Made by a program: the position numbers and the translations under genes. From NCBI GenBank assembly GCA_032358255.1, contig JAULBX010019965.1, positions 62,001-126,000 of the forward strand: a stretch of 64,000 nucleotides of DNA, given 5' to 3'. Below the pieces are notes generated by a model. It saw only the letters and a list, made by a program, of their open reading frames with translations. It did no database searches and was not told the DNA's origin. The DNA comes from Heterotrichella gracilis. Its lineage: Eukaryota > Sar > Xanthophyceae > Tribonematales > Xanthonemataceae. Below, in pieces: positions 1 through 64,000 of this stretch. Numbering within the stretch: position 1 is the first letter of the stretch; each line of letters opens with the position of its first letter.

Positions 1-211
1 TGGGGAGATTACCTTATAAGCGGACAATTATGGGGTGCTTGCAGGGGGGCGGGCAAAAGGGAATGGCAATGCAGAATCTCTGAAGCTCAAATGACATATG
101 CACAGCACAAAAACAAGTGCGGCTGGGGAAGCACATACCAGACGCAAACATGAAAACCCTTGCAACCACCAAAACAGCGTCCCACACTGCATGCATGCTG
201 TATGGACGCAC

Positions 212-2619
212 CTATATATGTCATCCCCCCCAGGATTTCCGCCAAATCGGACAGCGCCCGGCACTGAACCTCCAAGACGATCGGCAGATCCTTGGGGGCG
301 GTTTGAAACGCCAGGTTTTTAGAGGATACCAAGACCACATGGCAGTATTTCATGAAAAGTGAGCATAGGAGGCGGACACCCCCGTTCCGCCACATGGCGG
401 CCATAGAGCCTGGATTGGCTTCCGCGCACGCTTGGATGATTTGGATCATACTGGCTTTGGCTGGGGTGATGAATGCTGCAGTTGGTTTGGAGAGCAATTA
501 GTGGTGATGGGATCTGCTTGAGGCATGCAAGTGGATGGTTGCCTTGGTATAATCTAGGCGCTCTCCTGGCAATATACCAGGTTGTTTCCATGAAGAGTAT
601 GTTCCCAGCACAAACACCGGTAACTGCAGTAAACCGTGACTAACATTTTACACACGCACCATGGTGACACCCTTCTGTAGGGTTCCCACCGCCACCACCC
701 CAATCATCACCAATACCAATAACAACAGATGGTACAGACAGCATCCGGATATAAGTGCTTGGCGTTAACATGTGCAAGGCTGACGGTAATCTGGCTGTAC
801 TGTTGGATTGCCTGTGCATGACTAATTAACCAGCGCCGGCACCGCCACCACCACCCCCGGCACCACCACGACAACCACCACCACCACCGCCACCACCACC
901 GCCAACACCACCATCACCACCACCATGCCACCACCATCACCACCACCACCACCACGCACCTGTGTCCATGGCCGCCTCCAGCACCCACACCATGGCAGCC
1001 ATGACATCACTGGAGGCAAACTCTGTCACCTGGTCACCCACTGCAAACCCTTAGCAAGGGTTTGAACCACACAGTAGTCTTGGTCAGGGTGTCTCTTACG
1101 ACTGCGTTGCGCAGCTCTCGGCTGCTTGGGCTCTGTAGGGTTCAGGAGGGAGGGTTTTGGCGCTAGGCGTTTGGGATGTAGATTTTGGCAGTAGGGTGTT
1201 GCAGGGTTGAGGAGCAGAAGTTTGAGGATGGGGTGAGAAGTATGACGGAGTATTCTTAGGAGGTTTGATTTCAACATGCATCGGAAGTGCAACTCTACCA
1301 GGACATTATCGTGGAACACATCATGGATGCAGCAGCAATGCCATGTGTTATTTTACATAACTTATTTGGTGTACTTGCTGCAACACTTAAGCAGGTATCA
1401 ATGACGTTGCCATTGCCAACTCATCTCAGGCACTGGAACTGCCACTGATGACCACACAAAATCAGCCACTGATCAAGGCTCCAATGTGCGCTTTGGTGGC
1501 AACCTCGCACCTGGCCCAGCAGGTTCTTGGCCAGGTAACTCCCCACTTTATCAACACCCTTCTGGCTCCAGTTCTCGGAAGCTGATCGGTACATTTTCAG
1601 CATTTCACGTAGCTTGGGGAAGCCGCTGCTGGGTGTCACTGGGGCGATCTGCGGCAGTGAGAACGCGCACTCAGGTACTTGTGTATCTCGTAACTCCATG
1701 CCATGCATTCATGGCCCAGGAGGCATGCCATTGCGTGCGGCAGTGCTGTAGCTCCGTCCCTATAGCTGGTCGAACGCCATGTAACCCCATACTCGTCACT
1801 GTGTCGACCCAGGTAAGCATGGAGCCGAAAGCTCAGAACGGGCATGGGCAGCAGCCACCGTTGGCACTGTGGTGTGATTTCATTACCATATGCACGCTTG
1901 TGCTATGGATGCCATTTGTACCTGTGGTGCCTTGCTGTGGGGGGCGGTGGGGGGTGGCTGTGGTGCGGTGGGTGGTGGTGGATGGGTGGTGGTGGGTGGT
2001 GGCGGGGATGCTCCCCCACTGGCACTGGTCCTGCTGCTTGCCCTTGTGCTGCCGGCCTGAGAGGAGGGTACTGGCGTGAAATGGGCTTTACCACGCGACA
2101 GCATGGGTGCAAAGCAATGTCGCCGTGAGCACCCGAAATCGCTTTTTGGGACCACAACCAAAGCACCGGGTGGGTGTGCCAGGCCGGAAACAATGGGGCT
2201 TCCCAAGAGGCCTCTGTCCGTTGCAGGGTGGCCCGTGCGTTACTGCTTCCAGCATAAAGTATGTCATGACAGCAAGCGAACTCACGCGCTATCTTTGGGT
2301 CAGCAGAACTCGGCAGGCAGCGCGTGGATTCACACGTACCCATACAAACATGGTTACCTACCCATGAATAAGTAGGTACTTAGCTACGAGCTTTCCAGCA
2401 ATATCACAGCCACAGGAGCAGCCAGCCAACCCTGCATAGTTCTTGACCCACTGCTTGCCATCAGTGCCCACACATGTACCCACCCACCTCCAACTCCAAC
2501 TGCTTCCACAGCTGCACCAGCCCCTCTGGTTCTCCCCCCTCCTGGGCAGTACGACTTTGAGAGGCGAGGCAGGCCCGTATCTCACTGGGTGACAAGTCCG
2601 TGCCCCGACTAGTGGCCAT
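212..2619 (-). CDS. unrecognised multi-exon gene, 3' end beyond the window
   Basis: I do not recognise this protein. Four exons chain in frame on the minus strand: 2488-2619 (ATG at 2619, donor GAG|GTGGGT), 1511-1648 (acceptor CCGCAG, donor CAG|GTGCGA), 960-1029 (acceptor GACCAG, donor ACAG|GTGCGT) and 212-475 (acceptor CTGCAG, donor ATAG|GTGCGT). Phases are 0, 0, 0 then 1, and all junctions agree. The product so far is about 202 residues, mostly predicted helix, with amphipathic patterns such as VQLWKQLELE in exon 1 and LPIVLEVQCRALSDLAEIL in exon 4. That suggests an alpha-helical repeat (HEAT/ARM- or PCI-like) protein, which is inference. No signal peptide or membrane segment is seen. Small exons may be missing from the long introns. 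The gene is head-to-head with ARS2, 727 bp apart. Confidence 0.6.
838..957. repeat. (CCA)n-type microsatellite
   Basis: About 120 bp of nearly pure CCA/CCACCG trinucleotides lie immediately 3' (in gene orientation) of the exon at 960-1029 of the minus-strand gene. A mirrored GGT-rich tract lies at about 1940-2010. Both are in introns and carry no convincing coding potential. Confidence 0.85.
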
Positions 2620-3346
2620 GATTGCACCTTCACGCCTTGGGTGAGAGTTCCGCGAGTTTGGGAAACTCACAGGGTTGAAAAGGGCAAGATTTCAGCAACG
2701 TGTCTCGTCATAAGGTGCCACTGAAGTGAGGTAGCAGCCTGCTACTAGCAGGTTTGGAGTGTCCCCAGTGTACGTGGGCACATTGCATGCCAATGCAGAT
2801 ATGAACTAGTCCAGACAAGGTCGCAAAACGTTGAGCTGATCTGTGAATAAAACTTCAACAATGCATATTTCTGCCAACGGAACGCGTCGTCAGGTGCCAC
2901 TGAAGTGTGGTAGTGGGTGGCGAGTGTTACCGTGCACATATGCATGCATGCATGTGCTGAAAGCATGGAAGCATTCCCAGTCTTGCTGAGCCGAGGTCAA
3001 TTATGGCACAGAGAACAAGCCGGTTGTAAACAGAAAGTGTCGAGGAGGGTTTAAACCCGTATGGTTCGTTTGCGGGAATGCTGGAAACGGCCGGCGGTTT
3101 GCCGCCTGGCGTGCCGCCGACCAACCTGACTTGAGCAGAAAATATAGCATCAACGCCATGCATCAACACTGAAACAGCTGTATACAAGGCGTTTGTACCC
3201 AACGTGGTTTTGATTTCTCTTCACCTTTTTTCCGTTATGCTTGTTAAAAGGCGCTGCGTATCATGCGTGTATGCCCGTTGATGCACACCTGACCCTGCCA
3301 ACAACGCTATCACTGGGGTTCTAGTCCGTGCTGGGCGTGAACAGCC
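2620..3346. other. shared upstream region of two divergent genes
   Basis: This 727 bp stretch separates the start codons of the minus-strand unknown gene and ARS2, so it should hold both promoters. It contains a diverged direct repeat (about 22 bp around 2713 and again around 2892, core GGTGCCACTGAAGTG) and a long TGCATGCATGCATG tract at 2941-2954. I see no open frame with coding character. Confidence 0.5.
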
Positions 3347-6300
3347 ATGCGCGGGTACGAAAGGCGGGGCCCATCGCCTCCACGCCGGTTTGGGCGGCGG
3401 GCTAGCCCCGACTATGGTGACCGCCGCAGGCCTCGCAGCTACAGCCCCAGCCCGGAGCGGTTCAGAGGATCCCCCCCACCACCCAAGCGCTACCGCCGGG
3501 GAGGACCAAAGTATGTGGGCCACCCGCGGTGCTCTTTTAGCATACATTGATCACCTGCGTGGAGTAGGAAGTGTGGATTACTTGCAACTGGGCACGATTA
3601 GGCAGTAGCAGCCATCCCTCATCACTGACATCCATCTTCATCTCTTGGCGTTGTGTATGTTGCTGACGAACTCTTTGCTGCTCCCTCCCGCGCAGTGACC
3701 GTTTTGACCGGAATGAGCGCCATGACCGGCGGTTTGCAGACCCGTATGGTGGCCCGCGGAGGGATGGGCGATACCGGGAGCCATCCCCACCTCCCAGGTA
3801 CACACCAGAAACGCACCACGCCTGCTGTGGAATAGTGCAGCTGCAGAATTACACAGACGCGCAGCTTATGGCAGAAACCACTGTGGTTAGATCGGAGCTC
3901 AGCAGCGATACAAAAGGCAGCTCTGTATGTTGAAAGTGATGATGGTGCAAACCTGTTGTTTCCCGATGGTTCTTTGATGGGCTGCTGCTTGCTGCGCTTT
4001 GTTTCACCCAGTTGCCACGTACCTGGCCTCAAAGGTCACACAATGTGCTATTGCAGTACGCATTTTGAGCTTGACCAACGTTTGTGCAACGCTGGTGCTG
4101 TGACTTGCGCCAGCCTTGCAAGTAATGCTCACGCTTTACAGCAGCTCTTGCCGTTTGCTCCTTTTTGGTTACCACCATCACTCTATTGCCTCAGTTCCTA
4201 TACTGCCTCTCACAACCGGGTACAGACGTCTGGGAACGGTAGGGTACCAAAGCAGCCTCTGTTTCACTCCACCCCCCTCAGTACTCCTCCCAGCAACGCC
4301 AGCACCCCACCTCCGCCCTTCCCTCCCATTTTCAACCCACACACCCCTGCAGGAGAAACTCCTCCCCGCCAAGGGACAGGCCCATGACGTACAAGGAGTA
4401 CATGATGACCCTCCCCGACCACATCTCCCCCCAGGAGGCGCAGGAAGCCTACAACGGCTACATGTATGACTGGTGGGGCTCGGAGCTGCGGGCAGAGTTT
4501 GAGACCCACCGGGAGGAAGCCGAGATGCACCGGCTGTACGATCCCCGCGACCTGAAAAAGCTGGTGGAGATTCGCAACAAGGCGTCCCAGGCGGCAGCCA
4601 AGCAGTTTGGGGAAACCCTCGCGGAGGGTAAAGTGGAGCTGACAGTCGAGTCAGCCGCAGCGGAGCCCGGCCCTGGCCCCCAGCTGTCAAAAGAGGAAGC
4701 TTCCACCTCCTTCCTGGGCTATGTGGAGCCCTTTGAGCGGCCGCCGCCGCGGGAAAAGCCGCCCACAGTCCCGCCTGTCTTCTGGCAGCCAGACAGGGTG
4801 GCGTCAGACCTGGCCCTCTCCCGCCAGCTCATCGTCCACCTAGACGCAGAGAAGAGCATCACCGACAACGCCCTCCTGCTCCCTCCTGCCCCACCCGCTG
4901 CCAAGGAGGAGGGCGGGGAAGGGGGCGAGAACGGGTCAGCGCCCGAAGCAGCGGCCCCCGAGGCCCAACCCTACGACGAGCAGGTCAAAACCCTAGACCA
5001 GCAGGTGCTCTACCTGTGGAGGGTCCATGGCATCGACTACTATGGCGGACTCGAGCTGTGGGAGGTGCGGGACCCTGAGCGCCACACCTACAAGCTGCAC
5101 GTGCGGGGGGAGAAGCTGGGGGAGGGGCAGGAGGCGCAGGCTGCAGGTGGGTGGGTGGTGGAGTGGGTGGTGGGAGGATGTGGGCTTGCGCGTAGCTGCG
5201 TGCAAGCCATGTGATGGTTGGGATTGGAGCTGGTGCATTGTGATGAGCATGGTTAGTGTGAGCTGCTAATACAGATTTCTGTTTATGGTACATTATATGC
5301 ATGTTTTGAGCTTTGTATCCAGATGTAGTTTTTGCTTAGCAAGCGATCAATGTATGACGCATGTCCAGCCCGTCTCTCACAGCATCCGCTCTCCCTGCCA
5401 CCTACCGCCACCTCCCACTTGCCCCAGATGATGAGGGGAAGGCTGCAGCTGAGCGCGTGGATGGCGCATGGTCCAAGCGCCTTGAGGAGCCCGATGCGCT
5501 GGAGGCCCCGCTGCAGAAGGAGCGCGTGGAGACGCATGTGGAGGAGTTTGTTGAGTCTCAGATACTCAAGCTGGATGACAACAAGTGCGTGCAGCGGGGG
5601 GTGGGCCGGGGGTGGGGTGGTGATGCCCTGGCCTGGTACACTTGATAAGTTGTAAGAGTATGGGAGTCAAGCTAGACACCGGCTTGTGCCGTGCATTAAG
5701 GGGGGGAAATGTTTGACGATGGCAGGGAGTGTGGCTGCGCTTGTGCTGTGTTTGCGCCGCTTAAATTTGCCTCTCAGCTCATCTTTGGGGCAGAAATTCA
5801 TCTCGAGGGGAAGAAATTACCTCTTGGCAACATGTGTTATATCGCCCACCTTGCTGCGGCTGATGCGTGCATGCGTGTGCCTGTGCAGGTGGGGCAACAA
5901 GCTGAGCCAGAAGCTGTTTGTGGGCAAGGACTTTGTGGTGAAGCACATCCGGCTGAAGCACGCGCATGTGGTGGAGGCGGATGTAGACAAGGTGAGGCAG
6001 GCAGAGATGGTTGTGGGGGGGTGCACGTGGGGGCTGGCGGTGGAGGGAGGGGTGTGCAGGGCACGCTGCAGGCAATGGGGCCCTTGGGGTTAGGCATTTG
6101 GGAAGGGGCACACAAGGTTGGTATTGGTACATCACACCTGCAACGTGTCATCTTAGCATTGACCCTGGTCTTCTGCGGAATAATGTGGAAATGGCGTGGT
6201 GGCAGGGCGCGCAGACTGCAGCAGCAGCAGCAGTCTTGCCGCCATGTCATTCTATATGTGTACGCACAATATCAGGTCGGGTGCTGACAAGACGCTTGGT

Positions 6301-7664
6301 GAAGAAGCAGCGTGCATCACCAGGATGGTGTGATGTAACAAAAACACACTGTGGCAACCTTGGACATGATCCCATCATGTGAATGGGGCACATGGGGCCA
6401 TGCCCAACCCTGCACCAGCAGCGCTGCTGCTGATCACAACCCATGCTGGGCTCCACTGATGTGCCACACCCACAAGGCGCATGCACACACATACGTAAAC
6501 CAGCCTGTACCCACAGACCATCCTGCTCCTGCAAGTTTTTGCCATGTGCTAATCTGCTTCTGGCTTTGTACAATCAGAGTGCACATATTTGAACAGTCAA
6601 TTGGCACCCGTACCCACCCACCTCAACTCGCCCTAGCCCCCCTCCCCACCCTGCCCCAAACCCTAAACCCTAACCCCGCAGCTCATGGAGGAGATGTACT
6701 TTGAGAACTTCAAGGCAGAGCGAGAGGCTGCCGAGGCCGCTGCTCGTGACGCAGAGGCGGCACATCTGGAGGCGGCCCAGGCGGCGCAGGCGGCGCTGGA
6801 GGAGTATCCACCGGATGGTGGGGAGGTGGGCAGCTACGATGAGTTTGAGGGGGAGCCAATACCGCCGCCGATGCCGCCACCGGATGGGCCTGAGGTGGGT
6901 GTGGCTGGGGGTGGGGGTGGGGGCCGAACGTATTGCTGGGTTTAGCTGGTGGACGAATGCGATGTACTGTGTGGTGGTGTGGTTTGCACGCTCGTGGGGG
7001 CCTAGGGGATGGGCGTGGGTTGTTAGGTGCTGCTTTTTGTTATGTGGGGGAGTCAACGCCTGTACTGCTGCGCAAGGCATTGCGCCCACACAAGGTTATG
7101 TGGCTGAGGCATGGGTAGGAGGTGGCTCCATGCGTTCTGCCCTAGGGTTGCCTGCATCTGAGGTGTCGTGGAGTGGGGTGGAGCATGCTTGGTTGGGCTG
7201 CAGCTCTTAACACAGCACAGGCAACCTTCTCTTCTTTGCCAAAGTTCAAAGGCTGACCTAGTTTGTTTGCATTTGTGCAGGGCTTTGTATCACGGGGGGG
7301 CCCAGGGCGGGGCATGCGTGGGCGGGGCAGGGGGCCCATGGGGGGCAGGGGCAGGGGACCACCCTTCCCGCTGCCAATGATGGGCGGGCCGGGGATGGGG
7401 GGCCCAATGCCTGGGCCTGTGTTCATCCCCGCGCCAGGGGGGGCACCATTTGGCCCCTTGGTCATGGCGCCAATGGGTGGGCCCATGATGGGACCAATGG
7501 GGGGGCCGATGGGAGGGCCCATGATGCCGCCGAGGGGGATGATGCGGGCGCCGATGTTCATGGGGCGGCCAGGGGCCAAAATGGACCCACGGGGGGTGCG
7601 GGAGTACTTTGATCTGGATGCGCCAGAGAACAACAGGGCGGTGTTGGATTATGGTGATTTGTAA
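3347..7664 (+). CDS. ARS2: ARS2/SERRATE, nuclear RNA-processing adaptor
   Basis: This is the homologue of animal ARS2 and plant SERRATE, which links the nuclear cap-binding complex to miRNA biogenesis, 3' processing and RNA decay. Seven exons join in frame to 638 aa: 3347-3510, 3696-3797, 4353-5146, 5428-5584, 5889-5991, 6682-6894 and 7281-7664. The N-terminus (1-95) is an Arg/Ser/Pro/Asp-rich tract. The conserved ARS2 block begins near residue 100 (MTYKEYMMTLPDHIS, then YMYDWWGSELRAEF). The zinc-finger-like segment is in exon 5 (KLFVGKDFVVKHIRLKH, about 410-427). A Gly/Met/Pro/Arg-rich tail ends in YFDLDAPENNRAVLDYGDL, the family's conserved C-terminal motif, which in animals binds the cap-binding complex. 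The zinc-finger cysteines appear to be missing. Intron 5 (5992-6681) carries a short CAG run near 6216 and telomere-like heptamers near its 3' splice site. Confidence 0.93.
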
Positions 7665-8226
7665 GCGGCTGGTGATCATGCTGGCCTTTCTGGCATCTTG
7701 TGTTACATGTGCGTGCATGTGCATATGGCGACGGCTGGTGATGCCTTTTACTGCAACGGTAGCATGATATGCCATTCACGGAGCTCTCAAGGTTTTTATG
7801 GGCCAGGCTGGCATTGTCATTCTTACTGTTACAAGGTATCTCATTCAATGACATTTGAAAAATATCAGCACACGCTAGTGCAAAGTTGCAACATGTGACA
7901 TGCCACGGTGGCACATCATGGCATGGAGACAAGCCTCGAGCTCGTGCAGAGTCCATTGATCATAAGCGTAATCAGGAGTGCTCCTCGAGAACGCTTGCTG
8001 TAACAAGACAATGGCATTTGATAGTCTAAGATTGAGGACTCTACTATTCTTGTGCTGATGTGGAGATACAGCCGTGTGCAAGTACAGGTCCTGGAGTAAC
8101 AACCAAATTGTGAGCAACATATCACATTGCCTGCACGAGGCAACAGGCTGGTGGACGCCAACCCGATTGGCACTGGGTTTCAACCTTGGGAATCAATATC
8201 CATATGGTCATCACGATGGTGGAGAC
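7665..8226. other. convergent 3' intergenic region
   Basis: This 560 bp stretch lies between the stops of ARS2 (+) and the PLAC8 gene (-). It is presumably two facing 3' untranslated regions. I see no coding signal and no clear repeat. Confidence 0.5.
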
Positions 8227-9313
8227 TTAGATGGAAGGTGGGGGCATCTGGAAAGGCGCTGTTGTTGCAGTGATGGCGTGTGTAGGGCCCCTTGCTGCTT
8301 GAATCTGCAAGAGACAAGCCGCATTGAGTGGTATGGTTATACTCCCCTTGCCGGGGTTCAAACATGCATGATGAACAGCAACACAAGTAGGCGTACCTCC
8401 AGCTCCTTGGCCTCCTGGCAGGTGGCGCAGGGGCTGCAGAAGAAGTGGACACAGCAATCGCTGCATGGCTCCTCCTTCAGGTGGTACTTGCCACGCAGTT
8501 CAGCCCGGGCAGGGCCGGCAAAGCCTGAAAGGTTGCAAGAAATCACACTGATCAGTTGATACATTATTATACAGGCTTTTGGACCTGAAATGGGTGAGGC
8601 AGACTGATGGACGAGAGGCAAATAGGAGGAGGATACTCACAGCAGGCAAACTCGGCGCAGCAGCAGTACAGCATGCATGGGCAGCAGCAGCCTCCTCCGC
8701 GAAGCTTGGACTGGTTCTTCCCCCACAGGCAAGGCAGGCAGAAGAACCCATAGCAGCCTGCATCACATGCCAACGGTCAGTATCAGGAACTCACTGGGCA
8801 GGTCAACAGGCTGTCGGAGTCTGCTTGTTCAAGCTACGCATGCAATTGCAAGCAACAGGTGCAGGTTCATGCAGTGTAGGAACTTGGTATTGCTGGATGT
8901 TGGAGTTTTCCTACGACGCTATACTAACAGGCACTCTGGTCAAAAGGACTGGACTGGGCAGCCATGGTATCGGCTGGCGTTATCGTTAGCAAGTCGATGA
9001 CTCACCAGCCCGGCAGAAATGGGCTGCCCACAGAGCAGTCACAACAAGTCGCCAATCATACAACCATTTCACAGCATGAAAATTTCGAAAATTTGTTCTA
9101 ACGTTTGTTGAAGGGGTAGTTAAACAGGAAGGTAGACTAGAAAACTAAGGTGGGCAGTCAGCATAACTGCATGTAGGAAATTATACTGGCATGTAGGAAT
9201 GCCGTATTTCGGTCCCGACCACTTCCTGGTTTCCCACAGGCATACTTACATAGCCCGCAGTCGTCTGTGCAGCCGCAGATGCCAGACTCGAAGTGTTCCT
9301 TCTTCTCTGCCAT
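8227..9313 (-). CDS. PLAC8-family cysteine-rich protein
   Basis: Four exons join in frame to 128 aa: 9250-9313 (ATG at 9313), 8641-8757, 8397-8524 and 8227-8304 (TAA). PLAC8 proteins are small, Cys-rich, usually membrane-associated proteins; the family includes plant cell-number regulators and PCR-type metal-resistance proteins. The domain runs from about residue 9 (ESGICGCTDDCGLC) through FFCLPCLWG and a dense Cys cluster (CCCPCMLYCCC) to the signature C-terminal block KYHLKEEPCSDCC followed by CATCQEAKELE (about 74-103). A short Pro-rich tail (PFQMPPPSI) follows. Length and order match the family. The hydrophobic Cys cluster replaces the long membrane helices of some homologues. It is divergently placed from the PAS gene, about 1 kb away. 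Confidence 0.92.
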
Positions 9314-10383
9314 TGTTGCGCTGGTTGCTTCCAAAGGTACAAAGTCAAACGAGACTCAATGTGGTGGATGTGGCTTCGCAAGGCTATATCACCGTGACAA
9401 ATGAGACCCACACAAGGACAACGAGTGTTATTTCAACTCGCAGCACGTACCTTGTAAACTTCAGGCAGGTTCAAACATCGCTGGGAACCTGCTGGGCATT
9501 TTCTCCCACAAGGTGACTCCCCTCGAGAGGAAAGCGGGGAGGAAATAATGCCACATGGCAGCTGATGGGGCATCGTCTCCAGCAGGTTTGATGTTGCACC
9601 TGGCCCTTGGTCCTATCTGGGCGATACATAGCCGATGCACAGGCACAACGTCCCACCAAACGCACTGACATGTTCTCTGCTTGGCACTTCAAGTCTTCGT
9701 GTGACTGGAGGCGTGTGTTCTGGAGCAGAAGCAGCGTTGCGGCCGTCTCGCGACCCAACCCGTGGCCCTGCCTGTGCCATCTTCTCACGGGTAAGCAGGC
9801 CTCGGTAATCGCTCACCAGCCTGTGAGTTTTAGCTGTCAGTTTGTTAGATCTCTGTTGTTCGGTTGCTTGGCTCTTGCCTGGCGGGTTGCACAGTGGGAC
9901 CACTGCCAGCATGGTGTCAGCTTCCCGTTCGCTTTGAGTGAGCCATCGTGGCAGCTAGTGAAGTAACTGAGCTGCTAAGCGACCGGTGGAGGTTATCATG
10001 TTGGTATCCTGTGTTCTGTTGCGACACCTTGTTGGCCTGACGGCGTGTTGCGTTTTCTTGGGTGTCGGAAACCTGTGTATCGGTGGCACAGCTCTATTCC
10101 TTTGGTCTTGTCCAAGCACAAACAAGCCCGATGTGAACCGTGTTGTGGTAATTGCAACAACCCCATTGCAATACTACTCTCAGCCACGAGAGGTTTGGTT
10201 GAGGAAGCAACCGCAGATGCGTTGTGGGCACCTTCAAACTTGGACGCAGTCTGCAGGGATTACTGCGGGGTTCAAACCTGTCTTGCCTATGCAAACGGAG
10301 CAACGTGTCATATGGGTAGTTCCTTGCTAGTCTCTGCTGTCCGAGTCTGTTGGTTGTTGACATAGTTGGTGTTGTCTGCAGGA
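9314..10383. other. divergent intergenic region (PLAC8 / PAS genes)
   Basis: This stretch is about 1.07 kb between the two divergent start codons. Open frames occur on the plus strand, including an ATG at 9670 followed by a good donor (GGGTAAGC near 9789). They could be 5' untranslated or extra N-terminal exons of the PAS gene, but none resembles a known domain. Promoter elements cannot be assigned with confidence. Confidence 0.35.
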
Positions 10384-11238
10384 ATGCAATCTGGACGGGC
10401 CATCTGTAGGCTGGTGACCCTCACCACACATAGCTATCAGGCTGCCAGTCAATTAGGCAGAGCTGGTTGCTGCGCAGCTGCAAGCAGCACCGGTTTGAGG
10501 CACGCTTCATACCTGCGGGGACAGTTTGACAACGACATTGAGCAGCTTGAGTCACCAACTGGCAGTGACCCCAGTCAGAAACCAGTGAGTCACAACCGCC
10601 AGCAGACAGCAAAGGTTGCGCGGCGCACAGCTCAGCAGGTGGGTGGTGGTGGGGAGGAAGGGGGCTCTGTGCACCCGGGTGGGGGGGAACGAGAGGGTCA
10701 GCAGGGAATACAATGACAGGGCGATGAACAGGGTTATTGTGTATATGGTGTGCTAGCGTGGCATGTCTCCCATAGAGCTGAGTGGCCTCACTGCTGTGTG
10801 CGGGCCTGTTTATTGCTGCTGCCTTAATATCCCCCAGCAGTCCATAATATGTGATCATGTGTGCAGGCTGCCCCGGCATCAAACCTTCCATACACGGTTG
10901 AGTGGGCAACACAGCCCAGTGAGCTTGCAAGAGCAATTGTCAGCGTTGCATCGCCCTTCAGGGTAGTCCAGGTCAACGACTCGTGGCTGCAGCTGTTTGG
11001 GCACGCTGCAGAGGAGGTGGAGAAGCAGCCGGCCCTCAAGCTCATCAAAGGACCTGCCACAGACGATAAGATCGTTGTCAAGCTCACCGAGGCGATGCAG
11101 CTCAAGTGCCGCGAGGCAGTCAACATGGTGGTGTACACCCGTGATGGCAAGCCTGTGGTGGGGCAGGTTGCTGTGACACCGCTGATGGGTGCAGATGGGC
11201 ACAACTCGCACCTGTTGCTGCAGGTTGACGCGCTTTGA
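10384..11238 (+). CDS. small PAS (LOV-like) domain protein, probably organelle-targeted
   Basis: Two exons, 10384-10638 and 10867-11238, join in phase 0 to 208 aa. The first 45 residues (MQSGRAICRLVTL...) are basic, Ser/Ala-rich and free of acids, like an organellar transit peptide. From about residue 90 the protein is one PAS fold: VEWATQPSELARAIVSVA, then NDSWLQLFGHAAEEVE, KLIKGPATDD and YTRDGKPVVGQVAVTPL. The GPxTD turn and YxxDGxP strand match the LOV subclass of plants. However, the flavin-binding NCRFLQG segment is replaced by PALKLIKG, so the photoactive cysteine is absent. No kinase or DNA-binding domain is fused. The ATG at 10384 was chosen because it opens the targeting sequence; upstream exons cannot be excluded. 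Confidence 0.75.
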
Positions 11239-12407
11239 AGCAGATAGCAAACTACTTCCTTTTTGCAGTTTGTTATGCTTGGCTGCGGAACAGGTGTCCT
11301 TTTTGGGGGAGTGATCTCCGACAGAAACTGAAAGCAGATCGTTGTACAACCTCAGGACTCGTGACAGCACAGCGGGGTTGACAGCTTGCAGCTGAGACTC
11401 GTCACGACCGTAGATGTATCATTATGACGGGAATCAGCTGCAAGCTTGTATCAGCTATTTTCCCAAGCCAAATGCCCCGCCAGTTTCTGTGGCAAGCGGC
11501 AATGTTATGGTGCAGTAGTTTGTAGCACAGTATGACAATAGGCTCAGCTGGACTGATTGACAGCGAATGCCTATTTTGAGCAGTGTATGTACCGTTGGCA
11601 GCTTGTATAGTATGTACCGTGCTAAACTGTGTGTGATGGCGTTTTATATTGACTGTGTGTACCATCTTCCATAGCAGTGTCACTTTTCTTCAGAATGTCA
11701 TCATGTACGCAATCTGCTTTCATTTTCTTTAGTTTATCTCCTGCTGTGAACCACGGTGTACAATTGCCCGCTAGCTGGTGCGTTTTGCAATGCCATCCAA
11801 TCTGCGTGTGTGGCGTGGGGATTAGCAGGCATGTAAATCAGCACCATGTGTGTATATCACTGCTGAAAGTATTCAGGTTTCGGCTGTAAAAGACAGGCGC
11901 TGCTGAGCGGCAATTTTTCAATGGAGTTCGATATTTGTTGGCAAATTGCCAATGGTTGCAGATGGCAAGGCCTTGTAGGGATCTTATGAACCCTGCTTGC
12001 AGTCTTTTGTTCCTTGGTGTACTTCAGGTGAAAGCTGCGCAACTCAACAGCCCAGAACCTTCCACAATGATACGCATGGACACAGCCCCCAAAAACAAAT
12101 GCATTAATTGGAGCCTGACTTGCCCGTTTTGGGTCCCTGGGGTTCACCGTGAGGCTCCCCTTCATGCATGGCCATGCTGAAAAGTCCTTAAAAGTTGTTA
12201 CAGAGCCTGTATCTCAGTCCTGCAGACTCTGGTTAACGTTGTGGAGCATTTTTGATAGCTGCTTTGCGTTGCTGACCCACTTTGGCTGGGCAAACCGTGG
12301 ACCTTCTTGCAAACACTGGTTCGCAACGGTCATTGCGTTGCAGCCCACTTTGAATTAGCTGCTGTCAGACGCTCCTATTACCTTTTGCCCTGGTTTACAA
12401 CTTCGCA
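11239..12407. other. intergenic region upstream of RPN6
   Basis: About 1.17 kb between the PAS gene stop and the RPN6 start. It has scattered short open frames without coding character, no repeat and no recognisable RNA gene. It presumably holds the PAS 3' untranslated region and the RPN6 promoter. Confidence 0.4.
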
Positions 12408-14140
12408 ATGGCCAGTGCGCTGCAAGCCAAGCTATCGGACCTCGCAGAAATAGAGGACGCAAAACCGCAAGAAGCCATTTCCGAATACAGGGCAGTGATC
12501 TTGGGCACGACCCCCAACGATGCAGAGTCCATCAAGGCCAAAGAACAAGCCATCACAAAAGTTTCCAGCCTATATGTCAAGCTGGGTGACGCCCCCGCTT
12601 TGAGGGCGTTGCTAGCGGACTTGAGGCCACTGTTTGGAGTCATTCCCAAAGCAAAAACTGCAAAGATCGTCAGAAACATCATCGAGAGCATAGCCAAGAT
12701 ACCAAACTCCGCAGAGCTTCAGGTAAGGGGACACATGTTCATCTTGATATTGGTCAGATACAGAAGCACCTCATCAGGCATTACCCATATATGCATGCAT
12801 ATGGCGCTGGTCTGCACATCCACCATGTATTAAACATTGCGATGCATTTTACGCAATGCAATAACCAATATTGAGGCCTGGCTTACCTGCACATCCACCA
12901 TGTTTTAACATTGCAATGCCTCCCACGCAACCCAATTGCCAAACATGAGGCCTGGCCAACTTACCTGCATTGGGCGACCTGCAGCTAGCTGTGTGCAAAG
13001 AGCAAGTGGAGTGGGCAACAGCAGAGAAGCGCACCTTCCTGCGGCAAAGAATAGAGGCGCGCCTTGCCAGCTTGTACCTGGAGACCAAGGAGTTCCAGTC
13101 AGCCCTCTCCCTCATCGGCAAGCTGCTGACAGAGGTCAAGAGGCTGGAGGACAAGCTGCTGCTGGTTGACATCCACCTCATCGAGAGCAGAACGCACTAC
13201 CTGCTGCGCAACCAGCCCAAAGCCAAGGCAGCCTTGACCGCCGCACGCACCCAGGCCAACGCCATCTACATCCCACCCAGCCTCCAAGGGGAGATCGACA
13301 CGCAGTCAGGCATCCTGCACGCGGACGAGAAGGACTACAAGACAGCCTACTCCTACTTCTTCGAGTCCTTTGAGCAGTTCAGCGCCCTGGACGACCCCCG
13401 CGCGGTGGCCAGCCTCAAGTACATGCTGCTCTGCAAGGTTATGACCTCCAATGCACACGAGGTGCCCAGCATCATCAGCTCAAAGGCTGGCCTCAAGTAC
13501 GCCGGCATCGACCTGGATGCCCTGCGGGCCATCGCCAAGGCCTATGAGGACAGGTCCCTGCAGACCTTCCAGGACGCCCTGCTTGCCTACAAGGCCCAGC
13601 TGATCGACGACCCCATCGTGCACACCCACCTGTCAGCGCTGTATGACACCATGCTGGAGCAGAACCTGTCCCGCATCATCGAGCCCTTCTCGCGTGTGGA
13701 GGTGGAGCAGGTCAGTAAAATCAGCTACATGCATTTCAGGGTACAGCCAGATCAGCAGTCAGTCTTGCACAAGCCTGTGCGCCACTGAACCCTGTCCTGG
13801 CATTGCCTGCACCGTTTTTATACCCATTTCTGGCATTGCCTGTACCTTTTTTTTACTCATTTCTGGCATTTCCTGCACCTGCCCATTTTGTACTCAATTG
13901 TTTTGCTTTACCCAGGTGGCCAAGCTCATCAACCTGCCAATGGACACCGTGGAGGCCAAGCTGAGCCAGATGATCCTGGACAAGAAGATCGCGGGGACAC
14001 TCAACCAAGGGGAGGGCAACCTGGAGCTGTTTGAGGACCCCAGTGCAGACCACATCTACCCGACGGCGCTGGAGACGTTTGAGAGCATTGGGCGGGTGGT
14101 GGACACCCTGTTTGCACGCTCTCAAAAGATTGTGGTGTAG
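12408..14140 (+). CDS. RPN6: 26S proteasome lid subunit RPN6 (PSMD11)
   Basis: RPN6 is the PCI-domain lid subunit that clamps the 19S regulatory particle to the 20S core. Three exons, 12408-12722, 12985-13710 and 13916-14140, all phase 0, give 421 aa, almost the same as the human (422) protein. Family blocks are clear throughout: AEKRTFLRQRIEARLASLY, PKAKAALTAARTQANAIY, GILHADEKDYKTAYSYFFES, SLKYMLLCKVM, LYDTMLEQNLSRIIEPFSRV, and the winged-helix/PCI end KLSQMILDKKIAGTLNQGEG. The start is supported by a family-typical N-terminus and exon phase. Intron 1 contains a roughly 70 bp tandem duplication (12813-12957) and intron 2 three copies of a roughly 35 bp unit (13793-13895). Confidence 0.96.
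12813..12957. repeat. tandem duplication in RPN6 intron 1
   Basis: Two diverged copies of a roughly 70 bp unit begin at 12813 and 12889. Each starts TGCACATCCACCATGT and ends in GAGGCCTGG. They lie wholly inside the intron. Confidence 0.7.
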
Positions 14141-14914
14141 CAGCTGTTGATAGTTAATGGGGCTAGCTACTGATGCTGGGCGTTGGCATTGAGTGGTTTT
14201 CTTTCGGGGATGGGAAAGGGGTCATGTTCCGAGGAGCAGGTCTGTGGACATGCGGGAGTTTGAGCGCCTGGTTTACTTGATGTGGATGTTGCGGTGGGCG
14301 TAATGTTCAGCAGTTTCGAGTGTTGTGACATTAAGGCATAATGGAATGTTGGCATGCGCATTCAAATTGTGATGCCACACATAGCATGTGCAGTCAATGA
14401 TTTGGCCTTGTATCTGTATACACCATCCTGTTATGGACAAATGACAACACTGTTTGCTATGATTTGGGAAAGTGTTGTGTAACAGCTGCTGCACTGCGCT
14501 CCGCTTCAAGCGAATTAATTCACAATTGTAAATATTCAAACGGCGCAAGCCTCAAGCTAGCCTGCCAGTATGTCATCGGGTGGTGTCAAACCAGTGCATG
14601 CTTTACAGTAACTTAAAGCCAGGCCAGGCCATGCAACATGCAGTCTGGATTGTAGTATTTAAAGTCCAAATGCAGCATCAATGGCGTTCATCATCAAGGG
14701 TCGACGTCATGGGCATCAACGGCGTTCACTGTCAAGAGTCTGCCAGAGATCCTTTCAGGCAGCGGCCAGTGTCGGACCATTGCATGAATTGGAAGTGGAG
14801 GGGAATTTGCAAACTATGCATACTGCAGCACAGCACATGGCACATAGTATTATGTACTTTGCTGCTACCTGCAAGACTGCGGAGCGGCTGCTGCAGCAGT
14901 GGTGGGGCTGTATG
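14141..14914. other. convergent 3' region
   Basis: About 770 bp between the RPN6 stop (+) and the stop of the BACK-like exon (-). No coding signal, repeat or RNA gene was recognised. Confidence 0.4.
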
Positions 14915-15364
14915 TCAAGCTGGTCCTTCCGCAGTTCGTTTTGTTGCCCAGGCTGCGTCCACCTTTTGCCTTATGCTTGCCGGTGTGCCCGCCATCAGCA
15001 GCGCGTGATTTAATCGGGCAGCGTATCCGTGTTGAGACTTCTGGGCAGCCAGTGCCGAGATAGCTTCCAGCAGCATGATTGACCTCACTGAGGTTGGCAG
15101 CTGCTCAAGGTGCTCAAAGGTGATGAGACAGGAATTCCGCGTCCCACTGTGCACCAATAAGTGAATGCATGAGGTCATTAACCTCGGAAGCCTGAAACGG
15201 TCGGCCAGCAGGACAAACTGCTTGAGCTTGTCAATGTCGGGGTCCGATAATATGTCGTCCTGTGTCGCGCGTTCCTCCAGCTGCTCCTGCAGCAAAGCTT
15301 GCAACGCGTGGCAATCCAGGTACTCAACGGCTGACAGCAGGTCAAAAGCCCTTTGGGGTAACAA
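14915..15364 (-). CDS. orphan BTB-associated (BACK-like) exon, C-terminal
   Basis: A single terminal exon of 149 codons plus stop follows a good acceptor (CCTGCAG at 15370-15365, minus strand). It begins LLPQRAFDLLSAVEYLD. It aligns with the second exon of the BTB protein at 31.7-33.1 kb: DLLSAVEYLDCHALQALL against DLLTAAEYLDIQPLQKLL, then LADRFRLPRLMTSCIHLLVH against LGERFKLVELLTLCVNYMI, then TSVRSIMLLEA against STTRSIILLAA. That region follows the BTB fold and resembles a BACK-like helical segment. No BTB exon is visible upstream: the next coding signal, only about 240 bp away, is the last exon of the coiled-coil gene. The exon is therefore either a remnant of a BTB gene or the true last exon of the coiled-coil gene; phase 0 on both sides allows this. 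Confidence 0.6.
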   Translation of the reverse strand: MLPQRAFDLLSAVEYLDCHALQALLQEQLEERATQDDILSDPDIDKLKQFVLLADRFRLPRLMTSCIHLLVHSGTRNSCLITFEHLEQLPTSVRSIMLLEAISALAAQKSQHGYAARLNHALLMAGTPASIRQKVDAAWATKRTAEGPA

Positions 15365-15602
15365 CTGCAGGCCAACAGACAATCAAGTCAGTGTGCAGTT
15401 TTGCATTGGCACCTGTGCTGTAGCATATCATTCCAAATTCCAGGCAGGGTCCTGTACGGGAAGTAAATGTGGTTTGTAAGCCGGCCCAACAACTGTGCTA
15501 AGTGATGAAAACAGCAAGTGATCTCTTCTGGATAAGCTGTCAATCAAAGTCAAACCAGCGTTGTCGGAACCCTGGTCTGAACCCAATTGCCCAATTTGGT
15601 AC

Positions 15603-18600
15603 CTGCAAGCTTGTGTTTGTGCCATATTGGAACGAATGCCCCTTTGGTGCAGTCAGGTGTATGCAGAGTGGCAAAAGGCTGCCACTACCCCCCGCCAGCC
15701 CATCTGCCTGCTCCAGCTTCTCCAGTGCCTGCTGCTGAAGTCGCTCCACCTCGGCTATGCGCATCTGGAGCGTGGCCTGTAGGGTGTTGTGCCAGAAAAG
15801 GGGGAGGTTTTAGGGCTTAAGGGTTTAATTATCCCTAACAAGTGCAGCTGCTCTACCTCGGCTATGCGGAACTGGAGAGTGGCTTATAGAGTGCAGCACC
15901 AGCAAGGGGGGTGAGTTTAGGGTTCAGGGTCTAGTTTAAACCCTAACCAGGGCAGCCGCTCCACCTCGACTATGCGGATCTGGAGCGTGGCCTGTAGGGT
16001 ACAGCGCCAGCAAGGGGGGTGAGCTTAGGGTTTAGGGTTTGTTTAAACCCTACACAGTGCAGCACCAGTGAGGGTGGTGAGTTGCCAACCCTGGTAAATG
16101 GCGCACCAAAATTTGGAGAGGAGCAGCAAAGCAACAATAAGCCATTGTGTGTAGTAACTGGGAGCTACGCAGTGCACCTCCCCATTCTTTTGTCAATTGC
16201 GGCATCTGTCGTCCGCACACGCACTGTGCGTGCGCACTGTGCGTGCAGATGACAGATACAGCGGTAAACAAAAGAATGGGGATGTGCAACGCGTAGCTAG
16301 AGGCACCGTGTGGCTTTTTAATCCCTATTTTCCACAGTTGACAGTAACGTTTGATGGACCAAATTTGGTCCCTGACTTTGTGCCCTGGCACAAAAACCAC
16401 ACAAAACCACACACTGCTAAAAGACTTCAACACGAAAAAAATTCTGAACTCGAAATCTAAACATAGATCTCAACCAGCAATGCACCCGCTGACCCCCCCA
16501 CCTGAAATTACCCCACCCTACCCATCGTGACGTTCCCCGCCCCTCCTCCATCCCACCCCCCACCTGCGCCTGCTCCCTCTCCTCCTCCAGCGCATCCACC
16601 CGCTCCAGCGCCCGGGGGATGAGCACATACCCCAGCTCCCGCAGCCTGCAGGCGGTGCGGTCAGCCGCATGCAGGGCATGCCGCAGGGCCTCCACCAGCT
16701 GACGGGCCTCGGATTGGACCTCATCTAGGGCGGGTGGAGTGGGGGTGGGGGTCGGGGGAGTGGTGGGGGTGGTGGATGGCGGAGGGTGGGCGGCGGCCGC
16801 GGCGGACCTTTGCTTGAGGGACTTTTGCTCGACGAGCCGCAAGGATATCAGGTCCTTGGGTGTCTGCAGTTATTGGGCAGTTTCACTGCACGGGCGTGGG
16901 GTATTATGGAGCGCTGAGCAACAGCTATCAGCCATGGCCCGCCATGTGTCACGAATCCATAGTTGACTGTGCGCGCCATTACCGTCCCAGATTTTGGGGA
17001 ACGGAGGCGCAATTCTACACTTGCACACCCTTACTATTGTATCCCCACACACAGAGAAAAAAGGTGGAATGCAGATACTTACTGACTCAGTCACATGCGT
17101 TTCTAGAGCTGCGTCAAATCAGCAGCCAATTACAATCCTGCAGGCTGCTGATCCGATGCAGCAATCAGAACCCACATGACTGAGTGAGTAAGTATATGCA
17201 TTCCAGCTTCTGGAGCCAGAGTAGCTTGCGAACATGTGCAGAAGGTGGTCAGTACTACACAAATTTGTATTATTTATTAAAGGGGGGATAAGACTGAGAT
17301 CTTATTTTTATTATATTGTACCTTTGGTGCACTTTCCCCTTCCGCCTTGGCCACACTCATCTCCTCAGCCCTTGCACCCTGCTCACCCTGCTCAGCCCTT
17401 GCACCCTCCACCTCGGGTTTGATCCACTGCGCCACCAGCGCCGCCTCCCGTGCCTGGCGCGCCACCCCCTGCTGGCGCACTATTACCGAATGCAGCTCAT
17501 CCGCTACCTGGTCCACAAACAAGAATGTGCTCAGATAAATTTCTACTTTATTTTCTATTTTCTATTTTCTATGAATGCGTATATCTATACTTTTACACAC
17601 GATTACCCTAATTTACACAAGTTGCGCATCTGCCCTTGAACAGGCGGGACCCACCCACCACCACTGCAGCGACTATGATGGGTGGGTGAAGGAAGATGAG
17701 TGAATAAATGGACATTGCTCCCCTGTCCACTATTTAGCCACCCCTCAACAAACACGTTGTGGTCCAAACCACCCCAAACATCCTACACAGCCCGATATTC
17801 CCGATCCCAAGCCTTCCTCATTCCTTACCTGTTCCACCCAAGTGGTGGTTTTACCCCATCCAACCACTTTATTACCAATTCCTCACCCTTTCTCAAACCT
17901 TTTCCCCCCTGCCACACCTGTTCCACCTCAGCAGCCCGCGCCTGTGCGGCGGCTGCGGCAACCTTGGCCCGCGTGCTGTGTCCCGCGGCGGCTTGCTGGA
18001 GTTTGGAAGCGTTGGGTGAGCGCGGCGGCAGGGGCTGTGGTGAGGACTGGCTGGCGGTGGTGGGGGCGGTGGCCGGTTCACGCTGTGGCAGGTACTGTGG
18101 TGGGGGTGGCTGTGGTGGGGAGGGGCTGGGAGGGGCAGGGGAGGTTGCGGTTTCACTTGTGGGAGGGGAGGTCTTGGATTCAACTTCCTCCACAAGACGG
18201 GGCCTGGGGATGGATTTGACCACTGCCGGGGTGTGCAGCCTCTCCAGAGACAGGGGCTCCTGATTGGCCTGTGGGGTGTCAAGGGGCACAAAAGCCGGGG
18301 TTTGCTCAGGACTCTCTGGAGACTGTTCCGCCTGTGGCTGGGGTTCGACCTGGCTGGGGTGCGCTGGGCTGGTGGGTGTAGGTTTTGCCTGTGCCTCGGC
18401 CATGTGTGCCATCGCCCCAGCTGATGGAGCCAATGGGGATGATGGATCAGCACCTGATAGAGCAAGCGGTGATGATGGATCAGCACCTGATGGAGTAATC
18501 GGTGATGATGGGTCAGCGCCTGATGGAGTAATCGGTGATGATGAATCAGCGCCTGATGGAGTAATCGGTGGTGGTGGATCAGCGCCTTGGTTGGCCCAGC

Positions 18601-19823
18601 TCTCCAAGGAGACATGCGCCATCTGCCTCTCTGCCTGCATTACATCCTGACTGCGCCTGAGGGGAGATGTGGGCTCTGTGGGCTGGAGGGGGGTATCCTC
18701 TGTGGGCGAAGCTGTCATGAGGCGCAGCGCTTGATCGTGGTACTGTGTAGTGGTGGTGTGGTGGCCCTGGTGGGTGGGCCCACCCCCAGCAGGACCATGT
18801 GTCTTAGGAGGGTTGCTGGTTGGCTCCAGGGACGTGCCCAACCCCTGCAGCATGCAAGAGCAGGGGGCTCAGTATATATAGCACTATAATATGGAAGTGG
18901 TCTGCGTAATGACGTGATGGATGCAGAATTATTGGTCACAAGCAGGAATGGTGGATACGTTGCGTGCGTTCCCGAGATTACAGGCACTGCCTAGCCTTGG
19001 TGTTCAGTAGTTAAATTGGCAACAATATTGCAATGTTTCACACCCACAGGTGGCTAGTTACTATGATATGCAGCCCAATGGCATTGGTACGGATTAATTG
19101 TATACTGTGCAGACCTATCGCAACAGTTTCATTCACATGACAACCACCCAGAAACAGCTCTTGTCACACCATGTGCCAAATCGTGGACATGCAACACACC
19201 TTGTCTTTTGGCTGTTCCTTATCATCATTGACCCCATGCGTATTGGGTAGTGGTGGCACTGGGGAGAATGAAAAGCCTGGGGCATGTGGCTGATCCCCAT
19301 GGTAGTTGGGCCGAGGTTCTGCAGACCCCTTGGGACCAAGCCCAGGGTGTCCAGAACTGTGCACAGCATCTGGGCTGTCAATCACATCCTGGGTCCCAGG
19401 CACTGCAGTAATTGCCCCTCCTGTTTGACTTTCCTGAGGAGAGTGTCTCCTTTTGAAGCTGCCATCAGGGCTTCTGACCGGGCTGGACTGCGGTGTGGTG
19501 TAGTTGGATGAATCCCTGGACGCACCAGCACTACTATTGGAGGCCTGAGGAGACAGACTGCTTGGAGATTCCTTGAACACCATAGGTGAATGCCTGCGGT
19601 AGGGGCTGTCTGCCTGCGATGAGTTGCTGTCAGAAGGGCTGGTTCGCTCAGAAGGGCCTGCAGTAGATGGCCTGCTGGCAGATGGGCTGTCTGCTTGTGA
19701 CTGGCCAGGGCGCCGGAGCTTGCGGAAGGCGCTTTTCACCTGGGACTTGAATGAACGCTGTGAGCCTTTGGCACGCTTGCCACTGGCACTGCTTACTGCA
19801 GGGCTGTTGTCCCCTGAGCTCAT
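15603..19823 (-). CDS. disordered Ser/Pro-rich protein with coiled-coil C-terminus (copy A)
   Basis: Not a recognised family. Exons on the minus strand, all in phase 0: 19200-19823 (ATG at 19823), 17918-18844, 17322-17507, 16564-16863 and a last one from 15776 to about 15603 (or 15689). These give about 680 to 740 residues. Residues 1-208 are Ser/Pro-rich with a basic amphipathic patch at 23-38 (RSFKSQVKSAFRKLRR). The next roughly 300 residues are Pro/Ser/Thr-rich with an 11-residue repeat, then Ala/Glu/Gln heptad-like coiled coil (ELHSVIVRQQGVARQAREAA; RIAEVERLQQQALEKLEQAD). There are no membrane segments or enzymatic motifs. The overall plan resembles the gene at 34.4-41.5 kb. The 3' end is uncertain: a donor CAG|GTACCA at 15603 would splice in phase to the BACK-like exon at 15364. 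Confidence 0.65.
15740..16075. repeat. three tandem ~108 bp copies of a 3' splice site plus exon start
   Basis: Three units begin at about 15744, 15851 and 15959. Each carries the acceptor and first codons of the last coiled-coil exon (minus-strand reading ATLQ-x-RIAEVE or RIVEVE). Only the innermost copy (15744) continues into a long exon; the others run into telomere-like TTTAGGG/TTTAAACCC sequence and stops. Confidence 0.8.
16163..16298. mobile_element. MITE-like inverted-repeat element
   Basis: 31 bp arms at 16163-16193 and 16268-16298 pair with three mismatches. Inside them a second inverted repeat (ATCTGTC...GATGACAGAT) surrounds a CGCACTGTGCGTGCGCACTG core. It has no coding capacity. 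It sits in the last intron of the copy A coiled-coil gene. The size and terminal inverted repeats suggest a non-autonomous DNA transposon. Confidence 0.6.
17066..17204. mobile_element. second MITE-like inverted-repeat element
   Basis: Terminal arms of about 31 bp (17066-17097 and 17174-17204) start GGAATGCAGATACTTACT and pair almost perfectly. A nested pair AATCAGCAGCC/GGCTGCTGAT lies inside. At 139 bp and non-coding, it sits in an intron of the copy A coiled-coil gene and is unrelated in sequence to the element at 16.2 kb. Confidence 0.6.
18422..18586. repeat. 33 bp coding minisatellite, five copies
   Basis: Five tandem 33 bp units encode an 11-residue Pro/Ser repeat (minus strand, GADPSSPITPS and variants) in the disordered region of the copy A coiled-coil protein. 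The reading frame is preserved. Confidence 0.85.
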
Positions 19824-21125
19824 GATGAAAGGCTGATTTCTCGAGGCAGTCACCGGTAAGATGCAACTGGCTTGAACCCTTGATTGCGCAACTAGCCTAG
19901 TAGGTTAGCGCAGTTGTCATGTGTGCCCAGCTGTCAGGCACAGGCTGAGCCACCTTGGCCCAAGGTCTGGCTCAGTAGCTTACAGTGATTATTCTCATCT
20001 AGTGCTGGAGGTGTCACCCATTCTGGTGATTCCACTACTGCTGTCTATTCAAGTGCCTGCTGTGTGGTAAGACACTGAATTTCATATGGCTATCTGCATG
20101 GCTAGCAGACAATCTACCCTCTTGAGCGGAGCTAAGTGTGTTGAGTGTTCAAAATACTTTTGAACACTCAACACGCAGACAAGGGGGGTAGGCCTAGTGA
20201 GGTGGCAAAACTGTGTCTGTGAAGCCCTCAGACTGGTCTGCTATCCAGGAACGAAGAGACCGCCTCCAAAGATCGGTACAGGAGCTGTACAGTGGTAAAC
20301 CTCCAGCAAACCTCGTATCATACCGTGGTGGCAGCCTAAGAAGTTCTTCTACGAAGGTCTGCCCAACGCTTGAGCACCAGCAAAAAAATATAGGCTTTCG
20401 GGACTACTCGGGGTTTGGTTTCATTCCCTTTGCAGCAGCGATCCCACCCAGTAGCCATGAAGCACTGGGCAAGCAGCTGTGCATTTTGTATCCCCTCACA
20501 TGCGTCATGGGGTACCACGTGCAGCATGGGCCTCCAAATGGCATCATGCCAGCCTTTACAGCCTGGCACATGCATCCCTTGACCTGCAGAGCCCTTTGTG
20601 CACTGTTGTTTTCACGGCGCGCGCAATGTTGTCCATTCAGCGCCCTGTGTGACTGTGTGGTCAACAGTGTAGAAGGTACATTACCAATTGAGCAAAGGCT
20701 GTGACAATACGAGCCCCTACCATAGATTATGCCACAGCTGCTGCACAGGCTCCAAGGCAGCGGTGCTTCAAACCTCTGCGCATTGGTATACCCGGTCCAA
20801 TATTTTGCACTGAGTGCACTATGTGAAGTCTTCTGAAGTGAACCACCAGATCAGTGATTTCTTTCCAAAACAAGACTTGGGCCTAGTACAAAATAATTGT
20901 GCAGCAACCACCTTCAGCGGCGTGCATGACTCGGTGACCTCATCGCAACCTGTTGATCCGAACTTGAAAGTCTCACTGATATACTGTTCTACTCCCTAAT
21001 CCGCATACTGCCTCAGACACCCACAAGCCTCACAACCCAATCAATGCCCAAACAACCATTGCCTTCAACAGTATAAAACACAAGAAAAAAATGCCCCATC
21101 ATCGCTCATTAATGAATGCATGTGC
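19824..21125. other. intergenic stretch with a weak open frame
   Basis: About 1.3 kb between the start of the coiled-coil gene (-) and the stop of CGL160 (-). A 163-codon plus-strand frame near 20213-20704 begins with GTG and has no recognisable domain. Only its first 45 residues look even mildly protein-like, so I do not call it. A perfect hairpin at 20138-20174 is listed separately. Confidence 0.4.
20138..20174. repeat. perfect 17 bp inverted repeat with a 3-nt loop
   Basis: The left arm GTGTTGAGTGTTCAAAA (20138-20154) is followed by TAC and then its exact reverse complement (20158-20174). It lies outside any gene, about 315 bp upstream of the copy A coiled-coil start codon. No T-run follows, so it is not an obvious terminator. 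Confidence 0.85.
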
Positions 21126-23315
21126 TTATCGCTCCCCAGGCCTCCCCCTCCTGAACATGTTGTTTTGCACCCTCGAAATCTTGGCAAGCTGCTCCTGCAG
21201 GCGCCGCTCCCTCTCCCGCGCCTCCATCTCATCCACCTCCTCCACCACAGGCGCCTTGGCGCGCTCAAGCTTGTCGGCGTCGAACCGCGGCTTGACCGTA
21301 TCGTACACCTCCAGCACCAGGGCAAGCTGCAGGTACAACATGCGGTCTCAATCGCATGCATTGCAATGGCAAGGAAGAGATCCTAAACCCTAGCAGGCGG
21401 ACAATTTTCCACTTGCAGCCATTGAGCGTTGCCAATTGAGTTCAGCAGTTGAAAGGTCACTCTGTGGCTTTCACTCACCCAGAGTTCTGTGACATTCTAG
21501 CTACAAACACAGCAAAGACTGCATGGCATATAATAAATCAATATGCATGCATTGCATGGGTGCATTGGGGTCCTTTTCAAAGCACAGTTGGAATATCGCG
21601 AGAGGACAGTTGTATATACAGTTCTAAGCAAATCCTGTATCCACGCTCAACTCCTATTTCAGCGTGGCTGTCCCAAGGTGCATACATCACCCACATTTCC
21701 ACCCTCGTGCACCCACACAGGCCTCGTGCGAAGCATGCAATGAGGTAACCTGCAGATTTTTCCAGAGGAACCCTTTAAAGAGATTATGTGCCCACCTAGT
21801 ACGACAGACTCCTAAACCCTAACCACACCCACCTTGTAGGACAGGAACCCTCCCACTAGGCACGCCTGCTCCACCAGCGTCAGGGGGGTGTCTGCAAAAT
21901 TGTTGTACGCGGGGATGGCGGCCGTCAGGCCCACAAAAAGCAGCAGGCGCGGCTGAAGGGCGTGCCTGTGTGCGCAAGAATGGGGTTGGGATGGCGCGGG
22001 TACAAGTTGCACCAGGTGCCAGTGCAGCTGCAAGGACGCGTAGCCCTGTAGTGAGTGCGCAGAGTGATTGTGGTATACTGATGCATGTACTGGCCAACCT
22101 TGGTGACGGAATGCGCATGAAAGCCCGCCGCATTGGAAGTTTCCATAGGCGGCTCCCTTTCCCTGGAGGTACACATGCTACCTCACGATCATGAATGCAT
22201 GCACACATCAAGTACAGTCAAATGCCCGTACATGCCAAGTGATCCTAATCTAAACACTCCACACGCCCGCCAGGTGCCCAGTCACGCCTGAAAGGAATTC
22301 AATCCCCTCCCCCACGCACCAGTACGCCGCCGCCCCCTTGGCCACCACCCGCAAGGGCTTCGGCACCTCCTCCGCCTGCTCCCATGGGACCCAGCTGTCT
22401 GCCCTGAATGCATCTATATCCCGCATGAGCCACAGCATGTATAAGTAGCCGCACCCGCCACCGATCATGGCGCTGAGGGCGGCCTGCGGGGCAAGAGAGG
22501 AGATTTAGTTAGTTAGTTACATGCATTCCAGCAATACAGCCAGATTAGCGGTCAGTTGCACATGCGGCGCCACGCAGCTCTTTCCTGGCACTGTTTGGAC
22601 CACTTAGTGATCCCAGGCGACTTGACAGGTTCTGGTGGAGTAGGTCAGCCCCAGAAGATTTAGTGCCCTGAGTCATTTGCCCAGAGTTCAAATACGGGGG
22701 AGTAGCAATGGCAATAGTCCTGGCTTTGCAATCTGTGACCCTTGCAGTACAGAGGTGAGTGAGTTGTGCATGAAAGGTGCGGGTTGGCACACATGGAAAT
22801 TGAACTTTCATTCATTAGATTGCAGGGACCAGCTTTTCATGCAAATCCGATGTTATGCTGCATGGGATTGAGTGTTAATTGCTGAGGGGTGGTCCATGCA
22901 TGTGGCGTGCACGGATGGAGTAATAATCATGGCCGCTGGATGCCTGCCCGGTTGCCGCTGCATCCAGTGGGCCGAGCCTTGGGAAAGCCTCCTGGCATCC
23001 CCTGATTCAAGCCCCATGTGCCGCCTACCTAAGGGCTTAGCTTTGGTGTAAGGTACATGCATGCACTGCGTCTATGTCTTAGGGTTTGGTGTAGGGTATG
23101 TGTGCCCCGCACCGAGCCAGAGGCAACCAGGAATAAGTACCCCGTAAGGAAGGTGGCGCCCCGCTGCGTGCGCCTCAGCAATCGCTTCTTCAGCTCCTCA
23201 TAGTCGCTCATGCTTTGCTCCCATGTTTCTTGCGCCTTGGCCTCGATCGCAGCCTCCTCCACCTCCCAGGGCTGGAGCTGGGGGTCGGTGGGGGGTGGGG
23301 CGCTGTCGCTGGCGG
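21126..23315 (-). CDS. CGL160: CGL160-like chloroplast ATP-synthase assembly factor, N-terminus not found
   Basis: CGL160 proteins sit in the thylakoid membrane and help assemble the CF0 c-ring; the membrane part is AtpI/UncI-like. Exons on the minus strand, 23113-23315, 22320-22483, 21833-21965 and 21126-21326, join in frame. Visible parts are an acidic linker (QLQPWEVEEAAIEAKAQETW), a basic helix (DYEELKKRLLRRTQRG), then four hydrophobic segments: FLTGYLFLVASGSAAL, SAMIGGGCGYLYMLWLM, LLLFVGLTAAIPAY and EQACLVGGFLSYKLALVLEV. The QPRLL motif and GGFLSYK helix match the plant protein. A charged tail ends RRGRPGER. The 5' exon(s) encoding the transit peptide are not identified. Intron 1 holds a LINE fragment. 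Confidence 0.8.
22507..22665 (-). mobile_element. LINE-like retrotransposon 3' fragment
   Basis: It matches the fragment at 61.3-61.6 kb: the same GTTAGTTAGTTACATGCATT tail, the CCAGCAATACAGCCAGATTAGC block and the following region encoding a decayed reverse-transcriptase C-terminus (minus strand ...ADLLHQNLSSR...). It lies in an intron of CGL160, in the same orientation as the gene. Confidence 0.6.
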
Positions 23316-24605
23316 CTGCGGAGGGTGGGGGATGGTGGCGCTGCTGGTGGCGGGTGTGGTGGCGGGAGGCGGTCGGCAGGGGGAGGAAGGAAGTGGAGAG
23401 GGGATGGCAGGGTAGGGTGTGGTGCCTGCGTGTGGTGGCGCAGGTGGTGGTGGGGTGGGGGCTGTGGCGCTGGCTACTGCACAGTGGGGTGTTGTACACT
23501 TAAATTTTTTGAAATTACTCAAGGTCCAATCTGGTTGCGTCAAAGCAAAGGCAAGGTGAGCCCATAGTGCTTGCAGACGTCCCCAAGATAATCCTAGCAC
23601 TGTACTGGGCTGGGCCCTATATGCATGCATTGCACTTTTTGTGTGTACACTTGATGCCCGATGCAAGCACTACCCGAGAGTGGAAACTTGCAACACTCTT
23701 TCAATATGCACCTTTGACTTACCGTGTGAATGAGCAGCGCACCACGTTTATGTGCAAGCTTTTGCTGAGCATGGTGTCGTAAAGCTGGTAGTGGGTCCAG
23801 GCTAGTACCCAACCCCTGGCAGCGGTTGGCGTGTTCGGGGCAAGTGCCAGCCTTGCACAGCTCAAGAACCCTCGTTTGGTGTGATGAAACGCGTTCACGT
23901 CTGTTGGTGATCGCAGCCTTCGCTCACACTGCCTGTTCCCCACCCTGGATTATTGATGGGTGCATGCAATGCCGTGCAGAAAGAGAGAGAGGCGGCTTGG
24001 CACAGCGACCGGCGGGCAGTCAGAACGTTAGCTTGTTACTGGCATGGAGCTGAACCCATAAGATGTCAGGGAGTCGCTGCTTGAGCGTTTACAAGCTCTG
24101 GATAAGCTTGCGATGGCGCCGCAAGCCTTGCCCGTTCCACTGATACTGATTTCACAGTTCGAAGTTTGAAAGCATGACCAACCGATATCACTTGCCGGGG
24201 CTGAAACAGCGCCCTACTTCGTGCTTGCTGCTGGTGCTGATCTGGGCTATGTTGGTCTCTGTAACCTGCTGCTGAGCTGTAACATACTAGTGTGTTCGGG
24301 GCTATTGAGTAACGCGAGGCACGTTTGAACTGGGCACAGATTGTCAACACTCAGCAAGGCACCTCAACCTTCGGTCTCCGCGTTGACGTTATACCGTTGT
24401 TCATACTCATTCAGTGCTTGAGTATTTGGTTATTGGTGCAATAGCAGCCCTTTCTTCCACAGCGCATTTGTACCAAATAATCCTGCAATCATTTCGCTGA
24501 AATTACACTATGTGATGAGGGCGAGGAGGGATGGAACACGGAATACAAGCAGCTGAGGATACCAGCGGAATGTCATACTGAGACTATCAACGCACTGGAG
24601 ATACA
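23316..24605. other. divergent region between CGL160 and RbBP5
   Basis: It should contain the missing first exon(s) of CGL160 and both promoters. GC-rich low-complexity DNA occupies 23280-23480 and is partly open on the minus strand. Nothing else here could be assigned. Confidence 0.4.
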
Positions 24606-27600
24606 ATGAATAGGAAGCTTTTGGGTGAGTACCTTATTACCAGCATCCATCGCATGGTGCCTACACCGCACAACTGCGCCTCCTGTGCAGCTGGTGTACG
24701 TATGTTGACAGAAAGCAGCACTCTCCGGACGCTAACTTCGGTTAATGCTAATCTCTCGAACGGTCCCCTACCTGCAAGTTTTGGCCTCCTCCAACCTATA
24801 TGCATGCATCGCCCGAGTTGAACCTGGTTCGGAGAAGAACCTGTTTTGTGTCGACAGTTGCGTTACTTTTTGTTGATACAGTTTCCAACACTCTATCCTC
24901 CTGCCCAGTTCCAGTCAACCCGCATCCAACCGCTGCATTTGCCACATGCCACACCCATGCTTGACAGGGTGTTCGAGTGACGCACTGCCCTTTTGCACGT
25001 TGCAGTCCAGCTTCTGCACATGCCAAATTCGCTGCAAACACGAGCCCAGTTGCACTACACACAAAAAATTTCGTGCACCATTTCCATCTTTGTCAGCCAG
25101 TTCAACCCTGGGAGTTGGGCGTAATGGTCGAAATGGCTGTCTAGAAAATACCGCTGTTCAAGCACCCGGTAGCCAGCCTCTGATCAGTGGTTGTGTGTCA
25201 CTGCCCAGACCCCTTCCAGGCGCTCAACCTGCCAGAATCCATAGAGGGCTTGCTGGACCACGGGCACACGCGCTGTGTAGCGTTCAACAGAAGGGGGACC
25301 CTGCTGGCAGGTGCGTTGGGCTTTGAAATCCCCAATACCAAGCACTACAATGCCCAATACCAAGCAAAACTATTGGCCACTGGTAACCACACATTCGCGC
25401 CAGTCACCAAGCTTGACGCCTTGATGCGTAGTGTTTGGGCCTGTTCTATGGGTGGGTTTTGGTGTTGCCTGCATTGCCCACATTTCATGGCATCATGACA
25501 AAAAGGCGGATAAACTTCAAGTTGTCACAGCACCTAGAACACACGAGAGCATGCACCAACTCCCTGCAGCGTTACATTTAACGCTGTGCACGTGCAGCGG
25601 GGTGCGAGGACGGCCAGGTGGTTGTCTGGGACTTCCTGACGCGGGTGGTGGCGAGGGTGTACAAGGGGCACAGGTAAGCCTGGCGCACTGGCGCAACACA
25701 GCTTTGGCAGCGCCAGCAGCACACAATCAGCACAGATGCATGTAGTTCTTGGGCGGGGATTGCTGCAGCCTGCATGTATTGTACTGGAATTTGGGAATTT
25801 AGACCTGTCACTTAGTCGCCATCTGTTTTGCTTCCCGACCTGCCTGAGCATCACAATTAATCTCAGAGTAACGGCCACATGCTTTCATACACACTGCACA
25901 TTGTGGGTACCTCCTGGCGCATCAACAGTACCCCGCATTCGTGCCCTGCATCGCTAGGATTCCGCGTTTTTCCTGAAACCCAAAGAAACTGAAATTAATG
26001 AACGCAGTTTGGGTAAACAGCGTGAAAATGACACCTTCCTTGCTCCCCTTCAACCCTCTGCAGCAAGGCGGTGTCTGTCGTGATGTGGACCAGGGATGGC
26101 AAGCAGCTGTTCAGTGGGGGTGATGACTGCCAGCTCATCGAGTGGGACGTGGAAAAGGGCACACAGGTGGGAAGGGGGGGAAGTGCAAATTTTCCCAAGG
26201 GAGGAGGGTGCAAAATTGTGCATATCCCATACATGCGCATGTACCATGCACGCAAATGGAGTCTCATTGGATTTTGTAGTGCATTGCACAGGTATGGCGG
26301 CAGGGTTGTGTGTCTCGTTGATATACTTGACGGCATGTATAATGGCAGATTATTGGTGTTTCATATGAAAATGTGCATGCCACATCGTCAGGGGGGGTTG
26401 TATGCAGCGCTGGCCAGGCGCTATTGTCGGCATACAAGGGATACAATTTTCTTACTTCAGCTAGTATTGTCTTCAGCTATTAATGTCTTCATCGATTATT
26501 AACTTCTTCAAATAAGAATATCTTACATTACTTTCTTCAGCTATCATCTGATGCCTATTGTCAATTTCCTGGATTTATTTTCTGATCCGGCTTTCTCTTC
26601 CCTGCACCCAGACGCGCAGCATCGCCTTCCCCTCCCCAGTCGTCCACGCAGTATTACTCCACCACAAGCCGCACCTGTGCCTGGTCAGCCTGTCCCAAGG
26701 CGCCCCTGTGCTGCTGGATCTGGTCAGTGGGGAACGAACACAACTGCCGGTGCTGGCGGCAGGTGCGAAACGGAAACCCTTGGCAGGGTTTGTGCGTAGT
26801 AGCTGATTACATGTTGTGGTGAGGTCAAGTGGAGCTTGGATCAGGGAGCGGGTTGGGCAGAATCCTTTGTGAGGTGAAGTGTTTCCGCCTTTGTGTAATA
26901 TCCCACAAAAATTCTTTATTAGTAATTCATTATATGCATATGTACATCTCCCATATCGCAAAGGGTGAACTGGGAGGGCAGCCGCGCCAAGCGCTACGTT
27001 ACCTCACCCAACTCCATCAGTACCGTATCCTATTATTCTGAGCCATGGTAGGGTTAGGGTTCAGCATCTCAAGGGCGATCTGTGTGGTGTGCAGAGGGGG
27101 AGGGCAAGGGCGGCCGCGCCAACAGCGACGCCGCATCCCTCAGCTCCATCGCCACCTTCAACAAGGATGGGGATGTGCTGTACGTGGCCTCAAAGGGGAC
27201 AATACTGGTGCTGCAGCGGGAGGGTATGGTCATCCACGATGTGGTCAAGGTGAGGCGTGCCTGGGTGCACCACCTGGTAGGGTTGAGTGCTATGACAGCG
27301 TGCTTGAGGGTCTCGCACTGCCTGCAAGCTTTGCCGACATCCTCTTGACTTTTGATGCATCTAGTTAAGGATATGACTAGTATACCCCTCCCATGCCGAG
27401 GTTGCAACATCCTCCCAAGACGGCGTGCATTTAATGTACGCTGATAAAAAAATAAAACAACTACCGTAGCACAACCTTCCCCATGCTGACGGGCCCCTGT
27501 CCTCCCCTGCCTGCTGCCAGGCGTCCGGTGGCAAGGATGGGCGGGTGGTCAGCATGGTACTCGACAAAAAAGGGGAGTACCTTCTGGCCAACTGCGCAGA

Positions 27601-30600
27601 CAGGTCCATCCAGATGTTCAAGGTCACACCCCTGCTGGCGCCACCAGGGTCGCGGCGCAAGACCTTCACCCTGCCAGACGCCAAGTCAAGGATAGTGACC
27701 ATGAAGGTGCGCTGCTGGAGGGTCAACCGTGGCGCCAGTTCTAAAACCCTAAACCCCAAGCATTGACCTGTCAGACGCCAAGTCGCGGATAGTGACCACG
27801 AAGGTGCGCTGCTGGAGGGTCAACCTTAGCGCCAGTTCTAAAACCCTAAACTCTAGAATGCCATGATGGGCTTACATCGTTAAGCCAAACTGAAAACCCT
27901 AAGCGTGTCACGCAGGACCACCTTCAGTTACCGACATGGGGTATGCCCTCAATTTCCGTATCTCCCATCCCCACCCCCACCTCACCCCCAAACCCCACCC
28001 TGCAATCCCCACTCCTCCCTCCTCTGCAGCTCCCCAAGCAGGGCTCCCTGCTTCACCCCAGCGAGCCCATGCGTGACCTGCACCGCAAGCTCAGCAGCAA
28101 CTCCCACCACCCCCCTGCACCTTCGTAAGCAAGGATCTCTCCTCAAATCCCCCCCCCCCAAACCCCCTGATCCCCCGTCTTCAGCCCCCACTGCACCCCT
28201 CAATCCCCACTCCTCCCTCCTCTGCAGCTCCCCAAGCAGGGCTCCCTGCTGAACCCCACCGAGCCCATGCTTGACCTGCACCGCAAGCTCAGCAACACAG
28301 TGGAGCCATGCCAGTGGGGCGCGGTGTGCTTCACTGCCGACAGCGAGCACGTGGTGGCCGTGACCAGCGCGGACCACAACGTGTACATTTGGGACACAGC
28401 GGGCAGGATGGACAGGGTCATTGAAGGTGTGCGCTAGGGTTTGGTGGTGGGAAGTGTTGGGGGTTATTGTGGTGTCCATCGGGCAGGATGGATAGGGTGA
28501 TTGAGGGGAGGTCTGGGGTATGCATTAGGGTGTGGGTGTGCTTCACTGCGGATAGCGAGCACGTGGTTGCGGTGACCAGCGCAGACCACAACGTGTACAT
28601 TTGGGACACAGCAGGCAGGATGGACAGGGTCATTGAGGGTAAGGGCTAGGGTGTTACTGAAGTGCGGATGCTGCTTGGGTCGACACGAGTGGTTATTGCC
28701 ATAAGAAACGTATTTTCTCTCCATTGGCCATTGATGCACCCCCCGTCACCCGGCATTAACACTCCCAAATGACGAGCCCTGCTATGAGCTTTTTGTATTT
28801 AAGTGTGCCGAAAGCAAACCCCACACCAGCCCTCTACTCCACGCACCCATGTGACCCAATATGGTGCGATCGCAGTGCCTGGTGAAATGTGGACGGATGT
28901 GCTTCCTTCTCATGCTGTTCTATGCGCATGGCAGTGAACCAACTTATCAATGCCTCCACACATAAGTGTGTATGTGCCCCATTGAACACTTCTGATCCCA
29001 AATTCGATGTCCAAATCCGCCCTGGATGGCTTCCGGTATATTTGATGTGGAGTTCAGAAGTCAGTGCACAGGATATGTGATACCGCTATTTCAGCATGAG
29101 TCTAAACCCTTATCCTTACCCCTGTCTGGCCCCCAAGTCCCAAGGAGGGCGCTGTGGCTGTGGCGAGGCACCTGCTGAGAGACTCTAAACCCAATACCCT
29201 AAACCCTTGGGCCCTTACTCCTGTCTGTCCCCCAGGTCCCAAGGAGGGCGCTGTGGCTGTGGCGTGGCACCCGCTGAGAAACCTGCTGGCGTCTGTGGCC
29301 ACATCGGGCAAGGTGAGGAGGGCACATGCGCATGCACATGCATGGCCACAGGCACAGTGATGCCATCAAGCAGCAGCATTCCCATATATGCAGCAGGAGC
29401 ATGAGCAGCATATTAGTGGAGGGCCCCAGTATGCACAGCAGTGGCTGTGTGCTCGGCTGCCTGATGAATGTCGCCACATGGGGCGGGCAACTTGCGCAGC
29501 ATGGTTTGCGATAGCTGGCCGGATGTGCAGCATGTACAGCTGCATACCATGACCAACCAGCCCAACCTCCTTCACTCCAATCCCAATTCAATTGCACCGT
29601 CCTGGTAAGCTGTCCCACATGACCTGCCCTGCTGCACCCTGCAGATCTACATTTGGGAGCACATCTACAAGGAGAACTGGAGCGCGTTTGCCCCCGACTT
29701 CGAGGAGCTGGACGAGAACCTGGAGTACATCGAGCGGGAGGACGAATTCGACATCAATCCCAGGGATGACGAAGCCAAGGGGGCTGCGACAGATGGGGCC
29801 CAAAACGGGGAGGGCGAGGCGGATGTCGACATCGAGACCTGTGAGGAAGTTAAGGTGTTCAGCAGCGATGACGAGGAGGATGAAAAGGGGCTGTTCTACC
29901 TGCCGGTGGAGATCCAGAAGCAGGAGCTGGAACCTCAACCTCAAATGGAGGTGGCTGTTGAGGGGGAGGCTGCCGCAGGGGAGGTTGCTGCAGGGTAAGG
30001 CACCAAACCCTTTAATATTTTCCCATTAAAACCCGGAGTTGTTGTTGGCAATTAGCGTGGTGTGGGATGAGGTTGTTGCTCGCGCTTTGTGGCAATTTGA
30101 ACATGTCACATGCATGCGCCACTGTCCCAAACTTATTGGGTGATGCTTGGCGTTAGGGGGTGTATCCCTGCCCTTTGCCGTAACATGCTGCCTGTGGTAT
30201 GGGTCTCAGAGTGGGTAATGCTGCATGCTGAGCTTGGCTAGCCTCAATGTCTGTACGGCAGTACTTGACTTGATGCAATTGGCATGCAGCTGTGGGCAGC
30301 ATGAGTCACCTGATTGCTGCACACACAAACTCGTTTGGAAAAGCTGTGCAGCCTGTAAATTGCGCACTGGAAGATTTATAACAGTTGAGGCCATTACCCT
30401 TCTATCCATTATGTCTCCTGTCATACTTCTGACAGAAGGACCCGCTGGATGCGCAGGGATGCAGCTGCGGCTGCAGAGGCATCCGACCAGAAGGCCATTG
30501 TCAACTCGGGAAGCCCCCTGGACGGCGGGACCAATGGCGATGCACGGGAAGGGGGGGAGGATGACGAGGGGGGGTCCTCGGAGGAGCAGTCCTATGGAGC

Positions 30601-30694
30601 GGGCAAGCGCAGGGGAAAGCAAAAAGTGAGGGTGGATGGGGAGGAGGATTCAGGGGGCCGCAAGCGCCAGAAGGCCAGCACGTCGTCCGACTAG
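24606..30694 (+). CDS. RBBP5: RbBP5/SWD1, WD40 subunit of COMPASS H3K4 methyltransferase
   Basis: RbBP5 is a core subunit of SET1/MLL complexes and, with ASH2L, activates H3K4 methylation. Eleven exons join in frame to 558 aa: 24606-24624, 25209-25310, 25598-25673, 26064-26166, 26612-26762, 27095-27249, 27521-27706, 28228-28426, 29236-29312, 29645-29994 and 30436-30694. The 19-nt first exon (MNRKLL) matches the family start. WD repeats fill about 20-365 (GQVVVWDFLTRVVARVYKGH; LIEWDVEKG; NVYIWDTAGR). The activation/ASH2L-binding segment is intact: ENWSAFAPDFEELDEN then EYIEREDEFDI. The tail is acidic with a basic stretch (GKRRGKQK). At least five introns carry partial tandem copies of adjacent splice junctions. 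Confidence 0.95.
26950..27010 (+). repeat. degenerate copy of the RbBP5 exon 6 start
   Basis: The sequence around GGGAGGGCAGCCGCGCCAAG mirrors the first part of exon 6 (27095 onward: GGCAAGGGCGGCCGCGCCAA) through the CTCCATC block. It lies about 140 bp upstream and is much diverged; there is no usable acceptor. Confidence 0.55.
27675..27852 (+). repeat. tandem duplication across the exon 7 donor of RbBP5
   Basis: Two units about 97 bp apart (27675 and 27772) share the last codons of exon 7, the donor (AAG|GTGCGCTGC) and roughly 50 bp of intron, each ending in a CCCTAAA heptamer. The second copy keeps a potential donor but is intronic. Confidence 0.9.
28001..28302 (+). repeat. tandem duplication across the exon 8 acceptor of RbBP5
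   Basis: Two copies about 198 bp apart contain the polypyrimidine tract, the acceptor CTCTGCAG and the first roughly 70 bp of exon 8 (LPKQGSLL...DLHRKLS). The upstream copy, starting at 28030, has an intact acceptor and could act as a competing exon (donor TTC|GTAAGC), but its frame soon meets TAA if not spliced. Confidence 0.9.
28324..28645 (+). repeat. tandem duplication across the exon 8 donor of RbBP5
   Basis: The last roughly 100 bp of exon 8 (CFTADSEHVVAVTSADHNVY...) plus its donor recur at 28536-28645, 212 bp downstream, with high identity and a new donor (GAG|GGTAAG). The copy lacks an acceptor. Confidence 0.9.
29122..29297 (+). repeat. tandem duplication across the exon 9 acceptor of RbBP5
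   Basis: Copies start 99 bp apart at 29122 and 29221. In the upstream copy the acceptor CCCCAG is mutated to CCCAAG, so only the downstream copy can be spliced. The segment between them contains CCCTAAACCC heptamers. Confidence 0.9.
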
Positions 30695-31722
30695 CTGGGC
30701 AAAACCCTACACAAGGGTGTCGCAACCCTAATGCGGATGATGCCTGGCAGCAGCAAATTGTGTTTCCTAGGGGTGTAACAGGCCTGTGTAGTGTTGATGA
30801 GTAACAGCACTGGGATATGCAGTTTGGCGTGGGCAGGGAGTGCATGTGACCTCCATGGTGGACCAGGGTCCATCTCTAGTGACTATGTTATAATGGGATG
30901 CATTGCATACTCTGGTTGGACAACCAGGCCGCAGGACTGGTGGGCATTTGCTTGAAACACGGGGTTGGCTTGGGTAGTGAGGGCGCGGTGCAACAGGTGG
31001 CATCCTGGCTGCTGCCCGGCATTACATTGCTGGATGGTGTGCCGCCATTGATGTGGGGATTTTCTTTCTTCGTTTCTCACCTTAAATATGAATAGTTGTA
31101 TCATACTGTGTTGTGTGGTGTGGGTATGCCAGGAGACTCAGTGCAGTTGGGAGAAAGAAAGAAAGAAACAAAACGCCCCCACACACGCACAATTGACATA
31201 TGGTTAAATTCCAATCCTCATCAGCTTGCATTTACGCACAGACTGTACTGAGTACTACGTAGCTGCACTGACAACCGGTGTGTGCTGCCCAACTTACGGC
31301 CCCACGGCTAGGGTTTAGGGTTTCAATCATCCTCTGTGTGCTGTGCGTGCCGCATATTAAAGTACGTCCTCATTAACCACCTCCCAACTACACCTTCTGG
31401 AATCATTCAGAGTCTGGAAACAGGCTGTGGCACGCATTCAAAGCAACCTCAGGTTTAGGGTGCCCTCGCCACCACCACCTAAGGCTTCTAATGATTTCCA
31501 ATCATGATCATGGCATCACATGACATTTCAATTCAACACACACCCTCACCAAGTGCAATAAGGAGGGGCTGGATTTCTACGGGGGCTATGCATAGGTGCT
31601 ATGCTGCAGATTGGTTTATTTACCCCTCTTTTTCTTCGCTTGTTTTTTGTCCTTTGTCAGGTGCCAAGCCTTGCGCACTGCCTTGCACACTTTGCTCCGG
31701 GTTTTGCTCACCTGATCTGTTG
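30695..31722. other. convergent 3' intergenic region
   Basis: About 1 kb between RbBP5 (+) and the BTB gene (-). It contains a short (GAAA)n tract near 31150 and a TTTAGGG pair near 31312. No coding signal was seen. Confidence 0.4.
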
Positions 31723-33121
31723 TTAGAGATCTTCACTATCGTAGGGATCGAACAAACTGCAAGGGCCTGTGCAGACCGGTAATGCTGCCAACAGAATGAT
31801 CGATCTTGTTGTTGAGGAAAGTTTCTCCAATTTGGCAAAAGTATAGGAAGATGCGAATTCATGGGAAGCTGAGCAAATCATGTAATTGACGCACAAAGTC
31901 AGCAGTTCCACCAGCTTGAACCGCTCACCCAGATTGATCCATTGAAACAAGCTGTCGAGCAGCACCGGCTCCTTTAGGATGAGTGTGTGAGTGTTCCTCG
32001 ATTCAAAGTACTCATGCAGGAGCTTCTGGAGGGGCTGGATGTCCAGGTATTCAGCTGCAGTCAGCAAATCCTGTGCAGCGGCGCATGAAGACATCTGCAG
32101 AAGAACCAAGCCTGGTGTTTGAATGCCATTGGTAGCATGTGCATGTGGCGCAGCCCTCTCCATGGCTCAGCCAGAGGCTGTAAATTTGTAACAGTGGGTA
32201 AAAGGCACCTGCATGTGCTGAGTGCTCCACACTAGAGGTTTGTGTGGTCACACAAACTGTGTGGTCACACAAACTGTGTGGTCACACAGTACTGTCAACA
32301 CACTGTGTTCCAGCAGCAGCAAATGGCCCTAGTCATGGCCACTGTCAGGCGAGCAACTTGTCAATTATCCAATACCGACAGTGGCGTACACTGTACTGAG
32401 TACAATGCCATCCCAAATGAACATGACTCCTACACACGTTGACTCCTATAAGTATACGCACCCTAATAGGCACCCAGGCTGTGGCTGCCATTAGCAATAT
32501 GGTTTGAGGCTACATGCAGCAGCCCATCCCAGGGAGGGCCTCCATCCAAGCTCAGGCTGATGCAGTTGTAACTACCTGTAATTACTGTACTCATTCCATG
32601 CCTCAATGGCATTGCTGGCAAACATGTAGTTGCTGTTCGCATAAAATCGCCCCAAGACTGCATATTCATTTATTGCCCAATTATTTAATGACCAATGGTT
32701 GAGCCCCACAGTGCTACTGGCCACTGACCTGAAGATCTGAGCACAGTGCTTTTATTGTTGCCTTGTCATCCAGCGCCCTGTACATGTACTGAAGAGCAGC
32801 CAACAAGATATCATGTGTGACAAGCCCACCGCTGCCCTCTGTCAGATTCAGCTCCACAGGAGGGTTGAACTTCTGTCCAGCAGCACTCTGTGCACCCATC
32901 TCGCACACCACTGTGGATTCGCCAAGCGAGGTGAGCATGTTACAGGAAAACCCAGAGAACGTCGAAAGCACTTGTGAATGGGCTGGATGCACTGTCACCA
33001 TCTTGGATTTTTCCACTAGCAGGTGCACGTCTGCAAGTGCAGTAAGAGGCGAATAGCTCTCATTCGGTCCAGAGCGGCGCAAGTATGAGTCACAAACCCG
33101 TAGCACGTCATTTTTGCCCAT
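31723..33121 (-). CDS. BTB-domain protein
   Basis: Two exons, 32729-33121 (ATG at 33121, MGKNDVLRVCDSYL) and 31723-32094, join in phase 0 to 254 aa. Residues about 30-125 form a BTB/POZ fold: ADVHLLVEKSKMVTVHPAHS, then SQVLSTFSGFSCNML, with a helical end DILLAALQYMYRAL. BTB proteins often serve as substrate adaptors of CUL3 ubiquitin ligases. Exon 2 starts in the helical region after the BTB fold (AAQDLLTAAEYLDIQPLQ) and is paralogous to the orphan exon at 14.9-15.4 kb. No Kelch, ankyrin or MATH partner domain is visible. The gene is head-to-head with the second coiled-coil gene, 1.3 kb away. The intron (32095-32728) carries a palindromic 17 bp triple repeat. Confidence 0.78.
32239..32288. 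repeat. 17 bp palindromic tandem repeat, three copies
   Basis: Three near-identical units with the core CTGTGTGGTCACACAAA. Each is itself an inverted repeat (TGTGTGGTCACACA). It lies inside the BTB gene intron. Confidence 0.85.
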
Positions 33122-34434
33122 GGTGGCCACCCTCTGATAAAAGTGTGGAACCTTACACTGTACAAGGTCGTCTGACGACCTTGCAGGTCAGTCCGTATAT
33201 ACGTATGTACATGTGAGGTACAAACTGCAGCGCAAAGACCTTGCAAATGGGAAAGGTGTTTTTGGGACACCTCAGCAAACACGTAGTCCTCGGGTTTGCT
33301 ATCGCCGGCATATACGCTCGGGCATTTGTTAAACTCTCACTGAGGCAATCTATTCAGGCGAGGCGACGAGCTCGCAAGGGTATGGGCCCAGGGTTTAGGG
33401 TTTCAAACCATGCATGCTTAGGGTCTAGGATTCCAAACCAGTGTGTTCCGCGTAAGGTTCAACCAATTGAAAGCAGACCTGCCTGCCTGGGGTTGAATAC
33501 GGCACGGCACGACACGACAATCAGATAGGAAAGTTTAAATTGAAGTGCACTTGCGTCCCGCGGTTGGCGATCCGCGATTTAAAGGTCAATGCGTGCATGT
33601 ATTGGATACCGCGCCATAAGACATTTATGGTCATAATTCGTGACACGGCTTCCAGCAGTGTGTTATATGATAGGACATGTTTTGATAACTTGTAGCCTAT
33701 GTGGCAATTACCGGTGTGGGCAGGCTGCAAAGTCAAGCAAAGTCAAGCACAGCACGGCATGCATGCATGTGTCAGTAATGGGAGTGCATGCATAGTGCTT
33801 TTTCTATCAGGAGCAAGCACCACCTTCAGTGATTGTGTCAGTTTAAATGTGCAGCTGTAACAAGCACGAAAGCAACACATACTATGTGACCCACGTACCC
33901 CAGTCACGGGGCATATGCATGTATGTGCAATGCAATGTGCTATGTCAATCCCGAGCAGAAAAATGTATATTGCTTGGGTACCCTGAGGAAAAGGGTTGGC
34001 ATGCATGTGACGGTTGTTACATAAACTGCCACAGGCAAGAAGCAAACACACAGCCCACGTCACGTAGCCCAGTCACACCACGTGGAGTCTATTTGGCAGA
34101 TGCCTTGCACCTTCGACCCCGCTGCCCCTTGCGGCCCCACGCCAAACGCACAGGAAAAACCTTGAGAAAGCACCCCCGGACCCACAACAAATGCTCATCG
34201 GGAGCTGTTCAAGGCTTGAAAATCTGAAGATCCCTCTACATTGAGTGCATTTATACTTCTTGCACTTTTGTAGAGGCTGCCCAATACAGTATTGGAGTGG
34301 TCACTGTTTTCTTGAGCGGGCGTGAAACGTTTCCCAAGGTCTAAACTACACCTCGGCCCCCTCCAGAACCGCTGCTGTCCCTCCCGCACGTTGCCTCTGA
34401 CCTCAGACTCACGCCACACAGCAGAGTTGCCACC
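33122..34434. other. divergent upstream region (BTB / coiled-coil copy B)
   Basis: This 1.3 kb stretch between two divergent start codons contains TTTAGGGTTTC near 33390, a GCATGCATGCATG tract near 33760 and no coding signal. Confidence 0.4.
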
Positions 34435-37400
34435 ATGTCTACAGCAGTTTCAGATCCCAAAGCCACCCCAGGTTCCCTGGAGGGTGCCCCCGCCTCTCCC
34501 ACCCACACCAAGAAGAAGGGGGTGTTTGGCAAGCTGAAGGAGAAGCTCAAGGGGAGGAAAGGCAGGAAGCGCAGGGAGCAGGGTGTGGGCGCAGGTAGGG
34601 GATACACTGGACAATAGGGCAGCGCCTATGGCCTCGCTGTCTCCTCTCCCTTAACCAACGCGCCTGATGCAAGGACAGGACATGGTGATTATGAATTTAA
34701 CAAGCATGGAATTTAAAAGCTATGTTACAAAGACCTCAAAATTGAGTACTATGTTAGTTGTGTTGGTGTGGGTGCAGGTGGTGGTGGTGGTACGGCGGTG
34801 GCTAGTGAGGGGGTTCCGCATGTGGTGAGCCCCAGTGAGACTGAGAGCGAGGTGGAGGAGACAAGCGAGGGGGAGCATGACCTTCTGCACCCAGCAAAGG
34901 GTAGGTCACCTGACATGGTCCATGCCTCCAGGAGCGGTGTTGGCCATGGGGCGGGGTCATGATGCGCCCTGCTTAGGGTTTAGGGTTTAGGGTTTAGGGG
35001 CTGATTCACTGCCAAAATGCATGTTAAAAACATGTAATTGTTGATTGCCTTTTGCTGCTATAGCACTATGCACCTGCGTGGCAAGGCGTCTGATCATGCT
35101 TGGTACCAGCAGGCGGCAAGGCTGCGGGGGCGACAGTGGTGCCCCCCTTGGAATCAAATCTGGGACCCCCTGCCGTAGGGGAGGAAGTAGGATTGGTGCA
35201 AGGGGAGGAAGCCCTCCCTGATGACCTGTCCACACGCTCCCTGCCCGCACCAGAGGAGCCTCTGATGACCTCCCCTACCACACCAATTAATGTTGCTCCC
35301 CTGGAGGAGCGCACCCCTGGGGTGGTGGGTGGTGGTGTTGTGGGTGAGGCTGTGGGGGCTGGTGGAGCGGTGGGGGTTGCAGACAAGGGTGCTGGGGATC
35401 GCCCCACCATCCCCACCACTCCTTGGAAGGGCAGCAAGGGGGGTACTGCAGCAGAGTATGAGCCAGCGGTGGGGACAGCGGCAATCCCAGAGGGTGTTTC
35501 TGGTGAAGGTGTGGTGGGTGCCATCCAATCAGGAGGGGAAGGGGGTGCGGCACAGGCGGGGATGGCCAGGGGAGGAGTGGTGGTGGGTGAAGAAGGAGAG
35601 GTGGATGTTGTGGGTACAGAGGCTTCCAAGGAGCAGATTGGTGTCACTCCAGAGGTAGGACCCTAAACCCTAAATTCTAGACCCTAAACAGGTGTCACTC
35701 CAGAAATAGGAATAATGTGAACCACAGCTTGTGCCGCAGTGTGAGGTGTGACATATTGTGGTTGTAGCACAGCGTATCCACACTAATGGCCTAATCGCTA
35801 AGCTAAATACCACTGGTATTACCAGCTCTCTCCAAGTTACGACAGCATACACCTTACCCGCTGAAGCACATTATGAGAAGCCAACAGCACACTTTGCTCT
35901 CGGTGTCTGCATCCCGGAAATGCAGGCTTTCCCGGTTGATTGCAATTGTGCAAGATACACCCTCCCTTTGTACCATCAATAACTCTCCTCCCTTGACCCC
36001 ACCCCCAGGCGGTGGGCAGCGAGTGGAGCGCCGCGCGTGAGGACATGCAGCGAGCAGACAAGCTGGGCCAGGTGGTGGCGCGCAAGGCACAGGAGACAGT
36101 GGCAAGGGGGAAGGTAGGATTAAGACCACGTCGACTGAATCCTGATTAAGCCTTTTGAAAAAGGAACCTGTATAATTTACTGAATACTGGTGGTGGTGCT
36201 GCGCTGCCCACATGGCTGTCAGGCTAACGGGGTGAAGTTTAAACCCAGGTACCTCGACGCTTATCTCGTCCTTATACAAATTCTACACCCTAAACCGTAA
36301 TCCCTCATACCCAAACCCTAAACCCGCATGTGCCTGGTGAAGGTTCTTTAATGGCGCTTCTGCCTCTACCACTCTGCTGCCAGAGACAATAGCCAGTCAC
36401 CCCTGCGTCCCAGGGGATCCCCTTGAGGCATAAGAAACTTGCAAACAAGAACCCACCCACCAAAACCAAATGCAATCCTCACCCATTGTGCATGCAGGAT
36501 GTTGCCGCCGCCACTGCCGAAGCTGCCAAGGCCGATGACATCGCCATGCGCCAGGTGGCGCAAGCTGAGGATGCCGCCATGCATGAGGCCATGGTTGTGA
36601 GTGAGGCCAACATGCTGGAGGCAAAGGCGCAGACCCTGGAGATGGTGCGCAGGCCAAACCCTAAACCTTGCACCCTTGCTCAAGCCCGTAAACATCATTT
36701 GAGGGTCTGTTTCAGCTTGCCCTTGGTTGTCGGCGACAACCGCAATCCAAATCAAGCATATGGGAGTGCTGGAAAACAGCAGGGGTTCTATGGCCAATCA
36801 CCACCTCAGACTTTCAAAAACAAATACCTAGGCATTTGGGTGCGTTGTAATGTGGTATGTGTCACCCACCTGTCTCTAGGCGCAGATCTGGCGAAGGACT
36901 AGACACTCATATCCCTAAGGCCCACCAGCAGGCCACTGCCTGGCCGCCCCCTTTGAAATCATCTATCCGTATCTTTCTTTTCTGGACTTCCACTTTTTCC
37001 TACCCTTTTCACCTCTTTGTCCAAATACCTGCTTCAATCCGTTCATTACACGCACCCCCCTGCCCCCAGGCCCAGAAAGCCCTGGAGGCCCAGGTCCCCG
37101 AGGCCCGGCAGCAGGCAGCCGCCCTGGCCGGCCCCCTGGCCCCCCGCCTTGACCACGTGGCCACTGTGGCTGCTGAGGCGGATGCCATCAAGAGCCAGGC
37201 AGTGGAGTACGAGATGCAGGCGCAGTCCATTGTGGAGCAGGCTGGGCGGCTGGGGGATGAAGCCGAGGGCAAGAGGCAGAAGGCGGAGAACTTCAAGGGT
37301 AATTTCCTAACCCTATAAGTTAGTTTAACAATAACATGCAGTCCAGCAATACAGTCAGATTACCAGGTAGTGCTCAGTCAGTGAAGGTGAGTAAATGGAA

Positions 37401-40400
37401 GATAGTTCCGGGAATGTAAACTTTTCCCTAAACTCAGTCTGACTATATCTGACTGTATTGCTGGAATGCGTGTAAAACAACAGCTTTTTTCGAGGGGAAA
37501 CATTCAGCCTATTTTCTGCTGCAAAACTTGGTTTTCTCCGACCAAAGAAAAGGTATTAAATAGGGTATGTACATCTTCCAACCCATGTTGCATCCCTGCT
37601 CAACTCGTTTTACATCCCCCACGGTGCAGCCCAGCTTCCCTGGCTTGGCCAGCGCAGCGAGGAGCTTGAGCGGGAGGCGCAGGCACTGCTTGACCTAGCG
37701 GCAAGGGAGGCGCAGCAGGCACAGGAGAAGGGGAAGGAGATAGCCCGGGCGCGGGAGGCGATTGAGGCCATGCAGCGGGAGGTGGGTGGGTGGGTGGGTG
37801 GGATTAAAAATAACAAAACCATTAACAATCGAAGAGAATATTGTAGATTTTGATTAATGGCTCTTAAAAATATGAAAGTAAGAACAAAGGATATCCTTAT
37901 ATTATGGGTAGGACAATGAGGCACAGTTGGTGGCAGGTGGGGGATGAAGTGTGTGCGGGCCCTGCTTGCATTTGTACGTATGAGAGCTGTGGTGATCAGA
38001 GTCAAATTGGAGTGATCAATGCAGCCTGTGGGGTTGGAAAGTGTCCCCACTGCAAATGGCGCCACCTAATTACATCAGCAACTAAATAATGCTTGATCAA
38101 TTCAATACACATGGGTCGTGATGGACGCTTTCTTAGGAACTGTTGTTGACAACGCATTGCATGTTACATCTTGATGTTGCAGGTGACCTCTCTGATCTCC
38201 CCTGTCGTACTTGCGAGTTGTTTCTTCCATCAGCACAGTTGGACAGGCAGGCAGTGGTCAGCCCATGTGTGCCGGTGGTAGAGGCCCCTCCCCAGTACGA
38301 CAAGGGATATCAGGAGGGTCACGTTTTGACATGAAATGTGACATGCACTGCTATTCAACAGCAGGTGCTTGCAACGTATACAATCAATCATTGAGGCCAT
38401 GGTGGCAGGTGGCGGCGCTTGAGGGTTCCTAGGGTTTCTAGGGTTCCTCCCGCATCACGGCGAGGTCGGGTTGGGCAAGGCACAGGATTCTTCAGAAGCA
38501 CTTGATGTGCTGTAGCCCCCATACTCCCCTGGCCAGCGAGCAATACTCAAAAAATATTCCTCTGATATTGTTGCAAGTACTCTGACTGCCTCGTCTAGTG
38601 GTTTCAGCGGCAAGTTGTTCTTCAATTGATCAAAATGCATCGCTCTCGTCGGCGCCAGGTGGCAGCCCTCGAGGGCTCCTCCTGCCAGCACACCCGCGAG
38701 GCGGATGCCAAGGCGCAGGAGGCGCTCAACGTGGCCAACCAGCGCCAGGCTGCTGCGCTGGAGGCTGTGGAGCTGGCAAGGGAGGCGGAGCGGGCTAAGG
38801 AGGAGGGGATGGCAGTGCTGGCACGCGCGGTGGAGCCGGCGGCGCTTGCGGAGGAAAAGATGGGAGAGGTGCGGGGAGGGAATGGTGGGTGGTGGGTAAA
38901 TCGTGGTGGTAGTTAAGGTGCAGGGAATGGGTGCGTGGCGGGGATTGTCGTAGATTGTGTTAGGCCAGGTGTGAGGTGCAGAGCTGCACAGGCTGGGCAC
39001 AAGGTATCATGAAAACTGTGAGTAACATTGCGGTATTGAAGCGTTTGTTTGAGTACAGCCCGCCAAGCTTTGGGGTGTATGCACATGGGCAAGGGCAGTG
39101 GGGCGTGGCATGTGTAGCATGTGGTAGGAGGAATTTAGGGTAGCATCTTTGGCCCTGGCAGGACCTGGTTGGTTGCGCTTGTGGCCTCCTTTATAAAATT
39201 GTGCACTGTGGCCTCACTGGTGCGCCTGCTCTCTTTAAACGTGCAGAACATTGCACATGGAATCATAGGCCAACGGCATTATATTAAATTAAAATAGTGT
39301 ATCGTGTAGTGCGGAACGCCTCTGGCAGATCACTTCATGTGCGCTGCAAGCATTTTGATACCCCATTGTCGGCGTTTTCTTTTATCTTATTAAATCTATA
39401 TGCTACCCTCCATGCGTTTTGCTGTTCCCCTGGTCGCCAAAGCCGCTGTGTCACCGCCACCCTTTTCATTTAAGTCACCAGCTCCTGCGTCAACGCCAGC
39501 ACACAATCTCATTCCAAGGCATTCACCCTGTCCCCCTTGCAACCCCCCCGCAGGCGCTGGAGAAAGCCCGCGAGGCGGCTCGGGAGGCCGGGGAGGTGAC
39601 CCCCCTTGTGGAGCAGCTGGCGGCCCAGACCAACCAGGTGGCGGAGCTTGAGGAGCAGCAGGGGCAGAGGGCACTGGAGGTGGCGCACACCCAGGCGAGG
39701 TAGGTACAATGGAGGCTGACGGGAGTCATGTGGTGGGACCCTGTGGTAGGGTATTAGTGCACCCAGGGTTTCTTTGTCAAACCCTAAACCCTAAACCCTA
39801 AACAGTTGCAGGGTTGTTCATACTGTTTGGAATGTGCGATGGTGCCAGGCTGGCAGGTAGTACCAATGCAGCACCCATAATCGTCTCAACAGGCACGAGA
39901 ACAGAGGGTACATGCTCATGGTGATTTCAGAATGCGCCTGCATGTCACATCTGCATCATGCCGCACCTCACAAAAAAAAAAGATCCAAATTTCTCACTTA
40001 ATGGGATCATTTTATTTTTATGCACAGCTCACCGCCGCTTCCTGCCGTTCAGCATACGAGATCCGCAGCCTTCCGCATTCCTCAGCAATGGGTTGTGCAA
40101 TCCTGAATGATTAATGCACCATCTCTGCAAAGTTTACGGTTTGAGTCCACACCACCTCGATAAAGTTTAGGGTTGGCGTCCACACCAGCACACCAGCCTG
40201 ATGCCCTCAACACCCATGTGGCCACTCGCACAGCTGCATACTCCACACACCCTCATGCACCACCCAGAAAACAAATATGTCAAATTTTCATTTTGTTCGA
40301 GTAGTGTGTCGAGGATTAAGACCTTTCTTTCTTTCTTCAAAAATAGAAGTTCTGTGCCACAAAGATTTTTGTCAATGATTTTTTAATGATTTTGTTTTGT

Positions 40401-41519
40401 GCGTGTGCTTCAGACTGACTGGCAAGCAGCTTGAGGCCGAGGAAGCTGCAGTTGTCACCCAAGTGCTGCTGAAGAAGGCGGATCAGGAGGAGGCAGTGGC
40501 AGAGGGTACGCATACCATATACCATAGGGTTAGTGATGATGTATTCGAATTGTATCTTGGGTTGAAAATGCGGAGGAGGAGGAGGGTTGCAGAGGGTACG
40601 CAGTGCTTGGTGATAGTGGACCTGTAAACCCAAACCCTGTCATAGGTTTGGTGACAATTTATTTGAAGTGTATCGTGGGGTTGATGAATGGGCACTGTGA
40701 AAAAATGCGTTTCCAGTGTTTGTCACACATGAACGCGCTGGTATGTAGTAGTAATGGAAGGATTCATATGATGCACTGCAATTGTGCAATGGCGTGTATT
40801 TACATGTATGAGCAATCACTGCAGCGCTGCAGTGATAGAAGTAAATCGAAGTCTGCAAAAATTCAGGAAATCTAAAGCCATGTGAATAACACTCTGTTGT
40901 GGTGATACATGCACTGCACTTTGAAAGCCATTCCAAACCCCCTAATGCGAGGTTTTGTGTGCAGAACTGGCGGCGCGTGCTGACCGGGAGCGAGGTGCAT
41001 GGGAGGGCATCAAGGGGGAGGTGATAGCTGCAGAACAGGAGGGAGGGGAGGCTTGGCAGGCAGCGCAGGCGCACGGGGAGGAGGGGAAGAGGTGCGTGGC
41101 TCGGGGTGCATTTATGAATGGCCTTGCATGCCAAGCAACAAGAAAGAAAGCTGAATCCCCGCCATGTTTATGTGTACATGTTTTTTTGCATGCAGCGTGG
41201 AAACCTATGAGGGTGTTGGTACCACACAGTATACCTGCACCATTCATCAAGGGGGCATATAGCATCTTCTGAGCTAACACGTGCAAGTGCATGTCCTAAT
41301 GCAGGCTGCATTAGGACATGCACTTGCGCGTGTTAGCTCAGAAGATGCTGTAGTCAAGAATCAATGGTCCACATGTGTAACCATGTTCAGAGTATAATGG
41401 TGTGCTTTGCAAGCCCTCTTTTGGCGTGCGTGTCTGATGCAGTAACACGTTCCTGTGCCATGCTTCCCCTGTGCAGGCGCGCTGCAGCTGCCATGGATGC
41501 CGCCTTGACCCGCCCGTAG
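34435..41519 (+). CDS. disordered N-terminus plus long Ala/Glu coiled coil (copy B)
   Basis: Not a recognised family. Twelve exons join in frame to 691 aa: 34435-34594, 34778-34900, 35113-35654, 36009-36113, 36498-36644, 37070-37298, 37630-37781, 38659-38868, 39554-39699, 40414-40505, 40965-41091 and 41477-41519. Residues 26-40 (KKKGVFGKLKEKLKG) form a basic amphipathic helix resembling the K-segment of plant dehydrins. Residues to about 275 are Gly/Pro/Glu-rich and disordered. The remainder is an almost unbroken Ala/Glu/Gln/Arg coiled coil (EAQVPEARQQAAAL; SEELEREAQALLDLAAREAQ; ALEKAREAAREAG) ending RAAAAMDAALTRP. A structural, membrane-tethered or stress-protective role is possible but is inference. 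The layout parallels the copy A gene at 15.6-19.8 kb. Confidence 0.75.
34976..35000 (+). repeat. interstitial telomere-like (TTTAGGG)n
   Basis: Three to four head-to-tail heptamers in the intron between exons 2 and 3 of the copy B coiled-coil gene. Similar short arrays occur at 39778-39804 (CCCTAAA, three units), 35660-35690, 36288-36320, 15900-16050 and 6658-6672. Confidence 0.9.
37333..37478. mobile_element. fold-back element related to the LINE 3' end
   Basis: The left arm (37333-37362, CCAGCAATACAGTCAGATTA) and right arm (37448-37478, reverse complement ...TGTATTGCTGGAATGCGTG) are inverted copies of the block that ends the LINE fragments at 22.5 and 61.3 kb. The spacer is about 85 bp. 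It lies in the intron between exons 6 and 7 of the copy B coiled-coil gene. Confidence 0.6.
38400..38450 (+). repeat. degenerate copy of a coiled-coil exon start
   Basis: GGTGGCAGGTGGCGGCGCTT here matches the acceptor and start of exon 8 at 38659 (GTGGCAGCCCTCGAGG), about 255 bp downstream. It runs into CTAGGGTTTCTAGGGTT, telomere-like sequence. Confidence 0.6.
41261..41349 (+). repeat. 89-nt near-perfect intronic hairpin
   Basis: 44-nt arms (41261-41304 and 41306-41349) flank a single-base loop at 41305. The only mismatch (T at 41282) becomes a G-U wobble in RNA, so the transcript could fold completely. It lies in the last intron (41092-41476) of the copy B coiled-coil gene. It could be a small-RNA precursor or a recent inverted duplication. 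Confidence 0.8.
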
Positions 41520-43175
41520 GGCAACGCAGATGGGATGCAGCGCAAGGGGAGTCACAGCCATTTGGGACAGAGGCAGAGCAGCACAAGGAACTCATCCCAG
41601 CGTCCCTGAGGGTCGGCTAGTGGGGCCAGGGAGGAGGCGCAGCCGTATAGGAATGGGGTGAAGGGGCCATGAAGACTATTGAGGGGTCAAGAGCAGTAAT
41701 GCATGCAAGGCTTGAATACCAAAACTTACGTTGTGTCAATAGGTATGTGATGAAGCTGTTTGATGATGCATGTTGTGCAACCCATGTATGAAGCTGGCGG
41801 GATGAAGGCGCTCGTAAGTCAATATGACTGAATATACGGCCATTGCTGTCTAGATCATGATTAGGGACATTCCTAATGAAATTAGATGTCAAAGCTTTCA
41901 AGTTTCATAATGGGCCAGCATGCTCCCAAGGCGCTAAGCCACCGCAGTTGTTTGTAACAATGTTACTAATTGGGGCCCAATCATTGAAGCTGTCAGACTG
42001 AGTTCTGAATCAGAGGCCTAGTAGGTTGTGTGTCAGTGACCATTTGTGGAATTTGTGACCATTCTTGGAGCTGCATGACATGTGCAGTGCTCACGATAAC
42101 CACTCTTGTATCAAATTATGTATAAGCAAATAGTTATTGTAAGTAGTTTCACCATGGTGCCATGTCTGGGAATGCGCTTGTACTGTAAGCAATTTCCGCA
42201 TTCTGCGGCAGTTGCGACCCGCGGCCTTAGAAAGAAAGAAACGGACCCACAAAGATGTGCCCGAAGCTACTGGTTGCACTCAGGCCACCAAACCAGACAG
42301 AACGGCTGGTTAAGCCCTGGCCTTTGCCAATGCCAGCATGCATCGCATGCAAAATAGTATTACACTTGGTGTACTCAGCGTGGGAGCCTGCAATGGCAAG
42401 ACATGTGTCGCAAGTCAGGAATTGTATTGGCAGTAGCAGAGGGAGTTAAGCCAACAGCAGTCAGAAGCATGACACTGATATTGTGACAATTACATTCCTT
42501 TTGATGACATTATACCATAAATTGCAAGGGGTTGGCCGGCACCAAGACTTGATGGTTGATTAGTTGATTTTGCCACCAAGTTCCAAATGGGCAGCCAATC
42601 CCTTGCAATTAATGGTAGTGTGTCATCAATAGGAATGTAATTTGTCACAATACTCTTGTCATTCACCTTCGAGCAAATCAAAGCATATCGAGTTGCCTGG
42701 ATTGAAGCTGCAAAAATGCTGCATACGATATTTCTATAAAATTGCGCAACCCGCTGCATTTGCGCTTTTGCAGAGCATGCTATTTGTGACACACCATGTC
42801 ACATGGCATGCCATGTGACATGGTGATCACCACCTGTTTTGCAGTCTGAGATGCTTAGCATGCAATGAAAGCAAAGTATGTATGCCATTCATTTCAATTT
42901 GTAGCCATGGCACGTGACAGGCATAGCTACGTGACACGCATTAGCCATGGCATGTCAGAATTCATGTGAAAGGCATACGTACTGCGGTACATTGCATGCT
43001 AAGCATCTCGAATTGGTAAACACGAGTTGATCACCATGGCATTCTACTGGCTCAACAACTTGCAACATATACGTGGTCATTGCATATATAACTAGCGTTT
43101 ATGCCCATCCTTCAACCAAATAGCGTTTATGCCCATCCTTCACACCTCCCCACCCTGCACCCCCCCCTTTTATTT
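41520..43175. other. gene-poor region with fold-back DNA
   Basis: About 1.65 kb between the copy B coiled-coil stop (+) and the membrane-protein stop (-). No coding signal was found. The main structure is the nested inverted repeat at 42792-43010. Confidence 0.45.
42792..43010. repeat. perfect 34 bp palindrome and nested inverted repeat
   Basis: 42792-42825 is a perfect palindrome (half-site CACCATGTCACATGGCA). Next to it GAGATGCTTAGCATGCAATG (42848-42867) recurs inverted at 42990-43009, enclosing further short inverted blocks (GTATGTATGCC/GGCATACGTAC). It resembles a fold-back or MITE-type insertion. Confidence 0.75.
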
Positions 43176-44732
43176 CTAAACCATCGCACAGCTATCCAAA
43201 TCTCCATCCACCCCTGCTGACACCACCAGCTGCTCCCACAACCTTGCCCTGCGCCATGCCATGGCTGTCAGCACCCTCTTCAGCTCTTCCCGCTGCCGAT
43301 ACCTGCCACAGCTGCCCCAAAAGCTCCTGGCGTGAGGGAGCTGTTCAACTTGACAGCAGCAGGTTGCCTAGTGCCCACCTATTGCCCCCAGAGGTGGTCG
43401 GCATGCTCCTGTAAAAAGCATGTATATGTCAGGCGACATTGCTGAGACAACGGCAAGCCACACAAACAGCTATAAGGACTGATAATATGGCTTTTGTGTG
43501 TCATATGCTCTTGCACCGGCTGCCCTAGCTATTGGCTTTGCGCTGCGTGTGAGTAACCTACTGCCCATGCTGCTAAAGCAAGTTTATAACAGAGCACTCT
43601 GCGACGTACAGTGCATTGCACACGGTGCGTCAACGCAAGCAAGAGACTTCACCACGCAAGCTATATAGTGCAACAGCTGTACTGACAGATACAGAAATAC
43701 CCTTTGTGCACCATCACAAAGCGCGTCATGTTGCCTATGTTTTCCCCTAGGTAGGAGATGATGGAAGTACAGTACAGTGCGACTGACAGCCACATGCATC
43801 ACATCCAAATGAAGTAAAAAGTGGAATAATCAAGTAGTACACTACATGAATGAATACACTGCTAGAATGAAATGAGTAGTACACTACATGAATGAATACA
43901 CTTACCGCAGAGTGACAACAACCCGGGCAGCTCCGTGCAGTGCATTGGCAGTCTTGGGCACCCGCACCTCCTGCAGCTCGGCGCTATACCCCCTGGTGAA
44001 ATAGATAGTGGTGCTCTGTACCGCCTCTGCCTCCAACCCCGGGAAAAGGCCCACCATGGCGTCAGACAGCTTGCGCATGTCATTCCCCGTTGCCTTCCTT
44101 GTCTCAAAGAGGCTGACAACACCTTTTGCGAGCAGCTTCCTGCCTGCTCGGACTTCCACCTGCACCCATATCATGTTGTTGCATACAACTCTCCTGTGTG
44201 GGTACACCAAAACCAAATCAAACCAAGGGTGGCTTCAACTACTGACCACAATCATCTCCTGGCGCTGAGCTTCCAGTTCCTCCAATTGCTCCCTCCTCTC
44301 CTCTTCTCGTCCACCAGGAGGATGAGGGCAACGGCTGCACACGTGATAGCCACACTGGCTATGGCAGTGTAGAGCACCTACAGCGGGGTAAAAATGCACA
44401 TGAATAGCAACAAGTTGGGCTGGAGATGGCCACTGCCAATGCCTGCCACAGCTGCCCCAAAAGGTGCTGATGGGAGAAGCTGTTCACTATGGAAGCCGCA
44501 AGCTGCGTTGAGTTCAAGCCCACCTATTGCCCCCACATGAACTGTCCAAGCCCACCACCTGGGCCCTCAGTTGTGCTCGTACCTGGACCTCCATTGGCGC
44601 AGCTGCCAGCCCACCCACCAAGAGGTCCGCAGTGGCTGGACCCTGGAGCAACCCAAACGCAGTGGGCCCCAAAATCTGCATATCCACGTAAGCCAGTGGG
44701 TTGGAGTACAGGCCCGGCCCCTCCCAACGCTC
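43176..44732 (-). CDS. single-pass membrane protein with apparent one-base deletion, 5' incomplete
   Basis: Not recognised. Minus-strand exons 44583-44732, 44247-44377, 43906-44159 and 43176-43302 have matching acceptors and donors. The product shows GLYSNPLAYVDMQILGPTAF, a clear transmembrane helix (YTAIASVAITCAAVALILLV), a charged coiled coil (EERREQLEELEAQRQEMIV), then EVRAGRKLLAKGVV and LTAMAWRRARLWEQL, ending in a TAG at 43178-43176. Exon 44247-44377 is 131 nt although both flanking introns are phase 0. The membrane helix and the coiled coil are in different frames, so one base is missing around 44296-44318. This may be a true lesion or an assembly error. Upstream exon(s), possibly near 44980-45040, are not settled. 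Confidence 0.6.
43303..44540. repeat. ~95 bp direct repeat within the membrane-protein gene
   Basis: The segments 43303-43395 and 44441-44535 share CTGCCACAGCTGCCCCAAAA at one end and CCCACCTATTGCCCCCA at the other. The first copy includes the acceptor of the last exon. A separate 27 bp direct repeat (43834 and 43876, GTACACTACATGAATGAA) abuts the donor of the exon at 43906. Confidence 0.75.
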
Positions 44733-45389
44733 CTGCACAACGTTTGAAAAAAATATCATATAATGCATGCATGCATATGCACAGGAGGGCAAGCTTTTGG
44801 CACAACCAGCAACCCATCTTGCGCTGTTGGTTGCAGAATTCCAGAAGACCACAATAGGCACCACGTACCTTTGTAGAGTCGCGGACAGCGTACACTGTTG
44901 TACACTCTTATCGCATGGGACGCACTGCGTTGTTTTTCTCCGTGGCCACAAGCAGGTGCCTGACCTGCTGTGGCCCACCAGTGCCCGATAATCTTGTCCT
45001 TGCCAGCATAGTGTAGGCCTGGTCGCCTCAAGCACCAAGCGGCTGGGACGCCTGTTGCGATAAACTAAAAGGGTGCAGAGTCAGGACCTAGGGAGGGCGA
45101 AATCCAAGGCGTTCCACAAATACGGCAACCAGCAGGAGCGCAGAAGTTTCCGGCTGAGGACAAAGCGCACGCTCAAGACAACGCAAGACGAAGTCATCAG
45201 TGCCTAAAATTGTTCTTATCTGCAGATCCAGTCTGGTGCGGGTCCCTGTTCCAGTCCTCTATCAGCCCAACCTCTGGAACCAAGTTGGCGCGAAGAGCTG
45301 GCACTGTGATAGTCAGTCAGTGCACCTTGCTCCAGAAATGAAGCAATACTATACCTGGCAAGTCTGCAAAACGGGTCCAGCTGCCGTGG

Positions 45390-45580
45390 TTGTGTGCTGT
45401 GGTAGTATCCAGACAGTTTGCACCCACATCCACCTCCTGCCACGCTGCACTAGGACCCTTAGGGCTCCATGCCACTGCTTGCACACCAGAGAGCGAATCT
45501 TGTCTTCCAGCCTTGGGTGTCCAAGCACCTTCAATGGAAGTACCTCTCGTAGTCAGCAGACCAAACTCTACCTGTTTTGT
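45390..45580 (-). pseudogene. F-box gene remnant
   Basis: The minus-strand frame KVLGHPRLEDKIRSLVCKQW then, after a frame change, GPSAAWQEVDVGANCLD parallels VLGRLGLKERIRSQLVCKQW and GPSAAWQEVYVEQNCID of the F-box gene at 48.2-48.7 kb. The shift and absence of a following repeat domain indicate a decayed partial copy. Confidence 0.75.
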
Positions 45581-47032
45581 TTGCCAAATGTAAAGTGCCA
45601 TTACAGGATTTGTCTTCTAACGTCACACAACAGTTTAGTAGCGAGGATGACTTGTCAACTTTTGCAAAGTGAATGTGGCTCACGGAGAAGGGTGACCACT
45701 GGCAAGGACAGAATCGAAGCACCTCAGAGGACTACAGTGCACTTTGATTGCGATGAGCGCAGATTACCATGAATATTAAAGGCCCATGGCTCACCTATGG
45801 ACAGTAAATCACAAGGGTGTAGCGGCAATGATCACCCATGCATGCATAACACTTGGCTAGGAATATTGAACTAAATACCAGCGCATGGTGGGTACATTTA
45901 ATGCATACAATGAATGACATGACATGATGTCCTTCAAATATATTCCACGTACTGTCTTTCCAACCCAGTCAGTCTAAGCCTCCTATTCCTTGCCCAAGAA
46001 TATCCTTGATATACATGCCTCACTAGATCTTGCTGCAACCCAGATACCAGCTTATTGTCTTCCAAATATGCAGAAGCAGGCATCAGTCGACGCAAAAGTT
46101 TAGTCTTGACTCACTAAAGCTGTGGAATGTTGCACAGCGGTGTAAAATGCTGATTTGATGACAACGCTATGAAGTGCCCAAGTCGAATCAGATGTGTGGA
46201 AACCATCAAAGTGTCAACATCAAGTACCTGATATGGAAGCAGTGATGTGCACCGTGCACCTATGAAAGCAGCCTCTAAGGAGTAACAATATGGGCCAGAT
46301 TTCCTGTTTCCACTGCTGTTTGATTTGCACACCAGAAGAGAAAAACAACTTGCAAAGACACATTGTGTGTACTGCCTGCACTTCACTGCCAGGGCAACTT
46401 GCTTTTGGGCAACCAATGATAACTATGTACTGTTACCAACAACGTTCCTCACTGCGAAATTGAACGTGATTGTATTTTTCTCGCATGTTTAGTTCCTATC
46501 AAAAGGTTCACTTCTCCTCCTCTAAACAATCAGATTGTACAATGCTTCCATACGGTGCGTTTATCTCGCATACTACCCATTGGCATGTCGAGGCTCTCAC
46601 TGCCACCAACTGCCACCATCAACCGTTTTCCCTTCTCCTCTCCATCCTGCTAACCACAAATTTGTTAGTCATGCGCAGTCCGCCCTTGCTGTTCATAGAC
46701 ATTGTCGCTGCTGTTCCATTAGTAGGATTGATCCTCGCTGTTCTCAAACTCGTCGTCATCTTGAGCTACCACCTCACCATGCCCGCCCTGCATGCAGTGT
46801 CTTTCTTATCCGCAGCTGTTGACCAGTGATGCCACTGGCAGTACACAACAGTACTGTATGCCACCTGGCGGGTCATTTAATGCCAACAACAATATCTCTA
46901 TATTGCAACGATTTAGCAAACAAATGCAATAATGGTCCAACCGTTAGCTGAAGTGACTCATTTGTCGGTGCAATAGCAGATGTAATTTTAATTTGATAAC
47001 ATGCCATGCAAGCGTACCTCAACAGCTTGAAA
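45581..47032. other. intergenic region
   Basis: About 1.45 kb with no gene I can support. A plus-strand frame at 46470-46829 encodes a hydrophobic stretch, but the reverse strand there reads as acidic low-complexity, and neither has splice context. Confidence 0.4.
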
Positions 47033-48657
47033 TCATCCACAGACTTTCTTCACCTCTGCCCTTTTAGCGCCAACCAAACGGTCTGGGCGAGGTCCCCACT
47101 TCAGCTTGCCAGGGCGGATGGCATATGAGATGCCGTACTGGCTGCGCAGCCGGATCTCAGTGCCACTCTCAATCTCAAATGTGAAAGTGGAAGCCTGGTT
47201 GGGAACATGCATCTGCACAATGGTGTTGCAGCCTGCCAGTCTACCAGCTGCCTTGTACAAAGCAAAATATGTCAGGTAGGGAAGAAGTGGCAGGCTGATC
47301 TCCCTCATTTTCATCACATCATCCTCCGATTCCTCATTCCATTCATCATCATCTGGATCGTTCATGGAGTCATCCAGAATCAGCTCATCCAGGTACCTGA
47401 GGCGCCTCAGCGTTTCTTCAAGGTCCACGTGATACCAGTTGGGTACCTTTAGCGAGGTCAGCTGTGTGAGGGAAGCCACAGAGTCCAGCAGCTCATCAGG
47501 TACCTCCATTGGGTCAGAAACGTCGCTGGACCCTTCTAAGATCTTGAGCCTGTGGAGGCTTGACGGTAGGTCACTGACTGGAACTTGGTTGTCGAGGAAG
47601 TCCTTGTCATATTGTAGCTCCAGAGAGGTGAGGCGGGCAAGCATTCCAAAACCCAGGTACTCTGGATGGCCCGGTTCAATGTGCAAACTCAAGCTGCTCA
47701 AGTGTGGCAGCCGGGCAAGGATGGCCAGCCATACGTCTGGATTTTCAAAGGGCTCACCGGAATCCAGTGGCTCATAGATATCCAAATTTGCAAGCCTGCT
47801 GAGTGGCTGTATTGCCCTCCAGACGCTGAACTGAGTACCACTTTCAGCCAGTATCAAGCTGGTGAGTTGGTTGAGGCTAGACAACGCTGACACTGTATCT
47901 GCGACAAACTCGTTTGCCAGAGAGCTGCAGGGCCACTGATTGAAGGTTGCTGAGGCTGCACAGGGCTGCCTGGAGCTGCTGGTGCACCTCCTCCCGGTCC
48001 TCATCAAGCATCTTCAGCTGTAGCACCTGAGCTGCTGCAGCTGCGACAGACCTTGCAATGCACTGCAGGCTGCGCTGGCCTCAAGGTGGTCCGCCACTCC
48101 GTCTGCATGCAGATCCAATGTCTGGAGGTTGGTCAAGGTCCACAACTTTGCCAAAAATCCACGGATTGCAGCACTGTCCCTTCCCAAGATTGTGGCTTCA
48201 ATGCCCTTCAGGCGAAGAATGTGAGCTGGCGTTAGCTGTTCAACCAAGGGCAAGAGGCACCATTGGTTGTGCAGGTCAAGGCTGCGGGTGAAAGCGATGC
48301 GTGGCAGAAGGCTGCTGACATGAGACCCACTGCTGTGTGATGGAGCCCCAAGCTGCAGATATGCAGCAATAGTTGGCAACCTGTTGTGGCCTGAATTAGG
48401 AGACAGGCTGTTGTCCAGTTGGGTACGCTACATGGCAGGCTGCTGCTCCCTGCATTGGGTGGTGTGCGGAAGTCTATGCAGTTCTGTTCCACATACACCT
48501 CTTGCCATGCTGCACTAGGACCCTCCAAGGCTGCACGCCACTGCTTGCACACAAGCTGAGACCGTATCCTTTCCTTAAGCCCCAGGCGCCCAAGCACCTC
48601 CTGCAGCACCTCCACTGGCAGGTGCTGCACTGTGATTGCATGTCGAGTGTGCACCAT
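47033..48657 (-). pseudogene. F-box/leucine-rich-repeat gene with disrupted frame
   Basis: F-box proteins recruit substrates to SCF ubiquitin ligases. The minus strand starts with an F-box (48651 onward: ITVQHLPVEVLQEVLGRLGL, LVCKQWRAAL) and continues with LRR-like text (LTNLQTLDLHADGV; SLNQLTSLILAESG; LPHLSSLSLHIEPG; LTSLKVPNW) to a stop near 47033. The frame is broken: a shift near 48380-48400, then an in-frame TGA at 48014-48016 embedded in a segment whose natural reading (LQLKMLDEDREEVHQQLQAA, SNLQSVALQLS) is in another frame, returning near 47950. Two compensating indels explain it. It may be a young pseudogene or reflect consensus errors. Confidence 0.7.
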
Positions 48658-49496
48658 GCTGCTGTGCTACACGCGGTTTATGCCACCCACGCGCTTGCCA
48701 AGGGGGCTCAGTGGGTGATAAGGTTTGCCAGGACCCTGTAGCAGGTAAAGTCACTGTGATTGCTTTACGGACGTATTTTATTCCACATGGACCTATTTTG
48801 GGCGACTAGTGGATCACCATAATGGTGGTGGCAGAATACATGGCACTTGCCAGTATACATGCACTAGAGAACGTCCAACTTGTTTGCGATTTCCTGACAG
48901 GTGTGGTTGCAGGTTGAGCTTACCTGGATCAGTAGAGCGTCGTCAGAGGGCTTTCGGTCTAAGACTTGGGTTCACAGAGATTCTGCCAAACGGGAATTGT
49001 TCACGAAATGCGTGCGGCACAACTGTTGTTACAACACAGCACTCCTTGAAGCCTCTTTTGTTCGAAACTCGCAAGCTACGTCTTCGCGTATGCGGATCAG
49101 GGGCGTGTTTGGAGCAGTAACAAAACGGGCAGGAAACAAGGGCCCTGGGGGTATTAAAAGTTTGCCCAATGGGGGTCAGTGACTCACTGTTTATCAGTAC
49201 TGGGCCATAGGCTGAGCTGAGATTTGACATGTTCTGGTCGATACTCGAAAATAGTGTTATACATTTTGTGATACGCGACAATTTTTGAACCTCAAAAGGT
49301 TCCTCACACATTGTCAACTTGCCATATGTCAGGGGGAAAAATGGCTCACAAAGCACAAATTTCTCAATATCGCAAGCCGCTCAGACACTGAGAGCACAGT
49401 GATATCCATCCGTGTCTGCATGTGCAGTAATGTACAATGTCATGTGCCAGGATAAGAGCATGCAGCTGGTAGACCCAGTCCACTTTGCCTAGGCGT
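48658..49496. other. intergenic region
   Basis: About 840 bp upstream of the F-box gene and downstream of CRY-DASH (both minus strand). No coding signal or repeat was recognised. Confidence 0.4.
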
Positions 49497-52400
49497 TCAA
49501 CGACGTTCCACGCCAGCCTTGTGTGGCTTGGTGATCTGCGTCGCAGGGTCCACAATCGGGTACACATATTCCATCTCCCCAACCCAATCCCCATCCTCAC
49601 AATCCCAGGGTTGGTGCGCCAGCTCAGCAGACAAGTGTTTTAACTCTGGTACCCATGCCTTGACCAGCGCTGCATCCGGGTCATATTGGATTCCCTGGCT
49701 GACGGTGTTGAATCGCCGGCCCCGGGGGTCGTTGCCAATCCCCGCAAAGTAGTTCCAGTTGCAGTAGTTGACCGCCCAGTCGTGGTCGATCAGCAGGCTC
49801 TCAAACAGCTCCGCACCCACCCGCCAGTCCTGGTGCAGGTCCTGGGGGTGCGGTACAAGGGGCGGTGTTGCATTGTGCGGGGTGGGAACATGTTGTGCAC
49901 CATGTATAGATGTACTTTTATGGTCCAACTGAATGCGCAGCTCACCTTCCGATGTCATTGGCATGGCATGGGCTGAGTGTTGAGGACCATGCTAGTGTCG
50001 TATAGAGTCCTTGAGAAAAAGCCACTTGCAATACGGCACGCATGGTGGTAGTATGCATGTTCCTTAGAAGCCAACTTGGCAAATGTGAATTTGCCAGAGC
50101 CTGGGCACTTTGGCGGACTATTTTTAGACCCTTCAGGTGCAACTGGAACATATTATTTAAGGTTGGCAGATGAAGTGAGTGACTACGTTGACATTTATGG
50201 GGCCCGACAAAAACAGTCACACCTCCAAACCCTCCCACCCATTTCCTCCCCCATTCCTCACCTTTGTCAGAAAGCTTGCAACATTCTGCCTGCCCCTATT
50301 GCTCATGTAGCCACTCCCTGCCAGCTCGCGCATGCATGCATCCACAAAGGGGATGCCCGTTCGCCCCCTGCACCACGCCCGCATCAGCGCCACATCAGCA
50401 CCCCACTCAACTGCCCGCCCCTGAATCCCGCCAGGTGTCATCATGGAGTCACTCGCCTTGAGCGCGCTGTAGATGAAGAAGTCCCTAGGGTTTTGCAGGG
50501 GTTAGTCAGGGGTCTTGTGGAAATGATGAAATTTCTAGGGTTTGGTACGATTTGGTCAGGGTATTGGTGCGATGTGTGAGATTGCATGAGCCAACAAAGC
50601 TGGCATCTGGTGGTATTGCAACAGGCAAAGGTGCGATGACGACTTTGCAAGAGGGAGAAAGGAAGGTTTACTGCGTTTCACCCTTGACAACTAGTCAAAT
50701 GGAGAGAGCATGAAAGGCATATTGAGATTCCCAGAAATATTGAGTATGCCACATGAGACACGCATTATCACATATAATGGACCACCCATCTGACTGACTT
50801 CAAAGGACACTCCATCTCACCTTATTGTGAGGTGCATGTACATCCACTCGCACTCCGATGCCTGTGGCGCTGATGTGGCAGCCAGCAGCGCCAGCTCAGC
50901 AGCCACTTGTCGCGGTGACAGGCACCCAGCGGCCATGAATGCGCTCAGCTTGGCACTGCCATCCACACCGCCAGCAAGCATTCGAGTTGCCTTGAAGGTC
51001 GAAAACGGGGCCGGGTGCCTGCGGGCGCATGTGGTGCGTGGGGAAGGGTGGGAGGGGTGTACAAGTATGAACGGTGACGGGGGGTTTGACCCCTCTCCAC
51101 CAAATCCCGTGACATGCCACATGCCACCAGTGCCACACAATGCAGCAATGCCTTTTAACTTCCACCGCCTTCAGAAGGACCTCTCATCAAAGATGTTCAA
51201 ATCCCAGACCAAAACAATAGTGCCTGGAATGCGGCATGTGCAGACAAGAGCAAGGCAGCATCGCACCCTTCCCCTGGCCCCTCCTGCCCCTCAGGATGCC
51301 CCCACAGAAAGGCACGCAGCCGCGCAAGCCCCTGTGTCTCTCCTCCAGTGAAGGGCATGGCGCTCCTAGGATCCCGACGGCCTATGGGGGGATGGGGATG
51401 CCAAGTCGGTGGATAGGGATGCAAATTTGAGCGACACACCCTTGGATATCCACAAGGGTGTCACGGCTGCTTCATGAAGCGCTGCTGGGGGAGGTTGCAA
51501 GTGCAATGGTATGGTGCGAGCGGGAGGGGCGCCAATGAGACCATGTGCTGATGCACAAATTCATCTCATCCACTTCCTGGAAGGACCTACCATGCAGTCT
51601 GGCAGTCACTGAGATGATGCACAGGGGATCATTGCCACACTGCACTGGTAGCCTACCGGTAATGGGACGTTTTACAAGGGGTATATTTGAGTGGGTACAT
51701 ATACCTCCCTACAAGGCGTGTTGGGTGAGGCAGAGAGGGCCACGTACCTTCACCAGCAAAGGGAAATGCTTCAAAGCTGGTGCTTGTAGCCTGCTCTAGG
51801 GCTGACAGCGCATCCAGGGCTCCTGAATACAGCTCCAGCGTGTCTGTGGGTATGCTGCCCACCTGCCCAGCCAGGGTGCGTGGCAAAGGGGGAAGCGCAG
51901 CGGGCGTGGGGAGGGGAGGGCGGATGGTGCACCGGCCTTGGACCGCCTGGGTCATGGATGGGGGCCAGTCGGTGTATGCACATACCGACCCAATGACGGG
52001 AATGGACGACGCACTATTTGCAAAATGAAACCTTGACTCAGATGAGCAGGACCGATTTGTTTTCCCATTCATGATTTGGTCGGTCAGCTCGGCTTGGCTA
52101 TGCAAGTGTCATGGCTGTAAAACTAATCTTGCTGGTTCACACCTGGGTATTTAATGGCTACAGGAAAAAATTCCTGTAGCCATTAAAAATGGTATAAATA
52201 AATGGGATGGTAAAAGTGCAAAAGTGAAACGCCTCCTGATGGCTTGATGATCACCTTTCTGAAGTCGGTCATGACAGCTGGGATGCACTGGAACTGCTCC
52301 TCATCCATATTCACCCCCGTGCTCCCCCTGCCCGTGCCGCAGGGTGTTTCCCCCTTGGCACCAAATTCGTGGTAGGGGAGGTCGTCAGGGTGGTACAAGG

Positions 52401-53891
52401 TGGCGCCCCAGAAGCCCTGCATTCGTGCCTCCAGGCCTGCATCATAATTTAAATTCACTAATGAGAAAGTAATGGCGTGACTTCCTTTGTCAGACAAACG
52501 CCAACAGCATTAAGGTACTTGAGCAAATACTCAGATTTTATAGGTAATCCTAGCATTACATACCTCCTGTAGCAGGCAAGTCACAACCCTTAGCACTCCA
52601 TGTAGGGTAACAATGGGGCCCAAGGATACATGAGACGTTGCAAGGAATGGCTTGCAGTACATGGCAGGCGCTGCCAACTGCCTAATCTCCAAATCCTAAT
52701 ACCTTGACCTTAACTCCGCTCCACCACCCACCTGCTGCTTCCGCCTCCGCCACCAGCGCCCTCCTCACCCTCCCCTCCTGCTCCACCGCCCCCCTCCCTG
52801 GCAGCCAGTAGTGGTACAGCACCACCTCATCGCACTCCCCTGCCAGCTGATGCACATACCGCCGCACACATTCCTCTGGGGACTCTGCATGTCCATGAGC
52901 AAAATGCGTGTAAATGCACACATCCCATGCTTGCGATGCACGGGTCAATGTACCAGCATGTGACAGATGCAGCAAACAATCTGGTCCCACATGATCAGAT
53001 TGCATGCCTAGATGGCGTGCCCAATCGCCCATCCCATGCTGGAACGCATTTGTGGAGGCTGTTGACAGGGTTTCTGGCACACTGTGGCATTGTACCTTGC
53101 GGAGGTACACCTTACGCGTATGGGAGGGCAAGACCAAGGACACTGGCAGGCACAGTATGAGGTTTTGGGGTCATGATCCATGAGAAAGCAAGCGCCGGCA
53201 GTAGCCCTGGTCCAAAAACCACACATGGACCAAAAGTCCTACATCGCATGGCTCTGAGATGGGACCTACCTAATGTGAACAGCAGCCCTGATCCCAGAGC
53301 ACTGAGCGCCTGGTGAAGGTCAGCCGCTGCTTCCAAATAGGACCTGCTTGCGCGCAAACACCCTTTTTTAGGGTTTTCACTTTGTTCTACGAGAGACTGC
53401 AAAAACTTGATGAACACAATGTGCAAGATGCCAGTACAGACGCTTGACTATGGATGCAAGGGGTGGTGAGAGGCTCCTCAACTTCATGCCACAGTCCCTT
53501 TCTAGGGTTCTGAAGGGTTTCATCCAAAACCCTATGGCATGATATTCCTCAGAGACACCCACCGACAGCGGTACGGACCAAGCTTGGGTACAGGGATTGG
53601 GCTGTCTGGCCTTCTGGGACGGAACTCATCAGGGTCTATGCTGTAGAAGGGCACAAGGTGCTGTGCTCCACTGGTGCTGACGCTGTGCAGCGGCTGGTGG
53701 TCGCCGGTTCGGAGGTCGTTCCTGATCCACACGAGGGCTGTTGTTCGCTTCTGTGAGTTTGCCATTGGTGCAGGGGTATGGAGGTCTGCACTGATGGGTG
53801 GTGGGGCGGTGGTGGGTCCCTGGTGGGGGTGGCGGGTGTGCTTGGGCTTGAAGGCCAGGAGTAGGCTGTGGAGTGGCCTGCGCAGCAGCAT
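49497..53891 (-). CDS. CRY-DASH: CRY-DASH cryptochrome/photolyase
   Basis: CRY-DASH proteins bind FAD and an antenna folate and repair pyrimidine dimers, mainly in single-stranded DNA. Nine minus-strand exons join in frame to 593 aa: 53563-53891, 53270-53343, 52703-52884, 52255-52416, 51754-51946, 51267-51342, 50821-51018, 50262-50484 and 49497-49841. The N-terminus (MLLRRPLHSLLLAFKPKHTR) looks like an organelle-targeting sequence. The photolyase Rossmann start is TALVWIRNDLRTGDHQPLHS. CRY-DASH marks are FWGATLYHPDDLPYHEFG, GGETQGLARLRAFLW, FMAAGCLSPRQVAAEL, IPFVDACMRELAGSGYMSNR, GRQNVASFLTK and NYCNWNYFAGIGNDPR. The C-terminus ends shortly after the FAD domain. The acceptor of exon 4 has an alternative 18 nt upstream (adding GLEARM or similar). 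It is head-to-head with the next gene, 512 bp apart. Confidence 0.94.
52150..52187. repeat. perfect 17 bp inverted repeat with 4-nt loop
   Basis: TTTAATGGCTACAGGAA, then AAAA, then the exact reverse complement. It is inside the intron between exons 4 and 5 of CRY-DASH. Confidence 0.85.
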
Positions 53892-54403
53892 CTCAGTGCC
53901 GAAATCTACTGGGTGTTGCTGTTTTTACTATTTCAACTGCTGTGCGACTGAGGTTGCAGTAACTGATATGCATACATTGCATGCATGCAAGACATGCATG
54001 CACAAATTTGCAACTCAACCTGCAACTTAACCTGCAGGGACAACACCTCTTTAAGCAAAGATTTGTACAAAGAGCGCCTTGGACGGTTTAGTAGGTTGTA
54101 TGGCAGAGTGTTGGCAGGCGCAAGCAGACTTTATTGGCACCTCGTTTTGACACGACTCAAGTGCCCAGGTGCACACTAGGTGCAAACGGTGCTAAGCACA
54201 AGGATTACACGGGGTAAAATATCTGGTTGTTGGGTAGTATTGTATGGTCCCCACTCCTGCAAGAGCAGTTGCGAACAGAGGCATGAACCAGGGTATAGTT
54301 CAAGATCTCCATCGCTTCCAGGATACACAACCCACTACCACATTCGGGTAGTACCAGTACACACAAGCTCTGGTTGGAACACAAAACCTCAATTACTCTA
54401 GAT
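53892..54403. promoter_or_regulatory. bidirectional upstream region of CRY-DASH and an organellar gene
   Basis: 512 bp between divergent start codons. It contains two TGCATGCA palindromes (53978-53985 and 53995-54002) within about 110 bp of the CRY-DASH start. I see no TATA box. Confidence 0.4.
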
Positions 54404-56801
54404 ATGGTGATGGCTTTGGCTAAACTGCTAACCCCAGGCCTGGTCTTGGCGCCAGCCATGCCTGGCCTGCCAGTGGCATCTGCAGCTTCGTTGTTGCAAG
54501 TGCAGTGCAGGTGGTACAGCAGCAGTGCAGACTCCCCACTTGATTCAGAGGCTTCAAAAGCAAGCACCAGCAACGACTCGCAAGGCACGGGACTCCCACT
54601 CCCACAGCGCTGCAAGGTATGGCACATGTGCATGCACATCGTACTGCCTGCCCCATATGCATAGCTGCACAGGTACTGCCCACATACGTCAGAGGCTTTT
54701 AACGGGTAATTAAAACAGCTGGGATAAAGCTAGCAGAGTATATGTTATGGGTCGCAGTTGGTTGTGCATGCCATGCATGCAACATAAAGCGGAACAATTG
54801 CAACCGCCTGCCGCCGGTGGCAATACATAGACATGGGACCCAACAGTGCATACTGAAGTGTTGCCAGATTTGCATGGTAAATCAACTTCCTCTTGTTTTC
54901 CATTGTGTTTGTAGAACTTGTTAGCGGGCAACTGGAGGGCACAGCTGAGCACGATTCGCAGAGAGATCACCTCCCCCACAAGCCCGGTGCACTCCTCCCT
55001 TGCCAGCTATGTCACAAGCAGGGGCTGGAACCCAGTGGTGCTACTAAATACCACGGCAGACGATGACCATATCAAGGTATGGAAAAAGGATGTGCACACA
55101 CATGATTTTGGTTTGACGTGCAGTACATCGTGATGCCTCCAGTGCATTGAACTGATTGATTTTTATCCGTGGGGTTGTGCATTTTGCAGAACGTGGCGCA
55201 ATACGAGCGGGTGTCATTGACGGCAGGGCACACTGACCCAATGGTAAGGCAGCAGATTATGTTGACTTGCAAGTGCTATCAACCGCTGCTGATATTGACA
55301 GTGTTGCACAAACTTTGTATCGCCGCAATGCTTGCTAAATGGATTGACATGATGTCACCAGCCAGCATCACTGCACTGCCATCAGATCTTGTCGAGAGGC
55401 CAACGTCTGGCCACATGCAAATACTGGCAGCGTTGCTGACAATTTTCCTCCAAGCGCTGAAACATTAACCCAACTCTTCACCCTGTAGGGTGTGGTCAAT
55501 CTGGTGCGCGCTGCGGGCAGGCTGCCTGGTAGGGTGAACATGCTGGGCGACCTACACCAATTGCCAGCCAATGAGGTGATCATCATCGCATGCTGTGTGA
55601 TAATATGCCTAATACTAGGTAGCATCATCGATTGTCATTACATGATGTTTAGGCACCATTCCTATCCATTGATGAGCTTTGGACATATCACCATGCCCCA
55701 CATCCTCGGCAACAAATCGGGCACAACGTTGTGCCACAGCAGTCCAACTGAAAGTTTGGAATCTCCTACCACAGGTGCTCCACGGAGTCCAGATGTCACA
55801 CAACACATGGGGATTACATTCTGCATGTTTAAATGTATATAATTCAATATAAATAGGGGCAGACCTTTTGTGGCGCACCAGTCCAATTGAAAATTGGAAT
55901 TTCCTACCACAGGTACTCCATGCAGTCCAGATGTCACACAATCAGCTAGGCAAGGCGCTGCCACCGGGCACTCCCCTGCCCTCATTGCAGCAGGTGTCAG
56001 AGGGGACCCTTTTGGGCTACCGATTCGCCCCCGTGCAGTGTCAGTATGTGGATTCAACTGGGGGAACGCACGATGTGCCTGTGGAGGAGGTGGAGGGGGC
56101 GTTTACTGACCCACTAGGTAGGCTGGGGAGGAATGTCAACACTCACTGAGCAGGAGGAGACAAATTCGGCCTTTCATATTTGCATTTATTGCTGCATCGA
56201 CAATATAGATATATACTGTTGAGTTGTCCTATAAGGAGGCCTAGCATCTGCATGAATTTCACGCAATTTCTTTCACCTGCTACCCTCCTTGCCTACGCAG
56301 CCCGTCACCAGATCAGTCTCCTTGAGCAGTTCCGGGTCCAGGAGGAGATGTTGCTGAACCTAAGGCTGTTCTGTGCGGGCTACCTTCAGGTGGGTGTGAG
56401 GGCAGACTGCATATTCTGCTGCCAGCTTGGGTGGTTGCAGCGTGAGTTTGGGAATGGTGCGCAGTGGAGATGGTAATATATGGAATGCGCTGCTTTTTGC
56501 TGTTCATGCACATGATGAGACATTCTTGAGTCGCATGATGCATCCATATGGCATGTGATTTGGCAGTCATCTGTTTTAATTTGCGCAGGTGCCAGTACGG
56601 CGTGCGCAAATGGTGCAAGCTGACCGCTGGGGCTTCACAGTGCTGGGCGAGGAGGAGGTCGAGGAAGTGGCTGAAGGCGATGCCTTCCAGAGCTGGCGTG
56701 AATTTAGATTCGCATTTAACAGGGAAGTGCGGGATGTGCAGGGATTGCACGACATGCTGGCCGAGATGCGCAGGGAGATCGATGAGGCTGTTGAACAGTG
56801 A
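54404..56801 (+). CDS. unrecognised protein with organelle-targeting N-terminus
   Basis: I do not recognise the family. Seven exons join in frame to 340 aa: 54404-54616, 54915-55076, 55190-55243, 55489-55575, 55913-56117, 56301-56389 and 56589-56801. The first roughly 70 residues (MVMALAKLLTPGLVLAPAMP, then LLQVQCRWYSSSADS) are acid-free, then Ser-rich, with an RWYSS motif typical of mitochondrial presequence cleavage regions. The rest is soluble: WRAQLSTIRREITSPTSPVH, YVTSRGWNPVVLLNTTADDD, LLGYRFAPVQCQYVDSTGG, EQFRVQEEMLLNLRLFCAGY and a helical acidic end (MLAEMRREIDEAVEQ). There is no membrane segment or catalytic motif. An extra copy of the exon 5 acceptor region lies 138 bp upstream of the real one. 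Confidence 0.7.
55729..55945 (+). repeat. tandem duplication across the exon 5 acceptor
   Basis: Two copies, 138 bp apart, contain CAGTCCAA-TTGGAAT-CCTACCACAG and the first roughly 30 bp of exon 5 (GTCCAGATGTCACACAA). Both keep the acceptor ACAG; the downstream copy joins the in-frame exon. Confidence 0.85.
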
Positions 56802-57904
56802 TTTGTACCCACCAAACAGGGCGCATTTATCATGTGATGTGTCTGTGATCAATACAGACGCATGAATCACGCAGCATGTTACCTCAGCTAGCTTCTTTGG
56901 CAATGCTGAACATCATGTTACAGGTCACTTGCTGACCTAGGATCTCGAGACTCGTGACAAGAGCCCTGTCATTGTCAGAATTGTAAGCTGCGCATAATGA
57001 GGTGTACGACAGCCTGCACACAGTGTCACAAACATCCGATGTGAGGCGTGTTATTTGTAAATGTCAGAGAGAATCAATCTAGAAGTAGACGTTGTGATGC
57101 CATCCAGAATTGACCATTGCATACTTTGGATCAACCGTTCGTTACGAGTCTCAGAGTCACGGTCACAGGTGGCTACTGTAGTCAAGCTTACAGTAACATT
57201 GATGCTCTGCAAACCTGTCTGGTTAGCGAGCAAATTGCTTGTTGTCTTAGGGGACACATGTGCTATGAATCATCAGATCAGATCTCAAAATCAACATGAG
57301 CTTGCCGATTGTGTAAAGGTAATATACCTTTACACAATCCTGCCTGTCTGCACATGCATGTTCCATGCAAGATTATCTCAGATGGGTTCAGTGCATACCA
57401 TTGAGCACGACCAGTGCATGTGAGCATACATTGTGACTTGCTGCATTGTTGCTTTGGAGGTGGTGGGCCTGCCTACAAGAAAACCACTGGGTGCGGGGAA
57501 ATACGGGAAAATCAAAACCTGTCAGGGAAATGGAAGGACGTCTGATGCACAGGTACTGGACATCTAAGCTAGTGAAAAACGTTTCCAAATGGGCTCCCAT
57601 GCCTGGAACATGGCAGGGACTACTACACATGATGATGGACATGAGGTGGCAAATGCGATCAACTCATGTTGTTGTCAAACATGTAGCATTCTGATTCACG
57701 AGCATGTTGTGAGGAAACTTGCTATTGTGGCACATCATTCAGGTGCATGCAATACAATGATTGAAGACCAACAATGTTTAGCAACTATATCTGGATTGTC
57801 ATGCTGCATCGCATGGCGCCATTCACAGCTATGTTAGGGGTCACATGTGGCTGAAATCTGCTGTAAATTGCCAAAATTGCACCTGCTTGATTGGGCGACA
57901 GAAG
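56802..57904. other. convergent 3' region with a perfect hairpin
   Basis: 1.1 kb between two converging stops. It holds a perfect hairpin at 57307-57339 (arms GATTGTGTAAAGGTA, loop ATA). No coding signal was recognised. Confidence 0.5.
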
Positions 57905-58810
57905 CTATTGCCCGCCTGCAGCATTGTATGCCTCAAGCGCTGCATCCTTGCTTTCAAAGACTGCCTGGTAGATCTCGCCATTGAGGTTGATGATGGATGT
58001 CCAGTGCCCATTCTGCGTGAGCACCTTGCCGCTCTCCACATACACACCGCTATGTGCAGCCCTGAACACGCCGTCGCGGATGACATCGCTTTTTGAGTGA
58101 TCCTGAGAAGCTGCCTTGAGCTGGGAGGATGGCTTGGCATGGTGGGATGACTTGACCTGGGAGGATGACCTCACCAGGGGGGAAGGCTTGACCTTGACAT
58201 CGCTTTGGTTGCCAGCCGCTTTGACCTTTGGCCGCTTGGTCTCCTTGACAGCCAGCAGACTGGCTTCTGTTGGCATGGGCTTCCTCTTGTGCAGCTGCAT
58301 GCTGGGTGGTGCTGGATGTCGCGCCTGGGTCTTTCTAAAGGTGTCCTCCTTTGTTCCAGGCCTACCGCTGAGGACGAGGCTCTTGTCTGCTGCCCGTGCA
58401 AAGATCATCACGTCCCCTATCCCTAGCTTGTAGCTCTTCTGAATGGCCTGCGTCCCTTCAATCAGGTACATCCGGCTACTGTTGTTGATCCAGTATCTGA
58501 ATCGTAGCTCATGCTTGTTGCCATATGTGTCCACCACGTTGATTGCCACGCCAGCCTGGTCGTCAAGCTTTGGCAGGTGGATTTCGGCATGAGCCTGGAC
58601 GGGTGCAAAAAAAAATATCAGTTGGTGCACGCTTGAAGAGAGTGTCCCTGGTGAGGGAATTAGTGGAGCTGGTCAGCGCACCTTGGGCACCACAATCCTG
58701 CCTTGCCCGTTGGCGTCACTGGTTGTGAGAACCTTTGTAAAGGCAACCTCGAGATCTTGCAAAGTCTTGGGGGTGGTGGTCACGTTGATTGTCCCGTCTG
58801 AAGCAGCCAT
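57905..58810 (-). CDS. B3-domain transcription factor with AP2-like C-terminus
   Basis: Two exons, 58682-58810 (ATG at 58810) and 57905-58594, join in phase 0 to 272 aa. Residues about 20-122 are a B3 DNA-binding domain of the ABI3/VAL type: FTKVLTTSDANGQGRIVVPK, AHAEIHLP, ELRFRYWINNSSRMYLIEG, YKLGIGDVMIFARAADKSL. B3 domains of this class recognise the RY motif CATGCA. A Lys/Ser/Pro linker with nuclear-localisation-like clusters (HKRKP; KETKRPKVK) follows. The last roughly 50 residues (SGVYVESG; GHWTSIINLNGEIYQAVF; DAALEAYNAAGG) resemble a diverged AP2/ERF domain. If so, the order is B3 then AP2, opposite to plant RAV proteins. A TGCATGCA palindrome lies 224 bp upstream of the start codon. 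Confidence 0.85.
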
Positions 58811-59033
58811 CTTGTGACCAAGCTGCAGACAAGGGGCAAGTTAGCACAAGTTCACAAGGGTTCACCTCAGCCTGGGCTGTAATCCTTCAAATTGCTTGAC
58901 TGGCGTGCGTGTGGTACTGTCACAGGGATTAGAAGGCCAATTTGTGAGCAAAGATGATCACTTTCCTCGTGATATCTTGGCTGTGACTGACAACGCTACC
59001 ATCAACTGTGGCCCCAGTGGCTGGACTAACATA

Positions 59034-59041
59034 TGCATGCA
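59034..59041. promoter_or_regulatory. candidate RY element upstream of the B3 gene
   Basis: TGCATGCA contains overlapping CATGCA/TGCATG RY cores, the known target of ABI3/VAL-type B3 domains, and lies about 224 bp upstream of the B3 start codon. Autoregulation is inference. Confidence 0.35.
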
Positions 59042-59471
59042 TACGAGGCTATCACTGTTCACTGCAGAGTCCACTGAGTATAACAGCTGCAAACATAAAG
59101 AGCAAGTGACCAGTGTGTGCCAGGTTGTGTTGGGAGCTGTCCACCACAAGGTTAGCCATCACAAGGGCTACTCGGGCCTGGGGGGGTCATAGGGACAGGG
59201 GCCTGTCGTATGTGCTAGGCCTCGTGGTACAGGTGTCTAACACCTCAACAAAGGGGTTCCATGTACATACCTACGGTACAAGAATTTGGCAACTTCGACA
59301 GGAGGAAACTGGGCAAAGGCACGTAACGCCAACCTCGACGTTGCTGCCGTAAGAAGGCTAGGTCTTCTAGCGTTGCAGGCCCTTGCGCACAGTCATCGGC
59401 CACACTACAAGGACAGTTCCTAAGCAAACTTATGTATAACTCAACGCTTTGGAAGGTGCGCAACAGCGTGT

Positions 59472-59849
59472 TCACAACCAACGGATCCCAGAGAAGGTTG
59501 TGCGGCAGACCGTTGATACACACACCATGGCCTGCAGGTCCGGTTCCCGATCCCTTCGTCTGTTATCAACGGTAGAGGATCCCACGTTGTCTGATACAGT
59601 ATTGATATCAGCAGTACAATGACGGTAACAAAGGCATTGCTTCAGCGGTATTGCAGCCGCAATCTTGAATGATTCAGTGAATGAACTTACATGATTCGTG
59701 GCTTTCCCCTCGAATTCCTTCTCATTTTCGATTTTGCTCCCAATCACCTGACTTCCATGTAAGCGCTTTAGACCAAACTTGGAGCTTGTTTGTGAAGTGC
59801 GTGCAAGGGCCGCACAGCGCACCGCTGCGTGCAGACTTTTGAGTCGCAT
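59472..59849 (-). CDS. short unrecognised reading frame, possibly first exon of an organellar protein
   Basis: The ATG at 59849 opens a 125-codon frame. The first 30 residues (MRLKSLHAAVRCAALARTSQ) look like a mitochondrial presequence, and a strong donor AATCAT|GTAAGT occurs at 59691, after 53 codons. A downstream minus-strand frame (59531-59245, GLPHNLLWDPLVVNTLLRTF) also looks coding, but its phase does not match a direct splice from 59691. An intervening exon or a different start would be needed. No family was recognised. Its start is only 29 bp from the start codon of the divergent CoA-transferase. Confidence 0.4.
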   Translation of the reverse strand: MRLKSLHAAVRCAALARTSQTSSKFGLKRLHGSQVIGSKIENEKEFEGKATNHVSSFTESFKIAAAIPLKQCLCYRHCTADINTVSDNVGSSTVDNRRRDREPDLQAMVCVSTVCRTTFSGIRWL

Positions 59850-59878
59850 CTGCCCTTATGGATTGAGTGTTTGTCACC

Positions 59879-62800
59879 ATGTATCCAAGCACTGCTTATC
59901 GCCTGTCTCAGCTGCACAGGCACCTCCAGCCAGAGCCGTGTCGCCAAGATCCAGGCACTCTTTGCACGAATCACGTCGCCTCATCTGCGTCTTCTCCTCC
60001 TGACACAAACAAGTTGTGCAGCGCTGAGGAGGCAGCGGATTGCATTCCGGATGACTGCTGGATCACGGTCCGTTTGCCCACGTTGAGATACGGCACTGGG
60101 GTCTCATATGAGTTACCTTGCTACCTGTAAAGTCGTCACCCACGCAGTACTCAAGCTATTCTGGCCTATTTCTTGGGTGCCACAATGCATGCATATATCC
60201 GGACCTTGCAATGCATGCATGTCAGCAACTTTGTGGCTCAACAGCGCCACACGCTTAAACTTCCCAATCCAATCTTTTTCACAAATTGTACTCATTCACT
60301 GGCTCCTCTCCAATCCTGCCACCATCCACCACTTTCCCCCCCATGCAGTTCTTCCATTGCCCCCCTTGCACCCCCCCTCCCCTCCCCCACCAGGTGTCCG
60401 GCTTTGTAGCCACAGGCTGCCCTGACTACCTGCTAGCCGCCCTACGATCCAGATTCGACTCCAGCGCCCACCCCGCATCCCTGAAGCTCATCCTGCCAAT
60501 CAGCTCGGGTGATCGCGCCGGCAGGGGGCTGGACCGCCTGGCTGTGCCTGGGCTGCTGACCAAGCTTGTGTACGCATGGACAGGTGAGGAGGTGCCAAGG
60601 CTGGTGTATGGCCCTTGTAATATGTGATGTGTGGTATGCGCATGGGGTGGACTGGGCATTGGCGTGCTCGCTGGGCAACGGGCATGTGGACATGCGCTGA
60701 ATGGCTTGGAAGTCCAAATGGACACTGTGGTATGTCATACTTGCTCAGCGAGGCTGTCCTTTTGACATGGTTGCCTATGCATTCACATTGAGAGGGTAAT
60801 GCCATGGCAGTCAAAGCAAACACTTGCGACCAGCGTTGGCTAAATTATGTGGATGGGCCATGATCATGCCTAGCTTGCTGCCTGATGCATGAAGTTATGG
60901 TGCGGCGTGCTGTGCAGGCACATCTCCAGAGCTTTTGAAGCTGGTGACATCCAACCAGGTGCAAGCATGGAACCTGCCTGTCGGAGCAAGTACGTGGAGC
61001 ATTGCAAGGGCTCGTCGGGGTGGTGCATGCCTGGCTGGGGGCATGGCATGACATCTGCATTGTTGGTTCAGTAGAGTCTTGTTTGCCGGACCATTTTAAA
61101 TCAATTCAAGCCGCTGTCCCATGATCCAAACGCCATGATCTATCCACCTACATGACCCAATTCCATGATGCAGTCTCGCACATGATCCGGGACGCAGCTG
61201 CCGGGCGTGCAGGGCCCATCACTAAAATAGGCCTGGGCACATTTGTAGACCCCCGGGAAAAGGTAAACCCATTCCATCCCATGGTCCTGCGCGTCATTAA
61301 CCATGTTGACCTGCGCCCATGTTGCCTATAGTTAGTTAGTTACATGCATTCCAGCAATACAGCCAGATTAGCAGTCGGTCTTGCATATGCGGCGCCACGC
61401 AGCTCTTTCCTGGCACTGTTTGAACCACTTATTGATCCCACGCGACTTGAGGTCCTGCTGGAGTAGGTCAGCCCATGTGGCCCTTGGCTTACCTACCCCC
61501 TTTGCCCCCTCTACCCTACCAAACACCATACATTTAGGAACCCTATCGTCTGAGAAACGTACCATGCCAGGCATGTTGCCTGTGACCTACAACTATCCAG
61601 CTCATGTTATATTTTGTGGCAAGGTATCAATCAATATCATTTCTCCTAAAGAACTCCCTGTTGTTTCTGTCAAGGTGTGATGGTGTCGATGGCATAAATG
61701 TCCTAGTAATCTGCCTGGAACCTAGGTTTGGAAGCACAACATTGTTGCGCCTTGACACTGTGCACTGTGCTGTGGCTGACACCGAGACCGTACCATCTTG
61801 CCTGACCCCATCCTTGCTCCCAATTCACCGAACCACTGGACACCTTTGCGCCACTCCTGACGGGTGGTCCTTTAGGGTTGGGTGCGGGGAGGGGCACGGG
61901 CAGTTGTGGAAGTGATGTGGTGGGGTGATAGATTGCCAGCAATGTGGCGGTTGTGGCACTCATATAATGGATAGGCCACCTGCTTCCTCCCCACACACAC
62001 CACCCCAACCTTCCTCCCCTTGTCCCAGGGTGGGAAATTGAACGAGGCCACCAAGGAAGAGATCGTGGAGGTGGTGCAGCTGGGTGGCCGCGAGGCGCTG
62101 TGGTACCGCGTGCAGGGGCCCATCAAGGTGGCGCTCCTGCGGGCCACAACCGCTGATCTGGATGGCAACTGCTCCTTTGAGCACGAGCCACTGTACTGTG
62201 ATGCCCTCAGCCAGGTGGGTGACATGCATTCCCGCCATTCAGGAGTGGGTGCAAAGCTGGGTGTCGGGGTGAGGGAAGGTTTACGATGCCTCATGCGTAG
62301 AGCCACTGTGATGTGACGCACTTGGCCATTGGATGTAAAGTGGAGGGTTGCAAAAGAAAGCGTAAAATCAGATGGAAGGTGGGAATGGGAATGAGATAAG
62401 GATACCTCTTGTTCCATAGTGCAGATGCACTTTTTCAGTTACTGAGGCATCAAATGCGCAGAATGGGCAACTCCCTGGGCAGCACATATCGCTGACGCAG
62501 GCCTGTTGCGCAGGCTATGGCGGCGCACAATGCAGGGGGGATTGTGATAGTCCAGGTGAAACGGGTGGTGGAGCGCGGCCACCTGCCAGCCAGGAGTGTG
62601 CACATACCTGCGGTGCTTGTGGATAAGGTATGTCCTGCAATTGGGTTTATTCAGCTTGGAAACGAGTGAATGGTGTATGGCTCGCAATTTTTAGGGTTTA
62701 TGATTTTTGTCTACCGTATGCATGCAGCTGATGGTCTGCAAGGTGGTGTGCCTCTGCTGTTTCCCCACCGCCCATGTGGTGTCCATGTTGGCTTGAGAAT

Positions 62801-64000
62801 TTTGAGCAATGTGCACCATAATGCTTCATTACAGGTGGTGGTGGCGCCTCCGGAGTACCACCCTCAAACGTTTGGCAAGGGGGTGCATGATGGGTCACTC
62901 AGCGGGGAGATCAGGGGCCCCTCTTCGGCAATTAGGCCCCTGCCATTGGACGAGCGAAAAATCATGGCTCACCGGGCCCTGCTCGAAATCACCAAGCCGA
63001 ACTCTTTGGTCAACCTAGGGGTCGGGGCGCCAGAGGTGGGTAGGACGCTGCCAGGGCTTGGTTTACTGCCTATCAGAATCTGTTTCATGGGTCATATACT
63101 TGTGTGATGTGGGCGCTATTAACGTTCCAACATGGGAAAGCTCAAATTGGCATGGGACACATCCCTTTGCCATAGCTGGTATGCAGTGTCTCAGTTTGAC
63201 TGGTAAGGCAGCAGCCGTTGCTGCATTTGCAGTGCAATGCAACGCTGGAGTGTGGTGATGCCTGCGGGGGTCCTGTGCAACTGCAGAGTGTGTTTATGCA
63301 CTGCAGGGCATTGGGACCCTGGTTGTGACGCACCCCGGCATCAACCCAGTGGCAGCAGGGGCGCATTTGAGCACAGAGGCAGGCATTTTTGGGGGGGTGC
63401 CGCAAATGGGACTGGGATTTGGCACTGCCCGCAACCCACACGCGATCGTGCCCACCTCCACCATGTTGGATTTTTACAACGGGGGCGGGATTGATGTCAC
63501 TTTCCTGGGCATGGCAGAGGTAAATATTCATAATAATTTAGTATCTGAGTTGTGTTGTATGAGCTCCCATCCATTATGCTTATTGCAGCATGCAGTCACT
63601 CAAGAGGTCTGTTGTAGAACTGGAAGCTGCATGACTTTTTTAAAGGTTTAGGGTTCTACTTTGGGTTCAGGGCTAAGGGTTGGTTGTAGGAATGGTAGCT
63701 GCATGGCTCTTGTACCCATTGCTGCCGGCTTTGCACAAGTGTGCATACTGTGCGGCGCAGCAAGGACACGCACCTGCTTGGGTGTGCAACCTCCACCCCT
63801 CAGAGGCTTAATGAAAGGGTTCAGGAGGTCCATGAGGACTTCAATGTACCACCTCCTTGTTGGTTGTTGACACCCACTATTGGTTCAGGTGGACGGAGAC
63901 GGCAACGTAAACGTCAGCCGCTTTGGCCAGCGCATGCCTGGCTGTGGTGGCTTCATAGACATCAGCCAATCAGCTCGCAAGGTGGTCTTCATGGGCACGT
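59879..64000 (+). CDS. family I CoA-transferase (acetate/propionate type), 3' end beyond the window
   Basis: It moves CoA between short-chain acyl-CoA donors and carboxylates such as acetate or propionate. Nine exons join in frame: 59879-60067, 60394-60583, 60918-60989, 61174-61262, 62029-62214, 62514-62627, 62835-63035, 63307-63519 and 63889 to the edge, 455 residues so far. The N-terminus ([15 protein letters not shown]...) may be a targeting sequence. Family marks are [54 protein letters not shown], the alpha-type segment [27 protein letters not shown] and the beta-type core [10 protein letters not shown]. The [10 protein letters not shown] motif carries the probable catalytic Glu (about 371) that forms the glutamyl-CoA thioester. 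Alpha and beta halves are fused, as in YdiF/Pct-like enzymes. Intron 4 contains an antisense LINE remnant. Confidence 0.92.
61331..61574 (-). mobile_element. LINE-like retrotransposon 3' end with reverse-transcriptase remnant
   Basis: The minus strand encodes about 68 codons ending in a stop: [51 protein letters not shown]. This is the typical C-terminal end of non-LTR reverse-transcriptase proteins (GRPR-x-W followed by a W-R motif). A short 3' tail and a TAAC repeat follow (plus-strand GTTAGTTAGTTAC at 61331). It is 5'-truncated and antisense within intron 4 of the CoA-transferase gene. Confidence 0.75.

What the first reader, a model, noticed from the sequence alone, without database searches (positions are those of the whole stretch)
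26950..29297. Serial tandem duplications, each straddling a splice junction, in RbBP5
Seen directly: five different RbBP5 exon boundaries (exon 6 acceptor, exon 7 donor, exon 8 acceptor, exon 8 donor, exon 9 acceptor) each have a 60-200 bp tandem partner that includes the junction plus exon and intron sequence. The copies range from near identical to badly diverged, so the process seems recurrent, not one event. Known models hold that tandem duplication of an AGGT-containing segment can create or resize introns. This locus looks like that process caught at several stages. It could also provide alternative exons.
Basis: partly seen in the sequence, partly recalled or inferred. Interest (0 to 1): 0.82.

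Follow-up and report, generated by a model that had tools for sequence, protein, structure and literature searches.

The report
Telomere-marked duplications at intron edges
In this genome, short stretches spanning the border between coding and non-coding parts of genes have been copied next to themselves over and over, often with scraps of chromosome-end (telomere) sequence between the copies, which looks like scars of a DNA-break repair process that keeps adding material to introns.

Summary
RbBP5 carries five direct repeats at five exon-intron junctions (75-93% identity); the exon 6 one is weak. It is not peculiar to RbBP5. In 294 kb of the same genome I found 77 clusters of such local duplications. 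Of 58 in predicted genes, 48 pair exon with intron sequence (36 by the strictest count cross an internal junction) and 10 are purely intronic; a simulation with decay and detection expects a straddling share of 0.32-0.39. A 50 kb hold-out agrees (20 of 23). As a set, the second copies decay neutrally. In 4 of 5 RbBP5 cases, and widely elsewhere, bits of the organism's telomere repeat (TTTAGGG) lie between the copies or at their boundary. Telomeric tracts are flanked by direct repeats in 77 of 344 cases, against 4% of random and 7% of junction-proximal controls, and they pile up 10-40 nt inside introns. Best reading: staggered breaks near exon ends repaired by fill-in and end joining with telomeric repeats added, so that introns accrete material at their edges. 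Intron creation and alternative exons are not supported. Two telomerase polarity predictions failed and one held, so the enzyme is inferred. New variant of known repair scars.

The parts
26975..27150 (+). D6: weak direct repeat, far copy 26975-27018 in the intron, exon copy 27107-27150 just inside exon 6 (acceptor |27095)
   Evidence: 75% over 44 nt; one search score 23 across the tract 27049-27061
27049..27061 (+). telomeric tract TAGGGTTAGGGTT between the D6 copies
27670..27754 (+). D3 exon copy, spans the exon 7 donor (27706|27707)
27744..27756 (+). telomeric tract AAACCCTAAACCC at the D3 copy boundary (end of the exon copy and start of the spacer)
27767..27851 (+). D3 far copy inside the intron, 93% identical, donor site of equal predicted strength
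27974..28099 (+). D1 far copy inside the intron, acceptor of the same predicted strength as the real one
28173..28297 (+). D1 exon copy, spans the exon 8 acceptor (|28228)
28323..28440 (+). D2 exon copy, spans the exon 8 donor (28426|28427)
28435..28531 (+). D2 spacer region with telomeric tracts at both ends (28435-28442 TAGGGTTT, overlapping the end of the exon copy; 28525-28531 TTAGGGT) and a third partial exon copy 28477-28507
28535..28652 (+). D2 far copy; differs from the exon part by 7 synonymous and 0 non-synonymous changes
29102..29183 (+). D4 far copy inside the intron; its acceptor is weakened (AAG)
29185..29207 (+). telomeric tract CTAAACCCAATACCCTAAACCCT at the D4 copy boundary (spacer and start of the exon copy)
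29199..29282 (+). D4 exon copy, spans the exon 9 acceptor (|29236)
15736..16063 (+). same kind of structure elsewhere in the window: three units of about 107 bp of exon-like sequence with TTTAGGG tracts followed by CCCTAAA tracts

Best explanation
These are scars of DNA-break repair. Shown: segments, mostly some 40-200 nt, that lie partly in an exon and partly in the neighbouring intron are copied in direct orientation, the copy lying in the intron, often with a short tract of the organism's telomere repeat plus a few other bases between the copies; the process is found across the sampled genome at graded ages; the far copies, as a set, decay neutrally while the exon copy keeps the reading frame. 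Inferred: a staggered break (or two nicks on opposite strands) near an exon end leaves complementary single-stranded ends; short telomeric repeats are added to or captured at an end, both ends are filled in, and end joining seals them, giving copy - telomeric filler - copy. Events inside exons are purged; events that cross one junction are tolerated because the splice site next to the intact exon can still be used. Why breaks or their repair favour exon ends is not explained.
For: Direct orientation: 67 direct vs 2 inverted within 1.5 kb. Telomeric 7-mers rank among the most over-represented 7-mers (TAGGGTT, 189 vs 21 expected, ranks first). Telomeric bases in dup spans: 755 vs 181 expected, 0 of 2000 shifts. 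Spacer density 6.6% of non-exonic bases vs 1.1% background and 1.7% in 100-nt flanks, 0 of 5000 shifts (294 kb). Tracts flanked by direct repeats: 77 of 344 vs 4.0% of 2500 random non-coding points, 7.3% of 560 junction-proximal points without a tract, 1 of 344 inverted; 34 of 84 for tracts of 13 nt or more. The excess holds in sparse stretches (27 of 197 vs 50 of 2000 control points) and in the four densest (50 of 147 vs 189 of 2000). TTTAGGG arrays of 7 repeats lie within 200 nt of the start of 6 contigs (11 contigs in all), so this is the terminal repeat. A telomerase RNA-binding domain is encoded. For tracts of two or more repeats, head-to-head order outnumbers tail-to-tail 13 to 1 matches, 11 to 1 places. 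Junction bias: 48 of 58, 20 of 23 in the hold-out. Neutral far copy: mismatch 139/883, 116/882, 192/880 at codon positions 1, 2, 3 and 787/4040 in non-coding.
Against: One-repeat tracts show no order bias: TAGGGTT..AACCCTA 738 vs AACCCTA..TAGGGTT 731 per strand. In single-orientation spacers the tract is no nearer the end that telomerase should have extended (20 of 43). Telomeric tracts also occur in the intron-like outer part of far copies (45 of 755 bases, 6.0%), which fits a pre-existing tract as the break site at least as well. In the hold-out alone the spacer enrichment is not significant (409 of 5000 shifts reach it), though the span enrichment is (0 of 5000). Most tracts (267 of 344) have no flanking repeat at my threshold. 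In the hold-out the second codon position is not lower than the first (69/416 vs 60/416), so the neutral-decay fit is rougher there. No empty orthologous site could be examined.
Confidence: 0.55

Rival explanations
1. Pre-existing telomere-like tracts in introns, kept near splice sites for another reason (for example as splicing signals), are fragile sites: forks stall or breaks arise there, and template switching duplicates the neighbouring exon end. Telomerase plays no part in the duplication.
For: Tracts are concentrated 10-40 nt from junctions also outside detected duplications (2.8-3.0% of bases vs 0.5-1.7% further in); acceptor-side tracts are mostly C-rich on the sense strand, as a pyrimidine tract would be; tracts also sit in the outer parts of far copies.
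Against: Donor-side tracts occur in both orientations, unlike a splicing signal; 22% of tracts are flanked by direct repeats against 7% of junction-proximal control points; head-to-head order of longer tracts.
Confidence: 0.25
2. Ordinary random tandem duplication with survivorship: junction-crossing copies are simply the ones selection tolerates, with no bias in formation.
For: One-junction duplications are the tolerated class: in 46 of 48 straddling cases the aligned segment stops short of the exon's other end, and in 39 of 48 it runs over the exon end on the side where the partner lies. The simple shift test of junctions inside copies is weak (30 vs 20.7, 63 of 2000 shifts reach it).
Against: A forward simulation with that filter, neutral decay and the same detector gives a straddling share of 0.32-0.39; observed 48 of 58 (P about 1e-11), hold-out 20 of 23; strict counts 36 of 46 (6.6e-8) and hold-out 15 of 18 (1.5e-4). 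The clusters are not fully independent and exon labels come from a self-trained gene finder.
Confidence: 0.15
3. Intron creation or alternative exons: the copies provide new splice sites that are used.
For: Far splice sites of D3 and D1 score exactly like the real ones (7.1 and 10.9); D2 differs only synonymously.
Against: The far sites tested (D1, D2, D3, D4, and D1 as a cassette) each bring a premature stop; far copies decay neutrally as a set; no convincing in-register intron.
Confidence: 0.05

Closest known systems
Small tandem duplications from fill-in of staggered breaks (CST-Pol alpha-primase, PMC8355091, passages read; Schiml 2016 in plants, seen only as a reference there, the paper itself not held)
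   Same: direct, adjacent duplications expected from fill-in of complementary overhangs and end joining
   Different: here with telomeric filler between copies, concentrated at exon-intron junctions, as an evolutionary record; the enzymes were not tested
Interstitial telomeric sequences inserted at double-strand breaks in primates and rodents (Nergadze 2007, PMC2246262, passages read)
   Same: short telomere-repeat tracts at internal sites, with flanking target duplications as one class
   Different: there 83 human and 244 mouse loci, duplication in 6 of 130 rodent and 4 of 25 primate events; here 5629 two-repeat matches in 68.5 Mb (other criteria, overlapping matches and terminal arrays included) and 34 of 84 longer tracts flanked by direct repeats, with a junction bias
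[quoted passage not shown]
   Same: a duplication crossing an exon-intron boundary
   Different: no new intron is shown here; the copies lie inside existing introns
Direct repeats near intron splice sites (Rogers and Bendich 2025, PMC11782384, abstract and passages read)
   Same: direct repeats near intron borders, attributed to repair of a break
   Different: those are 4-30 bp and sought across the two ends of one intron; these are aligned over 38 nt or more at one end, often with telomeric filler

Membership tests
Staggered-break tandem duplications | copies direct and adjacent | tested here: met
   67 direct vs 2 inverted within 1.5 kb; 58 of 83 plus-strand matches at any distance are spaced 60-300 nt
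Staggered-break tandem duplications | dependence on Ku and CST-Pol alpha-primase or another fill-in path | not testable with these tools
   needs mutants
Telomerase-inserted interstitial telomeric sequences | tract matches the organism's own terminal repeat | tested here: met
   TTTAGGG arrays at the start of 6 contigs and on 5 more
Telomerase-inserted interstitial telomeric sequences | tract lies between duplicated target sequence (one class of event) | tested here: met
   77 of 344 vs 4.0% and 7.3% of controls
Telomerase-inserted interstitial telomeric sequences | orthologous empty site | not testable with these tools
   the genome has no relatives here
Telomerase-inserted interstitial telomeric sequences | polarity expected of addition to 3' ends (my own derivation) | tested here: inconclusive
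   longer tracts 11:1 places; single repeats 738:731; position in spacer 20 of 43
Telomerase-inserted interstitial telomeric sequences | microhomology between break site and repeat | not tested
   needs empty sites
Intron gain by tandem duplication | new intron bounded by the two copies in register | tested here: not met
   3 of 340 introns above the random maximum, inside repeat arrays
Mobile element or introner | shared sequence among inserts | tested here: not met
   4 short cross matches (17-28 nt) among 54 spacers
Assembly artefact | second copies near identical to the first | tested here: not met
   identity 65.8-98.4% over 77 clusters; read coverage not available

The most novel reading that the evidence does not exclude
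Introns of this organism grow from their edges: breaks recurring at exon ends are repaired with the help of telomerase, each event laying down a decaying copy of the exon end plus a telomeric tract, so that intron sequence is largely accreted repair scar and short internal telomere motifs are its fossils.
Probability: 0.3. Interest if true: 0.85.

Novelty: new variant of a known kind. Interest (0 to 1): 0.68.

Why it matters
Where intron sequence comes from is an old question with few caught-in-the-act cases. This genome seems to hold many such events at graded ages (77 clusters in 294 kb; naive scaling to 68.5 Mb gives about 18,000, though the sample is small and uneven), which would make break-driven intron accretion countable. 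It also ties small tandem duplications to telomeric repeats and splice junctions, and near-identical decoy splice sites such as those of D3 and D1 are a natural test of splice-site choice.

Tried and rejected
Both-ends telomerase fusion as a general model: the expected head-to-head excess is absent for single repeats (738 vs 731), present only for longer tracts. One-ended addition: no positional polarity (20 of 43). Mobile element: spacers share only four short matches. GC content as the cause of the junction bias: straddling dups are only slightly richer than random straddling segments (0.605 vs 0.587) and intronic dups than random introns (0.541 vs 0.513); not a formal exclusion. Detection bias: simulated, raises the expected share only from 0.26-0.33 to 0.32-0.39. 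The plain junction-count test with circular shifts is much weaker: 30 junctions inside copies vs 20.7 expected, 63 of 2000 shifts reach it. Dup-bearing introns being longer: not so. Mutually exclusive exon for D2: I found no clean acceptor and frame by eye. Rows dropped or set apart: matches spaced under 60 nt (6 of 73); 20 kb of contig C1; 14 intergenic and 5 both-exon clusters are outside the 58 used for the junction share (some intergenic ones look coding by eye). Of the 48 'straddling' clusters, 9 have aligned segments that stop short of the exon end and 4 lie at predicted terminal exons, one being both, hence the strict count of 36. The homology-supported subset was first counted with the unsupported start of one predicted locus cut off (19 of 21); uncut it is 21 of 25.
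Full report
WHAT IS THERE. The window lies in a 68.5 Mb, 903-contig genome without held relatives. The gene at 25.2-30.7 kb is RbBP5: ten hand-set exons (first exon not included) give an open 548-codon frame, and a 140-aa part matches human RbBP5 5ov3 at 1.4e-30. Five direct repeats lie at five of its junctions; four are strong (88-93% in the gapped search), and the exon 6 one is weak (75% over 44 nt). D2 holds a third partial copy. D3+D1 spacings make 296 of 521 nt of the intron 27707-28227, and D2+D4 309 of 809 nt of the intron 28427-29235 (intron sizes, spacings).

WIDER SAMPLE. I fetched 200 kb; 20 kb of contig C1 looked bacterial (GC 0.37; ORFs judged by eye) and was dropped. With the window this makes 244 kb. 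A gene finder that I wrote and trained on the sequence itself recovers the RbBP5 exons but also calls some far copies as exons. Self-comparison within 1.5 kb gives 67 direct matches spaced 60 nt or more against 2 inverted, and none in 240 kb of random sequence. I then obtained 50 kb more. It is a hold-out for the cluster classes, whose thresholds were set before. The simulation and the flanking-repeat test came after it.

JUNCTION BIAS. With uniform settings the 294 kb holds 77 clusters: 48 straddling, 10 intron-only, 14 intergenic, 5 exon in both copies. In the hold-out: 20, 3, 2, 1. 'Straddling' means that exon and non-exon are both represented in the pair. In 39 of the 48 the aligned segment runs over the exon end on the side where the partner lies, in 9 it stops short; 4 are at predicted terminal exons; in 46 it stops short of the exon's other end; by partner side 26 are of donor and 22 of acceptor type. 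A few rows are tandem arrays or low-complexity sequence. A null of random tolerated placements gave 0.326 in genes; a forward simulation with decay and the same detector gave 0.322 and 0.393 for two unit lengths. Observed 48 of 58: P about 1e-11; hold-out 20 of 23: 2.9e-6. Strict counts: 36 of 46, 6.6e-8; hold-out 15 of 18, 1.5e-4. In four homology-supported genes or loci (RbBP5; CAND1; a predicted locus with SufBD and NmrA-like domains; an actin-related gene; homology) the count is 21 of 25 (5.1e-6), or 19 of 21 with the unsupported start of one locus cut; the RbBP5 cases prompted the study. The simpler test of junctions inside copies is much weaker (30 vs 20.7, 63 of 2000 shifts). Clusters are unevenly spread: two 20-kb stretches hold 16 (SL016 = L016+L017) and 17 (H240 = L024+L025), and none was found in SL006.

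FATE OF THE COPIES. Where only one copy is predicted exon, mismatches at codon positions 1, 2, 3 are 139/883, 116/882, 192/880, and 787/4040 between non-coding copies. The first 244 kb gave 79/467, 47/466, 98/467, the hold-out 60/416, 69/416, 94/413, where the second position is not lower than the first. Over all this fits one constrained exon and one neutral copy. Across 48 clusters 193 synonymous and 318 non-synonymous differences were seen (sum of the three identity classes); random changes would be 24.5% synonymous. D2 (7 to 0) and one CAND1 case (8 to 1) stand out and are unexplained; either could be chance among 48. In RbBP5 the far donor of D3 and the far acceptor of D1 score like the real ones; use of the far site of D1, D2, D3 or D4 brings a premature stop.

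TELOMERIC TRACTS. The 7-mers of the TTTAGGG cycle are among the most over-represented in the sample and rare in exons (109 of 51648 bases vs 1733 of 123547 in introns). TTTAGGG is the terminal repeat: 7-repeat arrays lie within 200 nt of the start of six contigs and on five more. Two-repeat matches number 2845 + 2784 in the genome, the reversed-pattern control 2 + 3. In RbBP5 such a tract lies between the copies or at their boundary in D2, D3, D4 and D6; D1 has none at the 7-mer level. In straddling two-copy cases, tract density is 0 in the exon part, 10.2% in the intron part of the exon copy, 6.8% in the spacer, 0.4% in the exon-like part of the far copy, 6.0% in its intron-like part, 3.0% and 1.6% in the next two 50-nt bins, but 4.8% at 100-200 nt. 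Of 344 tracts, 77 are flanked by a direct repeat (score 16 or more, telomeric letters masked) against 4.0% of 2500 random points and 7.3% of 560 junction-proximal points; inverted 1. The 77 tracts mark about 63 places. Outside the four densest stretches the share is 27 of 197 against 50 of 2000 control points, inside them 50 of 147 against 189 of 2000. The neatest case is at about 8394 of L020 (joined stretch SL020): an 18-nt direct repeat flanking TTTAGGG units followed head-to-head by CCCTAAA units. Tracts peak 10-40 nt from junctions (4.1-4.2% of bases; 2.8-3.0% outside dups; 0.7-2.2% further in); at donors in both orientations, at acceptors mostly C-rich on the sense strand.

MECHANISM. 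Copy - telomeric filler - copy is what fill-in of a staggered break with added or captured telomeric repeats would leave. Nergadze 2007 (PMC2246262, passages read) reports telomeric insertions at breaks with duplication as a minor class; PMC8355091 (passages read) shows fill-in duplications by CST-Pol alpha-primase, the complex that also fills telomere ends. A telomerase domain is encoded here. Polarity evidence is mixed: longer tracts are head-to-head in 13 of 14 matches, single repeats show no order, and position within spacers shows none (20 of 43). A pre-existing tract acting as the break site is the main rival.

NOVELTY. Ten paper searches listed no report that I recognised of telomeric tracts between junction-straddling duplications or of a genome with this density; the library is open-access PMC only, and I judged most papers by the listing.

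Noticed in passing
L002, L003 (contig C1, 894 kb): GC 0.37 and bacterial-looking ORFs (judged by eye as Bacteroidota-like, no database search); a contaminant or associate within the assembly.
   Followed up: partly
window 28323-28652: Far copy of D2 keeps the exact peptide with 7 synonymous changes; a copy from a diverged allele, past coding use, or chance.
   Followed up: partly
L025 about 5278-6031 (joined stretch H240 15278-16031): An exon end repeated several times with telomeric tracts between copies; the gene finder reads it as repeated VIRMTFEHEQDK exons.
   Followed up: no
whole genome: Tail-to-tail pairs AACCCTA-N(0-30)-TAGGGTT, many of the listed ones with 2-3 nt between, 731 per strand against 14 for the reversed-pattern control; origin unexplained.
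   Followed up: no
244 kb sample (window and L004-L021): CATGCAT and TGCATGC are also strongly over-represented (337 vs 108, 375 vs 157).
   Followed up: no
G000 C626:23723-24513: Telomerase RNA-binding domain in two exon-sized pieces (L027, L028).
   Followed up: no
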